DNA from: Cellulomonas flavigena DSM 20109
GTDB lineage: Bacteria > Actinomycetota > Actinomycetes > Actinomycetales > Cellulomonadaceae
Direction of reading: 5' to 3'
NCBI RefSeq assembly: GCF_000092865.1
Contig: NC_014151.1
Coordinates: forward strand, 3,038,001 to 3,102,000
DNA length: 64,000 nt
The position numbers and the translations under genes are program-made. Shown here one piece after another: positions 1-64,000 of the stretch. The stretch's first letter is position 1. Every line of letters starts with the position of its first letter. The notes beneath the pieces are model-generated. The model did not search any database and was not told where the DNA came from. It worked only from the letters and a program-made list of their open reading frames with translations.

Positions 1-162
1 CTCCGCGCGCGCCGTCACGGTGGGCGCCGGGGTCTGCGGCGCGGGCGAGCTGCACGCCGCGAGCGCGAACAGGGCCGACGTCGCGGCCAGCGCACCGGCC
101 CGGCCCCGCCACCTGCGTGCCGTCGTCCGTCCCGTGCTCGTGCGTGCCACCGTCGCTGCCAT
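1..162 (-). CDS. Lipoprotein, N-terminal part only (cut by window edge)
   Basis: The frame is open from an ATG at 162 to the left edge and gives 54 residues. The N-terminus is Arg/Thr-rich (two RR pairs) and is followed by a hydrophobic Ala/Leu stretch and a lipobox, LFALAAC, with Cys37 as the probable lipidated residue. A Ser/Pro/Thr-rich linker starts right after it. This is a typical actinobacterial lipoprotein export signal, so the mature protein should be tethered outside the membrane. An in-frame GTG at 168 is an alternative start. The mature domain lies outside the window, so the function cannot be named. It is divergent from menE. Confidence 0.7.
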   Translation of the reverse strand, partial: MAATVARTSTGRTTARRWRGRAGALAATSALFALAACSSPAPQTPAPTVTARAE

Positions 163-351
163 CGCCACTCCCGTCCCCCGCCGCCGCGGCGATCTGCCAC
201 CGCGCGTGCACCGGCGCCACGTCGGGCGCCGGGACACTCTACGACGTCCGCGGGCACCGCCCGGGGAGGCCGCGGCGCCGCCGCCCACCGCCCGCGGCCC
301 GGCCGGTGGGCGGCGGCGCGCGGACCGGGACCGACGACCTACGCTGGGCGG
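163..351. promoter_or_regulatory. Divergent promoter region, lipoprotein/menE
   Basis: This GC-rich spacer separates two divergent genes. TACGCT at 340-345 fits the actinobacterial -10 form TANNNT and lies exactly 6 nt before the menE GTG, which suggests a leaderless menE transcript. No clear -35 and no convincing coding frame were seen. Confidence 0.45.
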
Positions 352-1503
352 GTGAACCGGCCGCTGCGCGACGTGCCCGCGCGGGTACCGGACCTCGTAC
401 CGGCCCTGACCGCGGCGCTGGACGGCACGGGTCCGGCCGTGCGCGTCCTCGACGACCCCTCCCCCGGCCCCGCGGTCGACGTGCCCGACCAGGTCGCGCT
501 CGTGGTGCGGACGTCGGGCTCGAGCGGACGGGCCCGCGACGTGATGCTGCCGGCCGCGGCGCTGCGGGCGTCCGCCGAGGCGACCGCAGCACGCCTGGCG
601 GGACCCGGCGCGTGGCTGCTGGCACTGCCGACGCACCACGTCGCGGGGCTGCAGGTGGTGCTCCGGGCGCTGCTCGCCGGCGGGGAGCCGACGACGCTCC
701 CGGAGGGGCCGTTCCGCGCCGCGGGGTTCGTGGAGGCCGCGCACGCGACGACCGCCGGACCCGGGCCCCACTACACGTCCCTCGTGCCCACGCAGCTCGT
801 GCGCGTGCTCGACGCCCCGGCCGCCACGGACGCCGCACGGGAGTTCGACGCGGTCCTGGTGGGCGGCGCCGCGTGCCCGGCGCCGCTGCTGGCCCGCGCC
901 CACGCGGCGGGGCTGCACGTCGTCACGACGTACGGCATGACCGAGACCTGCGGCGGCTGCGTGTACGACGGCCGTCCGCTGGACGGTGTCACCGTCGCCG
1001 TCGACGCCGAGCAGCGGGTCTCCCTCAGCGGTCCCGTGCTCGCGGCGGGCTACCTGCACCGTCCCGACCTCGACGCGACCACGTTCACCACGAGCGCCGG
1101 TCGCCGGTGGCTGCGCACGGCCGACCGCGGCCGGCTCGACGACGGCGTGCTGCACGTGCTCGGGCGCCTGGACGACGTGCTCGTCACCGGCGGCGTGAAG
1201 GTCGACCCGTTGGCCGTCGAGGAGCTGCTCGGGGCCGCCCCGGGCGTGCGCGAGGTGTGCGTCGTCGGCGTCCCCGACCAGCACTGGGGGCAGTCCGTCG
1301 TGGCCGTCGTGGTCACGCAGGACGGCACCGCACCGCCCCTCACCCAGCTGCGCGCGACGGTGGCGGCGGCCCTGGGTCCGGCGAGCGCACCACGGCAGGT
1401 GCTCGTCGTCGACGAGCTGCCCGTGCGCGGACCCGGCAAGCCCGACCGGCGTGCGGTCGCCCGACTCGCCGCGCAGCTCATGCCGGGCCCGCCGGCCCGC
1501 TGA
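352..1503 (+). CDS. menE: o-Succinylbenzoate-CoA ligase (MenE)
   Basis: This 383-residue ANL-superfamily enzyme adenylates o-succinylbenzoate and joins it to CoA in menaquinone biosynthesis in the cytoplasm. Visible motifs are the P-loop TSGSSG (54-59), the YGMTE motif (194-198), the hinge segment with GRLDD and VTGGVKV, and the C-terminal PGKPDR containing the expected catalytic lysine. At 383 aa it is somewhat short, as is common for actinobacterial MenE. The GTG start is supported by TACGCT 6 nt upstream, with no Shine-Dalgarno sequence. The next gene is menA, 47 bp downstream on the same strand, so the two probably form an operon. A generic acyl-CoA synthetase is the alternative, but the menA neighbour makes MenE likely. 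Confidence 0.9.
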   Translation: MNRPLRDVPARVPDLVPALTAALDGTGPAVRVLDDPSPGPAVDVPDQVALVVRTSGSSGRARDVMLPAAALRASAEATAARLAGPGAWLLALPTHHVAGLQVVLRALLAGGEPTTLPEGPFRAAGFVEAAHATTAGPGPHYTSLVPTQLVRVLDAPAATDAAREFDAVLVGGAACPAPLLARAHAAGLHVVTTYGMTETCGGCVYDGRPLDGVTVAVDAEQRVSLSGPVLAAGYLHRPDLDATTFTTSAGRRWLRTADRGRLDDGVLHVLGRLDDVLVTGGVKVDPLAVEELLGAAPGVREVCVVGVPDQHWGQSVVAVVVTQDGTAPPLTQLRATVAAALGPASAPRQVLVVDELPVRGPGKPDRRAVARLAAQLMPGPPAR

Positions 1504-1550
1504 CGCACCCCGACCGCAGCACGACCACCGCCCCACCGAACAGGAGCACG

Positions 1551-2420
1551 ATGGCCACCGCCTCCGAATGGCTCGCCGGCTCACGCCCCCGCACGCTGCC
1601 CGCCGCCGTCGCCCCGGTCCTCGTCGGCACCGGCGCCGCGGCGCAGGCCGGCGGCGCGCACGCGGGTCGCGCCGCGCTCGCCCTGGGTGTCGCTCTGGCG
1701 CTGCAGGTCGCCGTGAACTTCTCCAACGACTACTCCGACGGCGTGCGGGGCACCGACGTGGACCGCGTGGGCCCGATGCGCCTGACCGCGTCGGGCGCGG
1801 CGCCCCCCGCGCAGGTGCGCAACGCCGCGGTGCTGTCCTTCGCCGTCGCGTCGGCCGTCGGCCTGTGGCTCATCGCGCTCTCGGGTGCCTGGTGGCTCGT
1901 CGCGGTCGGCATGCTGTGCATCGTCGGTGCGTGGACGTACACGGGCGGGAAGCGGCCCTACGGCTACCTCGGCCTCGGCGAGGTCGGGGTGTTCGTGTTC
2001 TTCGGCCTGGTGGCGGTGCTGGGCACCACGTACACGCAGCTGGGGCGCGTGACGTGGCCGGCCGTGGTCGGGGCCGTCGCGATCGGCCTGCTGGCGTGCG
2101 CGCTGCTCATGGCCAACAACCTGCGGGACGTGCCCACCGACGCCCTCGTCGGCAAGCGCACGCTCGCGGTGCGGCTGGGCGACCGGCGGGCGCGGCGGCT
2201 GTACGCGGTCATGGTGTCCGTCCCCGTGCTCCTCGGGGCGGTGTGCGCGTTCGCGGCACCGTGGTCGCTCCTCGTGCTCCTGCTGCTGGCGCCCGCGCTG
2301 CTGCTCGCGGGAGTCGTGCTGGCCGGGGCCCGCGGGATCGCACTGGTCCCGGTGCTCGGCGGGACGGGGCTGCTCGAGCTCGTGTTCGGTGCGCTGCTGG
2401 GACTGGGTCTGGCGCTGTGA
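1551..2420 (+). CDS. menA: 1,4-Dihydroxy-2-naphthoate polyprenyltransferase (MenA)
   Basis: This 289-residue integral membrane prenyltransferase (UbiA superfamily) attaches the polyprenyl tail to 1,4-dihydroxy-2-naphthoate to give demethylmenaquinone. The first Asp-rich site is visible as NDYSDGVRGTD (around 59-69), and the second is NNLRD followed by TDALVGKRTLAVRLG. The rest is a series of hydrophobic helices. The ATG at 1551 is preceded by CAGGAGCACG, a good ribosome binding site. It follows menE directly. The 3' end converges on the DUF4229-like gene 46 bp away. Confidence 0.93.
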   Translation: MATASEWLAGSRPRTLPAAVAPVLVGTGAAAQAGGAHAGRAALALGVALALQVAVNFSNDYSDGVRGTDVDRVGPMRLTASGAAPPAQVRNAAVLSFAVASAVGLWLIALSGAWWLVAVGMLCIVGAWTYTGGKRPYGYLGLGEVGVFVFFGLVAVLGTTYTQLGRVTWPAVVGAVAIGLLACALLMANNLRDVPTDALVGKRTLAVRLGDRRARRLYAVMVSVPVLLGAVCAFAAPWSLLVLLLLAPALLLAGVVLAGARGIALVPVLGGTGLLELVFGALLGLGLAL

Positions 2421-2466
2421 GCACCGCGTGGCGCCCCGGGTGCCGCACGGTGCTCGCGCCGGGCCG

Positions 2467-2736
2467 TCAGCGCTGCGGCCCGCGCCCCTCGGCCTCGGCG
2501 TCCTCGGCGGCGGCGTCGACGTCCGACCCGCGCGCGGCACGGCGCCCCTCGGCGCGCTGCGCGAGGTGCCGCGCGGCGGCGTCGCGCTGCCGCGCCAGCA
2601 GCACGTACGACAGGGCCCAGGCGACGACCGCGCCCAGCACCGGTGCGAGCCACGAGCGCATCCCGGCCCACCACAGCAGGCCCGTGGCGGCGAGGAACAG
2701 GGCGGCGCGCAGCAGGGAGTACACGAGGACGGGCAC
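2467..2736 (-). CDS. Small membrane protein, DUF4229-like
   Basis: This 89-residue protein has two hydrophobic segments near the N-terminus (about 5-22 and 28-47) and then a basic/acidic tail containing LLARQRDAAARHLAQR. The pattern matches the actinobacterial DUF4229 family usually found beside menaquinone genes; its function is unknown. The GTG at 2736 lies 6 nt after TACGCT on the minus strand, implying leaderless translation. It is divergent from the next gene, and the two -10 elements are only 18 bp apart. Confidence 0.8.
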   Translation of the reverse strand: MPVLVYSLLRAALFLAATGLLWWAGMRSWLAPVLGAVVAWALSYVLLARQRDAAARHLAQRAEGRRAARGSDVDAAAEDAEAEGRGPQR

Positions 2737-2742
2737 CCACCC

Positions 2743-2772
2743 AGCGTAGGTCCCGCGGCCGGCGTCTAGGGT
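2743..2772. promoter_or_regulatory. Face-to-face leaderless promoters
   Basis: TACGCT on the minus strand (2748-2743) serves the DUF4229-like gene. TAGGGT on the plus strand (2767-2772) serves the PLDc_N gene. Each ends exactly 6 nt before its GTG start and neither gene has a ribosome binding site. Confidence 0.55.
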
Positions 2773-2778
2773 GGACAC

Positions 2779-3132
2779 GTGCTCAGGTACCTGCCGTTCG
2801 TCCTCGTCGCCGCGTTCCTGATCTACTGCGTCTTCGACGTGCTGGGCAGCGACGCGCGGCGGCGGCGCAGCCTGCCCGCGGTGGTCTGGCTGCTGGTCGT
2901 GGTGCTGCTGCCGGTGGTCGGCGGCGTGGTCTGGCTGCTGGTCAGCCGCTCGTCCGCGCGCGGCGGCGGCACCGCCCGGCGTGACCGCGGCCCGGTGGCC
3001 CCGGACGACGACCCGGACTTCCTGTTCCGGCTCGACCAGGAGCGCCGTCGGCGCGAGCAGCAGCGCGGCGCGCAGGAGCCGGACACGCACGACGGCAGCA
3101 CCGACACCCCGGGCGGCACGCCGTCGGCCTGA
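2779..3132 (+). CDS. PLDc_N-domain membrane protein
   Basis: This 117-residue protein has two transmembrane helices (about 3-22 and 36-56) separated by a short Asp/Arg loop, CVFDVLGSDARRRR. That arrangement matches the phospholipase D N-terminal membrane module (PLDc_N) found alone in many actinobacteria. A charged, disordered C-terminal tail follows, and no catalytic PLD (HKD) motif is present. It is probably a small inner-membrane protein of unknown role. The start is a GTG with a leaderless-type promoter. It converges on ccsB. Confidence 0.8.
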   Translation: MLRYLPFVLVAAFLIYCVFDVLGSDARRRRSLPAVVWLLVVVLLPVVGGVVWLLVSRSSARGGGTARRDRGPVAPDDDPDFLFRLDQERRRREQQRGAQEPDTHDGSTDTPGGTPSA

Positions 3133-3204
3133 CGTTCCGTCCCCGCCAGGGCGGCACGTCGTCCCGCGGATCGTGGGGCGGGAGCGTCAGAGCCGGCGGG
3201 AGGG

Positions 3205-4230
3205 TCAGAGCCCCGAGTACGAGTGCTTGCCGTCGACGAACAGGTTCACGACCGTGAAGTTGACGAGCACGACGCTGTAGGCGACGAACACGAGGTACGC
3301 GGCGCGGCGGCCCGCCCAGCCGCGCGTGGTGCGGGCGTGCAGGTAGGCGGCGTACACCACCCACGCGACGAACGTGCCGACCTCCTTGGGGTCCCAGCCC
3401 CAGTACCGCCCCCACGCCTCCTCGGCCCAGATCGAGCCGCCGATGAGCGTGAGCGACCACAGCACGAACGCGACCGCGTGCTGACGGAACGACGAGGCCT
3501 CGAGGCGGCGTGCGTCGGGCACCTGGTCGAGCCACGCGAACGCCGGGCCGGTGACGCGCGCCCCGTGGAGCGCCTGGCGCACCCCGTCGGCGCGGGTCCA
3601 CGGCTGCTCGAGACGGGAGCGCCCCTCGGAGCGCGCGTCGCGCAGGACCTGCAGCACCGTGGTGGCGAACGCCACGGTGGAGATGCCGGTCGCGATGATC
3701 GCGACGCCCACGTGCAGGACGAGCCAGTAGTGCTGCAGCGCGGGCTGCACCGCGTCGGCCTGCACGTGCAGCGTGTTGAGCGCGAGCACCAGCGCCAGCA
3801 GCGACATGCCGGTGACGAGCACGCCGACGAACGCGATCGGCCGGCGGCGCTGCTGCACGAACAGCGCGACGAGCGCGACGAGCACGCCGACGATCGTGAA
3901 CTCGTACATGTTGGCGGTGGGCCAGCGGCCGGCGGCGACACCACGCAGCACGATCGCCACGAGGAGCAGCACGGTGCCCAGGACGAGCGTCGAGCGGGCG
4001 ATGCCCGCGGCCTTCCCGCCCACGGGGACGACGGGTGCGTCCTGCGTCGGCGACGGCGCCGGGGATGCGCCGGCGCCGACCGCGACGGGCTCGCGCGCGC
4101 TGCGGGCGGCACGGGCGGCCTGCGCGGCCTCGGTGATGCGCGCGAGCTCCACGGACCACGCGATGAGCGTGATCGTCAGCGCGGTCGCGGCGGACCACAC
4201 GAACAGGTCGCTCAGCTCGGCGACGGTCAT
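3205..4230 (-). CDS. ccsB: Cytochrome c biogenesis protein CcsB (heme export/ligation)
   Basis: This 341-residue polytopic membrane protein is the heme-handling half of the system II (Ccs) synthetase that attaches heme to apocytochrome c outside the membrane. The tryptophan-rich WWD-type motif is visible as WGRYWGWDPKEVG (around 273-285), and nearby segments keep histidines suited to heme binding. The ATG at 4230 has AGGAGG about 7 nt upstream and overlaps the resB stop by 4 bp (ATGA), so translation is coupled. It is the last gene of the hisphos-resA-ccdA-resB-ccsB operon. Confidence 0.93.
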   Translation of the reverse strand: MTVAELSDLFVWSAATALTITLIAWSVELARITEAAQAARAARSAREPVAVGAGASPAPSPTQDAPVVPVGGKAAGIARSTLVLGTVLLLVAIVLRGVAAGRWPTANMYEFTIVGVLVALVALFVQQRRRPIAFVGVLVTGMSLLALVLALNTLHVQADAVQPALQHYWLVLHVGVAIIATGISTVAFATTVLQVLRDARSEGRSRLEQPWTRADGVRQALHGARVTGPAFAWLDQVPDARRLEASSFRQHAVAFVLWSLTLIGGSIWAEEAWGRYWGWDPKEVGTFVAWVVYAAYLHARTTRGWAGRRAAYLVFVAYSVVLVNFTVVNLFVDGKHSYSGL

Positions 4231-6023
4231 GTCCTGGCCTCCTGCGGGCCGTCGGGCCCGGTCGTTCCGGTACCGGCCGGGTCGGGGTCCCCGGCCGTGG
4301 GGGGTGCGTCGAGGACGTCCGCGAGGACGCGGTCGAGCTCGGGCTGCAGCCCGACGTCGTCGCCGCGTGCGAGGCCCGCGGCCGTGACCACTGTAGTCGG
4401 GGCCCCTGGACCCTGCCCCGGCGCCGCCCGGACCCACAGGCGGCGACGCGGCGCGAACAGCGACGCCGTCAGCCCGCCGACCGCGAGCACGGAGAACACG
4501 AGCAGCCACGCGAGGGACGGGTCGTGGCGCAGGTCGAGCGCGACGAACCGCGGCAGGTCGTCGAACGTCAGGGTGCCGAGCCCGTCGGGCAGCTCGACCG
4601 TCTCGCCCGGGCGCACGTAGAGCGTGACGACCTGTCCGTCGTCGTCGACGACCTGTTCCATGCGCGACTCGTCGAGCCGGTACACGTTCTGCGGCACGCC
4701 CGTGTCGAGCCCGAGGTTGCCCGCCCACACCGACAGCACGAGCAGCGGGTCGCCCGGCTGCGGGTCGACCGACCGCCACAGCCCCTCGGCGGGCTCGACG
4801 GCCGTGGGCAGCAGGAAGCCGACGAGGCCGACCTGCGGCTGGTCGCCCGAGACGTCGGGCACCTTCACGACGCCGCGCGACGTGTAGACGTCGTCCTGCG
4901 GCAGGAACGGGACCGCTCCGGAGAACGCGACCTCGCCCGCCGCGTCGCGCACGGTCAGCGCCGGCGCGTACCCGTTGCCCTGGAGGTAGACCTTGGCCCC
5001 CCCGGCGACGATCGGGTGGTTGACCTTGATGGTGCGCGCGGTCGGCTCGCCGCCGGGCTCGGTGACGGTGACGTACGCGGTGAAGTCGCGCGACTGCAGC
5101 GTCTGCGGGTCGAAGCGCGCCTCGAAGTCGTCGAGGCGCATCGTGAACGGGACGAGGTCGGCGGGGTCGAACCCGGTGCCGCGCTCGAACGTGTCGTACG
5201 CCGCCTGGACGTTCGCGAACCCGGTGCCCTGCACGACGATCGCCTGGCCGCGGTAGTGCAGCATCTGGCCCGTCGCCACGGACACCAGCAGGCCCAGCAG
5301 CGCGAGGTGGAAGACGAGGTTGCCGGTCTCGCGCAGGTAGCCACGCTCGGCGGAGACGGACCACGTCCCGGCGCCCTCGTCGTGCACGTCCACCCGGAAC
5401 CCGGGGACGCCGAGCCGACGGCGACGCAGGACCGCGGCGACGCGCCCCGCGACCTCCTGCGGGGTGCCCGACGCCGTGCCGGCGCCCTGCGCGGGGAACC
5501 GGCCGAACCGGCGCGGCGTGCGCGGCGGTCGGCCACGCAGCGCCGCGGCGTGCACGCGCGTGCGCGGCACGATGCAGCCGACGAGCGACACGAAGAGCAG
5601 CAGGTAGACGGCCGAGAACCACACCGACGCGTAGACGTCGAAGAACCCGAGGCGGTCGAGCCACGGCCCGCTCGACGGGTGCTCGACGAGGTACGCGGCC
5701 ACACCCGCCGGGTCCTGCGGGCGCTGCGGGAACATCGTCCCGGGCACGGCGGCGACGGCCAGGCCGACCAGCAGCAGCAGCGCGACGCGCATGCTCGTGA
5801 GCTGGCGCCACGCCCAGCGGAGCCAGCCGACGAGCCCGAGGGCGGGCAGGGCGGCGTCGGGGGCCGCGGGCTCGGCGGGGTCGGCGAACGCGTCGTCGAG
5901 ACCCTCGGGGCGGTAGCCCGCCGCGCCGGGGGTGGCCCCGTGCGTCGTCACGTCGGCCGTGGTGAGGTCGTACGTCGTCGTCACGTCGTCGGGGGTGCCG
6001 TCACCCCGGGGCTCGCGGCTCAC
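4227..6023 (-). CDS. resB: Cytochrome c biogenesis protein ResB
   Basis: This protein of about 598 residues partners CcsB in system II cytochrome c maturation. It has a cytoplasmic N-terminal extension, an early membrane helix ([20 protein letters not shown]), further helices, a large extracytoplasmic domain, and a last helix near residue 510 followed by an acidic/Pro-rich tail. The start at GTG 6023 overlaps the ccdA stop by GTGA. A second in-frame GTG about 13 codons downstream is possible. Overlaps at both ends show tight operon coupling. Confidence 0.92.
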
Positions 6024-6973
6024 AGCGCCGGCACGAACGGGTCGCCGCCGGTGAGCGCGCCCTGCAGCCACGCCGCCCACGTGCCCCACGCGCCGGTGAG
6101 GAGCGCGAGGCCGAGCACGACCAGGACGGCGCCGCCCGCGCGCTGCACCGCGAGCCGGTGCCGACGCAGCCACGACAGGGCGCGCCGGGAGCGCTGCAGG
6201 CCGACCCCGACGAGCACGAAGGGCAGCCCCAGCCCGACGCAGAACGCGACCGCGAGGAGCGCGCCACGCCCGGCGGACCCGCCGGTGAGGGACAGCGTGA
6301 GGATCGCGGCGAGCGTCGGCCCGATGCACGGGGTCCACCCGAGCCCGAACGCGACGCCCAGCAGTGGCGCGCCCCACACGCCGGCGCGCGGCGCGAGGTG
6401 CACGCGGCGCTCGCGCGCGAGGACCGGCACGGCACCGAGGAACGCCAGGCCGAGCACCACGGTGAGCGCACCGAGCACGCGGCTCACCGGGTCCTGCCAC
6501 TGCCACAGCGCCGCGCCGAGGGAACCGGCGAGCGCCCCGAGAGCGACGAACACCGCGGAGAACCCCGCGACGAACAGGCTCACGCCGAGGACGAGCGTGC
6601 GACGCCCCGGGGGCGGCGGGACCGTGCCCGCGGGCAGCGCGACCGCGTCACCGACGGGCAGGGCGACGCCCGCACCGTCGCCCGGAAGGGCGGCGGGCGG
6701 CGCGACGGGGCCCGGGGACCCCGTGGTGGCACGCGTCCGCGCACCGTGCAGGTTCACGACGTCGGTGGCGTCCACGACGCCGAGCACGGCGGCGGGCGAG
6801 CGGCGCGGGCCCCCGCCGACCAGCCCGCCGAGCAGCCCGACGTATCCGGGCACCAGCGGCAGGACGCACGGCGAGGCGAAGGAGACCAGACCGGCGAGCA
6901 GCGCCACGGGCACGGCGAGCAGCAGCGACCCGTCGGCCACGGTGGGACCGACGCCGAGCGCGAGGCCGCTCAC
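6020..6973 (-). CDS. ccdA: Cytochrome c biogenesis thiol transporter CcdA
   Basis: This 317-residue CcdA/DsbD-beta family membrane protein passes electrons from cytoplasmic thioredoxin to ResA outside the membrane. Both redox cysteines are visible: [13 protein letters not shown] (Cys36) and GWTPCIGP (Cys216). A Pro/Gly/Ala-rich loop of about 70 residues (55-125) is inserted between the first two helices and looks lineage-specific. The GTG at 6973 overlaps the resA stop by 4 bp. It sits between resA and resB in the maturation operon. Confidence 0.93.
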
Positions 6974-7584
6974 GCGGCCTCCTCGGCGAGCAGGTCCTCG
7001 ACGAGGGCACGCAGCGTGGAGGCCTCGACGAGGCCGAGGACGCGCGCGGCGACGCGACCCTCGCGGTCGAGCAGGACGGTCGTGGGCACGGCGTTGACGG
7101 GCACGACGCCCTGCAGCGCGGCGATCGCCGCGCCGCTCGTGTCGTCGAGCGACGGGTAGGGCACCTCGAGCTGGCGCTGGAACGCCTGGGCGGCACCGGC
7201 GGCGTCGCGGCTGTTGATGCCGAGGACGCGCAGGCCCTCGTCGGCGTAGTCGGTCGCGACCGCCGCGAGGTCGGGCGCCTCGGCGCGGCACGGGGGGCAC
7301 GCCGCGTACCAGGTGTTGAGGAGCACGACGTCGCCCCGCCACTGCGCGAGGTCGTGCGTGCCGCCCTCGTAGTCGGTCCCGGTGATCTCGACGGGCCCGA
7401 CGCGCTCGTCCGGGGGCCAGGTCGTCCGCGTGCCGTCGCCCGACTGGTAGCCCTGGTCGACGACGTCCTGGGCGGTGCCGCGGCCGTCGTCGGCGGCGCA
7501 GCCCGCGAGCGCGAGCAGGAGGAGGGCCGCCGCGGCGAGCGCGGCGGCGGTGCGGCGGGCGAGGCGGTGGGCCACGTCAGGCAC
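6970..7584 (-). CDS. resA: Thiol-disulfide lipoprotein ResA (thioredoxin fold)
   Basis: This extracytoplasmic thioredoxin-like protein reduces apocytochrome c cysteines before heme ligation. With the GTG at 7584 it is 204 aa. The lipobox LLALAGC ends at Cys29, and the redox motif is WYAACPPC (Cys96, Cys99). The cis-proline region [10 protein letters not shown] is also visible. The 7584 start has AGG 6 nt upstream and overlaps the phosphatase stop by 8 bp. A GTG at 7575 is an alternative start without a ribosome binding site. It is the second gene of the maturation operon. Confidence 0.9.
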
Positions 7585-8233
7585 CGGCGACCTGCGAGGC
7601 CCCGGGCAGCAGGGACGCGGCGGGCTCGCCGTAGCCGACGCCGACGAGCCTGTCGTCCTCGAAGCGCAGGGACGTGAGGGAGGCCAGCGCACACTGCCGG
7701 CGCCGCGGGTCGTGCCACAGCCGGCGGTTCTCGAGCGCGAGCCGCGTCACCCAGATCGGGAGCTGGTGGCTGACGAGCACGGCCTCGTGCCCGTGCGCGG
7801 CGACGCGGGCGGCGTCGACCGCGGCGAGCATGCGGTCGACCTGCTCGACGTACGGCTCGCCCCACGACGGGCGGAACGGGTTGCGCAGGTGCGGCCAGTG
7901 CGCGGGGTGGCGCAGCGAGCCGTCGCCGACGCCGAACGTCATGCCCTGGAAGTGGTTGGCGGCCTCGATGAGGCGCTCGTCGGTGCCGACGGCCACGCCG
8001 AACGCGGCGGCGATGGGCGCGGCCGTCTCCTGGGCGCGCTGCAGCGGGGACGCGATGACGGCGACGACGTCGTGGCGCGCGACGCCCTCCTCGCCGGCGA
8101 GGGTGCGCGCGACGAGCTCGGCCATGGCCTGCCCGCGCTCGGACAGCCGGTAGCCGTGCAGCCTGCCGTAGAGCACACCTTCGGGGTTGTGGACCTCACC
8201 GTGCCGCAGCAGGTGGACCGTCGTCGCGACCAT
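7577..8233 (-). CDS. Histidine phosphatase family protein
   Basis: This 218-residue phosphoglycerate-mutase-like protein has LLRHGE at residues 8-13 with the phospho-accepting His11. A later VSHQLP supplies the second active-site histidine, and ASPLQRAQETA is the conserved SRLxRAxETA-type motif. The substrate is not predictable. In actinobacteria this gene commonly leads the resA-ccdA-resB-ccsB operon, as it does here. An upstream in-frame TTG exists, but the ATG at 8233 gives the normal family N-terminus. GAGACT lies 6 nt before the ATG and could be a weak leaderless -10. Confidence 0.88.
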   Translation of the reverse strand: MVATTVHLLRHGEVHNPEGVLYGRLHGYRLSERGQAMAELVARTLAGEEGVARHDVVAVIASPLQRAQETAAPIAAAFGVAVGTDERLIEAANHFQGMTFGVGDGSLRHPAHWPHLRNPFRPSWGEPYVEQVDRMLAAVDAARVAAHGHEAVLVSHQLPIWVTRLALENRRLWHDPRRRQCALASLTSLRFEDDRLVGVGYGEPAASLLPGASQVAGA

Positions 8234-8312
8234 GTGCACAGTCTCGCAAAGTCTCCCGGGTGGACCGTCCGGTGTGGTCAACGTCTCGCCCCGCGGCGGG
8301 CCGGGGTCGGGC

Positions 8313-8897
8313 TCAGCCGGACGTGGCCGCCGCGCTCCCGCCGCCGGGTGCCCGCAGGTGCTCGACGACGACCCGCATGGCGACGCCGAGCGCGGCGAGC
8401 TGCTCGTCGTCCAGCACGTCGACGAGGTGCGCGCGCACCGACTCGACGTGCCCGGGCGCAGCGGCGACGAGCACCTTCCAGCCGTGGTCGGTGAGCACGC
8501 AGTTCACGCCGCGGGCGTCGTCGCGGGCCGGCTCGCGGCGCACGATGCCGTCGCGCTCCATGCGTGCGACGGTGTGCGTGAGCCGGCTGCGGGAGTGGGC
8601 GAGGTCGTCGGCCAGCTCGGACATCCGCAGCGTGTGGTCGGGCGCCTCGGAGAGCCGCACGAGGACCTCGTACTCCCCGAGGGAGAGCCCGCTGCCGTCG
8701 TCGAGCTCGCGCGCGAGCACGTCGAAGAGCAGCGCGGTGCCGTCTCGGAACGCGCGCCAGTGCTGCTGCTGCGTCTCGTCGAGCCAGCGCACGTGGGCGG
8801 CGGGGCCGGTGACGTCCGTCTCGTGGGGGGGCGCCGGCGCGTCGGCCTGCGGCGTGGCGTCGGCCCGGCGGTCGGTGGCCGGGCTGCGGGTCGTCAC
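8313..8897 (-). CDS. MarR-family transcriptional regulator
   Basis: This 194-residue protein has a disordered N-terminus of about 35 residues and then a MarR winged-helix domain. The recognition region is LRMSELADDLAHSRSRLTHTVARMERDGIVRREP, and the wing contains RDDARGVNCVLTDHG. The GTG at 8897 has GAGGAGG about 6 nt upstream. It is divergent from yceI and probably binds the AT-richer intergenic segment to regulate both genes. The ligand is unknown; phenolic compounds or oxidants are typical for the family. Confidence 0.88.
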   Translation of the reverse strand: MTTRSPATDRRADATPQADAPAPPHETDVTGPAAHVRWLDETQQQHWRAFRDGTALLFDVLARELDDGSGLSLGEYEVLVRLSEAPDHTLRMSELADDLAHSRSRLTHTVARMERDGIVRREPARDDARGVNCVLTDHGWKVLVAAAPGHVESVRAHLVDVLDDEQLAALGVAMRVVVEHLRAPGGGSAAATSG

Positions 8898-9008
8898 GTC
8901 GTCCTCCTCGGTGGGGGTTGCGGCAGCGACCCCGCTGTAGTAGAAATATCAACAACAGATACTTGTCGAATCAACGATCTGCTCGACACATCGACTCGGA
9001 GGATCTCC
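8898..9008. promoter_or_regulatory. MarR/yceI divergent promoter and candidate operators
   Basis: This short AT-richer island in very GC-rich DNA carries a plus-strand promoter for yceI: TTGCGG at 8918-8923, 17 bp, TAGAAA at 8941-8946. On the minus strand TTGATT, 17 bp, TGATAT would serve marR. A perfect 6-bp inverted repeat TGTCGA-N13-TCGACA lies at 8963-8987, and TATC-N7-GATA lies just upstream at about 8947. Both are plausible MarR operators. Confidence 0.5.
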
Positions 9009-9554
9009 ATGACCGCACTGCCCACCGGCCTGACGTCCGGCACCTGGACCATCGACCCCTCGCACACGGAGGCGTCCTTCACGGTCCGCCACGCCGGCAT
9101 CTCGAAGGTGCGCGGCACCGTCGCGGTGACCTCCGGCACGCTGACGGTCGGCGACGACCTCGAGTCGTCGTCCGTCACCGTGACCCTCGACCCGTCGACG
9201 GTCAGCACCGGGGACGCCAACCGCGACGGCCACCTCAAGAGCAACGACTTCTTCGACGTCGAGACGTTCGGCGAGTGGACGTTCACGTCCACCGCCGTCC
9301 GCGCCTCCGGCGACGGCCACGTCGTCGTCGGCGACCTCACCATCCACGGCGTCACGCGCGAGGTCGAGCTGGCCGCGCAGTTCAACGGCACGGCGGTCGA
9401 CCCGTTCGGCAACACGCGCGCCGGGTTCGAGGCCGAGCTCACCATCTCCCGCAAGGACTTCGGCCTGACGTGGAACGCCGCGCTCGAGGCCGGCGGCGTG
9501 CTGGTGGCCGACAAGGTCCGCATCGACCTGGACGTCTCCGCCATCCAGGCGTGA
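9009..9554 (+). CDS. YceI family lipid-binding-like protein
   Basis: This 181-residue protein has the YceI beta-barrel (lipocalin-like) pattern. It starts with GTWTIDPSHTEASFTVRHAGISKVRG and contains LKSNDFFDVETFGEWTFTST and LTIHGVTREVEL, all family hallmarks. YceI proteins bind isoprenoid-type lipids. No signal peptide is visible, so this member is probably cytoplasmic. The ATG at 9009 has CGGAGGA upstream. It is divergent from the MarR gene, its likely regulator, and is followed by a strong hairpin shared with rex. Confidence 0.9.
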   Translation: MTALPTGLTSGTWTIDPSHTEASFTVRHAGISKVRGTVAVTSGTLTVGDDLESSSVTVTLDPSTVSTGDANRDGHLKSNDFFDVETFGEWTFTSTAVRASGDGHVVVGDLTIHGVTREVELAAQFNGTAVDPFGNTRAGFEAELTISRKDFGLTWNAALEAGGVLVADKVRIDLDVSAIQA

Positions 9555-9586
9555 CCCCCCGCCCGGCGCCGCCGGGCCGCACCGAC

Positions 9587-9623
9587 CCGCGAGGGCGTGA
9601 CCGCACCGGTCACGCCCTCGCGG
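9587..9623. terminator. Bidirectional hairpin between yceI and rex
   Basis: A perfect 17-bp stem (CCGCGAGGGCGTGACCG and its complement) closes a 3-nt loop. There is no T-tract, which is common in high-GC actinobacteria. It lies between convergent yceI and rex and can serve both. A smaller GCCCGGC/GCCGGGC stem lies just upstream. Confidence 0.75.
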
Positions 9624-9666
9624 CACGTGCGGCGCCCCGCGCGCGCGAGCCCGGTGGACCGGCGCG

Positions 9667-10362
9667 TCACGAGACCCCGCCACCCGCGCTGCGCGCACGG
9701 TCGTGGAACGCGAGGATCTGCAGCTCGGACGCCACGTCGACCGTGCGGACGTCCACGTGGTCCGGCACCCGCAGCGCACCCGGCGCGAACGTGAGGATGC
9801 CGACCACACCCGCCGCCACCAGCTCGTCGCACGTGCGCTGCGCGACCGACGCGGGCGTCGTCAGCACCGCGATCGTCGCCCCCGTGCGCGCGACCACCGC
9901 GCGCAGGTCGTCGGCGTGCTCGACCACCAGACCCGCGACCGTCGTGCCCACCACCGCCGGGTCGGCGTCCACGAGCCCCACCAGCACGAAACCGCGTTCC
10001 GCGATGCCCGCGTAGTTCGCGAGCGCATGCCCGAGGTTGCCCACGCCGACGAGCAGCACGCGCCGCACGTCCGCCAGCCCCAGCACCACCGTGATCTGCT
10101 CGCGCAGGTGCGCGACGTCGTAGCCCACGCCGCGCCGCCCGTACGAGCCGAGGAACGACAGGTCCTTGCGCAGCTGGGCGGGCGAGACGCCCGCACGCGC
10201 CGCGAGCTCGTCGGACGACGTGAGGACCGCACCCTCGGCCGCGGTCGCCTGCAGCGCCCGCAGGTACCCGGGAAGCCGGGCGACCGTCGCCGGCGGCACG
10301 GGCTGGCCGTCACGGCCGGCACGCCGGCCACCGACCCGTCGCGCGCTGCGCCGCTCGTCCAC
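9667..10362 (-). CDS. rex: Redox-sensing transcriptional repressor Rex
   Basis: This 231-residue Rex has an N-terminal winged helix (LPGYLRALQ, SSDELAARAGVSPAQLRKDLSFLGSYGRRGVGYDV) and a Rossmann NADH-binding core with VGVGNLGHAL. Rex senses the NADH/NAD ratio and represses fermentative and respiratory genes under aerobic conditions. GTG 10362 is preferred because GGAGG lies 5 nt upstream. A GTG at 10368 would overlap that site. The -10 TAGCGT overlaps the stop codon of the upstream glutaredoxin-like gene. No clear Rex operator was found beside it. Confidence 0.92.
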   Translation of the reverse strand: MDERRSARRVGGRRAGRDGQPVPPATVARLPGYLRALQATAAEGAVLTSSDELAARAGVSPAQLRKDLSFLGSYGRRGVGYDVAHLREQITVVLGLADVRRVLLVGVGNLGHALANYAGIAERGFVLVGLVDADPAVVGTTVAGLVVEHADDLRAVVARTGATIAVLTTPASVAQRTCDELVAAGVVGILTFAPGALRVPDHVDVRTVDVASELQILAFHDRARSAGGGVS

Positions 10363-10414
10363 CCGCACCTCCGTACCCCGCCACGCCGGGTACGGCCCCG
10401 GCGCCTGGTGTCAC

Positions 10415-10420
10415 ACGCTA
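10415..10420 (-). promoter_or_regulatory. rex -10 element overlapping upstream stop codon
   Basis: The minus-strand hexamer TAGCGT fits TANNNT. Its first three bases are the TAG stop of the glutaredoxin-like gene, leaving a 5' leader of about 45 nt before rex. Confidence 0.4.
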
Positions 10421-10696
10421 GGCCCTGGTGACGCCCGTCGCGAGAGCCCGCCGCAGGCGCGTCTCGTCGATCCGCCAGTACCCGCGGCGCACCCCGTCCA
10501 CGTCGACGACCGGCACCATCTCCCCCAGAGCGTCGGCGAGCAGCGTGCCGTCCGCGGCCGGCTCGTCCACGTCGACCTCGGTCCACGTCGCACCGAGCTC
10601 GTCGCACACGCGCGCCACGAGCGCCCGCGCGTCGTCGCACAGGTGGCAGCCCGCTCGCCCGTACAGGACCACGCGGGCCGTCGACGCATCGCTCAC
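10418..10696 (-). CDS. Glutaredoxin-like family protein
   Basis: This 92-residue protein has a thioredoxin/glutaredoxin fold of the DUF836 type. The redox motif GRAGCHLCDDA is near residues 13-23, and the cis-proline region is EMVPVVDVDG. It probably acts as a small cytoplasmic thiol-disulfide protein. The GTG at 10696 lies exactly 6 nt after TAGCGT on the minus strand, so the transcript is probably leaderless. It is directly upstream of rex, as in many actinobacteria. Confidence 0.87.
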   Translation of the reverse strand: MSDASTARVVLYGRAGCHLCDDARALVARVCDELGATWTEVDVDEPAADGTLLADALGEMVPVVDVDGVRRGYWRIDETRLRRALATGVTRA

Positions 10697-10763
10697 GCCC
10701 CCACGCTAGACCGCGCGGCACCCCACGTGCCGCACGGTCCACGACGTGCGGTGCCCGTCTCGT

Positions 10764-10769
10764 TAGAGT
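10764..10769 (+). promoter_or_regulatory. Leaderless -10 for HAD phosphatase gene
   Basis: TAGAGT ends 6 nt before the ATG at 10776, and no ribosome binding site is present. Confidence 0.5.
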
Positions 10770-10775
10770 GAGCGG

Positions 10776-11642
10776 ATGCACGCGGGCGACACGCAGGACG
10801 AGGACGCCGTCGTCGCCGCCACCGTCGAGACGCCGCGCGCCGCCCTCGTCCCCGAGGACACGCGGGTCGCCGCGTTCTTCGACGTCGACAACACGATCAT
10901 CCGCGGCGCGAGCTCGTTCCACCTCGCCGTCGGGCTCTACGGACGCGGGTTCTTCCGCAAGCGGGACCTCGTCCGGTTCGCCTTCCAGCAGGCCCGCTAC
11001 CGGGTGTTCGGCGAGAACCGGGACCAGATCGACGAGGTGCGCAGCCGCGCGCTGGAGATCATGCGCGGGCACTCCGTCGCCGAGGTCACCGCGATCGCCG
11101 AGGACGTGTACGACGAGGTCCTCAGCCTGCGCATCTACCCGGGCACGCGCACGTTGCTCGACGCGCACCTCGCCGCCGGGCACGCCGTGTGGCTCGTGAC
11201 CGCCACGCCCGTGGAGATCGGCGAGCTCATCGCGCGCCGGCTCGGCACGTCGGGCGCGCTGGGCACGGTGGCCGAGCACGAGAACGGCTTCTACACCGGC
11301 CGCCTCGTGGGCGACCTCCTGCACGGCGAGGCCAAGGCGAGCGCGGTGCGCGCCCTGGCGGCACGCGAGGGGTACGACCTCGCCGCGTGCCACGCGTACG
11401 GCGACTCGACCAACGACGTGCCGATCCTGTCGGCCGTCGGGCACCCGTGCGCCATCAACCCGGACCGGCGCCTGCGTCGGCACGCGGCCGAGGTGGGCTG
11501 GCCGGTACGCGAGTTCCGCACGCGACGCCGGCAGGCGCGTCGCGGCGTGAACGCCGCGAGCCTGGCCGGGCTCGCCTGGGCGGTGGCCGTCGTGCTGCGC
11601 GCGGTGAGCCGGTCGCTGCGACGACGGATGGGGAACCCGTGA
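10776..11642 (+). CDS. HAD-IB family hydrolase (SerB-like)
   Basis: This 288-residue haloacid dehalogenase-superfamily protein has motif I as FFDVDNTI with Asp36 (nucleophile) and Asp38, a helical cap, motif II in WLVTATP, and motif III/IV as HAYGDSTNDVPIL. The C-terminus is basic with a hydrophobic stretch (about 265-280) that may touch the membrane. Relatives act on phosphoserine or glycerol-phosphate-type substrates; the substrate here is unknown. The stop overlaps the GNAT start by 4 bp. Confidence 0.88.
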   Translation: MHAGDTQDEDAVVAATVETPRAALVPEDTRVAAFFDVDNTIIRGASSFHLAVGLYGRGFFRKRDLVRFAFQQARYRVFGENRDQIDEVRSRALEIMRGHSVAEVTAIAEDVYDEVLSLRIYPGTRTLLDAHLAAGHAVWLVTATPVEIGELIARRLGTSGALGTVAEHENGFYTGRLVGDLLHGEAKASAVRALAAREGYDLAACHAYGDSTNDVPILSAVGHPCAINPDRRLRRHAAEVGWPVREFRTRRRQARRGVNAASLAGLAWAVAVVLRAVSRSLRRRMGNP

Positions 11643-12184
11643 GGACGACGACCGACTGGGCGGTGCGCACCGCCGCACCGCAGGACGCACCGCGGATCGC
11701 CGACCTCGCGGCACTGACCTTCCCGCTCGCGTGCCCGCCGGGGTCCACGACCACGGACCAGCAGGCGTTCCTCGACGCGCACCTGCGCACGGAGCACTTC
11801 GCGGCGTACACGACCGATCCGCAGCGCGTGGTCCTCGTCGCCGCGACGCCCGCCGGCGCGCTGCTCGGCTACACCGTGCTGGTGGCCGGCGAGCCCGCCG
11901 ACGACGACGCGCGCGCCGCCGTGCACCTGCGGCCGACGGTCGAGCTGTCCAAGTGCTACGTCCACCCGGACCACCACGGCGCCGGCGTGGCCACGACCCT
12001 GCTGCGCACGTCGTTCGACCACGCACGTGCCCTCGGCGGGGCCGGGATGTGGCTCGGCGTCAACCAGCACAACGCGCGGGCGCAGGCGTTCTACGCGCGC
12101 GAGGGCTTCGCGGTCGTGGGGGTCAAGCACTTCCAGGTCGGCTCGCGGCTCGAGGACGACTACGTGCTCGAGCGTCCCCTCTGA
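11639..12184 (+). CDS. GNAT family N-acetyltransferase
   Basis: This 181-residue GNAT protein has a core containing ELSKCYVHPDHHGAGVATTLL, the acetyl-CoA pyrophosphate-binding motif A, and later NARAQAFYAREGFAVVG, motif B. It probably acetylates a small molecule or peptide amine; the substrate cannot be inferred. The GTG at 11639 overlaps the HAD stop (GTGA), so the two are co-translated. The 3' end is 13 bp from the convergent alpha-galactosidase stop. Confidence 0.88.
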   Translation: MRTTTDWAVRTAAPQDAPRIADLAALTFPLACPPGSTTTDQQAFLDAHLRTEHFAAYTTDPQRVVLVAATPAGALLGYTVLVAGEPADDDARAAVHLRPTVELSKCYVHPDHHGAGVATTLLRTSFDHARALGGAGMWLGVNQHNARAQAFYAREGFAVVGVKHFQVGSRLEDDYVLERPL

Positions 12185-12197
12185 CGTCGACGACGTG

Positions 12198-13520
12198 TCA
12201 GGCCGGGTCCAGCGCGACCCACCGCACGCCGTGCGACGGCACGTCGAGGACGAGCACGCCGTCGAGGCCGCCACGGGTGGCGCGCGGCGTCGCGAGGGCC
12301 GACCCGGACCACAGGTCCCGCACGGCCCACGTGCCCGGGGCCGCCGCGTCACCGACCACGGAGGACAGCGCGACCTCGAGGGTGCGCGTGCCGCTGCCCG
12401 TCCAGAACACCGCGACGTAGCGCCTCGGGTCGTCGACCGCGCGGGCGGACCACACCACGACCTCGCCGTCACCCACCGGCTCGCGCAGCAGCTCCCGCCC
12501 GTCGGTCGACGTCCGCAGCACGTGCCCCACCGCGGGCGTCGTCAGCAGCGCGATCGTCGCGGCGTCGGACGTCGGCAGGTCACCGCCCATCATGAGCGGT
12601 GAGCGCGCCATGACCCACAGCGTGAGCAGGGTGCGCTGCTCGTCGGGCGTCAGGCGGGACGCCCGGTCCTCGCCGCGCTCGGCGCGGATGCCGATGCGGC
12701 CCAGCGGCAGCATGTCGGCGTCCGCCCAGCCGCCGGGCTGCTGGAACGGCGCCCACCGTGCGAGCCGCGCGAAGTTCGCGTGCACGTCCTCCCAGCGGTC
12801 CCACAGGTCGTCGCACACGCGCCACATCTGCGCGTGGGCCTGCAGGACGGGCAGGTGCGCGGTGGACAGCCCGGTGCCCGGCGACAGGGACAGCACCATC
12901 TCGCGCCCCGACCGCTCGATCGCGCGCGACCACGCCGCGATGTCGGCCGCGTGGAAGGGCGCGAGCACGTCGTCGACCTTGACGTAGTCCACGCCCCACG
13001 AGGCGAGCTGGGCGACCAGGCCGTCGAGCCACCCCTGGGCGGCGGGGTGCGCGTGGTCCAGGCCGTACATGTGACCGTTCCAGGCGCACGTCGACGACGT
13101 GTCAGCGATGTCGGCGGTCGTCACGACCTCGCCGTCGGGTCCGACCGCGACCGGGAGGCGTGCGGCGACGGCACGGCGCGGGATCCCGCGCAGGACGTGC
13201 ACCCCGAAGCGCAGCCCGAGCGCGTGCACCTGGTCGGCGAGCGCGGTGAAGCCGCGGCCGTCGACCGCGGACGGGAACCGGCCGGGCGCGGGCTGCGGGT
13301 AGCCGCGGTCGTCGAGGACGAGCGCGGCGTCCTGCGTGTAGCCGTGCGGGCGCGCATCGGGGTCGGACCAGTCGATGTCGACGACGACGGTGTCCCAGCC
13401 GTGCGGCAGCAGGTACCGGGCCATGAAGCGGGCGTTCGCGAGCACCTCGGACTCCGTGACCGTGGTCCCGTAGCAGTCCCAGCTGTTCCAGCCCATGGGC
13501 GGTGTCGGTGCAGACGTCAT
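12198..13520 (-). CDS. Alpha-galactosidase, glycoside hydrolase family 27
   Basis: This 440-residue GH27 enzyme removes terminal alpha-galactosyl residues by a retaining mechanism. It opens with PPMGWNSWDCYG, the family signature. The nucleophile is the first Asp of YVKVDDV (Asp183), and WRVCDDLWD contains the expected acid/base Asp238. The C-terminus is an all-beta domain. There is no signal peptide, so it should act on oligosaccharides in the cytoplasm. The ATG at 13520 is preceded by AGGAGGTGGACG, an excellent ribosome binding site. Confidence 0.92.
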   Translation of the reverse strand: MTSAPTPPMGWNSWDCYGTTVTESEVLANARFMARYLLPHGWDTVVVDIDWSDPDARPHGYTQDAALVLDDRGYPQPAPGRFPSAVDGRGFTALADQVHALGLRFGVHVLRGIPRRAVAARLPVAVGPDGEVVTTADIADTSSTCAWNGHMYGLDHAHPAAQGWLDGLVAQLASWGVDYVKVDDVLAPFHAADIAAWSRAIERSGREMVLSLSPGTGLSTAHLPVLQAHAQMWRVCDDLWDRWEDVHANFARLARWAPFQQPGGWADADMLPLGRIGIRAERGEDRASRLTPDEQRTLLTLWVMARSPLMMGGDLPTSDAATIALLTTPAVGHVLRTSTDGRELLREPVGDGEVVVWSARAVDDPRRYVAVFWTGSGTRTLEVALSSVVGDAAAPGTWAVRDLWSGSALATPRATRGGLDGVLVLDVPSHGVRWVALDPA

Positions 13521-13647
13521 CGTCCACCTCCTGCTCAGCGAGCCGCGCGGAGCGGCCGTCGTCGTCGACCGGCCGGGCCGGACACACGTCGGGCCCGGTC
13601 GACGACCGGGCCCGGGGTGCAGCGCGCGCCGCCGTGCGGCGCGCCGC

Positions 13648-13746
13648 TCACTTCTTGTTGCGGCGCTGGTGACGCGTCTTGCGCAGCAGCTTGCGGTGCT
13701 TCTTCTTCGCCATGCGCTTGCGACGCTTCTTGATGACGGAGCCCAT
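13648..13746 (-). CDS. 30S ribosomal protein bS22 (AURKAIP1/COX24 type)
   Basis: This 32-residue, extremely basic peptide begins MGSVIKKRRKRMAKKKHRKL and ends in RNKK. It matches the tiny actinobacterial ribosomal protein of the AURKAIP1/COX24 domain family, found near the decoding side of the 30S subunit in mycobacteria. GAGG lies 6 nt before the ATG. A TAAGGT -10 about 120 nt upstream on the minus strand would give a long leader. It is easily missed because of its size. Confidence 0.9.
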   Translation of the reverse strand: MGSVIKKRRKRMAKKKHRKLLRKTRHQRRNKK

Positions 13747-13919
13747 AGCGGTCCTCACTCGTGTCCGGTCGCGACCGAGCTGGCCGCGAGATGGTGGTCG
13801 ATCGACGCGCGCCGCGCATCGGGCCCACCCGACTCACCCACGCACGCAGAAGTCCGAGCGCCCACCTTACGCGATCGTGCCCCGCGACCGCGAACGCCCG
13901 GGTGGCGGCGGGTGCGGGC
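13747..13919. promoter_or_regulatory. bS22 leader and upstream spacer
   Basis: This 173-bp spacer holds the probable bS22 promoter (minus-strand TAAGGT near 13866) and a leader of about 120 nt. No coding frame with a credible start was seen. Confidence 0.35.
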
Positions 13920-14156
13920 TCAGGACGTCCGGCGGCTCTCGCCGTAGCCCTCGGGCTCGACCGTGGCCGACGACCGCAGGTACGCGTCGAGCGCGTCCTG
14001 CGGCACCCGGAACGACCGCCCGACACGCACGGCCGGCAGCTCGCCGGCGTGCACGAGCCGGTACACGGTCATGCGCGACACCCGCATGAGGTCCGCGACC
14101 TCGACAACCGTGAGGAACCGCACGCGACGCTGCGGCCCGCCCTGTCCCTCGCTCAT
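13920..14156 (-). CDS. BldC-like helix-turn-helix protein
   Basis: This 78-residue excisionase/MerR-type DNA-binding protein contains FLTVVEVADLMRVSRMTVYRLVHAGELPAVRVGRSFRVP, the conserved BldC-like winged-helix segment. In streptomycetes BldC is a developmental repressor; in non-sporulating actinomycetes the role is unclear. GGAGG lies about 10 nt before the ATG at 14156. A GTG two codons earlier is an alternative with closer spacing. A -10-like TACTGT on the minus strand lies at 14228-14223. Confidence 0.85.
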   Translation of the reverse strand: MSEGQGGPQRRVRFLTVVEVADLMRVSRMTVYRLVHAGELPAVRVGRSFRVPQDALDAYLRSSATVEPEGYGESRRTS

Positions 14157-14311
14157 GCGCACCGGCCCTCCGACGCACCGGTGGCGCCGGCGACGCGCAC
14201 CCGACGTGCCGGGTGTGCGCTCACAGTAGTGGCGCGTGTGACAGGTGGGGAAGTCGGGACACCCGCACGGCCCACACCCGGCCGCACGGCCGACGGCGGG
14301 TCGGGCACCCG

Positions 14312-15532
14312 TCAGTCCAGGTCCGGGTCGAGCCCCAACGACGGGAACACCGCCGCCCGTGTCGCGCGGATCGCCCGGTCCACGTCGTCCGCGGGGTCGT
14401 AACCGCTCGACCACGGCTTGTACGTCGCCGGTGCGCCGTCGCCCATCACCGGCACGGCGTCGCGCCCGTAGCGCTGCCGCACGACCTCCAGCCAGACCTG
14501 CGGCACCCGCGTCGCCGGGTCCACCGGCCGGTGCGCCGCGACGCCGATGAGGTGCGTCCACGTCCGCGGCACGACGTCGAGGATCGCGTACCCGCCCCCG
14601 CCGAGCGCGACCCACCGCCCGTCGCACACCTCGTGCGCGAGCTCGTGCAGCAGGTGGGCGGCGACGACCTGCGCGTCGACCGACACCCGCAGGGTCGCGA
14701 GCGGGTCCATGCGGTGCGTGTCGCAGCCGTGCTGCGTGACCAGCACGTCGGGCGCGAACTCGCGGACCACGGCGGGCACCACCGCCTCGATCGCCCGCAG
14801 CCAGCCCGCGTCGCCGGTGCGCGACGGCAGCGCGACGTTGACCGCCGTGCCGTCGGCGCCCGGGCCGCCCGTCTCCGTGGGGTAGCCCGTGCCGGGGAAC
14901 AGCGCGTGCCCCGTCTCGTGCACCGACACCGTGAGGACGCGCGGATCGTCCCAGAACAGGTCCTGCACGCCGTCGCCGTGGTGCGCGTCGACGTCGACGT
15001 ACGCGATGCGGCGCGCCCCGGCGGCGAGCAGCTGCCGGATCGCCACCCCGGCGTCGTTGTAGACGCAGAAGCCGGACGCCGCCCCCCGCTGCGCGTGGTG
15101 CAGGCCTCCCCCGACGTTCACCGCGTGCTCCGCGGCGCCCTCCCAGACGGCCATGGCCGCGTCGACCGTGCCGGCCACCACGCGGGCCGCGGCCTCGTGC
15201 ATCTGCGGGAACAGCGGGTCGTCGCGCGTGCCCAGGCCGCGCACGAGGTCCGGCTCGCCGCGCTCGGCGGCGGCGTGCACGGCCGCGACGTACTCCGGCT
15301 CGTGCACCGTCGTCAGCAGCTCGTCCGACGCGGGCTCGGCCCCCACCACCTCGACGCGCGCGCTCTCGAGGAGCCCCAGCTGGGCCGCGAGCGCGATCGT
15401 CAGGTCGATCCGGTCGGACGTCATGGGGTGGCCGAACCCGAAGTCGTACCCGAGCAGCTCGGTGGACCACACGATGCGCAGCGCGGCCGCGTCGCGGACC
15501 GACGCGGAGGCGGACGCGTCGGCGGCTGTCAT
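14312..15532 (-). CDS. acuC: Acetoin utilization protein AcuC / histone deacetylase family
   Basis: This 406-residue arginase-fold deacetylase has NVGGGLHHA (His145-His146 in the active site), GFCVYNDAGVAI and YVDVDAHHGDGV, where Asp182 and His184 are expected zinc ligands. A later GCDTHRMDPL supplies the third ligand. In Bacillus AcuC deacetylates and activates acetyl-CoA synthetase; here the substrate is inferred only by family. No acs or acuA gene is nearby. GACGGT lies 6 nt before the ATG at 15532. Confidence 0.88.
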   Translation of the reverse strand: MTAADASASASVRDAAALRIVWSTELLGYDFGFGHPMTSDRIDLTIALAAQLGLLESARVEVVGAEPASDELLTTVHEPEYVAAVHAAAERGEPDLVRGLGTRDDPLFPQMHEAAARVVAGTVDAAMAVWEGAAEHAVNVGGGLHHAQRGAASGFCVYNDAGVAIRQLLAAGARRIAYVDVDAHHGDGVQDLFWDDPRVLTVSVHETGHALFPGTGYPTETGGPGADGTAVNVALPSRTGDAGWLRAIEAVVPAVVREFAPDVLVTQHGCDTHRMDPLATLRVSVDAQVVAAHLLHELAHEVCDGRWVALGGGGYAILDVVPRTWTHLIGVAAHRPVDPATRVPQVWLEVVRQRYGRDAVPVMGDGAPATYKPWSSGYDPADDVDRAIRATRAAVFPSLGLDPDLD

Positions 15533-15694
15533 GAGGTCACCGTCCCACCGCCGCGCCGCACGTGTCGACCCGACGTGCCGCGGCGACGCGCGCCGCCCCA
15601 CCGCGCCGCGTCCGCCCCGACACCACTTCCGGTGCGTGAGCAGGCCACGACGCGTGCCAGAGTGTGCCTGACAGCACGAGCAGCGGGAGGTCGG
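15533..15694. promoter_or_regulatory. acuC/trkH divergent spacer
   Basis: This 162-bp spacer separates divergent genes and carries the trkH ribosome binding site GGGAGG. No strong -35 and no coding frame were identified. Confidence 0.3.
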
Positions 15695-17068
15695 ATGGCA
15701 GCGGGGCCCGGCCTGCTGTGGCGCGCGCGCGAGTACGTCGACCGGTCCGCGCGCCAGTCCCCCGCCCGGCTCGCCCTCGGGGTCTTCGCCCTCGTCATCG
15801 CGATCATCACGGCTCTGCTCTCGGCGCCCTGGGCGACGGCGCACGGGGGGCGCGCGCCGTTCGTCGACGCGCTGTTCACCGCGACGTCCGCGACCACGGT
15901 CACCGGCCTGGTCGTCGTGCCCACCGGGGAGTACTGGTCGTGGTGGGGGCTGCTCGTCATCCTCGTGGCCATCAAGATCGGCGGCCTCGGCGTCATGACG
16001 CTCGCGTCCCTCCTCGGCATGGCCGTGTCCCGGCGCATCGGGCTGACGCAGCGCCTGCTGGTCTCCTCGGAGACGAAGGTCACGCGCCTCGGCGAGGTCG
16101 GGTCGCTCGTGCGCACGGTCATCGTCACGTCCACGGCGCTCGAGGTCGCCATCGCGATCGTGCTGTTCCCGCGGCTGCTGGTGCACGGGGAGCCCGTGGG
16201 CACGGCCGCGTGGCACGCGACGTTCTACGCGATCTCCGCGTTCAACAACGCGGGCTTCGTCCCCACGCCGCGGGGGCTGGACCCCTTCGTGTCGGACTGG
16301 TGGATGCTGCTGCCGATCATCGTCGGCGTCTTCATCGGGTCGCTCGGGTTCCCGGTGATCCTCGACGTCGCGCACCACCTGCGCGCGCCGCGGCGCTGGA
16401 AGCTGCACTCGAAGCTCACGATCGCCACGAGCGTCGGGCTCGTGGTCTTCGGTTCGGTCGTGGTCGCGGCGTTCGAGTGGACCAACCCCGGCACGTTCCG
16501 CCCGCTCGACCCCGGCGGCACCGCGCTCGCGTCGCTGTTCGCCGGGGTGATGCCCCGCTCCGGCGGGTTCTCCACGGTCGACGTCGGCGAGATGCACGAG
16601 GGCACGTGGCTGCTGCTCGACGCCCTGATGTTCGTCGGCGGCGGGTCGGCGTCCACCGCGGGCGGCATCAAGGTGACGACGCTGGCCGTCATGCTGCTCG
16701 CGATCGTCGCCGAGGGCCGCGGCGACCGTGACGTCGAGGCGTTCGGCCGGCGCATCCCGCGCGAGACGCTGCAGCTCGCGATCGCCGTCGGGTTCATCTC
16801 GGCGACCATCGTGCTCGTCGCGTCGCTGCTGCTGCTGGCGATGACGGGGCTGACGCTCGACCGCATCCTGTTCGAGGTGATCTCGGCGTTCGCGACGTGC
16901 GGGCTGTCCACCGGCATCACCGCGGAGCTGCCGGCCCCGGCGAAGTACGTGCTCGTCGTGCTCATGTTCATCGGCCGGACCGGCACCATGACGCTTGCCG
17001 CCGCCCTCGCGCTGCGCAACCGTCGACGTGTCATCCGCTACCCGGAGGAGAGGCCCATCATTGGCTGA
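15695..17068 (+). CDS. trkH: TrkH/KtrB-type potassium uptake channel subunit
   Basis: This 457-residue membrane protein has four repeated M1-P-M2 units. The four selectivity-filter regions are visible: SATTVTGLV, FNNAGF, MPRSGGFSTVD and FATCGLSTGI. It forms the potassium pathway of a Trk/Ktr system. The ATG at 15695 has GGGAGG 4-5 nt upstream. The last 8 bp overlap the TTG start of the trkA-like gene, so subunit synthesis is coupled. Confidence 0.92.
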   Translation: MAAGPGLLWRAREYVDRSARQSPARLALGVFALVIAIITALLSAPWATAHGGRAPFVDALFTATSATTVTGLVVVPTGEYWSWWGLLVILVAIKIGGLGVMTLASLLGMAVSRRIGLTQRLLVSSETKVTRLGEVGSLVRTVIVTSTALEVAIAIVLFPRLLVHGEPVGTAAWHATFYAISAFNNAGFVPTPRGLDPFVSDWWMLLPIIVGVFIGSLGFPVILDVAHHLRAPRRWKLHSKLTIATSVGLVVFGSVVVAAFEWTNPGTFRPLDPGGTALASLFAGVMPRSGGFSTVDVGEMHEGTWLLLDALMFVGGGSASTAGGIKVTTLAVMLLAIVAEGRGDRDVEAFGRRIPRETLQLAIAVGFISATIVLVASLLLLAMTGLTLDRILFEVISAFATCGLSTGITAELPAPAKYVLVVLMFIGRTGTMTLAAALALRNRRRVIRYPEERPIIG

Positions 17069-17768
17069 CAGCAGGCGCACGGACGCCGACGCAGGGCGCG
17101 GCGCCCCGCGCAACCCGACGAAGGACCAGGGCGTCCTGGTCATCGGGCTGGGGCGGTTCGGGTCGTCGATCGCGGCGACCCTCGACCGCCTCGGCCAGGA
17201 CGTGCTCGCCGTCGAGCGCAACCCCGACCTCGTCGCGCAGTGGACCGGCCGCATCCCGCTCGTCGAGGCCGACGCGGTCAACCCCGACGCGCTCGAGCAG
17301 CTGGGGGCCCGCGAGTTCCCCGTGGCCGTCGTCGGCGTCGGGTCGTACCTCGAGGCGTCGGTGCTCATCACGGGCAACCTCGTCGACATCGGCGTGCCGC
17401 AGATCTGGGCCAAGGCCATCAGCTCGGAGCACGCGCGCATCCTGCAGCGGATCGGCGCGCACCACGTGGTCCTGCCCGAGGCGGACGCGGGCTCGCGCGT
17501 CGCCCACCTGGTCAGCGGCAAGATGCTCGACTACATCGAGGTCGAGGACGGGTTCACGGTCGTCAAGATGCGGCCGCCGAAGGAGACGCAGGGCTTCACG
17601 CTCGCGCAGTCCAAGGTGCGCGAGCGGTACGGGGTGACGATCATCGGCGTGAAGTCCCCCGGCATCGACTTCCAGTACGCGACACCGGAGACCAGGATCT
17701 CGGCGAACGACCTCATCATCGTCGGCGGCCACGCCGACCTGCTGGAGCGCTTCGCTTCCCGTCCCTGA
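17061..17768 (+). CDS. trkA: TrkA/KtrA-type NAD-binding regulatory subunit
   Basis: This 235-residue RCK protein has an N-terminal Rossmann domain with VIGLGRFGSSIA and an acidic strand end (AVERN), then a TrkA-C domain (about 155-235). It gates TrkH in response to nucleotides. The start is TTG at 17061, with AGG 7 nt upstream and an overlap with the trkH stop. No ATG or GTG gives a full Rossmann domain, so the rare TTG start is well supported. Confidence 0.9.
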   Translation: MADSRRTDADAGRGAPRNPTKDQGVLVIGLGRFGSSIAATLDRLGQDVLAVERNPDLVAQWTGRIPLVEADAVNPDALEQLGAREFPVAVVGVGSYLEASVLITGNLVDIGVPQIWAKAISSEHARILQRIGAHHVVLPEADAGSRVAHLVSGKMLDYIEVEDGFTVVKMRPPKETQGFTLAQSKVRERYGVTIIGVKSPGIDFQYATPETRISANDLIIVGGHADLLERFASRP

Positions 17769-17810
17769 CACCGGGACGGCACCACCCGACCACTCCCGAG
17801 GAGACCCACG

Positions 17811-18854
17811 ATGGCGAAGGGCTCGAAGAAGAAGAAGAGCGCGAAGGCGGTGAGCGCCGACGAGGTCACCGCCGCCGCGCGCAAGGCCGCCAAGGCCGAG
17901 AAGAAGGCGCGCAAGGCCGCCAAGGCCGCCGCCGCCGCGACGGCCGAGAAGGAGGCCCGGGAGGTCGTCGAGGCGCACCAGGCAGCCGCGAAGGCCGAGC
18001 AGGAGTCGGCCGTGACGCTCTCCGCGCTCACCGACCTCCTGCGTGTCGGGCCCGGCTTCCGGCTCGCGGACCTGGACGCCGCGGCCACCCCGGGCTTCGG
18101 CGGGTCGCGCACCGACGGCGAGGAGGCCCTCGCCGCGCTGGGCGAGGACCTGTCCGAGCTGCAGGAGCGGCTGTACGCGCACGGCCGCAGCGGTGGCGAA
18201 CGGTCCGTCCTGCTGGTCCTGCAGGGTCTGGACACCGCCGGCAAGGGCGGCATCGTCCGGCACGTGCTCGGCCTGGTCGACCCGCAGGGGGTCGCGCTGC
18301 GCTCCTTCGGCGTGCCGACCGAGGAGGAGCGTCGCCACCACTACCTGTGGCGGATCCGCCGGGCGCTGCCGCCGGCCGGCCGCATCGGGGTCTTCGACCG
18401 CTCCCACTACGAGGACGTGCTCGTGACCCGCGTCGACGAGATCGTGGCACCCGACGTGTGGGAGGCGCGGTACGACGAGATCAACGCCTTCGAGCAGGAG
18501 GTCGTGGACTCCGGGACCACGATCGTCAAGGTCGCGCTGTGGGTCTCGCGGGACGAGCAGTACGCGCGCCTGCGCGAGCGCCTCGAGCGGCCCGACAAGC
18601 ACTGGAAGTACAACCCGTCGGACGTCGACGTCCGCGCGAAGCGCCCCGCGTACGAGGCCGCGTACCAGGACGTGCTCGACCGGACGAGCACCGAGGTCGC
18701 GCCGTGGTACGTCGTGCCCGCCGACAGCAAGTGGTACGCGCGCCTGGCGGTCAGCGCGCTGCTGCACCGGGCGCTGTGCGACCTCGACCTCGGCTGGCCC
18801 GCCGCCGACTTCGACGTCGCCGCGGAGCTGGCCCGGCTCGACGCGACCCGCTGA
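17811..18854 (+). CDS. Polyphosphate kinase 2 family protein
   Basis: This 347-residue PPK2 transfers phosphate between polyphosphate and nucleotides. Walker A is GLDTAGKGG (139-147) and Walker B/lid elements are FDRSHYEDVLVTRV and RDEQYARLRERLERPDKHWKYNP. The first 65 residues are an unusual Lys/Ala-rich, histone-H1-like extension that could bind polyphosphate or nucleic acid. The ATG is preceded by GAGGAGACCCACG. It follows trkA by 42 bp, and a strong terminator follows. Confidence 0.9.
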   Translation: MAKGSKKKKSAKAVSADEVTAAARKAAKAEKKARKAAKAAAAATAEKEAREVVEAHQAAAKAEQESAVTLSALTDLLRVGPGFRLADLDAAATPGFGGSRTDGEEALAALGEDLSELQERLYAHGRSGGERSVLLVLQGLDTAGKGGIVRHVLGLVDPQGVALRSFGVPTEEERRHHYLWRIRRALPPAGRIGVFDRSHYEDVLVTRVDEIVAPDVWEARYDEINAFEQEVVDSGTTIVKVALWVSRDEQYARLRERLERPDKHWKYNPSDVDVRAKRPAYEAAYQDVLDRTSTEVAPWYVVPADSKWYARLAVSALLHRALCDLDLGWPAADFDVAAELARLDATR

Positions 18855-18857
18855 CGC

Positions 18858-18898
18858 ACGACGGCGGGCGGGGCGCCCCGCGCCCCGCCCGCCGTCGT
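18858..18898. terminator. Hairpin terminator after PPK2 gene
   Basis: A perfect 18-bp GC-rich stem starts ACGACGGCGGGCGGGGCG and closes a 5-nt loop. There is no T-tract. It lies between PPK2 and the convergent membrane-protein gene and may act in both directions. Confidence 0.75.
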
Positions 18899-18927
18899 CG
18901 CACGTCACCCGCGCGCGGCCACGAGCG

Positions 18928-19365
18928 TCAGGACCCGCCGGGGGCGCGACGCTGGTGCGGCAGCCGGCCACGCGGCACGACGCAGTGCCGCACACCGTGA
19001 CGGGTCAGCCCGCTGGCGCGTGCCGTGTGCCACGGGCCGAGCGCACCGACGACGTGCCCGCCGATCGGCATGACCTCCTCGGGCGAGGTGCGCGGCGCCG
19101 GGATCGCGCAGTGCGGCGGCGGGGTCGTGCGCTGCGTGGGCACGACCCCGCCGGCGAACGCCGGCTCGTGCACGACGAGCAGCTCCTCGAACGTGGCCCT
19201 CCCCCGGCGCGGACGCCGGTACAGCAGCACGGCGCCGCCCGCCAGGACGGCCATGAGCACGGCGGGTGTGACGTGGTCCTCGACCCGGACCACCCCTGTG
19301 GACGTGAGCGCGAGGCCGCCGGCGACCAGCACCGACGTCACGGCTCGGCGAAGAAAGGTGTACAT
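18928..19365 (-). CDS. Hypothetical two-helix membrane protein
   Basis: This 145-residue protein has two N-terminal transmembrane helices (about 7-24 and 34-50) and then a basic, Pro/Thr-rich tail with scattered Cys and His residues (PPPHCAIP, RHCVVPRG). AGGAG about 7 nt before the ATG at 19365 supports translation. No family is recognised. It lies just downstream of, and on the same strand as, the secreted proline-rich protein, and the pair may work together at the cell surface. Confidence 0.6.
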   Translation of the reverse strand: MYTFLRRAVTSVLVAGGLALTSTGVVRVEDHVTPAVLMAVLAGGAVLLYRRPRRGRATFEELLVVHEPAFAGGVVPTQRTTPPPHCAIPAPRTSPEEVMPIGGHVVGALGPWHTARASGLTRHGVRHCVVPRGRLPHQRRAPGGS

Positions 19366-19442
19366 CGTCGAACTCCTTGCCTCCAGGATCCGGAGCACCC
19401 CGCAGGGTGTGTGGGCGATGCGCGCGTCGCGCGTCGCTCCGG
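19366..19442 (-). other. Structured spacer between two surface-protein genes
   Basis: This 77-bp gap can fold into a hairpin with CCGGAGC/GCTCCGG arms and an inner CACCC/GGGTG pairing. It could be an attenuator or RNA processing site between the two co-oriented genes; this is inference only. Confidence 0.25.
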
Positions 19443-20624
19443 TCAGGCAGGGCTGAGGAGAACGTCGCGCGCGGGCGCGGCAGGGCAGGCGTCGTCGGTG
19501 GGGGCGGCGCTCGACGTGACGAGCACGGCGCGCGCCGGGACACCCGCGGACACCGGGGCGGCGTCCGGCCCCGCGCGCGGGGTCACCGAGCCCGTGCCGG
19601 GGGCGGCCCAACCGGCCTGCGAGGCGGCGGATGCGGGCGCCGGTGCGCGGTGCCGCGGCGTGGAGATCGCGACGTCCTCGAGCACGACGGCCCCCGGACC
19701 GCTGGCGACGTAGACGGTCGCCGTGACGACCGCGGGAGCCTCGGGCTGCGACCTGCCGGGCCCCGGCGCGGGCTGCCACGGCGTCTGCAACGCCGGTTCC
19801 GTGTCCAGCACGGGTACGACCACGGGCGGCGGCGCGACGTCCTCGACCTTCGGGGTGGGGGCGGGTGCGGCCGCCACCTGGCCACGGGCCGCAGGACCGT
19901 GCGGAGCCGGCTTGCGCACGGTCTCGCGCCGCTCGCTGGTGATGGTGACGAGCGCCGGGCCGGGCGCCGCCGTGGTGACGACAGCCGCCGTGGCCGGCAG
20001 CGTGACCTGGACCGACGCCTCCACGCTGCTCGTGGTCCGGGTGCTGCGCGTGGCGGCCGGGCTGGTGACGGTGCTCGGTCCGGTGTCCTCGGTGGACGCA
20101 GGCTCCGGCTCGACGACCGGTTCCGCGGGCTCGGGGTCGGGCTCGGGCTCGGGGTCGGGCTCGGTCGACGGCTCACCCGGATCGGGCGTCACGACGGGGT
20201 CGGGTGTCTGCCCCGGGTCCGGCGTCGCCCCCGGGTCGGGCGTCGCTCCGGGGTCCGGCGTCGGTGCGGGGTCGGGCGTCGGTGCGGGGTCGGGCGTCGG
20301 TGCGGGGTCAGGCGTCCCGCCCGTGTCGGGCGTGGCGGGCGCGTCCAGGGGGTCCGCGGAGCCGTCGGGCTCCGCCGTCGCGAACGGGGCGGTCCCGGCC
20401 GCCGCCGGCCCGACGGGGACGTGGGCGTCGAGGGCCGTGAGGACCTCCGCGGCCGGGCTGTCGAGCCCCGGCACCCCGACGCCGGGCGACCCGTCCTCGT
20501 CCGTCGCGGCGTGGGCACCGCTGCCCAGCGCGACCTGCAGGAGGACGAGGAGCAGACCGCCGAGCAGCGCGACGAGGGCGCGGCGGAGCCACGTCTCTGC
20601 TCGCCCCGACTGCTGCGCGTGCAT
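19443..20624 (-). CDS. Secreted proline-rich repeat protein
   Basis: This 393-residue protein has a signal sequence with an Arg-containing n-region and a long hydrophobic core (LVALLGGLLLVLLQVALG) ending AHA-ATDE. It is followed by a low-complexity PDPxPT region of about 70 residues and then a Glu/Pro stretch (EPDPEPEPDPEP). The C-terminal 200 residues are rich in Ala/Val/Thr/Pro. There is no LPxTG sorting motif and no C-terminal anchor. GGAGG lies 9 nt before the ATG at 20624. It may be a cell-wall-spanning or adhesive protein; no family is recognised. Confidence 0.65.
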   Translation of the reverse strand: MHAQQSGRAETWLRRALVALLGGLLLVLLQVALGSGAHAATDEDGSPGVGVPGLDSPAAEVLTALDAHVPVGPAAAGTAPFATAEPDGSADPLDAPATPDTGGTPDPAPTPDPAPTPDPAPTPDPGATPDPGATPDPGQTPDPVVTPDPGEPSTEPDPEPEPDPEPAEPVVEPEPASTEDTGPSTVTSPAATRSTRTTSSVEASVQVTLPATAAVVTTAAPGPALVTITSERRETVRKPAPHGPAARGQVAAAPAPTPKVEDVAPPPVVVPVLDTEPALQTPWQPAPGPGRSQPEAPAVVTATVYVASGPGAVVLEDVAISTPRHRAPAPASAASQAGWAAPGTGSVTPRAGPDAAPVSAGVPARAVLVTSSAAPTDDACPAAPARDVLLSPA

Positions 20625-20642
20625 CCCCGGATCCTCCCCCGG

Positions 20643-20665
20643 TGCGCGTCTGCCGTAGACGCGCA
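20643..20665. promoter_or_regulatory. Inverted repeat in the leader of the proline-rich protein gene
   Basis: A 9-bp perfect dyad, TGCGCGTCT-N5-AGACGCGCA, lies 19 nt upstream of the ATG and just before the ribosome binding site. It could be an operator or an mRNA hairpin controlling expression. Confidence 0.4.
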
Positions 20666-20898
20666 TGGCCTCAGTATGCGGCCTCAACCACCGCAAGGCT
20701 CACTATTCGGCACATCTGGTGGGATTCGACCGCCCACGTCGACACGTGCGCAACCCGCGACCCCGTCGGATCGCGGCACCGGGCGTGGGCGAGCGGCGCG
20801 CCGCGGCAGCAGGGGGTGCCGACGCCCCGCGCAGGGCCCCGACAGACCCCGCGCGGGGCAGTGGTCGACCCGACCCGCCGCCTCGCAGCCGCGACGTG
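20666..20898. other. Spacer with AT-richer segment, no gene seen
   Basis: This spacer holds an AT-richer patch (about 20670-20730) that probably contains the promoter of the minus-strand proline-rich protein gene, followed by GC-rich DNA. No frame with a credible start and composition was seen. Confidence 0.4.
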
Positions 20899-21003
20899 TC
20901 AGGGGCTGCTGAGCACCGCGTCGACGACCACGATGAGGAAGGCGCCCGTCGAGGCCAGGAAGGCCCGCAGCGCCCAGACCAGCGTCCGTGAGTGCACCCG
21001 CAC
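20899..21003 (-). CDS. Possible 34-residue membrane peptide
   Basis: A GTG at 21003, with GGGAG 7 nt upstream, opens a 34-codon frame. It encodes a short basic N-terminus (VRVHSR), one hydrophobic helix (LVWALRAFLASTGAFLIVVV) and the ending DAVLSSP. A minus-strand TACGGT -10 lies near 21050. The single-helix design, the ribosome binding site and the position in an otherwise empty 530-bp gap argue for a real small protein. No homologue is recognised. Confidence 0.45.
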   Translation of the reverse strand: MRVHSRTLVWALRAFLASTGAFLIVVVDAVLSSP

Positions 21004-21155
21004 GACGACGCTCCCTTCCGCGCGTCTCCGTTGACCCGCTGCGCCGACCGTACGGCCCAGGACCACCGATCGCAGCACCGGGCGGGGTGAAGTCGCACGT
21101 CAGCGACCGTTTCGCCCCGTTCGCGGCAGTCCGCGGTCACCCGTTCGCACCGCGG
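21004..21155. other. Spacer upstream of the small peptide
   Basis: This 152-bp spacer contains the probable TACGGT promoter of the 34-residue peptide on the minus strand. It otherwise has no recognisable content. Confidence 0.35.
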
Positions 21156-23018
21156 TCAGGGGCGTGTCGTGAACGTCTGCACCGGGCCCTCCACCTGCCC
21201 GAGGGAGCTGTGCGCCACCACGCGGAACCGGTACGCCGTGCCGGGGGCCAGGTCCGTCAGCGCCACCTGCGCGGCACGCTCGTACGTGGCGGAGCCGAGG
21301 TCGAGGGTGGCCGTGCGGGCCCCCGGCAGCGTGGTCCCGTGCTCGACCCACGCGACCGTCCCGACGCCGTGGGGGTGCACGCGCAGCTCGACGCGCGCCC
21401 CCGTGCGCGTCACGCTCGTCGCCGGCAGCGGACGCACCGTCGGCGGGCCGGGCGTGTGGAACCAGCCCGCCCGGGTGGTCTCCGCCTCGGTGACGGCCGT
21501 GACGTCCCACGTGTAGCGCGTCCCGGGCCGCAGACCCTCGACGGCGGCGTCGACCTGCTGCGTGCCGTGGCGCGCCACGAGCGGCACGAGGTGCACCCCC
21601 TCCGTGCCCGCCTCGCTGCGCCATGCGAAGCGCGCGCCACCGACCGGTCCGCCGGTGTCGACCCACGCCCGCAGGCCCACGGATGTCGACGTCAGGCCGT
21701 GCGCCAGCGTGCCGACGACGCGAGGTGCCGCGGCGACGCGCACGGTCGCACGGTCGACGGCGGTGGCCCCCGTGGCGTCCGTGACGGTGAGGGTCGCGGT
21801 CCAGGTGCCGGGCGCGTACCCGTGCCGGACGGGCTCGGCAGGGTGGCCGACGCCCGCGGACGTCGTCCCGTCGCCGTGGTCGAGGGTCCACGCGGCCACG
21901 CCGGTGCCCGGCGCCGCCCCCGTACCCGTGCTCGCGGCGAGGTCGAAGGTCACCGGGGACGTCGAGGGCACCGCGGCGCGCGGCGCGGACAGCCACGCGC
22001 TCGGCCGCGCGCGCACGTCCCGCGCGGCCTCGCGGAACGCGGCGGTCGCCGCGGGCGACGGGGCGAGCCGCCAGTCGCACGTCCCCACGGTGTCGAAGTA
22101 CACCGCGGCCTCGAGCTGGGGCCACGACCTCAGGTACGCGAACGCCTCGCGCAGCCAGCGGGCGCGCCGCCCGGGGTCCGCGGCGTCCTCGACCGAACCC
22201 CACTCGGGCAGCACCGCCGGCTTGCCGTGCACGGCGGCGAACTCCCGCAGGCCCTGGGTGGCCGTCGCCAGCGACCGCCACTCCGGCGGCACGCTCGTGC
22301 GGCAGGCCGCCCAGTTGTACACGTCGGCCCCGATGCGGTCGACGACGTCGTCACCGGGGTAGAAGCCGCCCCCACCGGGGTCGCTGCGCGGGCGGCTCAC
22401 CGCCACGGGCGAGGTGACCCAGGTCCACAGCGCGTTCGTCACGCCCTCCGAGCGCATCACCTGCACCCAGTGGCGCCACGCGGCGACGAACTGCGCGGCC
22501 GTGCCGTACGACGGGGACGCGATGTCGGCCTCGTGGTGCAGCGTCAGGTACACCACGGGTCCGAGCGCCGCGGCCTGCGCGGCGTGCGTGCGGATCTGCT
22601 CGTCCACCTCGCCCGCCGCGATCTGCCCCCACGTGAGGCGACGACCGTCCAGGTGCTGCGGCAGCACCGACACCAGGGGGATGCGCCCGCGGGCCACGGC
22701 GCCCGCCACCGCGGGGGCGTCGAGCGGGTCGTCCCAGCGCAGGAAGACACGCTGCACGTCGAGCCGCCGGCCGAGCGCCTCCTCGTAGGCCGCGGCTGCC
22801 TCCGCGGTCGTCGCGTACGGCTCGCGCGGCACGAAGGCACCGACGAGCGGCTGGTCCTCCGCCGCGCGTGGCGTGGCGGGGGGCGCGGAGGGAGAGGCGT
22901 CGGGTGTCGCACCGGGTGCGGTCGTGGCGAGCAGGGCGACGACGAGCCCGGGGCCGACCACGGCCGCGCGCACCCGGCGCCAGGCCCGGTGCCGGCCGGA
23001 CGGACGGTGCCACGACAT
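21156..23018 (-). CDS. Secreted glycosidase-like protein, GH26-like with PKD and FnIII domains
   Basis: This 620-residue protein has a signal peptide (about 1-35) and a TIM-barrel-like catalytic region of about 300 residues. YLTLHHEADI has a Glu after paired His, as in GH26 acid/base sites, and KPAVLPEWGSVED has a candidate nucleophile Glu. After it come a PKD-like domain (WTLDHGDGTTSAGVGHP) and FnIII-like modules ending with GTAYRFRVVAHSSLG. It is likely an extracellular polysaccharide-active enzyme, perhaps a mannanase relative. Family assignment is tentative. Confidence 0.75.
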   Translation of the reverse strand: MSWHRPSGRHRAWRRVRAAVVGPGLVVALLATTAPGATPDASPSAPPATPRAAEDQPLVGAFVPREPYATTAEAAAAYEEALGRRLDVQRVFLRWDDPLDAPAVAGAVARGRIPLVSVLPQHLDGRRLTWGQIAAGEVDEQIRTHAAQAAALGPVVYLTLHHEADIASPSYGTAAQFVAAWRHWVQVMRSEGVTNALWTWVTSPVAVSRPRSDPGGGGFYPGDDVVDRIGADVYNWAACRTSVPPEWRSLATATQGLREFAAVHGKPAVLPEWGSVEDAADPGRRARWLREAFAYLRSWPQLEAAVYFDTVGTCDWRLAPSPAATAAFREAARDVRARPSAWLSAPRAAVPSTSPVTFDLAASTGTGAAPGTGVAAWTLDHGDGTTSAGVGHPAEPVRHGYAPGTWTATLTVTDATGATAVDRATVRVAAAPRVVGTLAHGLTSTSVGLRAWVDTGGPVGGARFAWRSEAGTEGVHLVPLVARHGTQQVDAAVEGLRPGTRYTWDVTAVTEAETTRAGWFHTPGPPTVRPLPATSVTRTGARVELRVHPHGVGTVAWVEHGTTLPGARTATLDLGSATYERAAQVALTDLAPGTAYRFRVVAHSSLGQVEGPVQTFTTRP

Positions 23019-23196
23019 GCTGCCCCCCGCGGGCGCCCCTGCGCCGGGTGGTGCTCCGGCCCGCCCGGCGACCGGCACCCCGGTCCGTCCATGGTCGCCC
23101 GGCACCCCGTGGTGCGCGCGGTGCGGGAGTGCGCTGCGCGACGACGGCGGGCGCCGGCCGTGGCCGGGCACCCGCCGTCGTGGGGCCGTCGAGCCG

Positions 23197-24705
23197 TCAG
23201 AAGCCCTGCGCGACCCGGTAGTAGACCTGGTTCCAGCGCACCTGGTCGGCGAAGCCGCGGCGCGTGGTGGACTCGTCGATCACGAGCAGCTCGGTGCGGG
23301 CCAGCTCGGCGAAGATCTCCCACGCCTCGATACCCACGGCCGTGGTCAGCACCGTGTGGTGCGCACCGCCGGCGGTGAGCCAGCACTCGGACGACGTCGT
23401 GAAGTCCGGGCGCGGCTCCCACACGGCGCGTGCGACGGGCAGGTGCGGCAGGTCGGCCGTCGGCGGGACGACGTCCACCACGTTGGCCGTGAGGCGGAAC
23501 CGCTCGCGCATGTCGGCCAGCGAGACGACGACGCCCGGGCCGGCGTCGGTGTCGAACACCATGCGGACCGGGTCCTCCTTGCCGCCGATGCCCAGCGGGT
23601 GGATCTCCACGCGGGGCTTCGACGTCGTGAGGGTCGGGCAGATCTCCAGCATGTGCGCGCCGAGGATCTTCTCCGCGCCGGGGGTGAGGTCGTAGGTGTA
23701 GTCCTCCATGAGCGAGGCGCCGCCGGGCAGCCCGGCACCCATGACCTTGGCGACGCGCACGAGCACGGCCGTCTTCCAGTCGCCCTCGGCGCCGAACCCG
23801 TAGCCCTGGGCCATGAGCCGCTGCACGGCCAGACCGGGGAGCTGGCGCAGGTCGCCCAGGTCCTCGAAGTTCGTCGTGAAGGCCTTCGCACCACGCTCGG
23901 TGAGGAAGCCCTCGAGCGCGATCTCCTGGCGCGCGGCGTAGCGCAGCGACTCGTGGCGGTCGCCGCCGCGGCGCAGCTCGGGCACCACGTCGTACAGGTC
24001 CTCGTACTCGGCCACGAGGGCGTCGACGCGCGCGTCGTCCACGGCCTCGACTGCCGCGACCAGGTCGTTGACGCCCCAGGTGTTGACCGAGACGCCCAGG
24101 CGGATCTCCGCCTCGGTCTTGTCGCCCTCGGTCACCGCGACGTTGCGCATGTTGTCGCCGAAGCGCACCAGGCGCAGGTCCTGCGCGGCGCACCAGCCGG
24201 CGGCGGCACGCACCCACGTCCCGATGCGCGCGGTGACGGCCGGGTTCGAGACGTGCCCCGACACCGTGGTGCGGGCCAGGCCGAGGCGCGTGGCGATGTA
24301 CGCGTACTCGCGGTCGCCGTGCGCGGCCTGGTTGAGGTTCATGAAGTCGAAGTCGATGGTGTCCCACGGCAGCTCGACGTTGGCCTGCGTGTGCAGGTGC
24401 AGCAGCGGCTTGCGCAGCAGGTCCAGGCCCGTGATCCACATCTTGGCGGGGCTGAAGGTGTGCATCCACGTGATCACGCCGAGCACGCGGTCGTCGCTGT
24501 TCGCGTCGAGCATCGCGCGGCGGATCGCGTCGGAGTCCTTGAGGACGGGCTTCCAGACGACCTTCGCGGGCACGTCGCCCGACGCGTCGAGCGCGGCCGC
24601 GACCTCCTGCGACTGCGCGGCGACCTGGCGCAGCGTCTCCTCGCCGTAGAGGTCCTGCGAGCCGGTGAGGAACCAGATCTCCTGGTCGGGGTAGGCCTTG
24701 CTCAT
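23197..24705 (-). CDS. araA: L-arabinose isomerase
   Basis: This 502-residue AraA converts L-arabinose to L-ribulose with a divalent metal. Clear family blocks are [17 protein letters not shown] at the N-terminus, [46 protein letters not shown], and [13 protein letters not shown] with the metal-ligand Glu. The ATG at 24705 has GGAAGGA upstream. It is the last gene of araB-araD-araA and follows araD by 23 bp. The length is standard for the family. Confidence 0.96.
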
Positions 24706-24728
24706 GGGGGTTCCTTCCCTGCTCAGCA

Positions 24729-25442
24729 TCAGTGCTGGCCGTAGACGTTCTGGTAGCGGGCGTACAGCGAGTCGATGTCGGACTGCGCGATCGGCAGCGG
24801 CTCGCCGAGCTGCCGGCTGATGTGGACGGTGCGCGCGACCTCCTCGACCATCACCGCGGCCTTGACGGCGGCCGTGGCGTCCTTGCCGATGGTGAACGGG
24901 CCGTGGTTGCGCATGAGCACCGCGGGGCTGCGCGACCCGCGGAGCGTCTCGACGATGCCCCGCCCGATGGAGTCGTCACCGATGAGCGCGAACGGGCCGA
25001 CCGGGATGTCGCCGCCGAACTCGTCGGCCATCATCGTCAGCGCGCACGGCACCGGCTCGGCGCGCGCCGCCCAGGCCGTCGCGTACGTCGAGTGCGTGTG
25101 CACGACGCCGCCCACGTGGGGCAGGTGCGTGTAGACGTACGCGTGCGCGGCGGTGTCCGACGACGGTGCACGGTCGCCGTCCACGAGGTTCGCCTGCAGG
25201 TCGCAGACGACCATCGTCTCGGGGGTCAGCTCGTCGTAGGTCACGCCCGACGGCTTGATGACGAGCAGGTCGCGCTCGCTCGGGCCCGCGGGGTCGACGA
25301 CGACGCGCTGCGAGACGTTGCCCGCGGTCCACACGACCAGGCCCCAGCGCGGCAGCTCGGCGTGCAGCGCGCTGACCTTCTCGCGGGCGTCGGCGACGGC
25401 CGCGCGCACGTCGGCCGCGTAGGCGTCGAGGGTGGTGGACAT
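24729..25442 (-). CDS. araD: L-ribulose-5-phosphate 4-epimerase
   Basis: This 237-residue class II aldolase-like epimerase converts L-ribulose-5-phosphate to D-xylulose-5-phosphate. Substrate and metal sites are visible: [30 protein letters not shown] (zinc histidines) and the C-terminal YGQH. AGGAGG lies 6 nt before the ATG at 25442. It sits between araB and araA in the arabinose operon. Confidence 0.95.
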
Positions 25443-25525
25443 CGGGGGCCTCCTGCGTCGGTGCCCGCGGTGGCGGGCGGGGTGGTCCGGCGCGGACGGC
25501 GCCGGGTGCGCGTCGAGCGCGGGGG

Positions 25526-27142
25526 TCAGAGCGCCTCGGTGGCGGCGCGCTCGACGGCCAGGCCGGCCTCGTAGCGCCCCAGCCACGCGGCGTACCCGGC
25601 GACGTCGGCCGGGTCGGGCTGCGCGACGTCGAGCTCGGCGTCGGCGAAGACCTGTTCCGTGAGGTACGTCCCGAGGTCGGTCGTCGCGCCGCTCGCGAGG
25701 TACCCCGCGAGCACCGCGATGCCCCAGGCGCCGCCCTCACCGGCGGTGCGGCCGACGGCCACGGGCGTGTCGACGGCGGCCGCGAGCAGCCGCTGCGCCA
25801 CGCCCGCGGTACGGAACAGGCCGCCGTGCGCGAACATCGCGTCGACCTCGACGCCCTCGGCCGTGAGGATCCGCATGCCGAGGCTGAGGGCGCCGAAGGC
25901 CGCGTAGACCTGCGTGCGGACGAAGTTGCCGAGCGTCAGGCGGCTGTCCGGCGTGCGGACGACCAACGGGCGCCCCTCGTCGAGGCCCGTCACCGGCTCG
26001 CCGGAGAGGTTGTTGTACGCGAGCAGGCCGCCGCCGTCCGCCTCGCCCTCGAGGGCCTCGCGCAGCAGCACGCCGAAGACCTCGTCCGCGCCGGCGTCGG
26101 ACCCGAGCGCGGTGGCGAAGCGACCGAACACGCCGGCCCACTCCCCCAGCTCGCTCGCGCCGTTGTTGCAGTGGACCATCGCGACCAGGTCACCGGCGGG
26201 CGTCGTCACGAGGTCGATCTCGTGGTGCACGGTGGCCAGCGGCTGCTCGAGCACGACCATCGCGAAGATGCTGGTGCCGACGCTGATGTTGGCCGTGCGC
26301 GGCGCGACGGACGCCGTCGCGACCATGCCCGTGCCCGCGTCACCCTCCGGGGGGCACAGCGGCGTGCCCGCGCGCAGCGCGCCGCTCGGGTCGAGCAGCG
26401 CCGCGCCCTCGGCGGTGAGCGTCCCCGCCTCCTGGCCCGCCACGAGCACGTCCGGCAGCAGGTCGGCGAGGTGCTCGACCGGCAGGCGGTCCGCGACGTG
26501 CGCGTCGAAGCGAGCGAGCAGGTCGGCGTCGTAGTCGCGCGTGGCGGGGTCGACCGGGAACATGCCGGACGCGTCGCCGACGCCGAGGACCCTGCGGCCC
26601 GTCAGGCGCCAGTGCACGTACCCGGCGAGCGTCGTGACGAAGCGGACGTCGGGGACGTGCGGCTCGGCGTCGAGGACCGCCTGGTACAGGTGCGCGACCG
26701 ACCAGCGCAACGGCACGTTGTAGCCGAGCAGCTCGGTGAGCTCGGCCGCCGCAGGCCCGGTGGACGTGTTGCGCCAGGTGCGGAACGGCACGAGCAGCTC
26801 GTCGTCCGCGTCGAACGCGAGGTAGCCGTGCATCATCGCGGACACACCGATCGCGGCGAGCGACGTGGGGCGCACGCCGTGCCGCCGCTCGGCGTCGTCG
26901 AGCAGGTCGGCGACCGCGGCGCGCAGGCCCTCCCACACGGCGTCGAGCGAGTACGTCCACGTGCGGTCGACGTACTGGTTCTCCCACGCGTGGCCGCCGC
27001 TCGCGAGCGGCACGTGGTCCTCGCCCACGAGGACGGCCTTGATGCGGGTCGAGCCGAGCTCGATGCCGAGCGTGGCCCGGCCCTGCGCGATGCTCTCGCG
27101 CGCCGCGGCCCGGCGGGCGTCCTCGTCGTGCTGCTGCACCAT
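25526..27142 (-). CDS. araB: L-ribulokinase-type FGGY carbohydrate kinase
   Basis: This 538-residue FGGY kinase probably phosphorylates L-ribulose. The N-terminal ATPase-fold signature TLGIELGSTRIKAVLVGED, an inner SVGTSIFAMVV motif and the C-terminal MFAHGGLFRT and AVGRTAGEGGAWGIAVLAGY are present. GGGAG lies 9 nt before the ATG at 27142. It is the first structural gene of the arabinose operon, and a LacI-type operator is centred about 88 bp upstream of its start. Confidence 0.92.
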   Translation of the reverse strand: MVQQHDEDARRAAARESIAQGRATLGIELGSTRIKAVLVGEDHVPLASGGHAWENQYVDRTWTYSLDAVWEGLRAAVADLLDDAERRHGVRPTSLAAIGVSAMMHGYLAFDADDELLVPFRTWRNTSTGPAAAELTELLGYNVPLRWSVAHLYQAVLDAEPHVPDVRFVTTLAGYVHWRLTGRRVLGVGDASGMFPVDPATRDYDADLLARFDAHVADRLPVEHLADLLPDVLVAGQEAGTLTAEGAALLDPSGALRAGTPLCPPEGDAGTGMVATASVAPRTANISVGTSIFAMVVLEQPLATVHHEIDLVTTPAGDLVAMVHCNNGASELGEWAGVFGRFATALGSDAGADEVFGVLLREALEGEADGGGLLAYNNLSGEPVTGLDEGRPLVVRTPDSRLTLGNFVRTQVYAAFGALSLGMRILTAEGVEVDAMFAHGGLFRTAGVAQRLLAAAVDTPVAVGRTAGEGGAWGIAVLAGYLASGATTDLGTYLTEQVFADAELDVAQPDPADVAGYAAWLGRYEAGLAVERAATEAL

Positions 27143-27221
27143 CGCGTGCTGCTCCCTCTCCGGGCCCCGTCGCCCGAGGTCGTCCTCACGAGCCGCCGCG
27201 CGGAGAGGCGCGGCACCGCTG

Positions 27222-27237
27222 ATGTTAACGATCACAT
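27222..27237. promoter_or_regulatory. Candidate LacI/AraR operator upstream of araB
   Basis: The 16-bp imperfect palindrome ATGTTAACGATCACAT has a central CG typical of LacI-family sites. It lies in the short gap between the regulator gene and araB and is markedly AT-richer than its surroundings. Confidence 0.6.
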
Positions 27238-27259
27238 GCTGCGGACGCCAGCTACCCGG

Positions 27260-28343
27260 TCACCCGTCGCGCACCGCACCCGGCGCACCCGACGAGCGAC
27301 GCACGACGATCTCCGGCGCGATCGTCGCCTGCGTCGGCTCACCGCCCGCGAGCGCGTCCACCACGGCCTGCACCGCGCGTCGCCCGAGCTCGTCGAAGTC
27401 CTGCCGCACGGTGGTCAACGGCGGCGTGTAGAACGCCGTGCCCGGCTCGTCGTCGAACCCCACCACCGCGACGTCCTCGGGCACCCGCACGCCCGCCTGC
27501 GCGAACGCCGCGAGCAGCCCGAGCGCGAGCTGGTCGTTGGCCGCGAACACCGCCGGCGGCAGCCCCTCGCGCACCAGCGCGACGCCCACCGCGTACCCGT
27601 CCGCAGCCGACCACCCCCCCGGCGCGGTGCTCCGGCACCGCGAGCCCCGCACCCTCCAGCGCGTCGCGCCAGCCGCGCAGGCGGTCGCGGGCGTCGTACC
27701 ACTCCTGCGGCCCGGCGACGTGCAGCACCGTCTCACGACCGGACGCGAGCAGGTGGTCGGTGGCGAGCCGACCGCCCGCCACCTGGTCCACCGCGACCGT
27801 CGGCAGGGCCACGCCCTCGCGGACCGACGACACCAGCACCACCGGCACGGGAACGTGCACGCCGCCGACCGCGTCGACCGTGCCGCTGCTGGGTGCGACC
27901 ACGACGACACCGTCGACACCCTGCGCGAGGAAGTGCTCGATCGCCGCCGTCACCTCGTCGCCGCTGAACGCGCGCAGCGTCGCGACGGAGACGTAGAACC
28001 CCGCGTCGCGCGCCGCCTGCTCGAACGCGACGAGCGTGCTCGTCGGGCCGAACAGCGCGGTCGCCGGCGTGATGACGCCGAGCGTGCCGGTGCGCCGCGT
28101 CACCAGCGCGCGCGCCGCGAGGTTGGGCCGGTAACCGAGCGTCGCGATGGCCTCGAGGACGCGCTCGCGCGTCGCCGGGCGCACGCTCGGGTGCTCGTTG
28201 AGGACGCGCGAGACCGTCTGGTGGCTGACGCCCGCGAGCGCGGCCACGTCGTTCATGGCGGGTGGCCGGCCCGCGCGGGAGCGCAGGGGGCGGCCCGACG
28301 CCGGCGCGACGGGCCCGGCGGGGGCCCGGGGATCGACGGGCAT
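27260..28343 (-). pseudogene. LacI-family arabinose regulator, frameshifted
   Basis: The N-terminal part reads as a normal LacI regulator: helix-turn-helix MNDVAALAGVSHQTVSRVLNEHPSVRP, then a sugar-binding domain up to PEHRAGG. The rest (SAADGYAVGVALVREGLPPAVFAANDQLALG to the end) continues in the next frame. The switch falls in a run of seven C (plus strand 27614-27620); removing one base restores an intact 360-residue protein. The start at 28343 lies 4 bp after proC. It is either a true mutation, a slippage switch, or a homopolymer miscall. It probably controls araBDA. Confidence 0.85.
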
Positions 28344-28347
28344 CGGG

Positions 28348-29172
28348 TCAGCTCGCGCCGAGCTCGCGCGAGCGCTCGGCGGCCGCACGGACACCCGCGA
28401 CCAGGCCGGCGCGCACGGCGTGCGCGTCGAGCGCCGCGACGCCCGCGACCGTCGTGCCACCGGGCGACGAGACGCGCTCACGCAGCACCGCCGGGTGGTC
28501 GCCCGTCCGCGCGACCATCGCGGCCGAGCCCTCGACGGTGGCCACCGCGAGCCGCGAGGCCAGGTCGCGTGGCAGGCCCAGCAGGACCCCGGCCTCGGCG
28601 AGCGCGTCGATCACGTAGAACACGTACGCCGGGCCGGAGCCGGACAGCGCGGTGACCGCGTCGAGGTGCTTCTCCGCGACGCGGACCACGAGGCCCGTCG
28701 CCGCGAGCACCCGCTCGACGAGCGCGAGGTGCTCGTCACCCGCGGCGGCACCCGGCGCGATGCCGCTGGCGCCCTTGCCGATCAGCGCGGGCGTGTTCGG
28801 CATGACCCGCACCACCGGTGTGCCGGCGGGCAGCGCGTCCTCGTAGACGCGCAGGGGCACGCCCGCGGCGACGCTGACGACGAGCGCGCCGTCCCGCAGC
28901 ACGGGCGCGAGCTCCGCGAGCGCCGCCGGCACGACGTCCGGCTTCACGGCCAGCAGCACGACGTCGGCGGAGGCGACCGCGTCCCGGTTGCCCGCGACGC
29001 GCACGTCGTGCTCCCGCGCGAGCGCATCGGCCTTGGACGCGTCCTGGTCGGCCACCGTCACCCGGTCCCCCGGCCACCCGCCCGCGCGCAGCGCCGCCAC
29101 GAGCGTGCCGCCCATGACGCCGCCGCCGAGCACCGCCACCGCGGGCGTGACCCCCGTGTCCTGCGTCCCCAT
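28348..29172 (-). CDS. proC: Pyrroline-5-carboxylate reductase
   Basis: This 274-residue ProC makes L-proline from pyrroline-5-carboxylate with NAD(P)H. The Rossmann motif is VAVLGGGVMGGTL. Other family blocks are VLLAVKPDVV, VVRVMPNTPALIGKGASG, ALSGSGPAYVFYVIDAL and the C-terminal RVSSPGGTTVAG. GGAGG lies 4 nt before the ATG at 29172, and a TACGCT -10 lies about 45 nt further upstream. The regulator gene follows after 4 bp, so they may be co-transcribed. Confidence 0.95.
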   Translation of the reverse strand: MGTQDTGVTPAVAVLGGGVMGGTLVAALRAGGWPGDRVTVADQDASKADALAREHDVRVAGNRDAVASADVVLLAVKPDVVPAALAELAPVLRDGALVVSVAAGVPLRVYEDALPAGTPVVRVMPNTPALIGKGASGIAPGAAAGDEHLALVERVLAATGLVVRVAEKHLDAVTALSGSGPAYVFYVIDALAEAGVLLGLPRDLASRLAVATVEGSAAMVARTGDHPAVLRERVSSPGGTTVAGVAALDAHAVRAGLVAGVRAAAERSRELGAS

Positions 29173-29253
29173 CGACCCTCCGTGCGTCTCGCGGCCGCGG
29201 TCCACGACCACCCCGAGCGTACTGGCCACCTCCCGTCCCCCTGCCGCCGCGTA

Positions 29254-30801
29254 TCAGGGCAGGAGCAGCAGGCCGTCGGTGAGCAGGCCGCGGACCGTCG
29301 GGAGGACGTCGGCGGCCACGTCCCCGGCCGGGACGTCGAGCAGCGCGCCCAGTGCACCCACGATCTGCCCCGCCGTGAGCTCGCCGTCGCACGCACCCAC
29401 GAACGCCGCGAGCGCCGTGCCGGCCTGCACCGCACGTCCGAACCCCCCGCCCTGGCGCAGCAGCACGACGCGCGGGTCGGCCGCGCCGGGCTGCAGGTAG
29501 CGCTCCTCGGTGACGTCGGGCGCGACCGTGAGGCGCAGGTCGGCCAGGGCGTCGTCGGGGAGCGCCGTCACCGCGTCGTGCGCTGCGAGACCTGCCGCGA
29601 GCACGGGACCCAGCGGCTGGCGGACCGGCCCGGTCTGCTGCTCCAGGCGCCGCAGCGTCGGGCGGCCCGTGACGGGCCTGCGCAGCGTGACGACGCCGAA
29701 GCCGACGGACGCGACGTCGCGGGACGCCAGGTCGTCGAGCCACGCGCCGTACCGCGCGTGCCAGGTCGCGCGGTCGGCGGGCGTGGTGCCGCCGTCGCGG
29801 ATCCACGTCTCGGCGTACTGCGCGGGGTCCTGCTGGTCACGCAGCACGACCCACGCGTCGAGGCCGGACGCGTCGACCCACGCACCGATGCGCTCGTGCC
29901 ACTCCTCGCCGTCGCGCACCTCCCAGTTGGCCAGCAGCTGCGCGACGCCGCCCGGCGCGAGGACGTCGCCGACGCCCGTCACGAGGTCGCGCACGAGGTC
30001 GTCGCCGGACCGGCCGCCGTCGCGGTAGTCGTACGCGGGCACGTCCGCGCCGCGCGGCGTGATGACGAACGGTGGGTTGCTGACGACCAGGTCGAACGTC
30101 TCGCCCGCGACGGGCTCGAGCATCGACCCCTCGCGCAGGCTCACGCGGTCCGGGCCCAGGCCCGCGAGCGCCGTGGTGAACCGCGCGAACGCCAGCGCGC
30201 GCGGCGACAGGTCCGTGGCGACGACGTGCGCCGCGTGCCGGCTCGCGTGCAGGGCCTGCACGCCGCAGCCGGTGCCGAGGTCGAGGACCCGCTCGCGCGG
30301 GTCGCGGACCGTGGCCTGCGCGAGCGTCAGCGAGGCGCCGCCGACGCCGAGCACGTGGTCCGTGCGCAGCGCGGCACCGGTCACGAGCTCACCGAGGTCG
30401 GAGGCGATCCACCAGGCGGCCTCACCGGCACCGTCGGTCGCGGCGTAGGGGCGCAGGTCCACGACGGCCCGCACGTCGCCAACCGGGGTGCCGTCGACGA
30501 GGCCGAGCCGCCGGGCGCCCTCGACGCCCGTGCGCGGCAGGGCCGCAGCCAGCGCGGCGGCGCTCACGGGCTCCCCGAGCAGGAACGCGCGTGCGAGCAC
30601 CGCCGCGGGGTCGCCGCCGGCCGCGGTCCCCGGGGCCGTGGCCCGCAGTGCCGGCAGTGCCTCGCCGCGGCCCAGCGCCCCGACTGCGACCTCACCGAGC
30701 AGGTCGTCGACGTGCTCGACGCCGTACGCGGCGGCGGCGAGGTCGGCGCGCAGGGCGTCGACGAGCTCGGGGACGACGACGGGGGCCGGGGGCGTGCTCA
30801 C
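29254..30801 (-). CDS. SAM-dependent methyltransferase (HemK/RsmC-like)
   Basis: This 515-residue protein has an N-terminal accessory domain (about 1-145), a central class I methyltransferase domain and a C-terminal winged-helix-like part. The SAM site is VLDLGTGCGVQALHA and the catalytic NPPF tetrapeptide is VVSNPPFVITPR, which indicates methylation of an amide or exocyclic amine (protein Gln, rRNA or DNA adenine). The architecture matches an actinobacterial methyltransferase family of unknown target. The GTG start at 30801 fits the neighbours. Confidence 0.85.
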   Translation of the reverse strand: MSTPPAPVVVPELVDALRADLAAAAYGVEHVDDLLGEVAVGALGRGEALPALRATAPGTAAGGDPAAVLARAFLLGEPVSAAALAAALPRTGVEGARRLGLVDGTPVGDVRAVVDLRPYAATDGAGEAAWWIASDLGELVTGAALRTDHVLGVGGASLTLAQATVRDPRERVLDLGTGCGVQALHASRHAAHVVATDLSPRALAFARFTTALAGLGPDRVSLREGSMLEPVAGETFDLVVSNPPFVITPRGADVPAYDYRDGGRSGDDLVRDLVTGVGDVLAPGGVAQLLANWEVRDGEEWHERIGAWVDASGLDAWVVLRDQQDPAQYAETWIRDGGTTPADRATWHARYGAWLDDLASRDVASVGFGVVTLRRPVTGRPTLRRLEQQTGPVRQPLGPVLAAGLAAHDAVTALPDDALADLRLTVAPDVTEERYLQPGAADPRVVLLRQGGGFGRAVQAGTALAAFVGACDGELTAGQIVGALGALLDVPAGDVAADVLPTVRGLLTDGLLLLP

Positions 30802-30862
30802 GGACCCATCGTCGCAGGCGGGAGCGGGGACGAGCGTCGACGGGCCGGGCGACGCGGGTGCG

Positions 30863-31561
30863 TCAGGGCTCGGGCAGGTGCAGGTCGACGACGAGCGGGC
30901 GGTGGTCGCTCGCGACGCCCACGGCCGCCTCGTCGGGCACCCGCGCACCGAGCACGGGCAGCCGCTCGTCGACCAGCACCGCGTCGATCCGCACGCGCGG
31001 CACGTCCGCGGGGAACGTCGGCAGGTCCGCCTCGGCGACGCTCGCGGCGTCCTGCAGTCCACCGGCGGCGTCCCGCAGCGCGAGCCACGACGACCCGCCG
31101 GGGCGCTCGTTGAGGTCGCCCGCGACCACGACCGGACCGTCGTCGCCGTGCAGCAGGTGCCGCCTCACGAGCTGGACGTGCCTGCTGCGCTCGGCGGCCC
31201 GCAACCCCAGGTGCACGACGACCACGCGCACGCCGTCGACGAGGGCCGTCGAGACGCCGCGGCGCGTCAGGCCCAGGCGCCACGGCAGCCGGATCCCGGC
31301 AGCGCCGCGCACGCTGCGGTGCGGCACGACGAGGAGCGCCGTCGTGCGCGCTCCCCCGCCGCCGACCGCGACCCGCATGCCGGTGCGGGCGGCGAAGCGC
31401 CGCAGCCGCGCGCGGCCCGTCGGACCCCGGGGCGGCTCCTGGACCGCGAGCACGTCAGGGCGCGCGGCGCGGACGACGTCGACGAGCGCGTCGACCTCCT
31501 CCCGCAGGCCCCGGAGGTTGTAGGTCATCACCCGCAGGGTGCCGACGTCGCGCGCGCTCAA
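30863..31561 (-). CDS. Endonuclease/exonuclease/phosphatase family protein
   Basis: This 232-residue EEP-fold metal-dependent hydrolase has VMTYNLRGL, VLAVQEPP (metal Glu), VVVAGDLNERPG and the C-terminal SDHRPLVVDL. The substrate could be nucleic acid, phosphoinositide-like lipid or another phosphodiester. A TTG at 31561 is chosen because GGAGG lies 6 nt upstream. An ATG at 31528 would have no ribosome binding site. A TACGCT -10 lies at 31602-31597 on the minus strand. Confidence 0.85.
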   Translation of the reverse strand: MSARDVGTLRVMTYNLRGLREEVDALVDVVRAARPDVLAVQEPPRGPTGRARLRRFAARTGMRVAVGGGGARTTALLVVPHRSVRGAAGIRLPWRLGLTRRGVSTALVDGVRVVVVHLGLRAAERSRHVQLVRRHLLHGDDGPVVVAGDLNERPGGSSWLALRDAAGGLQDAASVAEADLPTFPADVPRVRIDAVLVDERLPVLGARVPDEAAVGVASDHRPLVVDLHLPEP

Positions 31562-31792
31562 GCCAGACCTCCGTGTCGACCCCCGGGCTGGGCGTGAGCG
31601 TACCGACCCCACGGGCCGACGTCACGGTCCGCATCGTGGGACGGGCGCGTCGCGGGACCGGGCCCGCTCGGCTCCTCGCAGCGCATCGGCGCACCGGGCC
31701 CGGTCTCGCGTGGCCCTCGTCCCGACGGGTGGACGCAGGGTCCCGGAATGTACGGTGGCCCGGACCCGGACCCGCACGACGAGAGGACCCCG
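31562..31792. promoter_or_regulatory. Divergent promoter spacer, EEP gene/lipoprotein gene
   Basis: This 231-bp gap holds a minus-strand TACGCT (31602-31597) for the EEP gene and a plus-strand TACGGT (31751-31756) for the lipoprotein gene. Each gives a leader of about 30 nt with a ribosome binding site. Confidence 0.45.
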
Positions 31793-32506
31793 GTGGAGCA
31801 CACGTCCCGCCCGTCCCCGACCGCCCCGCCGCTCCCCCGCCGTCGCGGAGGGTCGGCAGCGCGCGCGGCCGTGCTCGTGCTGCTGCTCGCGGCGTGCACG
31901 GGCGGCGCGGACGACCCGGACCGCCCGGACGGCCCGGTCGCGTCGCCGGGCGCCGCGACCTCCGACGCGGCCACGCCCGCGGCGCCGGCTGCGAGCCCGC
32001 TGCCCCCGGTCGAGGGCGGCGCGTCGGCCGAGTGCCTCGCCGGGACCTGGCAGCTCGACCTCGCGGCGATGCAGCAGGGCCTGCAGGCGGCGGCCGGTGC
32101 GGGCGCCGAGGTCGTCGTGGACGGCACCACGACGTACGAGTTCGCCGACGGCGGCGTGCTCCGCGTCGAGGTCGACTCGACGTCCGGCGTGACGTTGACC
32201 GCGGGTGACGAGCGGCTCACGTCGTCGTCCCGGTCGACCGGCACGCTGACGGGCACGTGGTCGCTCGACGGCGACCAGCTCGTGGTGTCCGACGTCGACA
32301 CCTCGGACCTCGACGTGACGACGACGGCGACGACCGACGACGAGGACGTCGACGTCCCGCCCGGCAGTGCCGAGGACACGATCGGCGTCCTGCCGCCCAC
32401 GCTCGCCACGGTCGGCTGCAGCGCGGACCGGGCCTCGCTCGTCTCCACGCTCGTCACCGACGAGGAGGGCGAGTCCGTCATCCTCGTCCACCCCCTCCAC
32501 CGCTGA
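31793..32506 (+). CDS. Lipoprotein with lipocalin-like repeats
   Basis: This 237-residue lipoprotein starts with a Pro/Arg-rich n-region. The hydrophobic core ends VLVLLLAAC, with Cys35 as the lipidation site, and a disordered Ala/Pro/Asp linker follows. Two GTW segments (LAGTWQLDL and TGTWSLDGDQLVVSD) suggest a lipocalin-like barrel. Conserved Cys residues in AECLAG and VGCSADR may form a disulfide. The GTG at 31793 has GAGAGG upstream. Its role is unknown; it is probably anchored outside the membrane. Confidence 0.75.
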   Translation: MEHTSRPSPTAPPLPRRRGGSAARAAVLVLLLAACTGGADDPDRPDGPVASPGAATSDAATPAAPAASPLPPVEGGASAECLAGTWQLDLAAMQQGLQAAAGAGAEVVVDGTTTYEFADGGVLRVEVDSTSGVTLTAGDERLTSSSRSTGTLTGTWSLDGDQLVVSDVDTSDLDVTTTATTDDEDVDVPPGSAEDTIGVLPPTLATVGCSADRASLVSTLVTDEEGESVILVHPLHR

Positions 32507-32536
32507 CCCACCCCCACCCCCCGGTCCGCGACACGC

Positions 32537-32690
32537 CGATCCAGCCCCACCCGCAGGCCGCGAGAGGTCGGTCTCGCCCATCGTCCCGCCGTGAGACAGC
32601 GATCCAGGACGGGGCCGGATCGACGGCTCACCCGGGGTGGGGACGACGACGGGGCCGGATCGGCCTCTCGTGAGAGGTCGATCCAGCCCC
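32537..32690. repeat. Intergenic palindromic repeat cluster (GGGGCYGGATCG family)
   Basis: Five copies of the core GGGGCYGGATCG lie in 154 bp: minus-strand copies at 32537-32548, about 32598-32610 (diverged) and 32679-32690, and plus-strand copies at 32611-32622 and 32651-32662. The last two form a near-perfect 20-bp stem around 32670/32671. The copy at 32611-32629 (GGGGCCGGATCGACGGCTC) is identical to the repeat inside the amidase gene 23 kb away. It lies between convergent genes and may also terminate transcription. Confidence 0.75.
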
Positions 32691-32707
32691 GTTCGTGCCG
32701 GCCGGCG

Positions 32708-34999
32708 TCAGCCGACGAGCTGGACCTCGTGCTCCAGGCGACCCTCGCGGTCGACCTTCGCCGCCCGCAGGCGCGAGGCGATCACCGCGCCGAACGCGAT
32801 CGCCGTGGCGACCACCGCGATCGACAGGCGCACCACGTGGTTGGCGTCGTCACCGACGGACACCACGACGACGGCCGGCGCGATGAGCACCGACACCAGG
32901 TTCATCACCTTGATGAGCGGGTTGATCGCCGGGCCGGCGGTGTCCTTGAACGGGTCGCCGACGGTGTCGCCGATGACGGCCGCCGCGTGCGCGGGCGAGC
33001 CCTTCCCGCCGTAGTTGCCGTCCTCGATGATCTTCTTCGCGTTGTCCCACGTGCCGCCGGAGTTGGCCAGGAACACCGCCATGAGGACACCCGCACCGAT
33101 GGCACCGGCGAGGAACCCGGCGAGCGGGCCGACACCGAGGCCGAACCCGACCGCGATGGGCGCGAAGGCGGCGAGGAGCCCGGGGGTCGCGAGCTCACGC
33201 AGGGAGTCGCGCGTGCAGATGTCGACGACCTTGCCGTACTCGGGCCGCACCTCGCCCGTCATGATCCCCGGGTGGTCGCGGAACTGACGCCGCACCTCGA
33301 ACACGATGGCGCCCGCGGCGCGCGTCACGGCGTCGACGGCCAGGCCCGAGAACAGGAACACCGTCGCCCCGCCGAGGATCACGCCGACGAGCGTGACCGG
33401 GCTGATGATGTCGTACGACAGCATCGCGGCGACGAGGTCGTCACCGATCTCGCCGGTGACGCCCTCGAGCGCGGTGCGCACCGCGTCGGCGTACGAGCCG
33501 AACAGCGCGGTCGCGGCGAGGACGGCCGTCGCGATGGCGATGCCCTTGGTGACGGCCTTCGTGGTGTTGCCGACCGCGTCGAGGTCCGTGAGGATCTGCG
33601 CGCCCTCGGGCGTCACGTCACCCGACATCTCCGCGATGCCCTGCGCGTTGTCGCTGACGGGCCCGAACGTGTCCATCGCGACGATGACGCCGACGGTGGT
33701 GAGCAGGCCGCAGCCCGCGAGCGCGATGAGGAACAGGGCGAGCGGCACCGAGCCCCCGGCGACGAGGAACACGCCGCAGATGGCGGCCGCGATGATGCCC
33801 GCGGTGTACACGGCCGACTCGAAGCCCACGCCGATGCCCGACAGCACGACCGTGGCCGCACCCGTGAGCGTGGTGCGCGCGACGTGCAGCGTGGGCTTGC
33901 TCGTCGTGCCCGTGAAGTAGCCGGTCACCCACAGGATGACGCCTGCCAGGACGACCCCGATGAGCACCGCGACCGACGCCACCAGCCGGGGGTCGCCGCC
34001 GTGGTCCTGGAGGCCGGCGGTGCCGCCGGTGAGCGAGTCGAACGTCGACGGCAGGTACGCGTACGCCGCGATCGTCGCGAGGACGACACCCACGAGCGCC
34101 GACACGTAGAAGCCGCGGTTGATCGCCGCCAGCCCGCTCTCGGTGCCGCGCACCCGGGTGATCGCGACGCCGAGCGCCGCGACGAGCGCACCGACCGCCG
34201 TGACGATGAGGGGGAAGACCATGCCCTCCTCGCCGAAGGCCGCGCGGCCCAGGATGAGCGCGGCGACGAGCGTCACGGCGTACGACTCGAACAGGTCGGC
34301 GGCCATGCCCGCGCAGTCGCCGACGTTGTCGCCGACGTTGTCCGCGATGGTCGCGGCGTTGCGCGGGTCGTCCTCGGGGATGTTCTGCTCGACCTTCCCC
34401 ACGAGGTCCGCGCCCACGTCGGCGGCCTTGGTGAAGATGCCGCCGCCGACGCGCATGAACATCGCGAGCAGCGCCGCGCCGAAGCCGAAGCCCTCGAGCA
34501 CCGCCGGTGCCTCGCCGCGGTAGAGCAGGACGACGAGCGCCGCGCCTACCAGGCCGAGGCCGACGACGGCCATGCCGACGACGCCGCCGGTGCGGAACGC
34601 GATGCGCGCACCCTCGGCCCGGCCGTCGGGCCCGTCGGCGGCCGCCGCGACACGCACGTTCGCGCGCGTCGCCAGCCACATGCCGAGGAACCCGATCGCG
34701 GCGGAGAACCCGGCGCCCACGAGGAAGAAGATCGAGCGCCCGAGCTTGACCCCGCTGTCCCCCGGCAGCAGGAACAGCAGGGCGCAGACGACGGCCGCGA
34801 ACAGCGCGAGCGTGCGGAACTGACGACTCAGGTACGCCGAGGCGCCTTCCTGGACGGCCTGGGCGATCTGTTGCATCGAGGCCGTGCCCTCACCGGCCGC
34901 CAGGACCTGGCGACGGAGCACGGCGGCGACCACGAGGGCCGCCAGTCCGATCACGGCGATGGCCGTGACGATCGTGATGCTCGTGGCACCGAGCTGCAT
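32708..34999 (-). CDS. hppA: K+-independent membrane proton-pumping pyrophosphatase
   Basis: This 763-residue polytopic membrane enzyme hydrolyses pyrophosphate and pumps protons. The substrate site is visible in GGGIFTKAADVGADLVGKVEQ, EDDPRNAATIADNVGDNVGD and the C-terminal GDTVGDPFKDTAGPA. The segment GNTTKA carries Lys where K+-dependent enzymes have Ala, which marks the K+-independent H+-pumping group. GAGGAGG lies just before the ATG at 34999. A TAGACT -10 lies at 35082-35077 on the minus strand. It probably recovers energy from biosynthetic pyrophosphate. Confidence 0.96.
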   Translation of the reverse strand: MQLGATSITIVTAIAVIGLAALVVAAVLRRQVLAAGEGTASMQQIAQAVQEGASAYLSRQFRTLALFAAVVCALLFLLPGDSGVKLGRSIFFLVGAGFSAAIGFLGMWLATRANVRVAAAADGPDGRAEGARIAFRTGGVVGMAVVGLGLVGAALVVLLYRGEAPAVLEGFGFGAALLAMFMRVGGGIFTKAADVGADLVGKVEQNIPEDDPRNAATIADNVGDNVGDCAGMAADLFESYAVTLVAALILGRAAFGEEGMVFPLIVTAVGALVAALGVAITRVRGTESGLAAINRGFYVSALVGVVLATIAAYAYLPSTFDSLTGGTAGLQDHGGDPRLVASVAVLIGVVLAGVILWVTGYFTGTTSKPTLHVARTTLTGAATVVLSGIGVGFESAVYTAGIIAAAICGVFLVAGGSVPLALFLIALAGCGLLTTVGVIVAMDTFGPVSDNAQGIAEMSGDVTPEGAQILTDLDAVGNTTKAVTKGIAIATAVLAATALFGSYADAVRTALEGVTGEIGDDLVAAMLSYDIISPVTLVGVILGGATVFLFSGLAVDAVTRAAGAIVFEVRRQFRDHPGIMTGEVRPEYGKVVDICTRDSLRELATPGLLAAFAPIAVGFGLGVGPLAGFLAGAIGAGVLMAVFLANSGGTWDNAKKIIEDGNYGGKGSPAHAAAVIGDTVGDPFKDTAGPAINPLIKVMNLVSVLIAPAVVVVSVGDDANHVVRLSIAVVATAIAFGAVIASRLRAAKVDREGRLEHEVQLVG

Positions 35000-35143
35000 G
35001 CATCCTCCTCGACACACACGGCGCGAACCCCCTGTACGCGCCCCGCCGCGCGGCCTCGTTGCCGTCGGACCGGGCGAGTCTAGCGGGGGGTGTGACGCAG
35101 GTCGCACCCGACCAGCACTCGGGCGCCACGGGCGCGTCGGACG

Positions 35144-35479
35144 TCAGCCCGCGAGCGCGGCGTCCAGCGTCTCGTGGATCGTGAACACCTCGGTGAGGCC
35201 GGTGATCCGGAAGACCTTCAGCAGCCGCTCGGAGTCGACCACGAGGTCGAGGCGCCCACCCGCCAGGCGCACCCGCTTGAGCGTGCCCACGAGCAGGCCG
35301 AGCCCCGTGGAGTCCATGAACGTCACGCCCGTGAGGTCGACGAGCAGGTCGGTGCGTCCCGCGGCGAGCAGGTGGGCGACGCGCTCGCGCAGGCGGTCGG
35401 CCGACGCCACGTCGATCTCGCCGCCGACGTGCACGACCGTGCGCGCACCGACGTCCTCGGTGGTCACCCGCACCTCCAT
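35144..35479 (-). CDS. STAS-domain anti-sigma factor antagonist
   Basis: This 111-residue STAS protein has the phosphorylation loop DLTGVTFMDSTGLGLLVG, whose Ser is the expected target of an anti-sigma kinase, as in SpoIIAA/RsbV. It would release a sigma factor when unphosphorylated. GGGAGG lies 7 nt before the ATG at 35479. No cognate kinase gene is in the window. It is divergent from the first SigE-family sigma gene, which may or may not be a partner. Confidence 0.88.
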   Translation of the reverse strand: MEVRVTTEDVGARTVVHVGGEIDVASADRLRERVAHLLAAGRTDLLVDLTGVTFMDSTGLGLLVGTLKRVRLAGGRLDLVVDSERLLKVFRITGLTEVFTIHETLDAALAG

Positions 35480-35572
35480 GCCAGGGCCTCCCCGTGTGCC
35501 GTCGCGTCGTGTGCATTCAAGCACCCGCGGCCCGCGGCCGCCGTCCGTGCGGACGGATGCGCCCGTCCACCC

Positions 35573-35597
35573 CAACCTTTTCGGCCCGTCGTCCGTC
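35573..35597 (+). promoter_or_regulatory. ECF-type promoter for sigma gene 1
   Basis: CAACC (35573-35577), 16 bp, CGTC (35594-35597). The same CAAC-N16-CGTC arrangement precedes the second sigma gene, suggesting a common, possibly autoregulatory, ECF promoter. The predicted start site lies before the GTG at 35649. Confidence 0.55.
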
Positions 35598-35648
35598 ACC
35601 ATGTGCATGAGACCCGCCGCGGGCGCCGCCGGCCCCGACGGGAGCACC

Positions 35649-36221
35649 GTGACCACCTGGCAGGACGCGCTGGACGAGCTCGTCCGCACGCGCGGCCGCG
35701 CCCTCGTGGGCTACGCCTACCTGCTGACGGGCGACAGCCGCGAGGCCGAGGACCTCGTGCAGGACGCCCTCGTGCGGACCTTCACGCGCGGCCGCGGCAC
35801 GCGTGAGGTCGCGTCGGCCGAGGCGTACGTGCGGCGCACGATCCTCACGACGTACGTGGACGGGTTCCGGCGCCGCAAGCGCTGGGCGTCCATCCGGCAC
35901 CTGACGGCCGTGCCCGAGCCGACACCGCCCGACGGACCGCACGCCGGACCCGAACCCGTCGTCACGACGCGCGTCGCGGTGCAGCAGGCGCTCGCGCTGC
36001 TCCCCCCGCGCGAGCGCGCCTGCATCGTCCTGCGGCACTTCGAGGACATGACGGTGGCCCAGGTCGCCGACGCCCTGTCCCTGTCCGTCGGCACCGTCAA
36101 GCGGTACCTGTCGGACGCCACCCGCACGCTCGAGCAGCACCTCGGCGACCTCGCCGGCGCCGACGACGAGCCTGCCCACGTCACCGACGAGGTCCTCGTC
36201 ACCGTCCGGAGGGCCCGATGA
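35649..36221 (+). CDS. SigE-family ECF sigma factor (module 1)
   Basis: This 190-residue sigma-70 family protein has region 2 LVGYAYLLTGDSREAEDLVQDALVRTFTR, a linker, and region 4 LPPRERACIVLRHFEDMTVAQVADALSLSVGTVKRYLSDA. It lacks regions 1 and 3, as in ECF factors. GTG 35649 is chosen because GGGAG precedes it and the ECF-type promoter would start transcription just upstream. ATGs at 35601 and 35607 lie too close to that promoter. The stop overlaps the next gene by ATGA. Confidence 0.9.
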   Translation: MTTWQDALDELVRTRGRALVGYAYLLTGDSREAEDLVQDALVRTFTRGRGTREVASAEAYVRRTILTTYVDGFRRRKRWASIRHLTAVPEPTPPDGPHAGPEPVVTTRVAVQQALALLPPRERACIVLRHFEDMTVAQVADALSLSVGTVKRYLSDATRTLEQHLGDLAGADDEPAHVTDEVLVTVRRAR

Positions 36222-37358
36222 CCACACGCCTGGACCTCGCGCTGCAGGAGGTCGCCGACGCCGCCGGGGCGGGCAGCGCCCTGGCCGGCCCCGACGCACC
36301 CGGCACGGCGGCGCTCGTCGAGTCGCTCACCGCCCGCGTCCGGCGGCGCCGCGCGGTGCGCACGGCGACCACGGGCGCCGTCGCCGCGAGCGTGGCGGCG
36401 GCCGTCGCGCTCGTCGTCCCGCAGCTCACGCGGGAGGTGACGCCCGCGGGCGACCCGGACGCCGCTCCGGGCGAGTGCCGCTCCGGCGTGCAGACGCTGC
36501 CGTCGGGTGAGCGGGACACGCTCGACGTCGCCCTGGGTCACCGCGTCGAGGACGGCGTCGCGCAGATCGCAGGGCCGGGCGCCGGCGCGCACCTGGGGAC
36601 GTGGCAGGGCCGGGAGGCGGATCTCATGGTCAGCGTCTCGACGATCCCCGACGCGGGCGTCGGCACGACGCGCCTGCGGCTGCTGGTGACGCAGGACGAC
36701 GTCGTCGTCGGGACCGCGCACGAGCTGCTGTCGGTCGTCCCGACGGCGACCTCGCAGGTGCGCGAGGCCTTCCCCCCCGCTCGACGCACAGGACGAGGAC
36801 GTCGACGTGTACCCCCTGGAGGACGTCGGCGGGTGGTGGGAGGCCGAGGACGTGGCCACGGGCACGCCGCGTGTCGCGCAGGGTGTCTCGCTCGGCCTGG
36901 CCGGGTGCGGCGGCACCGGGCCCCTGGCCCCCGGGACCTACCAGGTGTACGCCACGACGGTCGACTCCGTGGGGACCGCGCGGGGCTCGGCCGGCCCGTG
37001 GGACCTGACGGTCGCGGAGGGCGGGCCCGAGGCGCGCGCGCTGCCCGACGGGTTCCCCGACGTGCCGCTCCTCGGCGGGCGGCTCGTCACGGCCCACCGG
37101 CACGGCGACGGGTGGGCGGCGGAGATCGTCGCGCCGGGTGCCGACCGTGCCCGGGCGGCGACGGACCTGCTGGTCGAGGCGGCCGAGCGCGTCCCCGGGA
37201 GCGACCCCGCCGACCCCGCCGCCCTGACGTGGCCGTACGAGGGTGTGCTCTTCACCGGGGCGGGCGTCGCCCTGCCCGCGTGGGCGGTCCAGGCGGTCGC
37301 CTCGCAGACGCCGGACGGAGAGCCGTCCGTGGTGTACATCCTCACGCCGCGCTCGTGA
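36218..37358 (+). pseudogene. Membrane protein partner of sigma module 1, frameshifted
   Basis: The ATG at 36218 overlaps the sigma stop. The first 188 codons encode a cytoplasmic helix region, an Arg-rich segment (VRRRRAVRT), one transmembrane helix (about 50-69) and the start of an extracytoplasmic domain up to VREAFP. The rest (PLDAQDEDVDVYPLEDVGGWW to TPRS) lies in another frame. The switch falls in a C7 run at 36772-36778; removing one C gives an intact 379-residue protein. It resembles the module 2 partner and is a candidate anti-sigma or sensor protein. Confidence 0.8.
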
Positions 37359-37386
37359 GCACCTGAGACGTCCCCCGGCCCTGCTA

Positions 37387-37411
37387 CAACGGTCCGGGGC
37401 CCTCGCGCGTC
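37387..37411 (+). promoter_or_regulatory. ECF-type promoter for sigma gene 2
   Basis: CAACG (37387-37391), 16 bp, CGTC (37408-37411), with the same spacing as the promoter of sigma gene 1. Confidence 0.55.
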
Positions 37412-37460
37412 CAGGCTGGTGACGGGACCCCGTCGACCCAGGACGCTCGGGAGGTGCCAG

Positions 37461-38006
37461 GTGCGCGGCAGCACGGACACCGACGACACGCTCGCCGTGC
37501 TCGCACGCGAGCGCGGTCGCGCGCTGTTCGGGTACGCCTACCTGCTGACGGGCGACCGCGGCGCCGCCGAGGACCTCGTGCAGGACGCGCTCGTCCGCAC
37601 GTTCTCGCGCCTGCGGGCCGGCACGGACGTCGTGCACGCCGAGGCGTACGTCCGCGCGGCCGTGCTGCGCGGGCACCTCGACGCGTTGCGCCGCAGGCAG
37701 CGCTGGGCGGCCGTGCGGCACCTGCTGCACGCCGACCACGACGAGACCGTGCGCGACCCGGCCGCGGCCGTCACCACGGGCTCGGCCGTGCAGGACGCGC
37801 TCGCGACCCTGGCCCCGCAGGAGCGCGTGGCCGTGGTCCTGCGGCACGTCGAGGACCTCACCGTCCCCGACGTCGCCGAGCGCATGGGCCTCGCTGTCGG
37901 CACCGTCAAGCGCTACCTGTCGACGGGGTCCGCCAAGCTCGCGCAGCGGCTGGGCCCGCTGCCCGACGACGAGCACGTCGTCGTCCGCACCCGGGAGGCA
38001 CGATGA
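37461..38006 (+). CDS. SigE-family ECF sigma factor (module 2)
   Basis: This 181-residue paralogue of the module 1 sigma factor has region 2 LFGYAYLLTGDRGAAEDLVQDALVRTFSRL and region 4 LAPQERVAVVLRHVEDLTVPDVAERMGLAVGTVKRYLSTG. GGGAGG lies 6 nt before the GTG at 37461. The near-identical region 4 helices and the shared promoter signature suggest overlapping target promoters. The stop overlaps the next gene by ATGA. Confidence 0.9.
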   Translation: MRGSTDTDDTLAVLARERGRALFGYAYLLTGDRGAAEDLVQDALVRTFSRLRAGTDVVHAEAYVRAAVLRGHLDALRRRQRWAAVRHLLHADHDETVRDPAAAVTTGSAVQDALATLAPQERVAVVLRHVEDLTVPDVAERMGLAVGTVKRYLSTGSAKLAQRLGPLPDDEHVVVRTREAR

Positions 38007-39223
38007 GCACGGACCGGCACCCCCTGGACGACGCCCTGGCCGAGGCCGAGCGCGAGGGCGCGACGTACGAGGTGCCCGTGGAGCTCGTCCGGGTGCGGGC
38101 ACGTCGGCGGCGGCGGGCGCGTACTGCGGCGCGTGGCGGTGTCGCGCTGGCGGCCGTCGGCGCGGTCGCCCTCGCCCTGCCGCTGCTGCCGGGGGTGCGA
38201 GACGGTGCGCCGACGGCCGACGACGGCGAGGCCTGGGAGGCGCCCGGCGACCTGTGCGGCCAGCGGTACGAGGCGTCGTCCAGCGCCGACTCGCCGCTGG
38301 ACGTGACCCTGACGACCACGTCCGAGATCGGTCCCGATCGGATCGCCCGGACGAGCACCGTGGTCGAGTACGACCGGGAGCGGGTGCGCGAGGTCGGTTC
38401 CCTCAGCTACGAGGTCGTGCTGCTGCGCGACGGTGTCGTGGTGGCCGTCGACGGCGCCGGCCCCGAGCTCGAGCACGACCTCGATCTTCACCTCACGCAG
38501 GTGGAGCGGCCGCCCGCACCGCCCGGGGCCGACGCCTGGACGACCAGCGTCTACCTCGCCTCCTGCGCGTCGTTCCCCGACGGCCCGACGGACGTCGCGG
38601 TGCCCGCCGGCAGCTACGAGCTGGCGCACACCGAGGACGTCGACTGGGTCGCGCCCGACGGCAGTGTCCACACCGTGCGCGTCGTGGAGCGATCGCCCGT
38701 CACCGTGACCGGGGACGGGCAGGTGCCCGAGCGCTCACCCGACACCTGCGGGACGGACGCGTCGCGCCTCGCCGCGCTCGCCGCCGACGAGGACGCGTTC
38801 CCCGTGACGCTCGACGCGAACGTGCCCGTCACCGCCGCGGCCGGGTCGAACCTGCGGATCACCGTGCGCGCCACCAACGACGGCCCCGACCCGCTGGAAG
38901 GGCGGACGGGGAACCCGCGGATCGTCCTCACGCGCGACGGGCGGGTCGTCAGCGAACCCGGCGCGCTGGGCGAGCGACTGTACGACGCGACCGTGCCGCC
39001 CGGGGGCTCGCTCACCTACCCGGCGTGGAGCTCCCTGGAGGAGTGCGTGCCGCTCGGCGTCGGGCGGCACGGCGGCGTCGCCGTCGGCGACGCCCTGCCG
39101 CCCGGGGACTACCAGGTGTGGCTCACCCTGCGGCCGCTGTTCCACGAGCCCGACGGCACGGACGAGAGCTTCCGCAACGAGGTGCTCCTGGTCGGCGGGC
39201 CCTGGCCACTCACGCTGGAGTGA
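38003..39223 (+). CDS. Membrane protein partner of sigma module 2
   Basis: This 406-residue protein has a short cytoplasmic N-terminus, an Arg-rich segment (VRVRARRRRRART), one transmembrane helix (about 47-64) and a large extracytoplasmic domain with paired Cys (DLCGQRYE, YLASCASF, DTCGTD, LEECVPLG). The last third resembles an immunoglobulin-like fold (LRITVRATNDGPDPLEGRTGNPRIVL). It is translationally coupled to the sigma gene. The topology suits an anti-sigma or regulatory partner, but no anti-sigma motif (such as a ZAS zinc site) is visible. Confidence 0.75.
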   Translation: MSTDRHPLDDALAEAEREGATYEVPVELVRVRARRRRRARTAARGGVALAAVGAVALALPLLPGVRDGAPTADDGEAWEAPGDLCGQRYEASSSADSPLDVTLTTTSEIGPDRIARTSTVVEYDRERVREVGSLSYEVVLLRDGVVVAVDGAGPELEHDLDLHLTQVERPPAPPGADAWTTSVYLASCASFPDGPTDVAVPAGSYELAHTEDVDWVAPDGSVHTVRVVERSPVTVTGDGQVPERSPDTCGTDASRLAALAADEDAFPVTLDANVPVTAAAGSNLRITVRATNDGPDPLEGRTGNPRIVLTRDGRVVSEPGALGERLYDATVPPGGSLTYPAWSSLEECVPLGVGRHGGVAVGDALPPGDYQVWLTLRPLFHEPDGTDESFRNEVLLVGGPWPLTLE

Positions 39224-39233
39224 CGGGCCGGCG

Positions 39234-39986
39234 TCACCCCCGGTGCAGGCGCTCGCGCGGGACCCGCGCGAGCGCCTCCTGGTACTCGTCGGTCGCGCCG
39301 TCGGGGCGCACCTGCTGCAGCACGTGGTCCCGCACGCCGAGGTCCGCGAGCGCCGTGGTGAGCTCGGTGACGTCGGCGTCGGCGAGGACCGTCGGGTCGA
39401 CGGTCGTGCGGACCTGCACGTCGACGCCGCTGTCGAGCACGAGCCGCAGCGACGCGAACGCCTTGTCGGCCGTCGTCGTGGGGCCGCCGGTGCGCGTGAT
39501 CGCCTGGTACAGCCGCGCCGGCGCCTTGACGTCCAGACCCACCCAGTCGACGTACGGCAGCAGCTCCCGCAGCCGCGACGGGTAGGCGCCGGCGGTGTGC
39601 AGGCCCACGAGGAACCCCGCCTCCTTGACCTCGCGCGCCGCCGCGACGACACCGGCCTGGCGCGTCGGCTCGCCGCCGGACAGCACGAGGCCGTCGAGCA
39701 GCCCGCGGCGCCGACGCAGCAGGTCCGCCACGCGCGACCAGGGGACGACGCCCGGCAGCCGGGTGTCGAGGATCGCGCTGTTGTGGCAGTAGGTGCACCG
39801 CCACGGGCAGCCCTGCAGGAACGCCGTGGCGACCAGCCGGCCGGGCCAGTCGACCGTGGACAGCGGGGTGAGGCCCGCGATCTGCAGCGACGTGGCCCGG
39901 CACTCCCAGTCACCGGGCCGCCCCTCGGCGGGGCGGCCCTCGTCGGGACGGTCCTCGTCGGGACCGTACGAGCCCGAGGTCGTCAC
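39234..39986 (-). CDS. nrdG: Anaerobic ribonucleotide reductase activating protein
   Basis: This 250-residue radical SAM protein makes the glycyl radical on NrdD. The 4Fe-4S motif CPWRCTYCHN (CxxxCxxC) and the SAM-binding GGEPTRQ segment are clear. The start GTG at 39986 overlaps the nrdD stop by GTGA. The first 30 residues are a low-complexity acidic/basic repeat (DEDRPDEGRPAEGRPGD), so a downstream start cannot be excluded. The 3' end is 10 bp from the convergent module 2 gene. Confidence 0.92.
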   Translation of the reverse strand: MTTSGSYGPDEDRPDEGRPAEGRPGDWECRATSLQIAGLTPLSTVDWPGRLVATAFLQGCPWRCTYCHNSAILDTRLPGVVPWSRVADLLRRRRGLLDGLVLSGGEPTRQAGVVAAAREVKEAGFLVGLHTAGAYPSRLRELLPYVDWVGLDVKAPARLYQAITRTGGPTTTADKAFASLRLVLDSGVDVQVRTTVDPTVLADADVTELTTALADLGVRDHVLQQVRPDGATDEYQEALARVPRERLHRG

Positions 39987-41809
39987 GCCCGTGCACCCAC
40001 CGGCTCGACGAACGGCGTGCGCTCGGTGTGCTCGCCCTTCTTGCCGATGTTGAACGAGCTGACGGGCCGGTGGTAGCCCATGACGCGCGTCCACACCTCG
40101 CACGTCGTGACGATGCCGTCCTCCTCGCACGTCGGGCACGTGGCGTGCTCGCCGGACAGGTAGCCGTGGGCGGGACAGATGGAGAACGTCGGGGTCACCG
40201 TGAGGTACGGCAGCCGGAACGTGCTCAGCGCGCGCTTGACCAGCTCGCGGCACGCCTCGGGGGTGGAGATCCGCTCCGACATGTACAGGTGCAGGACCGT
40301 GCCGCCGGTGTAGCGGGTCTGCAGCTCGTCCTGCCGCTCGAGCGCCTCGAACGGGTCGTCGGTGAAGCCCACCGGGAGCTGCGAGGAGTTCGTGTAGTAC
40401 GGGTTGGCCGAGGTGCCGGCCTGCAGGATCGTCGGGTAGCGCTTGCGGTCCTCCTTGGCGAACCGGTACGTCGTGCCCTCCGCGGGGGTCGCCTCGAGGT
40501 TGTAGAGGTTGCCCGTCTCCTCCTGGAACTCGACCATCCGCGCCCGGACGTGGTCGAGGACGCGCAGCGCCATCGCGTGCCCGCGCTCGTCGGTGATGTC
40601 GAACAGGTCGCCCGTGAAGTTGCGGACCATCTCGTTGAGGCCGTTGACGCCGATCGTCGAGAAGTGGCTGTCGAGCGAACCGAGGTAGCGCCGCGAGTAC
40701 GGGAACAGGCCCTCGTCCATGAGCCGCTGGATGGTGACGCGCTTGAGCTCCAGGGACGTGCGCGCCAGGTCCAGGAGCCGGTCGAGGTCGGCGACGAGCG
40801 CCGCCTCGTCCCCGGGGTGCAGGAAGCCCAGTCGCGCGCAGTTGATGGTGACGACGCCGATCGAGCCCGTCTGCTCGCCCGAGCCGAACAGACCGTTGCC
40901 GCGCTTGAGCAGCTCGCGCAGGTCCAGCTGCAGTCGGCAGCACATCGAGCGCACGTCACCGGGCTCCATGTCGGAGTTGATGAAGTTCTGGAAGTACGGC
41001 AGCCCGTACTTGGCCGTCATGGCCCACAGCCGCTGCGCGTTCTCCGACTCCCACGGAAAGTCCTTCGTGATGTTGTACGTCGGGATCGGGAACGTGAAGA
41101 CGCGGCCCGACGCGTCGCCCTCGGTCATGACCTCCATGTAGGCGCGGTTGATCATGTCCATCTCGGGCTGCAGGTCGCCGTACGTGAAGTCGCACGGCTC
41201 GTCGGCGACGAACGGTGTCTGGTCGGCGAGGTCCGCCGGGCACGACCAGTCGAACGTGAGGTTGGTGAACGGGGTCTGCGTGCCCCACCGCGACGGCACG
41301 TTGAGGTTGTAGATCAGCTCCTGGATGCCCTGGCGCACCTCGGTGTACGTGAGGCGGTCGAGCCGCACGTAGGGCGCCATGAACGTGTCGAAGCTGCTGA
41401 ACGCCTGGGCGCCGGCCCACTCGTTCTGCATCGTGCCGAGGAAGTTGACGATCTGGCCGATCGCGGCGCTGAAGTGCTTGGGCGGGCGTGCCTCGACCTT
41501 GCCGGGGACGCCGTTGAGCCCCTCCTGCAGGAGCGTGCGCAGCGACCAGCCGGCGCAGTAGCCGGAGAGCATGTCGAGGTCGTGGACGTGCAGGTCGCCC
41601 TCGCGGTGGGCGTGGCCGACCTCGGGCGGGTAGACCTCGCTCAGCCAGTAGTTGGCGACCACCTTGCCGGCGGTGTTGAGGATCAGCCCGCCGAGCGAGT
41701 AGCCCTGGTTGGCGTTGGCGTTGACGCGCCAGTCGCTGCGGTCCAGGTACTCGTCGATCGACGAGACGACGTCGACGATCGGGCGCTGCGGAGCGGCGGG
41801 CTGGGACAT
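39983..41809 (-). CDS. nrdD: Anaerobic (class III) ribonucleoside-triphosphate reductase
   Basis: This 608-residue glycyl-radical enzyme reduces ribonucleotides without oxygen. The catalytic core begins near residue 20, so the usual N-terminal ATP-cone is missing. The C-terminus has a zinc site (CPAHGYLSGEHATCPTC) and the glycyl-radical loop RVMGYHRPVSSFN. A paired-Cys MCCRL lies in the core. GGAGG lies 7 nt before the ATG at 41809. Tandem NrdR-like boxes are found 60-110 bp upstream. It allows DNA synthesis under anoxia. Confidence 0.95.
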   Translation of the reverse strand: MSQPAAPQRPIVDVVSSIDEYLDRSDWRVNANANQGYSLGGLILNTAGKVVANYWLSEVYPPEVGHAHREGDLHVHDLDMLSGYCAGWSLRTLLQEGLNGVPGKVEARPPKHFSAAIGQIVNFLGTMQNEWAGAQAFSSFDTFMAPYVRLDRLTYTEVRQGIQELIYNLNVPSRWGTQTPFTNLTFDWSCPADLADQTPFVADEPCDFTYGDLQPEMDMINRAYMEVMTEGDASGRVFTFPIPTYNITKDFPWESENAQRLWAMTAKYGLPYFQNFINSDMEPGDVRSMCCRLQLDLRELLKRGNGLFGSGEQTGSIGVVTINCARLGFLHPGDEAALVADLDRLLDLARTSLELKRVTIQRLMDEGLFPYSRRYLGSLDSHFSTIGVNGLNEMVRNFTGDLFDITDERGHAMALRVLDHVRARMVEFQEETGNLYNLEATPAEGTTYRFAKEDRKRYPTILQAGTSANPYYTNSSQLPVGFTDDPFEALERQDELQTRYTGGTVLHLYMSERISTPEACRELVKRALSTFRLPYLTVTPTFSICPAHGYLSGEHATCPTCEEDGIVTTCEVWTRVMGYHRPVSSFNIGKKGEHTERTPFVEPVGARA

Positions 41810-41868
41810 GCGGAGGTCTCCTCACGACGGTGGCTGCGGGATGAGCAGAGCACCCAGACCACCGCGGC

Positions 41869-41916
41869 GACCACTAGATGTTGTGGTCCGACACGCGTGT
41901 CGCACCACATGTTCCG
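41869..41916. promoter_or_regulatory. Tandem NrdR-like boxes upstream of nrdD
   Basis: Box 1, GACCACTAGATGTTGTGGTC (41869-41888), is a perfect dyad at its 6-bp arms. Box 2, CACCACATGTTCCG (41903-41916), is weaker. Their ATG centres are 31 bp apart, three helical turns, as is common for NrdR pairs. A perfect palindrome CGACACGCGTGTCG (41889-41902) fills the space between them. Confidence 0.6.
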
Positions 41917-42010
41917 ACGGGGGATCCTCTCGGCGGGCTTGTGACGGGACCTACGTCCCTCCGGGCGGGTGATTCACGCCCCAGTTTGTGCCGGTGAGAC
42001 GCGCCCGCTG

Positions 42011-43726
42011 TCAGGACGGTGCCAGGCGCACCCGGTCGCCCGGTCGCAGCTGCGCGGCCCGCGCGACGCCCGCCGGTGTCAGCACCGCCACGACGGGGTA
42101 GCCGCCCGTGACCGGGTGGTCGGGGCCGAACAGCACGGGCCGGCCGTCGTGCGGCACCTGCACCGCACCGAGCACGACACCCTCGGACGCGAGCTCGCCC
42201 GTGGTCGCGCGCCTCAGCGGCGGCCCGTCGAGACGCACGGCGACGCGGTTGCTGTCCGCCGAGACGTCCCACACCTGGTGCCACAGCGCGTGGCGCGCCG
42301 CGTCGTCGAGGTGGCCGAGGCGAGGGCCGGGGCCGGCGGGGAGCACGATGGTCGTGTTGCCGCGCGGCTCGGCGTCGGACGAGGTCGTGCCGTCGGGGGA
42401 CGTCTGGTCACCGGATGACGTGCCGCCGTGGGACGCGCCGTCCACGGCCGTGCCGTCGTCGCGCGCGGCCGTGACGTCCGGCAGACCGTCGAACCGCAGG
42501 CCGAGCGCGAGCACGTCACCGGGGCGCAGCGGTGCGGGCCCGAGGCCGGACAGCACGTCGCGCGAGCGGGAACCGAGCACCTCGGGCACGTCGACGCCGC
42601 CGCGCACGGCGAGCCAGGTCCGCAGGCCGCGCGGCGGCGTGCCGAGGGTGAGCGTCGAGCCCGCGGGCGCGCGCACCGCCACGCCCGTCGGGACAGGCGT
42701 GCCGTCGAGGTCCACGGGCAGGACCGCCCCCTCCAGCGCGAACGCCGTCGGCGCCCCGAAGGTGACGACCAGGCCGCCGAGCGTCACCTCGAGGCCGGCG
42801 GCGTCGTGCGCGTTGCCCACGAGCCGGTTCGCCCGCGCGAGGGCGGCGGGGTCGGCCGCGCCCGAGCGCGGCACGCCGACGGCCGCGAGACCCGCCCGGC
42901 CGAGGTCCTCGACGAGGCTGAGCGGCCCGGGCGCGACGACCGTCAGGGTGCGCGCGGGCGTCGGGTCCGTGCCCGTGCCGACGCGCCCGGCCGTGCCGGT
43001 CGTCGCGGCGGTCGACCGCTCGGGCGTGCCGTGCGGCTCCCCCGGTGCGGTGGGCGCGGACGGTGGCCGCGCCGCCGCGCGCACGGCGGCTGCCGGCACC
43101 CGTGTGAAGCGCACGACGTCGCCCGGCGCCAGCAGCGCGGCGCGCGCGGCGCCCCGCCCGACGTCGAACATCGTCAGGTCGGTGCGCCCCAGCAGCCGCC
43201 ACCCACCGGGTGTCGGCGCCGGGTAGACGGCCGTGAACTCCCCCGCGACCGCGACGGAGCCCGCCGGCACCCGCGTGCGCGGGCTGCCCAGGCGCGGCAG
43301 GTGCAGGGCTGGGTCGAGCCCGACGACGTACGCGAAACCCGGCATGAAGCCGCCGAAGGCGACCCGGTACCCCTCCGGGCCGCCGGCGAGGTGGCGGGCC
43401 ACGACCTCCTCGGTGCTCGTCCTCGTCGCACGCGCGACGTCCTCGAGGTCCTCGCCGTCGTAGACCACGGGGATCTCGACCGTGCGCGGAGCGGGGGGCG
43501 TCTCGTCGGTCGCTGCGGCGCTCGCCAGTGCGGCGACCTCGCCGGCCCATGCGTCGCGCGTCCGCGCGTGCCCCCGCACCAGGACGGTCCGTGCGGCGGG
43601 TACGACGTCGACGACACCCTGCGGTGGGCGCGCGCGCAACCGGGCGTCGAGCGCGCGCACCTCCGGCAGCCCCGGGAGCTCGACGAGCACGGCGTCGCTG
43701 CCGTACGGGACGACGACCCCGCTCAC
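42011..43726 (-). CDS. 5-Oxoprolinase subunits B and C, fused (PxpB-PxpC)
   Basis: In this 571-residue fusion the N-terminal part (about 1-215) matches PxpB (FGGFMPGFAYVVGLDPALHLPRL, PAGSVAVAGEFTAVYPAPTPGGW). The C-terminal part (about 255-571) matches PxpC (LSLVEDLGRAGLAAVGVPRSGAADPAALARANRLVGN and VLFGPDHPVTGGYPVVAVL). A Pro/Thr-rich linker joins them. With PxpA it should open 5-oxoproline to glutamate using ATP. The GTG at 43726 overlaps the pxpA stop. Allophanate hydrolase-type or biotin-carboxylase-linked relatives are alternatives. Confidence 0.88.
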   Translation of the reverse strand: MSGVVVPYGSDAVLVELPGLPEVRALDARLRARPPQGVVDVVPAARTVLVRGHARTRDAWAGEVAALASAAATDETPPAPRTVEIPVVYDGEDLEDVARATRTSTEEVVARHLAGGPEGYRVAFGGFMPGFAYVVGLDPALHLPRLGSPRTRVPAGSVAVAGEFTAVYPAPTPGGWRLLGRTDLTMFDVGRGAARAALLAPGDVVRFTRVPAAAVRAAARPPSAPTAPGEPHGTPERSTAATTGTAGRVGTGTDPTPARTLTVVAPGPLSLVEDLGRAGLAAVGVPRSGAADPAALARANRLVGNAHDAAGLEVTLGGLVVTFGAPTAFALEGAVLPVDLDGTPVPTGVAVRAPAGSTLTLGTPPRGLRTWLAVRGGVDVPEVLGSRSRDVLSGLGPAPLRPGDVLALGLRFDGLPDVTAARDDGTAVDGASHGGTSSGDQTSPDGTTSSDAEPRGNTTIVLPAGPGPRLGHLDDAARHALWHQVWDVSADSNRVAVRLDGPPLRRATTGELASEGVVLGAVQVPHDGRPVLFGPDHPVTGGYPVVAVLTPAGVARAAQLRPGDRVRLAPS

Positions 43727-44622
43727 GGGCGTGGCACCGCCGTGCCCGGCGGTGGCGCCGGGCTGGTGGTCGACGGCACCGCCGGGCTGGTGGTCGACGG
43801 CACGTCCGCGCCGACGAGCGGCGACACCCCGGGGTCGGCGGGTGCGGGGCCGGTGGACCCGGCGAAGGGCCGGACGTCGACGCCTGCGTCGCGCAGCGCG
43901 TGCCGCACCGCGAGCGCGAGCGCGACGGCGCCCGGGGTGTCGGAGTGCACGCACAGGGACGCGGGACGCAGGTGGACCGGGGTCCCGTCGACGGCGACGA
44001 CGACGCCCTCGACCGCGAGCCGCACGGCCCGTTCCGCGGCGGCCGCGGGATCGGTGACCAGCGCGCCCGGCTCGGCGCGCGGCACGAGCGTGCCGTCGGC
44101 GCGGTAACCCCGGTCCACGAACGCCTCGACGACCGTGGGCAGGCCGGCGTCCTGCGCGAGCGCGAGCACGCGCGAGCCGGGCAGGCCCAGCACGGCGAGC
44201 CCGGTGTCGACGGCGAGCACGGCCTCGACGACGGCGCGTGCCTGCTCCTCGTCGTGCACGACCGCGTTGTAGAGCGCACCGTGCGGCTTGACGTGCGTGA
44301 CGCGCGCGCCGACGGTCGCGGCGACGGCCACGAGCGCCCCCACCTGGTGGGCGACCTGCGCGCGCAGCACGTCGCGCGGCACGTCGAGCCGCCGCCGGCC
44401 GAAGCCCTCGCGATCGTCGTAGGACGGGTGCACGCCGATCGCGACGCCGCGTGCCACTGCGCCCGCGCACGTCACGGCCATGGTGGCGGCGTCCCCGCCG
44501 TGATAGCCGGCGGCGACGTTGGCGCTCGACACGAGGTCGAGCAGCGCGTCGTCGGCGGGCGGCTCGAGACGCCAGGGGCCGTCGCCCTCCCCGAGGTCGG
44601 CGTTGAGGTCGATGACGGCCAT
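43723..44622 (-). CDS. pxpA: 5-Oxoprolinase subunit A (PxpA, LamB/YcsF family)
   Basis: This 299-residue protein has DLNADLGEGDGPW, SSANVAAGYHGGDAATM, GVHPSYDDREGFGRR and HVKPHGALYN, all signatures of the LamB/YcsF family. It is about 45 residues longer than usual because of a C-terminal Ser/Thr/Pro tail that contains two copies of VPSTTSPA encoded by a 24-bp tandem repeat. The ATG at 44622 has GAGGATCAGGGC upstream, which could act as a ribosome binding site or leaderless -10. It is coupled to the pxpBC fusion and divergent from the helicase gene. Confidence 0.92.
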   Translation of the reverse strand: MAVIDLNADLGEGDGPWRLEPPADDALLDLVSSANVAAGYHGGDAATMAVTCAGAVARGVAIGVHPSYDDREGFGRRRLDVPRDVLRAQVAHQVGALVAVAATVGARVTHVKPHGALYNAVVHDEEQARAVVEAVLAVDTGLAVLGLPGSRVLALAQDAGLPTVVEAFVDRGYRADGTLVPRAEPGALVTDPAAAAERAVRLAVEGVVVAVDGTPVHLRPASLCVHSDTPGAVALALAVRHALRDAGVDVRPFAGSTGPAPADPGVSPLVGADVPSTTSPAVPSTTSPAPPPGTAVPRP

Positions 44623-44659
44623 GCCCTGATCCTCGCGCACGCGGTGGCAGGATCGGGGG

Positions 44660-47260
44660 GTGGGTCCCGGTGAGCTGCTCGAGGTGCTCCTCGCCGGTGG
44701 GCGACGGGCCGACCGGGCGACCCACGTGCGCGAGCTCCCGGCGCGGCCGGGGGTCCGCGCGGACTGGCCCGCGTGGGCCGACGCGGACCTGGTGCGCGGG
44801 TACCGGGCGCTGGGCGTCGAACGGCCCTGGGAACACCAGGTCGACGCGGCCGAGGCAGCGTGGTCGGGCCGGCACACCGTGCTCGCGACGTCCACCGGGT
44901 CCGGCAAGTCGCTGGCCTTCTGGCTGCCCGCGGTCTCGGCCGTGCGGCGTGGTGCCGTGGGGGCGCTGCTGGACCCGGGACGCATCGAGTCGGCGACGCG
45001 GCGCCCGACGGTGCTGTACCTGGGCCCGACGAAGGCGCTCGCAGCGGACCAGCTCGCGGGGCTCGAGCGTCTGCTGGCAGCGGCGGGGACGCGCGACGTG
45101 CGGGTCGCGACGTGCGACGGCGACACGTCGCGCGACGAGCGCCGCTGGGTGCGCGAGCACGCGGACGTCGTCCTCACCAACCCCGACTTCCTGCACTTCG
45201 CGCTGCTGCCCGCGCACACGTCGTGGTCGCGCGTGCTGTCGTCGCTGGCCTTCGTGGTCGTCGACGAGTGCCACGCGTTCCGCGGTGTGTTCGGCGCGCA
45301 CGTCGCGTTGGTGCTGCGCCGGCTGCGGCGCCTGGCCGCGGCGTACGATGCCGCGCCGGTGGTCGTGCTGGCGTCGGCCACGACCTCCGACCCGGCCGCG
45401 AGCGCCGCCCGTCTGCTGGGCGTCGAGCCCGGTGACGTGCACGCCGTCACGGCGGACACGTCGCCGGCCGGGCGCAGGACCGTCGTGCTGTGGCAGCCGC
45501 CGGAGCTGCCCAGTGGCGACGGGCCGTGGGCGTCGCTGCTGCCCGACGAGGACCCGTGGTCGACGGTGATCACCGTGCCGGCGAGCGACGGCGCGGCCCG
45601 CGCGCTCGCCGGGGCGGACGACAGCGGTACGCAGGACGCGGCCGGCGCCACGGACGGTGCCGGAGCGCCGGCGGGGCCGGCACCTGTCGCCGAGGGGTCG
45701 GGGCCGGTGGGCACGGGTGAGCGCCTCGTCGCGGTGCCCCGGGACCGTCCGCGACGCACGGCGACGGCGGAGGTCGCCGACCTGCTGGCGGACCTGGTCG
45801 CGGCCGGGGCCCGCGTGCTGGCGTTCACGCGGTCGCGGCGCGGCGCGGAGTCGGTCGCCGCGACGACGCGGGCCCACCTGGCGGAGGTCGACCCGACGCT
45901 GCCGTCGCTCGTGTCGTCGTACCGCGGCGGCTACCTGCCCGAGGAGCGGCGTGCCCTGGAGCGTGCCATCCGCGCCGGGCACCTGCGGGCCCTCGCGACG
46001 ACGAACGCGCTGGAGCTGGGCGTCGACATCTCGGGGCTCGACGCGGTGCTCATCGCCGGCTGGCCGGGAACACGTGTCTCGCTGTGGCAGCAGGCGGGCC
46101 GCGCCGGGCGGGCGGGCGCGGACGGCCTCGTCGTGCTCGTCTCGCGCGAGGACCCGCTCGACACGTACCTCGTGCACCACCCGGAGGCGGCGCTGGACGT
46201 GCCCGTCGAGGCCACCGTGTTCGACCCGGGCAACCCGTACGTGCTCGCGCCGCACCTGTGCGCGGCCGCCGCGGAGCGTCCGCTGCGCGCGGACGAGCTC
46301 GACCTGTTCGGCCCGCGGGCGCCCGAGCTGCTGGCCGAGCTCACCGCGCGCGGCATCCTGCGTCGCCGCTCGTCCGGCTGGTACTGGACGCACGCCGAGC
46401 CGGCGAGCCGCATGACGGACCTGCGCGGCGCCGGCGGCGACCCCGTGCGCGTCGTCGAGACGGCGACGGGCCGTCTGCTGGGCACCGTGGACGCCGCGTC
46501 GGCCGACGCGACCGTGCACCCCGGGGCCGTGTACGTGCACCTGGGCACGACGTACGTGGTCGACGAGCTGCACCTGCAGGACGGTGTCGCCCTGGCGACG
46601 CGACGGGCCGTCGACCACGGCACGTGGGCGCGCTGGGTGACCTCGACGACCGTCGTCGACGTCGAGCGCGAGGTCGCGTGGGGTCCGCTGACGTGGTCCT
46701 ACGGACAGGTGGACGTGACGACGCAGGTGATCGGGTACCAGCGGCGACGGCTCCCGGACCTGCAGGTGCTCTCGACGCACGACCTCGACCTGCCCGCGCG
46801 CACGCTGCGCACGACCGCCGTGTGGTGGACGACCCCGCCCGAGGTGCTGGCCGAGGCCGGTGTCACGCTCGAGGTCGCCCCGGGTGCGCTGCACGCCGCC
46901 GAGCACGCGTCGATCGGTCTGCTGCCCCTGCTCGCGACGTGCGACCGCTGGGACCTCGGCGGACTGTCGACGCTTCAGCACCCGGACACCGGGCAGGCGA
47001 CGGTGTTCGTCCACGACGGGCACCCCGGCGGTGCGGGGTTCGCCGAGCGCGGCTTCGAGCTGGGGCCGGTGTGGCTCACCGCGACGCGGGACGCGATCGC
47101 CGCCTGCCCGTGCGCGACGGGCTGCCCGGCGTGCGTCCAGTCCCCCAAGTGCGGCAACGGGAACGAGCCGCTCGACAAGGCCGGCGCCCTGCGCCTGCTG
47201 TCCACCGTCCTGCGCCACGCCGCGGACGCGCCGACGCCGGACGACCCCGCCGCGCGCTGA
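44660..47260 (+). CDS. DEAD/DEAH-box helicase, MrfA/Hrq1-like
   Basis: This 866-residue superfamily 2 helicase has Walker A STGSGKS, DECH box, SATT (motif III), LELGVDISGLDAV and QQAGRAGRAG (motif VI). The C-terminal DUF1998 domain has the four-cysteine cluster CPCATGCPACVQSPKCGNGNE. This matches the MrfA/YprA family that repairs mitomycin-type DNA damage in Bacillus. A loosely charged insert (about 300-370) is lineage-specific. CAGGAT lies 6 nt before the GTG start, suggesting leaderless translation. The partner exonuclease MrfB is not in the window. Confidence 0.92.
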   Translation: MGPGELLEVLLAGGRRADRATHVRELPARPGVRADWPAWADADLVRGYRALGVERPWEHQVDAAEAAWSGRHTVLATSTGSGKSLAFWLPAVSAVRRGAVGALLDPGRIESATRRPTVLYLGPTKALAADQLAGLERLLAAAGTRDVRVATCDGDTSRDERRWVREHADVVLTNPDFLHFALLPAHTSWSRVLSSLAFVVVDECHAFRGVFGAHVALVLRRLRRLAAAYDAAPVVVLASATTSDPAASAARLLGVEPGDVHAVTADTSPAGRRTVVLWQPPELPSGDGPWASLLPDEDPWSTVITVPASDGAARALAGADDSGTQDAAGATDGAGAPAGPAPVAEGSGPVGTGERLVAVPRDRPRRTATAEVADLLADLVAAGARVLAFTRSRRGAESVAATTRAHLAEVDPTLPSLVSSYRGGYLPEERRALERAIRAGHLRALATTNALELGVDISGLDAVLIAGWPGTRVSLWQQAGRAGRAGADGLVVLVSREDPLDTYLVHHPEAALDVPVEATVFDPGNPYVLAPHLCAAAAERPLRADELDLFGPRAPELLAELTARGILRRRSSGWYWTHAEPASRMTDLRGAGGDPVRVVETATGRLLGTVDAASADATVHPGAVYVHLGTTYVVDELHLQDGVALATRRAVDHGTWARWVTSTTVVDVEREVAWGPLTWSYGQVDVTTQVIGYQRRRLPDLQVLSTHDLDLPARTLRTTAVWWTTPPEVLAEAGVTLEVAPGALHAAEHASIGLLPLLATCDRWDLGGLSTLQHPDTGQATVFVHDGHPGGAGFAERGFELGPVWLTATRDAIAACPCATGCPACVQSPKCGNGNEPLDKAGALRLLSTVLRHAADAPTPDDPAAR

Positions 47261-47740
47261 CCTGGCCCGCACGTGCCCGGCACCCGTCGGACGCGTGGGA
47301 CGGGGCCGCCGCCCGCCGGTCGAGGAGCGCTGGCCCGCGCGCGCCACGTCGCGGCCCGTCCCGGCGGCACCGTCGACGCGCACGTGCACCGTGACGTCGC
47401 CGCTCGACCCGCGCACGCACGACGTCACGACCGCGCCGTTCCTGCCGGCCGCCTCGTCGGCCCGACCGCACGGGTCGGCGCCCCCGCCGGCCACGTGCTG
47501 CGCGGCCGCCAGCGCCGCGACGTCCGCGGCCAGCGCCGCGCGGACCGCGGTGACGTGCGCGGCGCCCACGACCGCCGTCGCCAGCACGAGCGACGACGCG
47601 ACCGCGACCACCGCCAGGACCAGCACGGTCCCCGACCCTGCATCCCGCGGGTGCGACCCCCCACCGCCGCGACGCGGCGCGGTGGTGCGTGACCGCGCTC
47701 GGCTGCGCAGGAGTCCCGCACCGGGAGGTGCCGCGCTCAC
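47261..47740 (-). CDS. TadE/TadG-like secreted protein (Rv3654c type), 3' end undefined
   Basis: The GTG at 47740 overlaps the upstream TadE-like stop (GTGA). The N-terminal 130 residues fit the Rv3654c-type family: a basic leader, GSGTVLVLAVVAVASSLVLATAVVGAAHVT, then AALAADVAALAAAQHVAGGGADPC and CVRGSSGDVTVHVRVDG. A normal end is expected near residue 140, but no stop occurs in any minus frame before the helicase gene. The reading frame then runs on antisense to the helicase for kilobases. The end given here is only the helicase boundary. The stop codon has probably been lost or shifted. Confidence 0.5.
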
Positions 47741-48132
47741 GGTTCCGCCCAGCTCGTCGCGGAGCCCTGTGCCCGTGCGCCGCCGAGGACCGACCAGCCG
47801 GTGAACGGCGTACTCACGGTGACGGTGACCCAGCCCTCGTCACGCGCGACGCGCACCTCACCCCGGTCGCCGAGCACGCGACGGGCCGCAGCGACGACCA
47901 CGTCGTCGGGCTCGCCGAGGGCCGCGACCCGGGCACCCGTGCGAGCGGCGTCGAGGCACGTCAGCCGCGCGACGGTGGCGGCCCCGGTCGCGAGGACCGC
48001 GACCAGCACCACGGCGACGGCGACCATGCCCACCGCGAGCTCGGCGGTGACGGCGCCGCGGTCGCTCACGTCGCCGAGGCGGAGCCGTCCGGCCCGCAGG
48101 ACGTCGCCCGGACCGCGGCGCCGACCGCTCAT
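47737..48132 (-). CDS. TadE-like pilus minor pilin
   Basis: This 131-residue protein has a basic N-terminus and then GAVTAELAVGMVAVAVVLVAVLATGAATVA. The Glu after the processing site and the long hydrophobic helix are typical of TadE-like pseudopilins. The remaining 75 residues form a small extracytoplasmic domain. The ATG at 48132 overlaps the pilin stop (ATGA). An inner GTG at 48069 would remove the basic leader. It is part of the Flp/Tad pilus set. Confidence 0.85.
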   Translation of the reverse strand: MSGRRRGPGDVLRAGRLRLGDVSDRGAVTAELAVGMVAVAVVLVAVLATGAATVARLTCLDAARTGARVAALGEPDDVVVAAARRVLGDRGEVRVARDEGWVTVTVSTPFTGWSVLGGARAQGSATSWAEP

Positions 48133-48431
48133 CCGCCGAGCGCCTGACGCACGATGCCGGACAGCAGGCCCTTCACCTCGTTGCCCTTGAGCACCACGAG
48201 CAGCAGGCCCGCGAACCCGACCGCGGCCAGCGTCGCGATCGCGTACTCCGCGGTCGCCATGCCCGCGTCGTGCGCCGCCGTCCGGGCAGCGCTGGTCCGC
48301 CCCCGTGCTGCGGCGACCACCGCTGCCACGCCGCCCGTCACCGCGCGCTCGGTGTGCGTGGGCGAGGCGGACCGGCCCGCCCTGTTCTTCCGTGTCTCGC
48401 CCTCGGTCTCGGCCCTCGTCACGTGTGCCAT
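48129..48431 (-). CDS. Flp-type pilin, DUF4244 family
   Basis: This 100-residue protein has a long basic leader of about 57 residues and then DAGMATAEYAIATLAAVGFAGLLLVVLKGNEVKGLLSGIVRQ, the DUF4244 signature. The leader-peptidase site Gly-Met and the Glu at mature position about 5 match class III (Flp) pilins. It should be the main pilus subunit. AGGAG lies 7 nt before the ATG at 48431. A bipartite element 100-145 bp upstream is shared with the other half of the tad locus. Confidence 0.87.
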   Translation of the reverse strand: MAHVTRAETEGETRKNRAGRSASPTHTERAVTGGVAAVVAAARGRTSAARTAAHDAGMATAEYAIATLAAVGFAGLLLVVLKGNEVKGLLSGIVRQALGG

Positions 48432-48675
48432 CGGTCGTCTCCTTCATCGCATCGGCCCGCCGGGCCGGGCACCGCTGTGGCGCCCGTGACGAGCCTCGGC
48501 GCCCGCCGCGTCGCCGTGGGCCGTGGCTCGGCGATCCGTGGACGAGGCACGCGAGAGAGGGGGCTGTGGTCGGCTCACCAGCGGGGACTGGCTACCGACG
48601 GGCGACGAGTACGGCCGGCGAGGCTCCTGTCCCGCTCCGTGACGCGGCGTCGTCACCTTCGCTAGGGTCCGGCAC
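48432..48675. promoter_or_regulatory. Pilin promoter region and start of the inserted gene
   Basis: This gap carries the bipartite tad element (48533-48577) on the pilin side and the TAGGGT -10 of the plus-strand hendecad gene at 48663-48668, which ends 7 nt before its GTG. No other coding frame is credible. Confidence 0.5.
48533..48577 (-). promoter_or_regulatory. Bipartite tad element, copy 1 (upstream of pilin)
   Basis: GATCCGTGGAC (48533-48543), 15 bp, then GGGGGCTGTGGTCGGCTCA (48559-48577), read on the plus strand. Copy 2 lies at 52838-52882 with the same spacing and 29 of 30 identical motif bases. Confidence 0.7.
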
Positions 48676-49344
48676 GTGACGCCGCTGCCGAGTCCGAGCC
48701 CGATCCACGTCGTCCTCCGGCAGGCGTCCAGCGGCACCGACTGGTGGACCCCGGGCGTCCTCGTGCCGTTGACCGTCGCCCTGGTCGCCCTGAGCGGCGT
48801 GGTGTGGTCCACCTGGCACAACGCGCGGGCGAGCCGGAAGGCCGAGGACAGACGCGCGCACGCGGCGATCGCCGCGGAGGATCGCCGCGCCGCCGCCGCC
48901 ATCGACGCCGAGAACCTCCGCCACGAGCACGCGATCGAGGCGGAGAACCTCCGCCACGAGCACGCGATCGAGGCCGCTCGGAAGGGGCGCGTGGTCGAGG
49001 CCCGGCACCAGTTCTACGTGGAGCTGGAGGCCGCACGGATCGCGCTCTCCGACGCGCTCGGCGCGATCCCGACGATGCGCTCGGAGTCGATCGATCCAGA
49101 GAGGCAGCAGCGCTTGAGGCAGGCCGTCGAGCAGTTCGCGGGTGTCCGAGCCACGGCAGGTCTGCACGCGAGCAGAGAGGTCGAGCGCGCGGCGGCGTTC
49201 GTCCAGGAAGCGGCCTCCCTGTTCACCATCGGTCAGCCGAGCGTGCCTCCGACCACCAAGCAGCGGACGCGGGAGGAGCACCTTCGGCAGAGGGTCGCGG
49301 AGCTGAGGGACAAGCTCCGGGCCGAGGTCGGGGTCGAGGACTGA
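48676..49344 (+). CDS. Membrane-anchored hendecad coiled-coil protein inserted in the tad locus
   Basis: This 222-residue protein has one transmembrane helix (about 27-46) and then four 11-residue repeats (56-99): AEDRRAHAAIA, AEDRRAAAAID and two exact AENLRHEHAIE copies encoded by a 33-bp tandem duplication. A charged helical domain follows (about 100-222). Eleven-residue periodicity suggests a right-handed coiled coil. The GTG lies 7 nt after TAGGGT, so it is probably leaderless. No family is recognised. It runs opposite to the tad genes on both sides. Confidence 0.75.
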   Translation: MTPLPSPSPIHVVLRQASSGTDWWTPGVLVPLTVALVALSGVVWSTWHNARASRKAEDRRAHAAIAAEDRRAAAAIDAENLRHEHAIEAENLRHEHAIEAARKGRVVEARHQFYVELEAARIALSDALGAIPTMRSESIDPERQQRLRQAVEQFAGVRATAGLHASREVERAAAFVQEAASLFTIGQPSVPPTTKQRTREEHLRQRVAELRDKLRAEVGVED

Positions 49345-49393
49345 GCACCTCGAGCAGGCAGGCGTGACAGCCTGCCCGCTGCGCGCACGACGC

Positions 49394-50101
49394 TCAGGGC
49401 ACGACCGCTCGGAGGTCACCGGCGAGACCGAGCACCACGGGGACCAGCCCGAGGAGCACGAACGCCGGCAGGAAGCACGCGCCGAGCGGGAGCGTGAGCC
49501 GCACACCGAGCGCCCCGGCGGCGGCGCGGACGTGCGCCCGGTGCTCGCGGCGTAGACCGGCAGCGGCGGCACGCAGCGCGGGGCGTGGTGAGGCTCCGGC
49601 GTCCCAGCCGCCGCGCAGCGCCCGCGCGAGCGCAGCGACCGACGGCGGGGCGCCCGCCCAGGCGGCGTCCCAGGGTGCGCCGAGGGCGAGCGCCGTCCCG
49701 GCGCGGGCGAGCGCGTCGCCGTCCGCGCCGCCGAGGTGCCGGCCCGTCACCGCGAGCGCGGTCGGCACCGGCGCGCCGCCACGGACGGCGGCCGCGCACA
49801 GTTCGAGCACGAACGCCGGGTCGAGGTCCCGATCGGTCCGGCGCGGACCGTGCCGTCGTCCCCGTACCGGGGCGTCACACCACCGCATCAGGGCACGCCA
49901 CGCGCCGGGCCGGCGGTACCCGGCAGCCTGCGGGGTCACCGGCCCGGGGGCCGCACCGGGGACCACGAGGTGCGTGCGCGGGGTGGGCCCTGCGCGCGGG
50001 TCCCCCCGACGTCGCGGCGCGCCGGGTCGTCGGACCACCCACGGCAGCGCTCCCAGCAGCACGCACGCGCCCACGACGACTCCCACCGCCACCGGGCTCA
50101 C
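49394..50101 (-). CDS. tadC: TadC-like type II secretion F family protein
   Basis: This 235-residue membrane protein has an N-terminal helix (VAVGVVVGACVLLGALPWVV), a cytoplasmic domain with LELCAAAVRGGAPVPTALAVTGRHLGG, and two C-terminal hydrophobic stretches ending LPAFVLLGLVPVVLGLAGDL. It is the inner-membrane platform of the Tad pilus machine. The GTG at 50101 overlaps the tadB stop. It would normally be followed by the pilin gene, but the hendecad gene intervenes on the other strand. Confidence 0.87.
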   Translation of the reverse strand: MSPVAVGVVVGACVLLGALPWVVRRPGAPRRRGDPRAGPTPRTHLVVPGAAPGPVTPQAAGYRRPGAWRALMRWCDAPVRGRRHGPRRTDRDLDPAFVLELCAAAVRGGAPVPTALAVTGRHLGGADGDALARAGTALALGAPWDAAWAGAPPSVAALARALRGGWDAGASPRPALRAAAAGLRREHRAHVRAAAGALGVRLTLPLGACFLPAFVLLGLVPVVLGLAGDLRAVVP

Positions 50102-50829
50102 GGCGCCGCGGCCCGGCGCAGCAGCGCCTGGACCCAGACCTGTCCGGCGACGAGCAGCCCGACACCCGTGACCGCCACCGCGCTGCCGAACCCGCCGTCG
50201 GTGAGCACGTCCCACGGCCGCGCGCCCATGCCCGCGCCCACGAGCAGGCCGAGCACGGGCAGCGCCGCGAGGACGCGCGCCGTCGCGCGCGGCCCGGCGA
50301 GCGCCGACTCCAGCTCGCCCGCCTGCTCGGCGTCGGCGGCGACGGCGTCCGCGAGGTGCTCGAGCACGTCGGCGAGCGGTGCGCCCGTCTCGGCGGCGAC
50401 GTGCGCGCCCGCGACGACCGCGCGGGCCCGGGCGCGCGTGGCCGACCGGTCGCCGACCACCGCGGTCAGCGCCTCGACGGCAGGCACGTCGCCGGTCACC
50501 GTCTGCCCCAGCACCGCACCCCACGCGGCGCCGGGCGGCGCACCGGCTCGGACGCGCGCGGAGACCGCGTGCAGGACGCTCGCGAGGTCCTCGGGCGCGG
50601 CACGCCGCCGACCTCCTGCCGCCCCGCGCGGTGCGCCCGACGATCCGCGGCCCGCGCCCGGACGTCCCGACGCCCCCGCGAGCCCGGACCTCGCCGAGCG
50701 TCCGACCACCGACGCTCGCCCGGGTCCTGTCATCCACCCCGGCCCGGCGACCACCCGCAGCCGACCCGCGGCCGGCGCCGGCAGCACCACGACGGCCACC
50801 GCCACCAGCACCCCGACGACGACGCTCAC
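50098..50829 (-). CDS. tadB: TadB-like type II secretion F family protein
   Basis: This 243-residue platform protein has an N-terminal hydrophobic helix (VSVVVGVLVAVAVVVLPAP), a basic Gly/Ala linker, the F-domain segment EDLASVLHAVSARVRAGAPPGAAWGAVLG with GAHVAAETGAPLADVLEHLADAV, and two C-terminal helices. It pairs with TadC at the base of the pilus. The GTG at 50829 overlaps the tadA stop by 4 bp. Confidence 0.87.
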   Translation of the reverse strand: MSVVVGVLVAVAVVVLPAPAAGRLRVVAGPGWMTGPGRASVVGRSARSGLAGASGRPGAGRGSSGAPRGAAGGRRRAAPEDLASVLHAVSARVRAGAPPGAAWGAVLGQTVTGDVPAVEALTAVVGDRSATRARARAVVAGAHVAAETGAPLADVLEHLADAVAADAEQAGELESALAGPRATARVLAALPVLGLLVGAGMGARPWDVLTDGGFGSAVAVTGVGLLVAGQVWVQALLRRAAAP

Positions 50830-52043
50830 GCCCCGACCTCGGTGCGTGCCGCGAGCCGCGCCCAGCCCTCGCCGGGCCGCACCCGACCGTCCTCCGCCAC
50901 GGCGACGGCGGTGACGACCCGCAGCCCGCCGTCGCCCACCCGTTCGACGACCCCGATCTCCGCGAGGTGCCGCCGCCCGGCGTCCGGGCCGTGCCGCACG
51001 CGTCGCACGTGCAGCACCGCGTCGACGGCACTGGCGGCCTGCGCCGCGACCGCCGCGCGGTCCATCCCCGCGAGGGCGGCCAGCGCCTCCAGCCGGGCGG
51101 GGACGTCGGCGGCCGTGTTGGCGTGCAGCGTCGCGCAGCCGCCCTCGTGGCCGGTGTTGAGCGCGGCGAGCACCTCGCGCACCTCGGCACCGCGGCACTC
51201 GCCCAGCACGATCCGGTCGGGTCGCATGCGCAGCGCCTGGCGCACGAGGTCCGCGAGGTCGACGCCGCCCGCGCCGTCGACGTTGGGCGGCCGGCTCGTC
51301 AGCCGCACGACGTGCGGGTGGTCGGCGACGAGCTCCCCGGCCTCCTCCACGAGCACGACGCGCTCGTCGTGCGGGACGAGCGACAGCAGCGCCGCGAGCA
51401 GGGTCGTCTTGCCCGCTCCGGTGGCGCCCGAGACCAGCACGTTGGCCCGCGACGTCACGATCCCGCGCAGCACGGGCTCGAGCGTGGGCGGTACCGCACC
51501 GGCCGCGACGAGCTCGGCCAGGGTGAACGCGCGCGGCCGCACGACGCGCAGGCTCATCACCGTGCACCCCTCGGCCAGCGGCGGCAGGACGGCGTGCAGA
51601 CGGGTGCCGTCGGGCAGGCGCGCGTCGACGGTGGGCGCGGCGTCGTCGAGCCGGCGGCCTGCCGCCGAGGCGAGGCGGACGGCGAGCGCGCGGACGTCGG
51701 CGGGGGTCCCCAGGTCCACGTCGACGCGCCGCAGAGCGCCGTCCCGTTCCACCCACACGTCGCGCGCGCCGTTGACCAGCACGTCCGTCACGGCCGGGTC
51801 GTCGAGCCAGGGCTGCAGAGGTCCGGCACCGAGCAGCGTGTCGGCGACGGCGCGCACCGTGGCCGCCAGCGGCTCGGGGCCGAGCAGCGTCCCGTGCGCG
51901 CGCAGGGCGGCGTCGACGAGCGCGGGCAGACCGTCGACCGCTGGGTGCGGGCGGGTGCGCAGCGCGTCGCGGACGTGCGCCACGACCTCGTCGGGCACGG
52001 ACCGGCGCGCCGGCGCCGCGCTGCGCCCGAGGAGGCCCGTCAC
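50826..52043 (-). CDS. tadA: TadA/CpaF-type pilus assembly ATPase
   Basis: This 405-residue secretion ATPase powers Flp pilus assembly. Walker A is SGATGAGKT (205-213), the Asp box is DERVVLVEEAGEL, Walker B is PDRIVLGECRGAE, and the His box is NTGHEGGCATLHAN. The N-terminal domain carries the usual DDPAVTDVLVNG block. GTG 52043 overlaps the stop of the upstream CpaE-like gene, which fixes the start. Confidence 0.93.
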   Translation of the reverse strand: MTGLLGRSAAPARRSVPDEVVAHVRDALRTRPHPAVDGLPALVDAALRAHGTLLGPEPLAATVRAVADTLLGAGPLQPWLDDPAVTDVLVNGARDVWVERDGALRRVDVDLGTPADVRALAVRLASAAGRRLDDAAPTVDARLPDGTRLHAVLPPLAEGCTVMSLRVVRPRAFTLAELVAAGAVPPTLEPVLRGIVTSRANVLVSGATGAGKTTLLAALLSLVPHDERVVLVEEAGELVADHPHVVRLTSRPPNVDGAGGVDLADLVRQALRMRPDRIVLGECRGAEVREVLAALNTGHEGGCATLHANTAADVPARLEALAALAGMDRAAVAAQAASAVDAVLHVRRVRHGPDAGRRHLAEIGVVERVGDGGLRVVTAVAVAEDGRVRPGEGWARLAARTEVGA

Positions 52044-52750
52044 GAGCTCGTCCGCAGACGCCGCACGACCGCGTCCGCTGCTCGCGCGGCCGGCCCTCGC
52101 CCACCGGGGCCGATGCGTTCGGCACGGGCCGCCAGCGCGCGGTCGCGGCGAGCGGCGTGCCACACGTCGAGCCCGCTCGCCGCCGCCACGTCGCCGGCCC
52201 CGAGCGTCGTGCGGGCACCACGCTGGACCACGAGCCCGGCGGCGGTGCGGGCCTCGTCCAGCCGCGGCCGCAGCGCGAGCGCCCCGGCGACGCTGCGCAG
52301 GTCGGCACGGGCCGCGACGACAGTCGCCTCGCACGCGGCCAGCGGCGCGTCACCGTCGACGACGGTGCCGCGGTCGAGGTCGAGGACCAGCGCGCCGACC
52401 TCGCACGCGAGCGCGTGCAGCACGTCGACGCGCACCCCCGGGTCCACGGGCTCCGGTCGCGTGCGGTCCGCGGAGAGCACCGCGCACGCACCCCACCGCG
52501 GCAGCAGCGCGAGCACGTCCGCGCCGCGCACGTCACCACCGGCACCCCGCAGGTCCGGCCAGCGGGCACCGTCGACGTCCTCGACGCCCACGACCACGTC
52601 GAGCCCGCCGGCACCGCGGTCGAGGTCGACGAGCACCGTCGACGTCGTGCGGGACAGTCGTCGCGCCACCAGGGCGGCGAGCGTCGACGTCCCCACGCCA
52701 CCGGCCGCGCCGACCACTCCGACCACCACGGCCCTGCGTCCTTGCTGCAC
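52040..52750 (-). CDS. CpaE/Ssd-like P-loop protein of the tad operon
   Basis: This 236-residue ParA/MinD-like protein resembles the septum-site-determining Ssd type. The P-loop GAAGGVGTSTLAALVA (about 13-28) lacks the two signature lysines of active MinD-type ATPases, so nucleotide hydrolysis may be weak or lost. VLVDLDRGAGGLDVVVG and ALVLDLDRG follow as switch-like segments. It probably places the pilus machine in the cell. GGGGG precedes the GTG at 52750. It is the first gene of ssd-tadA-tadB-tadC. Confidence 0.82.
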   Translation of the reverse strand: MQQGRRAVVVGVVGAAGGVGTSTLAALVARRLSRTTSTVLVDLDRGAGGLDVVVGVEDVDGARWPDLRGAGGDVRGADVLALLPRWGACAVLSADRTRPEPVDPGVRVDVLHALACEVGALVLDLDRGTVVDGDAPLAACEATVVAARADLRSVAGALALRPRLDEARTAAGLVVQRGARTTLGAGDVAAASGLDVWHAARRDRALAARAERIGPGGRGPAARAADAVVRRLRTSS

Positions 52751-52972
52751 GCGTCCCCCTCGCCCCTCGATCCGTACGGGAGTCCCGTGGACCCGACCCT
52801 GCAGCACCCCGCAGGCCCAAGACCCGCGGTCGGACCAGATCTGTGGACCGACCCGCCGCCACGGGGGGCTGTGGTCGGCTCAGAGGGTCGAGGGACCGCC
52901 GACCGGGCGACCGTGCCACCGTCGGGGGACGGCGCAACACGCCCGTCACCGACGCCGCCTACAGTCCCGGGC
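52751..52972. promoter_or_regulatory. Divergent promoter region, tad operon/acetamidase
   Basis: This gap contains copy 2 of the bipartite tad element, a dyad GGTCGG/CCGACC at 52828-52853 centred on AGATCT, and a TACAGT -10 (52960-52965) that ends 7 nt before the acetamidase ATG. No gene was seen in it. Confidence 0.5.
52838..52882 (-). promoter_or_regulatory. Bipartite tad element, copy 2 (upstream of ssd-tadABC)
   Basis: GATCTGTGGAC (52838-52848), 15 bp, then GGGGGCTGTGGTCGGCTCA (52864-52882). It lies 114 bp upstream of the operon start on the GGGGG side, against 128 bp for copy 1. Confidence 0.7.
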
Positions 52973-54064
52973 ATGCTGCTCGACCCCGGCACCGGCCCCG
53001 TCCGCGCCGCCACCTACCTGCCGTCGACCCCGGACAACGTCCTGTGGGGCCGGCTGCCGTGCGCCGCCGACGCGCCCGTCCTCACGGTCGACCCGGGCAC
53101 CGAGGTCACGGTCGACACCCTGAGCCACGAGGGCCTCCTGGAGGACCAGGGGCGCGACCCGCGCGGGTTCTTCGGTGCGCACGGCCTGATCGACGTGCTC
53201 ACCGACGCGGTGGCGCTCGCGGCGTCGGACCACCCGCACGACCCGGTGGTCGACGGCCCGCACGTCGTCACCGGCCCGATCGCGGTGCGCGGCGCCCGGC
53301 CGGGCGACGTCCTGGCGATCACCGTGCTCGAGGCCCTGCCCCGGGTGCCGTACGGCGTGATCTCCAACCGGCACGGTCGCGGCGCGCTGCCGGGCGAGAT
53401 GCCCGAGGGTGGCGTCGACGTCGTCAGCGTGGTGGCCCGGCTCGACCCGACCGGCACCCGCGCGGTCATGCCCCGGGCGGCCGGCAGCGACCGCACCGTC
53501 GCGTTCCCCCTCGCGCCCTTCCCCGGCATCCTCGGCGTGGCCGTCGCGGGCGACGAGCGACCGCACTCCGTGCCCCCGGGCGCCCACGGCGGCAACCTCG
53601 ACATCAACCTGCTGCAGGCCGGTGCGACGCTGTACCTGCCCGTGCAGGTACCCGACGCGCTGGTCTACGTGGGCGACCCGCACTTCGCGCAGGGCGACGG
53701 CGAGGTCGCGCTCACCGCGCTCGAGGCCTCGCTGCGGGTCACGGTCCGCCTCGACCTGCTGCCCGGCGCGCAGGCGCTCGCCGAGCTGGGGCCGCTGACC
53801 GGTCCCCTCGTCCGCACGTCGGAGCACCTCGTCCCGACAGGTCTCGACGTCGACCTCGACGAGGCGCTGCGGGCGTGCGTGCGCGCCGCTCTCGACCTGC
53901 TGCAGGCGCGCTTCGGCATGGACCGCGCGCACGCGCTGGCGTACCTGTCGGCGGCCACGGACTTCGACGTGTCGCAGGTCGTGGACCGCGTCACGGGCGT
54001 GCACGCCCGCATCCGCCTGGCCGACTTCGACGAGCCGGGTGCCGGGCAGGTCACCGGCGCATGA
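52973..54064 (+). CDS. Acetamidase/formamidase family protein
   Basis: This 363-residue FmdA/AmdA-family hydrolase releases ammonia from short amides. Family blocks are TVDTLSHEGLLEDQG, VTGPIAVRGARPGDVLAITVLE, PFPGILGVA, PPGAHGGNLDINLLQAGATLYLPVQVP and GDPHFAQGDGEVALTALE. TACAGT lies 7 nt before the ATG, with no ribosome binding site. The stop overlaps the amidase start by ATGA. The placement before the ureide operon suggests a shared role in nitrogen supply. Confidence 0.9.
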   Translation: MLLDPGTGPVRAATYLPSTPDNVLWGRLPCAADAPVLTVDPGTEVTVDTLSHEGLLEDQGRDPRGFFGAHGLIDVLTDAVALAASDHPHDPVVDGPHVVTGPIAVRGARPGDVLAITVLEALPRVPYGVISNRHGRGALPGEMPEGGVDVVSVVARLDPTGTRAVMPRAAGSDRTVAFPLAPFPGILGVAVAGDERPHSVPPGAHGGNLDINLLQAGATLYLPVQVPDALVYVGDPHFAQGDGEVALTALEASLRVTVRLDLLPGAQALAELGPLTGPLVRTSEHLVPTGLDVDLDEALRACVRAALDLLQARFGMDRAHALAYLSAATDFDVSQVVDRVTGVHARIRLADFDEPGAGQVTGA

Positions 54065-55800
54065 GGACCGACCCGCCACCGGGCCTCATGGCCGCGTTCG
54101 CCGCCTACGAGCGCGCGCTGGCCGCGGACGACCTCGACGCGCTCGACCGGCTGTTCGCGCCCGGTGCGCACACGCTGCGCGGCGACGCGAGTGGTCTGCT
54201 CGTCGGGCACGACGAGATCGCGGCGTTCCGCGGTGCACGTGGCGGCGCACCGGCCCGGCGGCTCGTCGAGGTGCACGTGCGCACGCTCGACGACGACCAC
54301 GCGCTCGTCGTCGCGGTGACCGAGCCGCTCGCCGGCGGGCGAGGCCAGCAGACGCAGCTCTGGGTGCGTGACGACGCCGGCTGGGCGGTGGTCGCGGCGC
54401 ACGTCCACGCCCCGGCGCGCGCGTTCGACACCCGCGTGTGGCGCGTGCTCGGCGACCCCCTGGTGGCGGGCGCGCACGACGGCCCGCTGGCCCGTCGCAC
54501 GGTCGCGGTCAAGGACCTGTACGCGGTGGCCGGGCAGCGCGTCGGCGCGGGCAACCCGACGTGGCTGGCCGACGCGCCGGTCGAGTCGGAGCACGCCGAC
54601 GCGGTCGCCCGGCTGCTCGCGGCGGGCGCGGACGTGCGCGGCGTGACCCGCACCGACGAGCTCGCGTACTCCCTCGCGGGCACCAACGCGCACAGCGGCA
54701 CGCCGCCGAACCCCCGCGCCCCGGGGCGCGTGCCCGGCGGGTCGTCCTCGGGCTCGGCGGCGGCCGTGGCGCTGGGCCAGGCCGACGTTGGCCTGGGGAC
54801 CGACACCGGAGGGTCGGTGCGCGTGCCCGCGTCGTACCAGGGCCTGTACGGCATCCGGACGACGCACGGCGCGGTGTCGACCAGAGGCCTCGTGCCGCTC
54901 GCTCCCACGTTCGACGCCGTGGGCTGGCTCACCCGGGACGCGGACCTGCTCGTCGCGGTCGGCGACGTGCTCCTGCCGCCCGAGACCGACACCGCACCCC
55001 GGTCGCCGCGGCTGCGGGTGAGCCCGGCGCTGCTCGCCCACGCGCAGGGCGACGTGGCCGCGCGCGTCGCCGTGTTCGCGGCCGACGCCGGTGCGACGGT
55101 GACCGACACGTGGGACGGCGTGGACCTCGCGGCGTGGGCGGAGGTGTTCCGCGTGCACCAGGCCTGGGAGGCGTGGCGCGAGCACGGTGCGTGGGTGAGC
55201 GCGCACCCGGGCGCGCTGGGGCCCGACGTGGCCGGGCGGTTCGCCGCGGCGTCGCGCATCGACGACGCCGACGGGGCCGCCGCGGCGGTGCGGCGCGAGC
55301 AGCTGCGCGAGCGCGTCCTCGACCTCGTCGGGGACGACGTGCTCGTGCTGCCGGCGGCGCCCTCGGTGCCCCCGCGACCCGACCCCGTCGGCCTCGAGGC
55401 GGTGCGCGCCGCCACGCTGCGGCTCACGTGCGTCGCCGGGATCGGTGGGCTGCCGGCGGTCGTGCTCCCGATGCCGCACGGGGCCGGATCGACGGCTCGC
55501 GACCTCGGAGGCGGGGCCGGATCGACGGCTCGCGACCTGGGAGGTGGGGCCGGATCGACGGCTCGCGACCTCGGAGGTGGGGCCGGATCGACGGCTCGCG
55601 ACCTGGGAGGTGGGGCCGGATCGACGGCTCGCGACCTCGGAGGTGGGGCCGGATCGACGGCTCGCGACCTGGGGGCGGGGGGGCTCGTGCCTGCGGTGGG
55701 TCAGCGGGCGGGACTGCCGGTCGGCGTGTGCCTGCTCGCCGCGCCCGGGCGTGACCGTGCGCTGCTACGCCTCGCGCGCGAGCTGGCCGACGCGCTGTGA
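54061..55800 (+). CDS. AtzH-like domain/amidase fusion with internal 33-bp repeats
   Basis: In this 579-residue protein, residues 1-125 match the AtzH-like (DUF3225, SnoaL fold) domain and residues 135-579 are an amidase-signature hydrolase. The Ser-cisSer-Lys triad is visible: Lys151 in AVKDLY, the Ser cluster 228-230 in GGSSSGS, and nucleophile Ser252 in GTDTGGSVR. Between VVLPMPH and LPVGVCLLAAPGRD, residues 474-539 are six copies of GAGSTARDLGG, absent from typical amidases. The frame stays open, so the enzyme may still work with a long surface loop. Confidence 0.88.
   Translation: MRTDPPPGLMAAFAAYERALAADDLDALDRLFAPGAHTLRGDASGLLVGHDEIAAFRGARGGAPARRLVEVHVRTLDDDHALVVAVTEPLAGGRGQQTQLWVRDDAGWAVVAAHVHAPARAFDTRVWRVLGDPLVAGAHDGPLARRTVAVKDLYAVAGQRVGAGNPTWLADAPVESEHADAVARLLAAGADVRGVTRTDELAYSLAGTNAHSGTPPNPRAPGRVPGGSSSGSAAAVALGQADVGLGTDTGGSVRVPASYQGLYGIRTTHGAVSTRGLVPLAPTFDAVGWLTRDADLLVAVGDVLLPPETDTAPRSPRLRVSPALLAHAQGDVAARVAVFAADAGATVTDTWDGVDLAAWAEVFRVHQAWEAWREHGAWVSAHPGALGPDVAGRFAAASRIDDADGAAAAVRREQLRERVLDLVGDDVLVLPAAPSVPPRPDPVGLEAVRAATLRLTCVAGIGGLPAVVLPMPHGAGSTARDLGGGAGSTARDLGGGAGSTARDLGGGAGSTARDLGGGAGSTARDLGGGAGSTARDLGAGGLVPAVGQRAGLPVGVCLLAAPGRDRALLRLARELADAL
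55480..55677 (+). repeat. Six 33-bp tandem repeats inside the amidase gene
   Basis: Each unit starts GGGGCCGGATCGACGGCTC and ends with an alternating CTC/CTG codon variant (DLGG), so a 66-bp higher-order unit is visible. The units are otherwise almost identical and each is 11 codons. The 19-bp start of the unit also occurs in the intergenic cluster at 32611-32629. Confidence 0.95.
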
Positions 55801-55919
55801 CGGCGCCCTCGGGCCGCGGGCCCACGGGTGGTGTGCGGACGTATTCACGCTGCTGAAACAGCGGTTTCCCTCGGCGACACATCGTCCGCCTACGGTCGGC
55901 GACGGCGAGAGGACACCGG
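55801..55919 (+). promoter_or_regulatory. Ureide operon promoter with palindromic operator
   Basis: GAAACAGCGGTTTC (55855-55868) is a GAAAC-N4-GTTTC dyad. TACGGT at 55891-55896 is the likely -10, and GAGAGG is the ribosome binding site. The dyad reaches the -35 region, a good position for a repressor. The same dyad occurs before the aminotransferase gene. Confidence 0.6.
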
Positions 55920-56510
55920 ATGCTGCTCGAGGAGTTCAACGCGCTGCCCGAGGGCGAGGCGCAGGCGTTCGTGCGGGCGTGCGCGGACGTGCCGTGGTGG
56001 GCGACCGCGGTCGCGGCCGCGCGCCCCTACCGCTCGGTGGCGGCGCTGCGTGCGTACGCGCACGAGGAGGCCATGGCCTGGGGGCCCGGCGACGTCGAGC
56101 GGGCGCTCGCCGACCACCCGCGGATCGGCGAGAAGGGCCGCGGCGCGACGGCGGCGCTCTCGGCGCGCGAGCAGGCCGGGGTGGACCCGGCCGACGCCGA
56201 GGTCGCCGCCCGCCTCGCGGACGGCAACGCCCGCTACGAGGAGCGGTTCGGCCGGGTGTTCCTCGTGCGGGCCGCCGGTCGCAGCAGCCGCGAGATCCTC
56301 ACGCTGCTCGAGCAGCGGCTGACGCACGACCGCACGACGGAGGCGCGCGTGACGGCCGGCCAGCTGCGGGAGATCGCCGACCTGCGTCTCGCGCAGCTCG
56401 TCACCGCGACGGCCGTCGACCCCGTCGACGACGCCGACGACGACCTCGCCGACCTCGACGACACCTCCGTGACACCCGTCGCGGCACCGCTCGCGGAGCC
56501 GGTCGGGTGA
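55920..56510 (+). CDS. 2-Oxo-4-hydroxy-4-carboxy-5-ureidoimidazoline (OHCU) decarboxylase
   Basis: This 196-residue enzyme converts OHCU to S-allantoin, the third step from urate. The catalytic region has ADHPRIGEK, with the essential His, followed by NARYEERFGRVFLVRAAGRSSREIL and an Arg-rich end TAGQLREIADLRLAQLV. An acidic tail of about 30 residues follows. GAGAGG lies 8 nt before the ATG. The stop overlaps the next gene by GTGA. It is the first gene of the urate block. Confidence 0.93.
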   Translation: MLLEEFNALPEGEAQAFVRACADVPWWATAVAAARPYRSVAALRAYAHEEAMAWGPGDVERALADHPRIGEKGRGATAALSAREQAGVDPADAEVAARLADGNARYEERFGRVFLVRAAGRSSREILTLLEQRLTHDRTTEARVTAGQLREIADLRLAQLVTATAVDPVDDADDDLADLDDTSVTPVAAPLAEPVG

Positions 56511-56827
56511 CCTCCTGCTCGACCCACGTCCTCGACGCGGCGGCCGGACGCCCCGCCGCCGGCCTGGACGTCGCGCTGCTGGCCGCCGACGGCACCGTGC
56601 TGGAGCGGGGCCGCACGGACGACGACGGCCGGCTGCGCTGGGACACGACGCTCACGACCGGCACGTACGGCCTGCGCTTCGCCACCGCGGCGTGGTTCGC
56701 CGCCGCGGGCGTCGCGACCGTGCACGCCGCGGTGCACCTGGAGGTGCTCGTCGACGGCTCGCAGCCGCACTACCACCTGGCGCTGCTGCTGAGCCCGTTC
56801 GCCTACACCACGTACCGAGGGAGCTGA
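56507..56827 (+). CDS. 5-Hydroxyisourate hydrolase
   Basis: This 106-residue transthyretin-like hydrolase opens 5-hydroxyisourate to OHCU. The N-terminal [18 protein letters not shown] and the C-terminal YHLALLLSPFAYTTYRGS, including the YRGS signature, identify the family. The GTG at 56507 overlaps the previous stop. It sits between OHCU decarboxylase and uricase, so the enzymes for steps 1-3 are adjacent. Confidence 0.95.
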   Translation: MTSCSTHVLDAAAGRPAAGLDVALLAADGTVLERGRTDDDGRLRWDTTLTTGTYGLRFATAAWFAAAGVATVHAAVHLEVLVDGSQPHYHLALLLSPFAYTTYRGS

Positions 56828-56830
56828 CGC

Positions 56831-57733
56831 ATGGCCGTCGGAGACGTCGTCCTGGGAGCCAACCAGTACGGGAAGGCCGAGGTGCGCCTGGTGCGCGTCA
56901 CGCGCGACACCCCCGTGCACGAGATCGAGGACCTCACGGTCACCACGCAGCTGCGCGGCGACTTCGCCGCGTGCCACACCACCGGGGACAACGCGCACGT
57001 GGTGGCGACCGACACGCAGAAGAACACGGTCTACGCGTTCGCCCGCACGCACGGCGTGGGCTCTCCCGAGGCGTTCCTGCTGCGCCTCGCCCGCCACTTC
57101 GTCGACGGGTTCGACCAGGTGACGGGCGGGCGGTTCGCGGCCGACGTGCACGCGTGGGACCGCATCGCGGTGGACGGCAAGCCGCACGACCACGCGTTCG
57201 TCCGCACCGGCGCCGGCACGCGCCGCGCCGTGGTGCTCGTCGACGGTGACGACGTGCACGTCGTCTCGGGCTTCACCGGCGCGACGGTCCTGAAGTCGAC
57301 CGGTTCGGAGTTCTGGGGCTTCCCGCGCGACCGCTACACGACGCTCGCCGAGACGAAGGACCGGATCCTCGCGACGTCGGTGACGGCGTGGTGGCGCTGG
57401 ACGACCCCGGACGTCGACGTCGAGGCCCGCTACCCCGTGGTGAAGGACCTGCTGCTGTCGACGTTCGCGCAGGTGCACTCCCTGGCGCTGCAGCACACGA
57501 TCTTCGAGATGGGCCGCGCGGTGCTCGAGGCCTGCGACGACGTCGCCGAGGTGCGGCTGTCGTGCCCCAACAAGCACCACCTGCTCGTGGACCTCGAGCC
57601 GTTCGGCCTGGAGAACCCGGGCGAGGTGTTCCATGCGGCCGACCGCCCGTACGGTCTCATCGAGGCGGCGGTGCACCGCGAGGGGGACCCCCCGGTCCCG
57701 CACGTCTGGGCGTCCGTGCCCGGGTTCGTCTGA
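56831..57733 (+). CDS. Urate oxidase (uricase)
   Basis: This 300-residue cofactor-free oxidase converts urate to 5-hydroxyisourate. The active-site Lys is in ANQYGKAEVRL and the Thr is in VVATDTQKNTVYA. Other family blocks are GFPRDRYTTLAETKDRILAT, QHTIFEMG and CPNKHHLLVDL. The length is normal. It starts 3 bp after the HIU hydrolase stop, with GAGGGAGC upstream. The ending shows no clear peroxisomal-type or other sorting signal, as expected for bacteria. Confidence 0.96.
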   Translation: MAVGDVVLGANQYGKAEVRLVRVTRDTPVHEIEDLTVTTQLRGDFAACHTTGDNAHVVATDTQKNTVYAFARTHGVGSPEAFLLRLARHFVDGFDQVTGGRFAADVHAWDRIAVDGKPHDHAFVRTGAGTRRAVVLVDGDDVHVVSGFTGATVLKSTGSEFWGFPRDRYTTLAETKDRILATSVTAWWRWTTPDVDVEARYPVVKDLLLSTFAQVHSLALQHTIFEMGRAVLEACDDVAEVRLSCPNKHHLLVDLEPFGLENPGEVFHAADRPYGLIEAAVHREGDPPVPHVWASVPGFV

Positions 57734-57745
57734 CCGGCGGTCACG

Positions 57746-59152
57746 GTGACGACGACGACGCCGGACGCGCTGCCCGTCCGCGGCTTCCCGCCCCACCCCG
57801 CACCGGGCGACCTGCTCGCGGCCGTGCGCGGCCGCCAGGTGCTCGTCGACGGCGTGCTGCGGGCGGCGACCGTGCACGTCGCCGACGGTCGCGTGGCGGT
57901 GGTCGGCCCGTACGACGACCCCGTCGAGGGCCCGGTCCTCGACGCCCCCGACCACGCGTACGTCCTGCCCGGGGTGGTGGACTCGCACGTGCACGTCAAC
58001 GAGCCGGGGCGCACCGCGTGGGAGGGCTTCGCGTCGGCGACGCGCGCGGCGGCCCTCGGCGGCGTCACGACGCTCGTCGACATGCCGCTCAACAGCATCC
58101 CGCCCACGACGACGACGCGTGCCCTGGCCGCCAAGCGCCGCGCGTCGACCGGTCAGCTCACGGTGGACGTCGCGCTGTGGGGCGGAGCGGTGCCGGGCAA
58201 CCTCGACGACCTGCAGCCGCTGTGGGACGCGGGGGTCATGGGCTTCAAGTGCTTCCTGTCCCCGTCGGGCGTCGACGAGTTCCCGCCGCTGGGGCCGGTG
58301 GGCTTCGACGCGGCGCTGCGGACGGTCGCGGCGTTCGACGGCCTGGTGATCGTGCACGCCGAGGACCCGGGCGTGCTCGCGGACGCCCCCGTCCGGCCGG
58401 GCGGCGTGTACCGGGACTTCGTGGCGTCGCGCCCGCACGAGGCGGAGACGGCCGCGGTCGCGCGCGTCGTCGCCGGTGCCCGGGAGACCGGCTGCCGTGT
58501 GCACGTCCTGCACCTGTCGAGCGCGCGTGCGCTGGACCTGCTGGCCGACGCGCGCGCGGAGGGTCTGCCGGTGACGGTCGAGACGTGCCCGCACTACCTG
58601 ACGTTCGACGCGGACGCGATCCCCGACGGCTCGGCGGCGCACAAGTGCTGCCCGCCGATCCGCGACGCAGGCAACCGCGAGGCGCTGTGGGACGGTCTGC
58701 GGGAGGGCGTCATCGACGTCGTCGTCACCGACCACTCCCCCGCGACGGCCGACGAGAAGCTCCGCGGCGGCGGTGACCTGCAGCAGGCGTGGGGCGGTGT
58801 CGCGGGCCTGCAGGTGGGTTTCCAGGCGGTCGCGCACGGCGCCGCGGCCCGCGGGATCGGCATCGAGGACGTGAGCCGGTGGATGTCGACGGGGACGGCC
58901 GACCTGGTCGGCCTGCCGCACAAGGGCCGGATCGCCGCCGGCGCGGACGCCGACCTGCTCGTGCTCGACCCGCGCGCACCGCTGCACGTCGACGTGCGCA
59001 CGCTCGCGCACCGCCACCCCATCAGCGCGTACGACGGCGTCGAGCTCTCGGCGTCGGTGACGGCGAGCGTGCTGCGCGGGCGCGTCGTGGCACGTGACGG
59101 CGCGGTCACCGCGGGCACGGGTCGGCTGCTGTCCCGCCCTCGGCGGCCGTGA
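57746..59152 (+). CDS. allB: Allantoinase
   Basis: This 468-residue amidohydrolase opens allantoin to allantoate. Metal ligands are DSHVHVNEPG and the carboxylated Lys in GFKCFLSPSG, with HAEDP, HVLHLSSA and TDHSPAT further on. GTG at 57746 is used; the gene begins 12 bp after uricase. The N-terminus (about 25 residues) is longer and Pro-rich compared with the family core. Confidence 0.94.
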   Translation: MTTTTPDALPVRGFPPHPAPGDLLAAVRGRQVLVDGVLRAATVHVADGRVAVVGPYDDPVEGPVLDAPDHAYVLPGVVDSHVHVNEPGRTAWEGFASATRAAALGGVTTLVDMPLNSIPPTTTTRALAAKRRASTGQLTVDVALWGGAVPGNLDDLQPLWDAGVMGFKCFLSPSGVDEFPPLGPVGFDAALRTVAAFDGLVIVHAEDPGVLADAPVRPGGVYRDFVASRPHEAETAAVARVVAGARETGCRVHVLHLSSARALDLLADARAEGLPVTVETCPHYLTFDADAIPDGSAAHKCCPPIRDAGNREALWDGLREGVIDVVVTDHSPATADEKLRGGGDLQQAWGGVAGLQVGFQAVAHGAAARGIGIEDVSRWMSTGTADLVGLPHKGRIAAGADADLLVLDPRAPLHVDVRTLAHRHPISAYDGVELSASVTASVLRGRVVARDGAVTAGTGRLLSRPRRP

Positions 59153-59181
59153 CCCGGTGCGCACGTCACGGAAACGTCGGT

Positions 59182-59202
59182 GAAACGGCCGTTTCGTAAC
59201 GT
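59182..59202 (+). promoter_or_regulatory. Operator and leaderless promoter of the aminotransferase gene
   Basis: GAAACGGCCGTTTC (59182-59195) is a perfect 14-bp palindrome. It is followed at once by TAACGT (59197-59202), which ends 7 nt before the ATG. An extra half-site GGAAACGTC lies at 59170. Binding here would block the promoter. Confidence 0.6.
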
Positions 59203-59209
59203 GCCGCGC

Positions 59210-60418
59210 ATGACGCTGCACCCGCCGTACCGCCTGCTCATGGGGCCGGGCCCGGTCAACGCCGACCCGCGCGTGCTGCGGGCGATGTCGGCGCCGCTGG
59301 TCGGGCAGTTCGACCCGGTGATGACGGGGTACATGAACGCGACGCAGGACCTCTACCGGCAGGTGCTCCGCACGACGAACGACGCGACGCTGCTGGTCGA
59401 CGGCACCGCGCGCGCCGCGATCGAGGCCGCCCTGGTGTCGCTGGTCGAACCGGGCGACACGGTCCTGGTCCCGGTGTTCGGGCGGTTCGGCCACCTCCTG
59501 GTCGAGATCGCGCGCCGCGCGGGTGCGAAGGTCGCGACGGTCGACGCGCCGTGGGGCCAGGTCGTCGACCCGCAGGCGGTCGCCGACGCCGTGCGGGCCC
59601 ACCGCCCGCGCGTCGTCGCGGTGGTGCACGGCGACACGTCGACGACGATGCGCCAGCCACTGGCGGACATCGGCGCGGTCTGCGCCGAGCACGACGCACT
59701 GCTCTACGTCGACGCGACCGCGTCGCTCGGCGGCAACGACGTGCGCACCGACGACTGGGGCCTCGACGTCGTAACCGCCGGGCTGCAGAAGTGCCTCGGC
59801 GGCCCGCCGGGCAGCGCACCGGCCACGCTGTCGGACCGCGCGCGCGACGCGGTGCGGGCGCGCACGCACGTCGAGGAGGGCCTGCGCACGGACGCCGACG
59901 AGCCCCGCGGCACCGTCATCGGCTCCAACTACCTCGACCTCGCGCAGGTCCTCGACTACTGGGGCCCGCGCCGCCTCAACCACCACACCGAGGCCACGTC
60001 GATGCTCTACGCGGCGCACGAGTGCGCGCGCGTGCTGCTCGAGGAGGGCCTGGACGCCGCGGTCGAGCGGCACCGGCGCGCCGGTGCCGCTCTGCTCGCG
60101 GGCGTGCAGGCGCTGGGTCTGGCGGTCTTCGGCGATCCCGCGCACCGCATGCACAACGTCGTCGCGGTCGAGGTACCCGACGGCGTCGTCGCGGACGCCG
60201 TGCGCGCGGCGATGCTCGACGACTTCGCGATCGAGATCGGCACGTCGTTCGGCCCGCTGCACGGGCGCGTCTGGCGCATCGGCACCATGGGCGTCAACGC
60301 GCGCAAGGACGCGGTGCTCACGACGCTCGCGGCGCTCGAGCACGTGCTGCGCGCCCAGGGCGTCGCGGTCCCCCCGGGCGGCGGCGTGAGCGCCGCGCAG
60401 GAGGCGTACGCCGCATGA
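59210..60418 (+). CDS. pucG: Pyridoxal-phosphate aminotransferase, PucG type (ureidoglycine-glyoxylate)
   Basis: This 402-residue class V aminotransferase has MGPGPVNADPRVLRAM at the N-terminus, VDATASLGGNDVRTDDWGLD, and the PLP-binding Lys in TAGLQKCLGGPPG. The C-terminal RIGTMGVNARKDAVL is typical. In a ureide cluster it most likely moves the amino group of S-ureidoglycine to glyoxylate, giving oxalurate and glycine. Alanine-glyoxylate aminotransferase is the general alternative. The stop overlaps the next gene by ATGA. Confidence 0.9.
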   Translation: MTLHPPYRLLMGPGPVNADPRVLRAMSAPLVGQFDPVMTGYMNATQDLYRQVLRTTNDATLLVDGTARAAIEAALVSLVEPGDTVLVPVFGRFGHLLVEIARRAGAKVATVDAPWGQVVDPQAVADAVRAHRPRVVAVVHGDTSTTMRQPLADIGAVCAEHDALLYVDATASLGGNDVRTDDWGLDVVTAGLQKCLGGPPGSAPATLSDRARDAVRARTHVEEGLRTDADEPRGTVIGSNYLDLAQVLDYWGPRRLNHHTEATSMLYAAHECARVLLEEGLDAAVERHRRAGAALLAGVQALGLAVFGDPAHRMHNVVAVEVPDGVVADAVRAAMLDDFAIEIGTSFGPLHGRVWRIGTMGVNARKDAVLTTLAALEHVLRAQGVAVPPGGGVSAAQEAYAA

Positions 60419-61689
60419 CGACGGCCCGCGAGGTCCTGGACCGCTGCGACGCGCTCGCCGCGTGCAGCGACGCGCCCGAGCGTCTCGACCGCGCCCACCT
60501 CACCCCGGCGCTCGCGCGCGCGCACGGCCTCGTCGCGGGCTGGATGGCCGAGGCGGGGCTGCGCACGTGGCGCGACCAGGCGGGCAACCTGTGCGGGCGC
60601 ACGGAGGGACGAGAGCCGGGGCTGCCCGCGCTGCTGCTCGGGTCCCACCTCGACACGGTGCCGGACGCGGGCCGCTACGACGGGATGCTCGGCGTGCTGC
60701 TGGGGATCGCGGTGGCGCAGCGGCTGCGCGACGAGGTCCCGACGTGGCCGTGCGCGCTGGAGGTCGTCGGCTTCACCGACGAGGAGGGCGCGCGGTTCGG
60801 CACGGCCCTCATGGGGTCGCGTGCGCTGGCCGGCACGTGGGACGACGCCTGGTGGGACCTGCGCGACGCGTCGGGGACCACCGTCGCGCAGGCCGCCCGC
60901 GACTTCGGGCTCGACCCGGGGCTCGTCGGCACGGCCGCGCGCCGCCCGCAGGACCTCGTCGCGTACCTCGAGGCGCACATCGAGCAGGGTCCGCTGCTCG
61001 AGGCGGCCGACCGTTCGCTCGGCGTGGTCACGACCATCGCGGGCGCACGACGGTTCCTCGTCGAGGTCGTCGGGGAGGCGCGGCACGCGGGCGGCACCCC
61101 CTACCCCCGCCGCCGCGACGCGCTGGTCGGCGCGGCGGAGGCGATCGTCCTGGTCGAGCGCACGGTGCGGGGGTCCGACGCGATCGCGACGGTCGGGCGC
61201 ATCGAGGTCGAGCCCGGGGCCGTCAACGTCATCCCCGGCCGCGCGGTGTTCACCGTCGACCTGCGCGCCGCGACCGACGACGCGCGCGACGCCATGCGTG
61301 ACACGCTGCTGGCGGGCATCGCGCAGGTGTGCGCCGCGCGCGGTCTGGGGATGCGCGTCACCGACCTGTACGAGGCACCCGCCACGCCGTGCGCGGACCG
61401 GCTGCGGGACGCGCTGCGCGCGGGTGTCGTCGCGACCGGCGACGCCGCTCCCCTGGACGTGTGGAGCCGCGCGGGGCACGACGGCATGGCCGTGTCCGCC
61501 GTCACCGACGTCGGCATGCTCTTCGTCCGCTGCCACGACGGCATCAGCCACCACCCGGCGGAGGCCGTGCGCGAGGTCGACGTGGCCGCGGCTCTCGACG
61601 CGTTCACCGCGGCCGTGCGCACCGTGGGCGCGACGGCCGGGTCCGGTGCGACGGTGAGGTCCGGTGCGACGGTCGGGTCCGGCGCATGA
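60415..61689 (+). CDS. allC: Allantoate amidohydrolase (M20 family)
   Basis: This 424-residue dinuclear metallohydrolase releases ammonia from allantoate to give ureidoglycine. Motifs are LLGSHLDTVPDAGRYDGMLGV, FTDEEGARFG, EAHIEQGP and SRAGHDGMAVS. N-carbamoyl amino-acid hydrolases are close relatives, but the cluster favours allantoate. The last 18 codons are three 18-bp repeats encoding ATVGSG-type units (61630-61683), a tail not seen in typical members. It overlaps both neighbours by 4 bp. Confidence 0.92.
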   Translation: MTTAREVLDRCDALAACSDAPERLDRAHLTPALARAHGLVAGWMAEAGLRTWRDQAGNLCGRTEGREPGLPALLLGSHLDTVPDAGRYDGMLGVLLGIAVAQRLRDEVPTWPCALEVVGFTDEEGARFGTALMGSRALAGTWDDAWWDLRDASGTTVAQAARDFGLDPGLVGTAARRPQDLVAYLEAHIEQGPLLEAADRSLGVVTTIAGARRFLVEVVGEARHAGGTPYPRRRDALVGAAEAIVLVERTVRGSDAIATVGRIEVEPGAVNVIPGRAVFTVDLRAATDDARDAMRDTLLAGIAQVCAARGLGMRVTDLYEAPATPCADRLRDALRAGVVATGDAAPLDVWSRAGHDGMAVSAVTDVGMLFVRCHDGISHHPAEAVREVDVAAALDAFTAAVRTVGATAGSGATVRSGATVGSGA

Positions 61690-62576
61690 CGACGACCGCA
61701 CCCCCGCCCGCGTCGGCCGCGTCCACGGCGGTCGACGGTCTGCGGCTCGACGAGCGCGTCGCGGCCCGCTACGCGGAGCTGCCACCGCAGGAGCGCAAGG
61801 GTGCCGACGTGCTGCTCGAGCACTTCGGCGACCTCGCGACGTACAGCGCCGCCGAGCTCGCGGCCCTCGCCGGGGTGTCCAAGGCGACCATGAGCCGGCT
61901 GTTCCGCAGCCTCGGGTTCGACGACTTCTCGCAGGTCCGCGACCACCTGCGCGCGCTGCGGCAGCACGGCCTGCCGCTCGGGCTCGGCGACGCGCCCGAC
62001 CTCGACGCGCACGTCGAGGCGGAGGCCGCCGCGGTGCGCGTCGCCGTGGCGGCGCTCGCCGTGCACCTCGACCCGGTCGCCGACCTGCTCGCGCACGCGC
62101 CCCGCGTCGTCGTGGTCGGCCTGCGCACCAGCTACCCGCTCGCGCTGCACCTGCGCCAGCAGCTCGCGCAGGTGCGCCCGCACGTCGCGCTCGTCCCGCA
62201 GCCCGGGCAGTCGCTCGCGGAGGACCTCGTGGACCTCTCGCCGCAGGACGCGGTCGTGCTCGTCGCCCTGCGCCGCCGCCCACCCGGCGTGCGGGCGCTC
62301 GTGGCGCGGCTCGCGGAGGCCGGGACACCCGTGGTCCTGCTCGCCGACCCGACGGCCCGCGCACTGGCCGCGCACGCGACGTGGTGGGTGCAGTGCCCGG
62401 TGCAGACCCGCGGCGCCTTCGACTCGTACGCGGCCGCCTCGTCCGTGGTCGCGGCCCTGGCCGACGCGGTCCTGGGGCGTCGTGGCCGCACGGGTGAGCA
62501 GCGCGTCGCGGGCATCGACTCGGCGTACCGCGCTCTCGGTGAGGTCGAGGCGCGCGGCGGGGCGGCGGAGCGCTGA
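61686..62576 (+). CDS. MurR/RpiR-family transcriptional regulator
   Basis: This 296-residue regulator has an N-terminal RpiR helix-turn-helix (YSAAELAALAGVSKATMSRLFRSLGFDDFSQVRDHL) and a SIS-like sensor domain (about 125-260). SIS domains usually bind phosphosugars, but RpiR members in purine clusters are known. It is embedded in the operon, overlapping allC and the next gene. It is the best candidate to bind the GAAAC-N4-GTTTC sites; the effector is unknown. Confidence 0.88.
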   Translation: MTTTAPPPASAASTAVDGLRLDERVAARYAELPPQERKGADVLLEHFGDLATYSAAELAALAGVSKATMSRLFRSLGFDDFSQVRDHLRALRQHGLPLGLGDAPDLDAHVEAEAAAVRVAVAALAVHLDPVADLLAHAPRVVVVGLRTSYPLALHLRQQLAQVRPHVALVPQPGQSLAEDLVDLSPQDAVVLVALRRRPPGVRALVARLAEAGTPVVLLADPTARALAAHATWWVQCPVQTRGAFDSYAAASSVVAALADAVLGRRGRTGEQRVAGIDSAYRALGEVEARGGAAER

Positions 62577-63397
62577 TGGACCTCGCCGTGGGCTCGCTGC
62601 GTGCGGCGCGCACGCGCAAGGACCTGTGCCTGGCACCCGGTGAGCGGCTGCTCGCCGGCGGCACGTGGCTGTTCTCGGAGCCCCAGCCGGACGTCACGGG
62701 GCTCGTCGACCTCACGACCCTCGGCTGGGAGCCGGTCGAGCGCGTCGGCGACGGGCTGCGGGTGGCGGCGACGTGCACGGTCGAGCAGCTCGCCGCGCAC
62801 GTCCCGGACCCCGCGTGGACCGCGTGGCCGTTGGTCGGCGCGTGCGCCGACGCGCTGCTGATGTCGTTCAAGGTGCAGGGGCAGGCCACCGTCGGCGGCA
62901 ACGTCGCGCTCGCGCTGCCGGCGGGTGCGATGACGTCGCTGCTCGTCGCGCTCGACGCGGTCGCGGTCGTCTGGACGCCCGACGGCGGTGAGCGGCGCGA
63001 GCCGGTCGTCGACCTCGTCGTGGGGCCGGGCCGCACGACGCTCGCGCCGGGCGAGGTGCTGCGCGCGTTCGACGTCCCGGCGCACGCGCTGCGCGCACGC
63101 GTCGCGGTGCGACAGCAGTCGCTCACGGCGGTGGGGCGCTCGGCGTCGCTCGTCGTCGCGCGCCGGGACGCGGACGGTGCGGTGACGCTCACGGTCACCG
63201 CCGCGACGCCGCGCCCGGTGCAGGCCAGGCTCGCGTCCGCGACGACGTCGGTGCCGACGTCCGTGCCGACGTCCGTGCAGGTGGACGCGGTCCTCGCGGG
63301 CCTCGAGTGGTACGACGACCCGCACGGCGCACCCGACTGGCGACGCGCCGTCACGACGCTGCTCGCGCACGAGGTCGTGACGGAGGTGGGCGCATGA
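62576..63397 (+). CDS. Xanthine dehydrogenase FAD-binding subunit
   Basis: This 273-residue CO-dehydrogenase-type flavoprotein subunit has [26 protein letters not shown], a PCMH-type FAD site, [29 protein letters not shown], and a C-terminal domain. It passes electrons from the Fe-S clusters to NAD or another acceptor. A short VPTS repeat (12-bp units near 63250-63285) interrupts the C-terminal domain. The ATG overlaps the regulator stop by one base (TGATG), so translation is coupled. Confidence 0.9.
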
Positions 63398-64000
63398 GGG
63401 TCGACGGCGAGGAGGTCGCCGCGACGCCGGCGCCGGGGCAGTGCCTGCGCACGTTCCTGCGCGAGACCGGGCACACCGGCGTGAAGAAGGGCTGCGACTC
63501 CGGCGACTGCGGTGCGTGCACCGTCCTCGTCGACGGGCAGGCGCGGCACTCGTGCCTCGTGCCCGCCGCACGCGTCGTCAACGCCGACGTCACCACCGCC
63601 GCGGGCCTCGGCACGCCCGACGCCCTGAGCCCCGTGCAGGAGGCGTTCGTGGAGGCGCAGGGCTTCCAGTGCGGCTTCTGCACGGCGGGCATGGTCGTCA
63701 CGGCGACCGCGCTGGCGGACGACGACGGGCACGTGCACCTCGACGAGGACACGCTGGTCCGCCGGTTCAAGGGCAACCTGTGCCGCTGCACGGGCTACCG
63801 GTCGGTGCGCGACGCGCTCGCCGGCAAGGTCAACGTGGTCCGCGACGGCGGTGTGGGCGACGCGGTGGCCGCGCCCGCGGGCCGGCGTCTGGTGTGCGGG
63901 CGCGAGCCGTTCACGCTCGACGAGCCGCCGTCCGGCCTGCTGCACCTGGCGGTGCTCGGCGCGCCGCACCCGCACGCGCGCGTCCTGGCGATCGACACGA
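63394..64000 (+). CDS. Xanthine dehydrogenase Fe-S/molybdopterin subunit, fused (cut by window edge)
   Basis: The ATG at 63394 overlaps the FAD-subunit stop, and 202 codons are visible. The N-terminal part (about 1-150) is the 2Fe-2S subunit: [16 protein letters not shown] with HSC, then CGFCTAGM and CRCTGY for the second cluster. After a short linker, [29 protein letters not shown] is the beginning of the molybdopterin subunit's hammerhead domain. The gene therefore fuses the Fe-S and Moco subunits while FAD stays separate. It oxidises hypoxanthine and xanthine to urate, the input of the uricase pathway. Confidence 0.9.

Follow-up and report, generated by a model that had tools for sequence, protein, structure and literature searches.

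Why do the two halves of the tad pilus locus of Cellulomonas flavigena DSM 20109 carry the same 45-bp element upstream, and which genes would such an element control? A sequence-only reading of the DNA analysed here (the window, 64,000 nucleotides) had described two conserved motifs around an unconserved 15-bp spacer, upstream of the pilin gene and again upstream of ssd-tadABC. It took them for a two-headed regulator site or an unusual promoter that could coordinate the pilin with its machine. Comparing genomes of the genus, order and class, we conclude that the element very probably serves as an activator box upstream of the promoters of a natural-competence regulon, one that extends over much of the class Actinomycetes.

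The element shared by the two tad operons

Both copies lie exactly where they had been reported, at 48533-48577 and 52838-52882 on the plus strand as written. They are identical in 29 of 30 motif bases, and the 15-bp spacers are indeed unconserved (4 of 15 positions identical by hand count, about chance). With up to three mismatches allowed, these two are the only matches in the window, and 100 shuffles gave none. The distance to the start codon, previously given as 114-128 bp, needs correction: our gene calls, made with our own codon-usage caller and not a standard program, place the start codons at 48431 (pilin) and 52729 (ssd), 101 and 108 bp away. The target genes are on the minus strand, and read in their direction the element is TGAGCCGACCACAGCCCCC-N15-GTCCACRGATC. 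In the sense of the genes, its conserved core is CCGACCACAG-N20-GTCCAC, and the G/C run adjoining the core is conserved in part only. The features of the locus are as follows.

47737..48132, minus strand: 131-aa gene, second in the pilin operon (DUF4244 match weak and below cut-off)
48129..48431, minus strand: tad pilin, DUF4244 (Pfam PF14029, E 2.6e-21)
48492..48497, minus strand: predicted -10 hexamer GAGGCT of the pilin, 40 bp past GTCCAC
48533..48577, minus strand: proposed competence box of the tad pilin, reading towards it (exact match and genome-wide family)
48536..48543, minus strand: downstream half-site of the pilin box, GTCCACGG
48564..48573, minus strand: upstream half-site of the pilin box, CCGACCACAG (columns nearly invariant in 80 sites)
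49394..50098, minus strand: tadC-like gene (Pfam T2SSF, E 2.6e-8)
50098..50829, minus strand: tadB-like gene (Pfam T2SSF, E 7.6e-7)
50826..52043, minus strand: tadA (Pfam T2SSE, PF00437, E 6.4e-57)
52040..52729, minus strand: ssd, 229 aa, CpaE/MinD-like by eye, no Pfam match (name from the sequence-only reading and place in the operon)
52796..52801, minus strand: predicted -10 hexamer CAGGGT of ssd, 41 bp past GTCCAC
52838..52882, minus strand: proposed competence box of ssd-tadABC, reading towards ssd (exact match)
52841..52848, minus strand: downstream half-site of the ssd box, GTCCACAG
52869..52878, minus strand: upstream half-site of the ssd box, CCGACCACAG

An Rfam scan of the window gave no match at gathering scores, and a near-match search of the plasmid collection with the element gave 0 matches.

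Genes behind the box in the genome and the genus

With up to two mismatches, the core occurs at 16 places in the 4.12-Mb genome. Frequent occurrence unrelated to tad genes had been named as grounds for abandoning the sequence-only reading; the element does recur, but mostly before competence genes. Seven of the 16 sites face core competence loci, namely the tad pilin, ssd-tadABC, comEA-comEC, yraN-comM-(dprA), recA, an ssb and comF. Pfam identifies among the targets ComEA (HHH_3, SLBB), ComEC (PF03772), RecA, SSB, UPF0102/YraN, ComM (Mg_chelatase), DprA (PF02481), ComF (Pribosyltran), the tad pilin and TadA. One cis-element is common to DNA-import, ssDNA-processing and pilus operons, as expected of a competence element. 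An operator specific to tad, which couples the pilin to the machine only, would account for the box before both tad operons, but 14 more sites (up to two mismatches) lie before non-tad genes; they refute this reading in its exclusive form and leave it next to no probability. The coordination of pilin and machine suggested earlier stands in so far as the box couples the two; what it marks is a wider programme of DNA uptake and recombination.

Within the genus, 28 of 60 genomes match at no more than one mismatch (ten of these with 7-15 sites) and 32 do not; a backward control pattern gave 0 matches in all 60. We analysed 80 sites from seven genus genomes, taking sites of G003, G044, G045, G031 and G057 and one of G053, and leaving out G016, G019, G023 and others. 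By hand count, 73 of the 80 precede a gene family that recurs in at least two of the seven genomes and 36 precede a core competence or tad gene, with the caveat that sites from related species are not independent of one another. The first downstream gene was defined as the next one on the strand towards which the box reads, at any distance, and the counts leave out a LigD site with three mismatches (L050) and all three-mismatch matches of the C. flavigena genome. As predicted for close relatives, the box precedes ssd-tadA in five and the pilin in four of the seven genomes (C. flavigena included). Further boxes outside these seven were found before ssd (L201, L206, L427, L429, L435, L436, L438) and the pilin (L439). 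In the all-species collection, the exact pattern AGCCGACCACAG-N20-GTCCAC had 28 matches, comprising 25 in Cellulomonas, 1 in Cellulosimicrobium and 2 in others.

Multiple copies in bacteria with competence genes could also point to a dispersed repeat or a DNA-uptake signal sequence instead of a promoter element. We find this barely credible: the genome holds 16 copies only at up to two mismatches, 79 of the 80 genus sites lie outside called genes, the distance to the -10 is constant (see below), and the spacers are unconserved and lack a clear dyad. The presence of recA, ssb and a methyladenine glycosylase among the box-bearing genes would suit a DNA-damage element (LexA-, PafBC- or similar) whose regulon includes competence genes by chance. 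The recurring core, however, is the pilus with ComEA, ComEC, ComF and DprA, which speaks of uptake and not repair, and the motif presumably fits neither the LexA motif, GAAC-N4-GTTC, nor the RecA-NDp motif close to its -10; a damage regulon is quite improbable. The NfeD-like, FhaA and methyladenine glycosylase members of the set are not known to be connected with competence.

Predicted promoter architecture across the order and class

At 69 of the 80 genus sites, GTCCAC is followed 39-42 bp downstream by a -10-like hexamer (.A...T), compared with 3.1 sites expected. We then looked beyond the genus. In the order, 30 of 297 genomes together yielded 73 sites (the control pattern had 5 matches), with 27 of the 30 genomes and 58 of the sites outside the genus. 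In the class, 24 of 394 genomes yielded 49 sites (2 matches for the control), and 44 of these sites, in 22 genomes, lie outside the order. We sampled 40 of the 58 order sites (from 12 of the 27 genomes) and 30 of the 49 class sites, all 30 of which are outside called genes. The -10 has the same placement at 35 of 40 order sites and 26 of 30 class sites (1.6 expected in each set), or at 22 of 26 class sites once the same-order loci L411, L412, L435 and L436 are removed. The downstream protein resembles a genus regulon protein by blastp at 28 of the 40 order sites (12 have no homolog) and at 26 of the 30 class sites, or 22 of 26 without the same four loci; gene names in these sets come from blastp against the genus proteins and otherwise by eye from N-terminal sequence. 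The box is found again, with its -10 and its gene set, in other families of the order and other orders of the class. Several single order matches were read in addition; among the order loci of that set, L142, L146, L150-L152 and L156-L162 gave no -10, and L156-L160 (family f15) no fitting gene either.

Coverage was scored from boxes to genes and, for yraN and comEA in relatives only, from gene to box; in that direction the box falls well short of being universal. Of 289 genomes with yraN we read 40, picked for spread, and box and -10 exceeded the null upstream of the gene in only 9, a count that excludes L228 and L249 (above the null, no -10); the combination was absent in 3 of the 4 same-genus genomes of this sample. 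Upstream of comEA, family f17 had 2 clear matches in 30, at a 29-bp period, and family f19 had mostly one half-site with a -10, or nothing, as judged by eye without a null.

Start-codon triplets cluster 52-54 bp past GTCCAC (45, 24 and 16 triplets, summed over these three offsets, in the 80, 40 and 30 sites), as for leaderless genes. The promoters have a sigma-70-type arrangement of a -10 with transcription starting about 7 bp on, the start position being predicted. No -35 consensus is evident in the 69 aligned sites; upstream of the -10 there are only single-column C preferences, the strongest (52 of 69) 21 bp before it, where a -35 would fall. The distance from box to core promoter is constant in all three sets, as a competence cis-element would have it. 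Such constancy fits an activator best, with a repressor at the same promoters as the alternative.

In genus, order and class sites alike, the box holds two half-sites in the same orientation, and outside the genus the core can be GTCCACAG-N20-GTCCACAG, one sequence repeated directly with a 28-bp period. The two heads of the sequence-only reading correspond to this repeat, which is clearest outside the genus. That reading was right about conserved motifs, an unconserved spacer of fixed length and a tie to promoters; it overlooked the -10 hexamer and was too narrow. A hairpin or palindrome in the spacer was rejected: the best symmetry centre of the genus set (combined z 3.4) ranks outside the top six when the other sets are pooled.

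The actinobacterial DnaA box is TTGTCCACA (strict form TT[AGT]TNCACA, loose form YY[GAC]TCCACA), and its similarity to GTCCACA suggests that the half-sites might be DnaA boxes through which DnaA links competence to replication state. Among the 40 order sites, the loose form describes 12 upstream and 36 downstream half-sites. Among the 30 class sites it describes 26 and 23, a fit that is partly built in because the search pattern contained GTCCACAG; the strict form occurs in 1 of 40 order and 5 of 30 class downstream half-sites. In the genus, however, the strict form is found in 0 of 80 half-sites on either side and the loose form in 2 of 80 upstream and 7 of 80 downstream. The genus upstream half-site has C in place of the two leading T and A as fourth base in 72 of 80, the G after the core is conserved there, and the fourth base is C in sites of order family f8. 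We consider DnaA an improbable explanation.

A proposed competence regulon and its candidate binder

Box, spacing, predicted -10, gene list and taxonomic spread can be read directly from the genomes; from them, we infer activation rather than repression, and induction at competence. A putative DNA-binding activator would occupy the two same-orientation half-sites (CCGACCACAG upstream and GTCCAC downstream in the genus, GTCCACAG twice in many other genomes, their starts 28 bp apart), some 50-91 bp ahead of the position where transcription is predicted to begin. There it may assist housekeeping RNA polymerase at promoters with a -10 and no recognisable -35. A single signal would turn on the Tad/Flp pilus (pilin, ssd-tadABC and an RcpC/CpaB-like protein), DNA import (comEA-comEC, comF), and the genes that process the incoming strand and recombine it (ssb, yraN-comM-dprA, recA). 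Companions presumably switched on as well are DUF4192, WXG100, an M23 peptidase, wHTH/Vsr-like nucleases and the methyladenine glycosylase.

Competence boxes are known as the ComK box in Bacillus, the cin-box in Streptococcus and the CRP-S site in Haemophilus and Vibrio. Like these, the present box is one cis-element common to DNA-uptake, ssDNA-protection and recombination operons. Unlike them, it repeats directly every 28 bp and stands 39-42 bp before a -10, without a clear -35; its sequence is different, the pilus is of the Tad/Flp type, and the hosts belong to a different phylum.

A rather doubtful candidate for the protein that binds the box, as repressor or activator, is a small HTH_17 protein (BldC-like, excisionase family), the counterpart of Mlut_14660 of M. 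luteus. According to PMC8467076, almost all M. luteus mutants with an up-regulated comEA/EC promoter are affected in Mlut_14660, in its leader or in the SAF/RcpC neighbour transcribed divergently from it, and a single missense change reproduces the phenotype. The C. flavigena genome has the same divergent HTH_17-SAF pair (L252), 27 of 30 loci contain a SAF homolog within the same 3 kb, and L260, L266 and L267 each have a box-like repeat with a -10 directed at the SAF gene (scored without a null). HTH_17 homologs occur in 243 of 297 order genomes, so that their presence hardly discriminates. According to PMC5859096, the related Streptomyces protein BldC recognises direct repeats; at one target, whiI, it protects the DNA from about -50 to -80. 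It differs in its consensus, AATTXXXX(C), in repressing development, and in the spacing of its repeats, two of which fit in a 22- to 30-bp site and are therefore closer than 28 bp. The half-sites described here, CCGACCACAG and GTCCACAG, contain no BldC-type AATTXXXX(C) repeats.

Against an HTH_17 protein as sole regulator stands G253, a genome of the same family in one contig and rated 100% complete. It has boxes with a -10 before DUF4192-, comF- and ssb-like genes (L380, L383, L386; named by eye) but no close HTH_17 homolog; the best match reaches E 5.6e-6, with 38% over some 50 residues. In two other genomes without a close homolog, G043 and G015, box-search counts were at or below the backward control (10 loci per genome read); one match in each (L379, L381) has a -10 and is a possible remnant box. 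A MerR-like gene behind one box of G200 (L208) was set aside as regulator, being a single case.

The proposed activator regulon resembles M. luteus competence in the tad/Flp pilus, comEA/EC and the SAF/RcpC operon by the HTH_17 protein, and the accessible parts of the M. luteus competence literature describe no common promoter element (PMC8467076, PMC6667448, PMC12849477). In the portions of literature text available, GTCCACAG appeared as primers in three papers and as a Deinococcus radiation motif in one. We see an even chance that a single activator, conserved in much of the Actinomycetes, governs competence through this box and joins to it a murein hydrolase, parts of WXG100/FtsK-type secretion, nucleases of the wHTH-Vsr-like kind and DUF4192, a protein so far unstudied, as an actinobacterial counterpart of competence-linked killing and DNA processing. 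In Vibrio cholerae, QstR/TfoX tie competence to contact-dependent killing (PMC6237807); here, in contrast, the companions are WXG100/FtsK-like proteins, an M23 peptidase and a Vsr-like nuclease, and the coupling is suggested by the common boxes only. A fold search with DUF4192 gave no PDB match at E <= 0.001, the weak matches being RadC-like (target TM 0.60, E 0.09) and TPR-like.

Natural transformation in Actinobacteria was discovered more than four decades ago, according to PMC4322843. In January 2026, the M. luteus authors still termed its competence regulon unknown and the regulatory cascade unidentified (PMC12849477), a question that the box makes directly testable. The box predicts the members of the regulon, specifies an exact promoter architecture and can serve as DNA bait for the regulator, and DUF4192, M23, the wHTH/Vsr-like nuclease and a 150-aa protein become candidate new competence genes. 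The box would also be useful for predicting which species are able to become transformable, and knowing the switch could render hard-to-transform actinomycetes genetically tractable.

The box at the tad operons and across the genome

The 45-bp bipartite element that the sequence-only reading had placed before both tad operons occurs in exactly two copies in the window, both exact, with no third. Its two target loci, the tad pilin and ssd-tadABC, are encoded on the minus strand; read toward them, the element is TGAGCCGACCACAGCCCCC-N15-GTCCACRGATC. The predicted -10 hexamers of the two sites are:

48492-48497 (-): GAGGCT, tad pilin site (box 48533-48577)
52796-52801 (-): CAGGGT, ssd-tadABC site (box 52838-52882)

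Two further genes lie nearby:

44660-47260 (+): MrfA/Hrq1-like DEAD-box helicase (DEAD, MZB, WHD_HRQ1), adjoining the pilin operon
48676-49344 (+): 222-aa protein that matches nothing in Pfam; the pilin diverges from it, and the box faces the other way

Across the single-contig genome, GTGGAC-N20-CTGTGGTCGGCT was found 5 times exactly, 10 times with up to one mismatch and 16 times with up to two; at up to three, 34 matches compared with 8 for the backward control. Genes near sites were called by codon usage and targets assigned by Pfam scan. Reading the genes at the boxes, we found on the pointed-to side:

Pilus: tad pilin (DUF4244); ssd-tadABC
DNA uptake loci: comEA-comEC(-holA); comF-like phosphoribosyltransferase
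yraN-comM, with dprA next; recA; one ssb-family gene
WXG100 protein; DUF4192; FtsK/SpoIIIE-type ATPase
101-aa protein followed by a PGAP1-like protein; FhaA; NfeD-like protein

Three AbiEi-type proteins were also targets, two by Pfam and one by blastp to those two.

Architecture and spread of the box

Matches with at most one mismatch occurred in 28 of 60 genus genomes, ten of which held 7-15 sites, and the control gave none in all 60. We assembled a genus set of 80 sites (at most two mismatches) from our genome and six relatives. By Pfam, the families behind the box were ssb (7 of 7 genomes); DUF4192 and yraN-comM (6); AbiEi-like proteins and ssd (5); comEA-comEC, recA, the pilin, WXG100, methyladenine glycosylase and a 150-aa protein (4); and comF, M23, SAF/RcpC-like and the 101-aa protein (3).

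In these 80 sites, columns 0-11 (AGCCGACCACAG) and 32-37 (GTCCAC, then [AC]G[AG]TC) are nearly invariant, while the mid-spacer is not conserved and holds no clear dyad. Aligned to one another, the two blocks form a direct repeat (CCGWCCACAG) of 28-bp period. A -10-like hexamer (.A...T) lies 39-42 bp past GTCCAC in 69 of 80 sites (3.1 expected from other offsets), typically at 39, 40 or 41 bp, and upstream of it we found no -35 consensus beyond single-column C preferences. Start-codon triplets accumulate 52-54 bp past GTCCAC, as expected if many box genes are leaderless; 22 of 79 called genes start at 51-54 bp.

In a one-genome-per-species collection the genus form matched 28 times; Cellulomonas and Cellulosimicrobium account for 26 of the matches. 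In the order, a scan of 297 genomes for CCGNCCACAG-N20-GTCCAC gave 73 matches spread over 30 of them (control, 5). The upstream half-site varies with lineage at its fourth base, which is A in the genus, C in f8 and T in several other lineages (f8 being a family). Outside the genus we read 40 of 58 sites, from 12 of 27 genomes: 35 had a -10 at 39-42 bp, and 28 had a homolog of a genus-regulon protein downstream. Genomes with a single match were mixed, with true-looking cases at comEA (L163), yraN (L153) and DUF4192 (L155); the single-match loci L142, L146, L150-L152 and L156-L162 lacked a -10. Upstream of yraN, box plus -10 exceeded the null in 9 of 40 genomes, from many genera.

In the class sample of 394 genomes, 24 together held 49 matches to CGTCCACAG-N20-GTCCACAG (control, 2), 44 of these sites and 22 genomes being outside the order; families f22 and f37 had no matched genome. 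None of the 30 sites read fell within a called gene, 26 had a -10, and 26 preceded a regulon homolog (22 of 26 for each feature outside the order). The period is apparently 29 bp in family f17 (L358, L361) and in L229, and by eye perhaps 30 bp in L351, L365 and L370; the -10 of L358 and L361 nevertheless keeps its distance of 40.

An upstream site and a -10 without a clear -35, at a distance kept within 1-2 bp across many families, form the signature of an activator, which at the box would contact RNA polymerase. Since the half-sites are direct repeats, its protomers may sit head to tail.

Candidate binders

M. luteus genetics implicates a small HTH_17 protein, Mlut_14660, encoded beside a SAF/RcpC operon (PMC8467076), as a possible regulator. 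In our genome a counterpart adjoins a SAF gene (L252), and a SAF homolog shared the HTH_17 locus in 27 of 30 cases. Yet three good boxes occur in genome G253, which lacks a close HTH_17 homolog, so the protein may influence the pathway and not be what binds the box. A close homolog is likewise absent from genomes G043 and G015; their box-pattern matches did not exceed the control (25 versus 35 and 16 versus 22), and one match in each has a -10. DnaA as the binder does not fit in the genus, a misfit less clear elsewhere.

Between the SAF and HTH_17 genes of L260, L266 and L267, a diverged box faces SAF immediately before the HTH_17 start codon; the intergenic promoter-up mutations of M. luteus might thus strike a box and not the HTH leader. 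The genome's top HTH_17 match (E 1.4e-16) is a second small protein:

13920-14156 (-): 78-aa HTH_17/excisionase-type protein, next to a 32-aa basic protein gene

A putative competence programme and its companion genes

The accessible literature on actinobacterial competence or the half-site letters, covering few subscription journals and no preprints, describes no such element. PMC12849477 describes the regulon of M. luteus competence as unknown, with the signals or cascade upstream of it still to be identified. From the gene list, the occasion of regulation at our boxes is probably competence; position and gene content suggest that the box activates.

Companion genes with the box (loci; coordinates within locus)
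AbiEi-type wHTH: L038:5003-5995, L045:5293-6213, L047:4009-4929, and relatives
DUF4192: L041:3826-4974; L086, L102, L112, L120, L136, L145, L192, L380, L417, L422, L428
WXG100, FtsK/SpoIIIE-type, WXG-like plus lipase-like pairs, M23: L036:5293-5580, L043:5053-9006, L049:4687-4992, L092 (176-aa M23), L187, L194

In the genus set, the multi-copy AbiEi-type wHTH family takes 9 of the 80 sites, more than any other single target family. E207, D240, E254 and G257 are invariant among 14 sequences, and D256 nearly so. A Foldseek comparison relates their predicted catalytic domain to I-Bth0305I, a Vsr-like homing endonuclease (probability 0.93 and target TM 0.68, but E 0.32), and a match to the REase family MTES_1575, short of that family's cut-off, was seen for one member. 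Together these weakly suggest that the proteins are nucleases.

DUF4192, with weak RadC-like and TPR-like matches, is boxed in many species, its start often 51-53 bp past GTCCAC, and is a candidate for an unstudied competence protein. The WXG100, FtsK/SpoIIIE-type, WXG-like/lipase-like and M23 peptidase genes have the box in common and could possibly give the competence programme an arm for weaponry or lysis.
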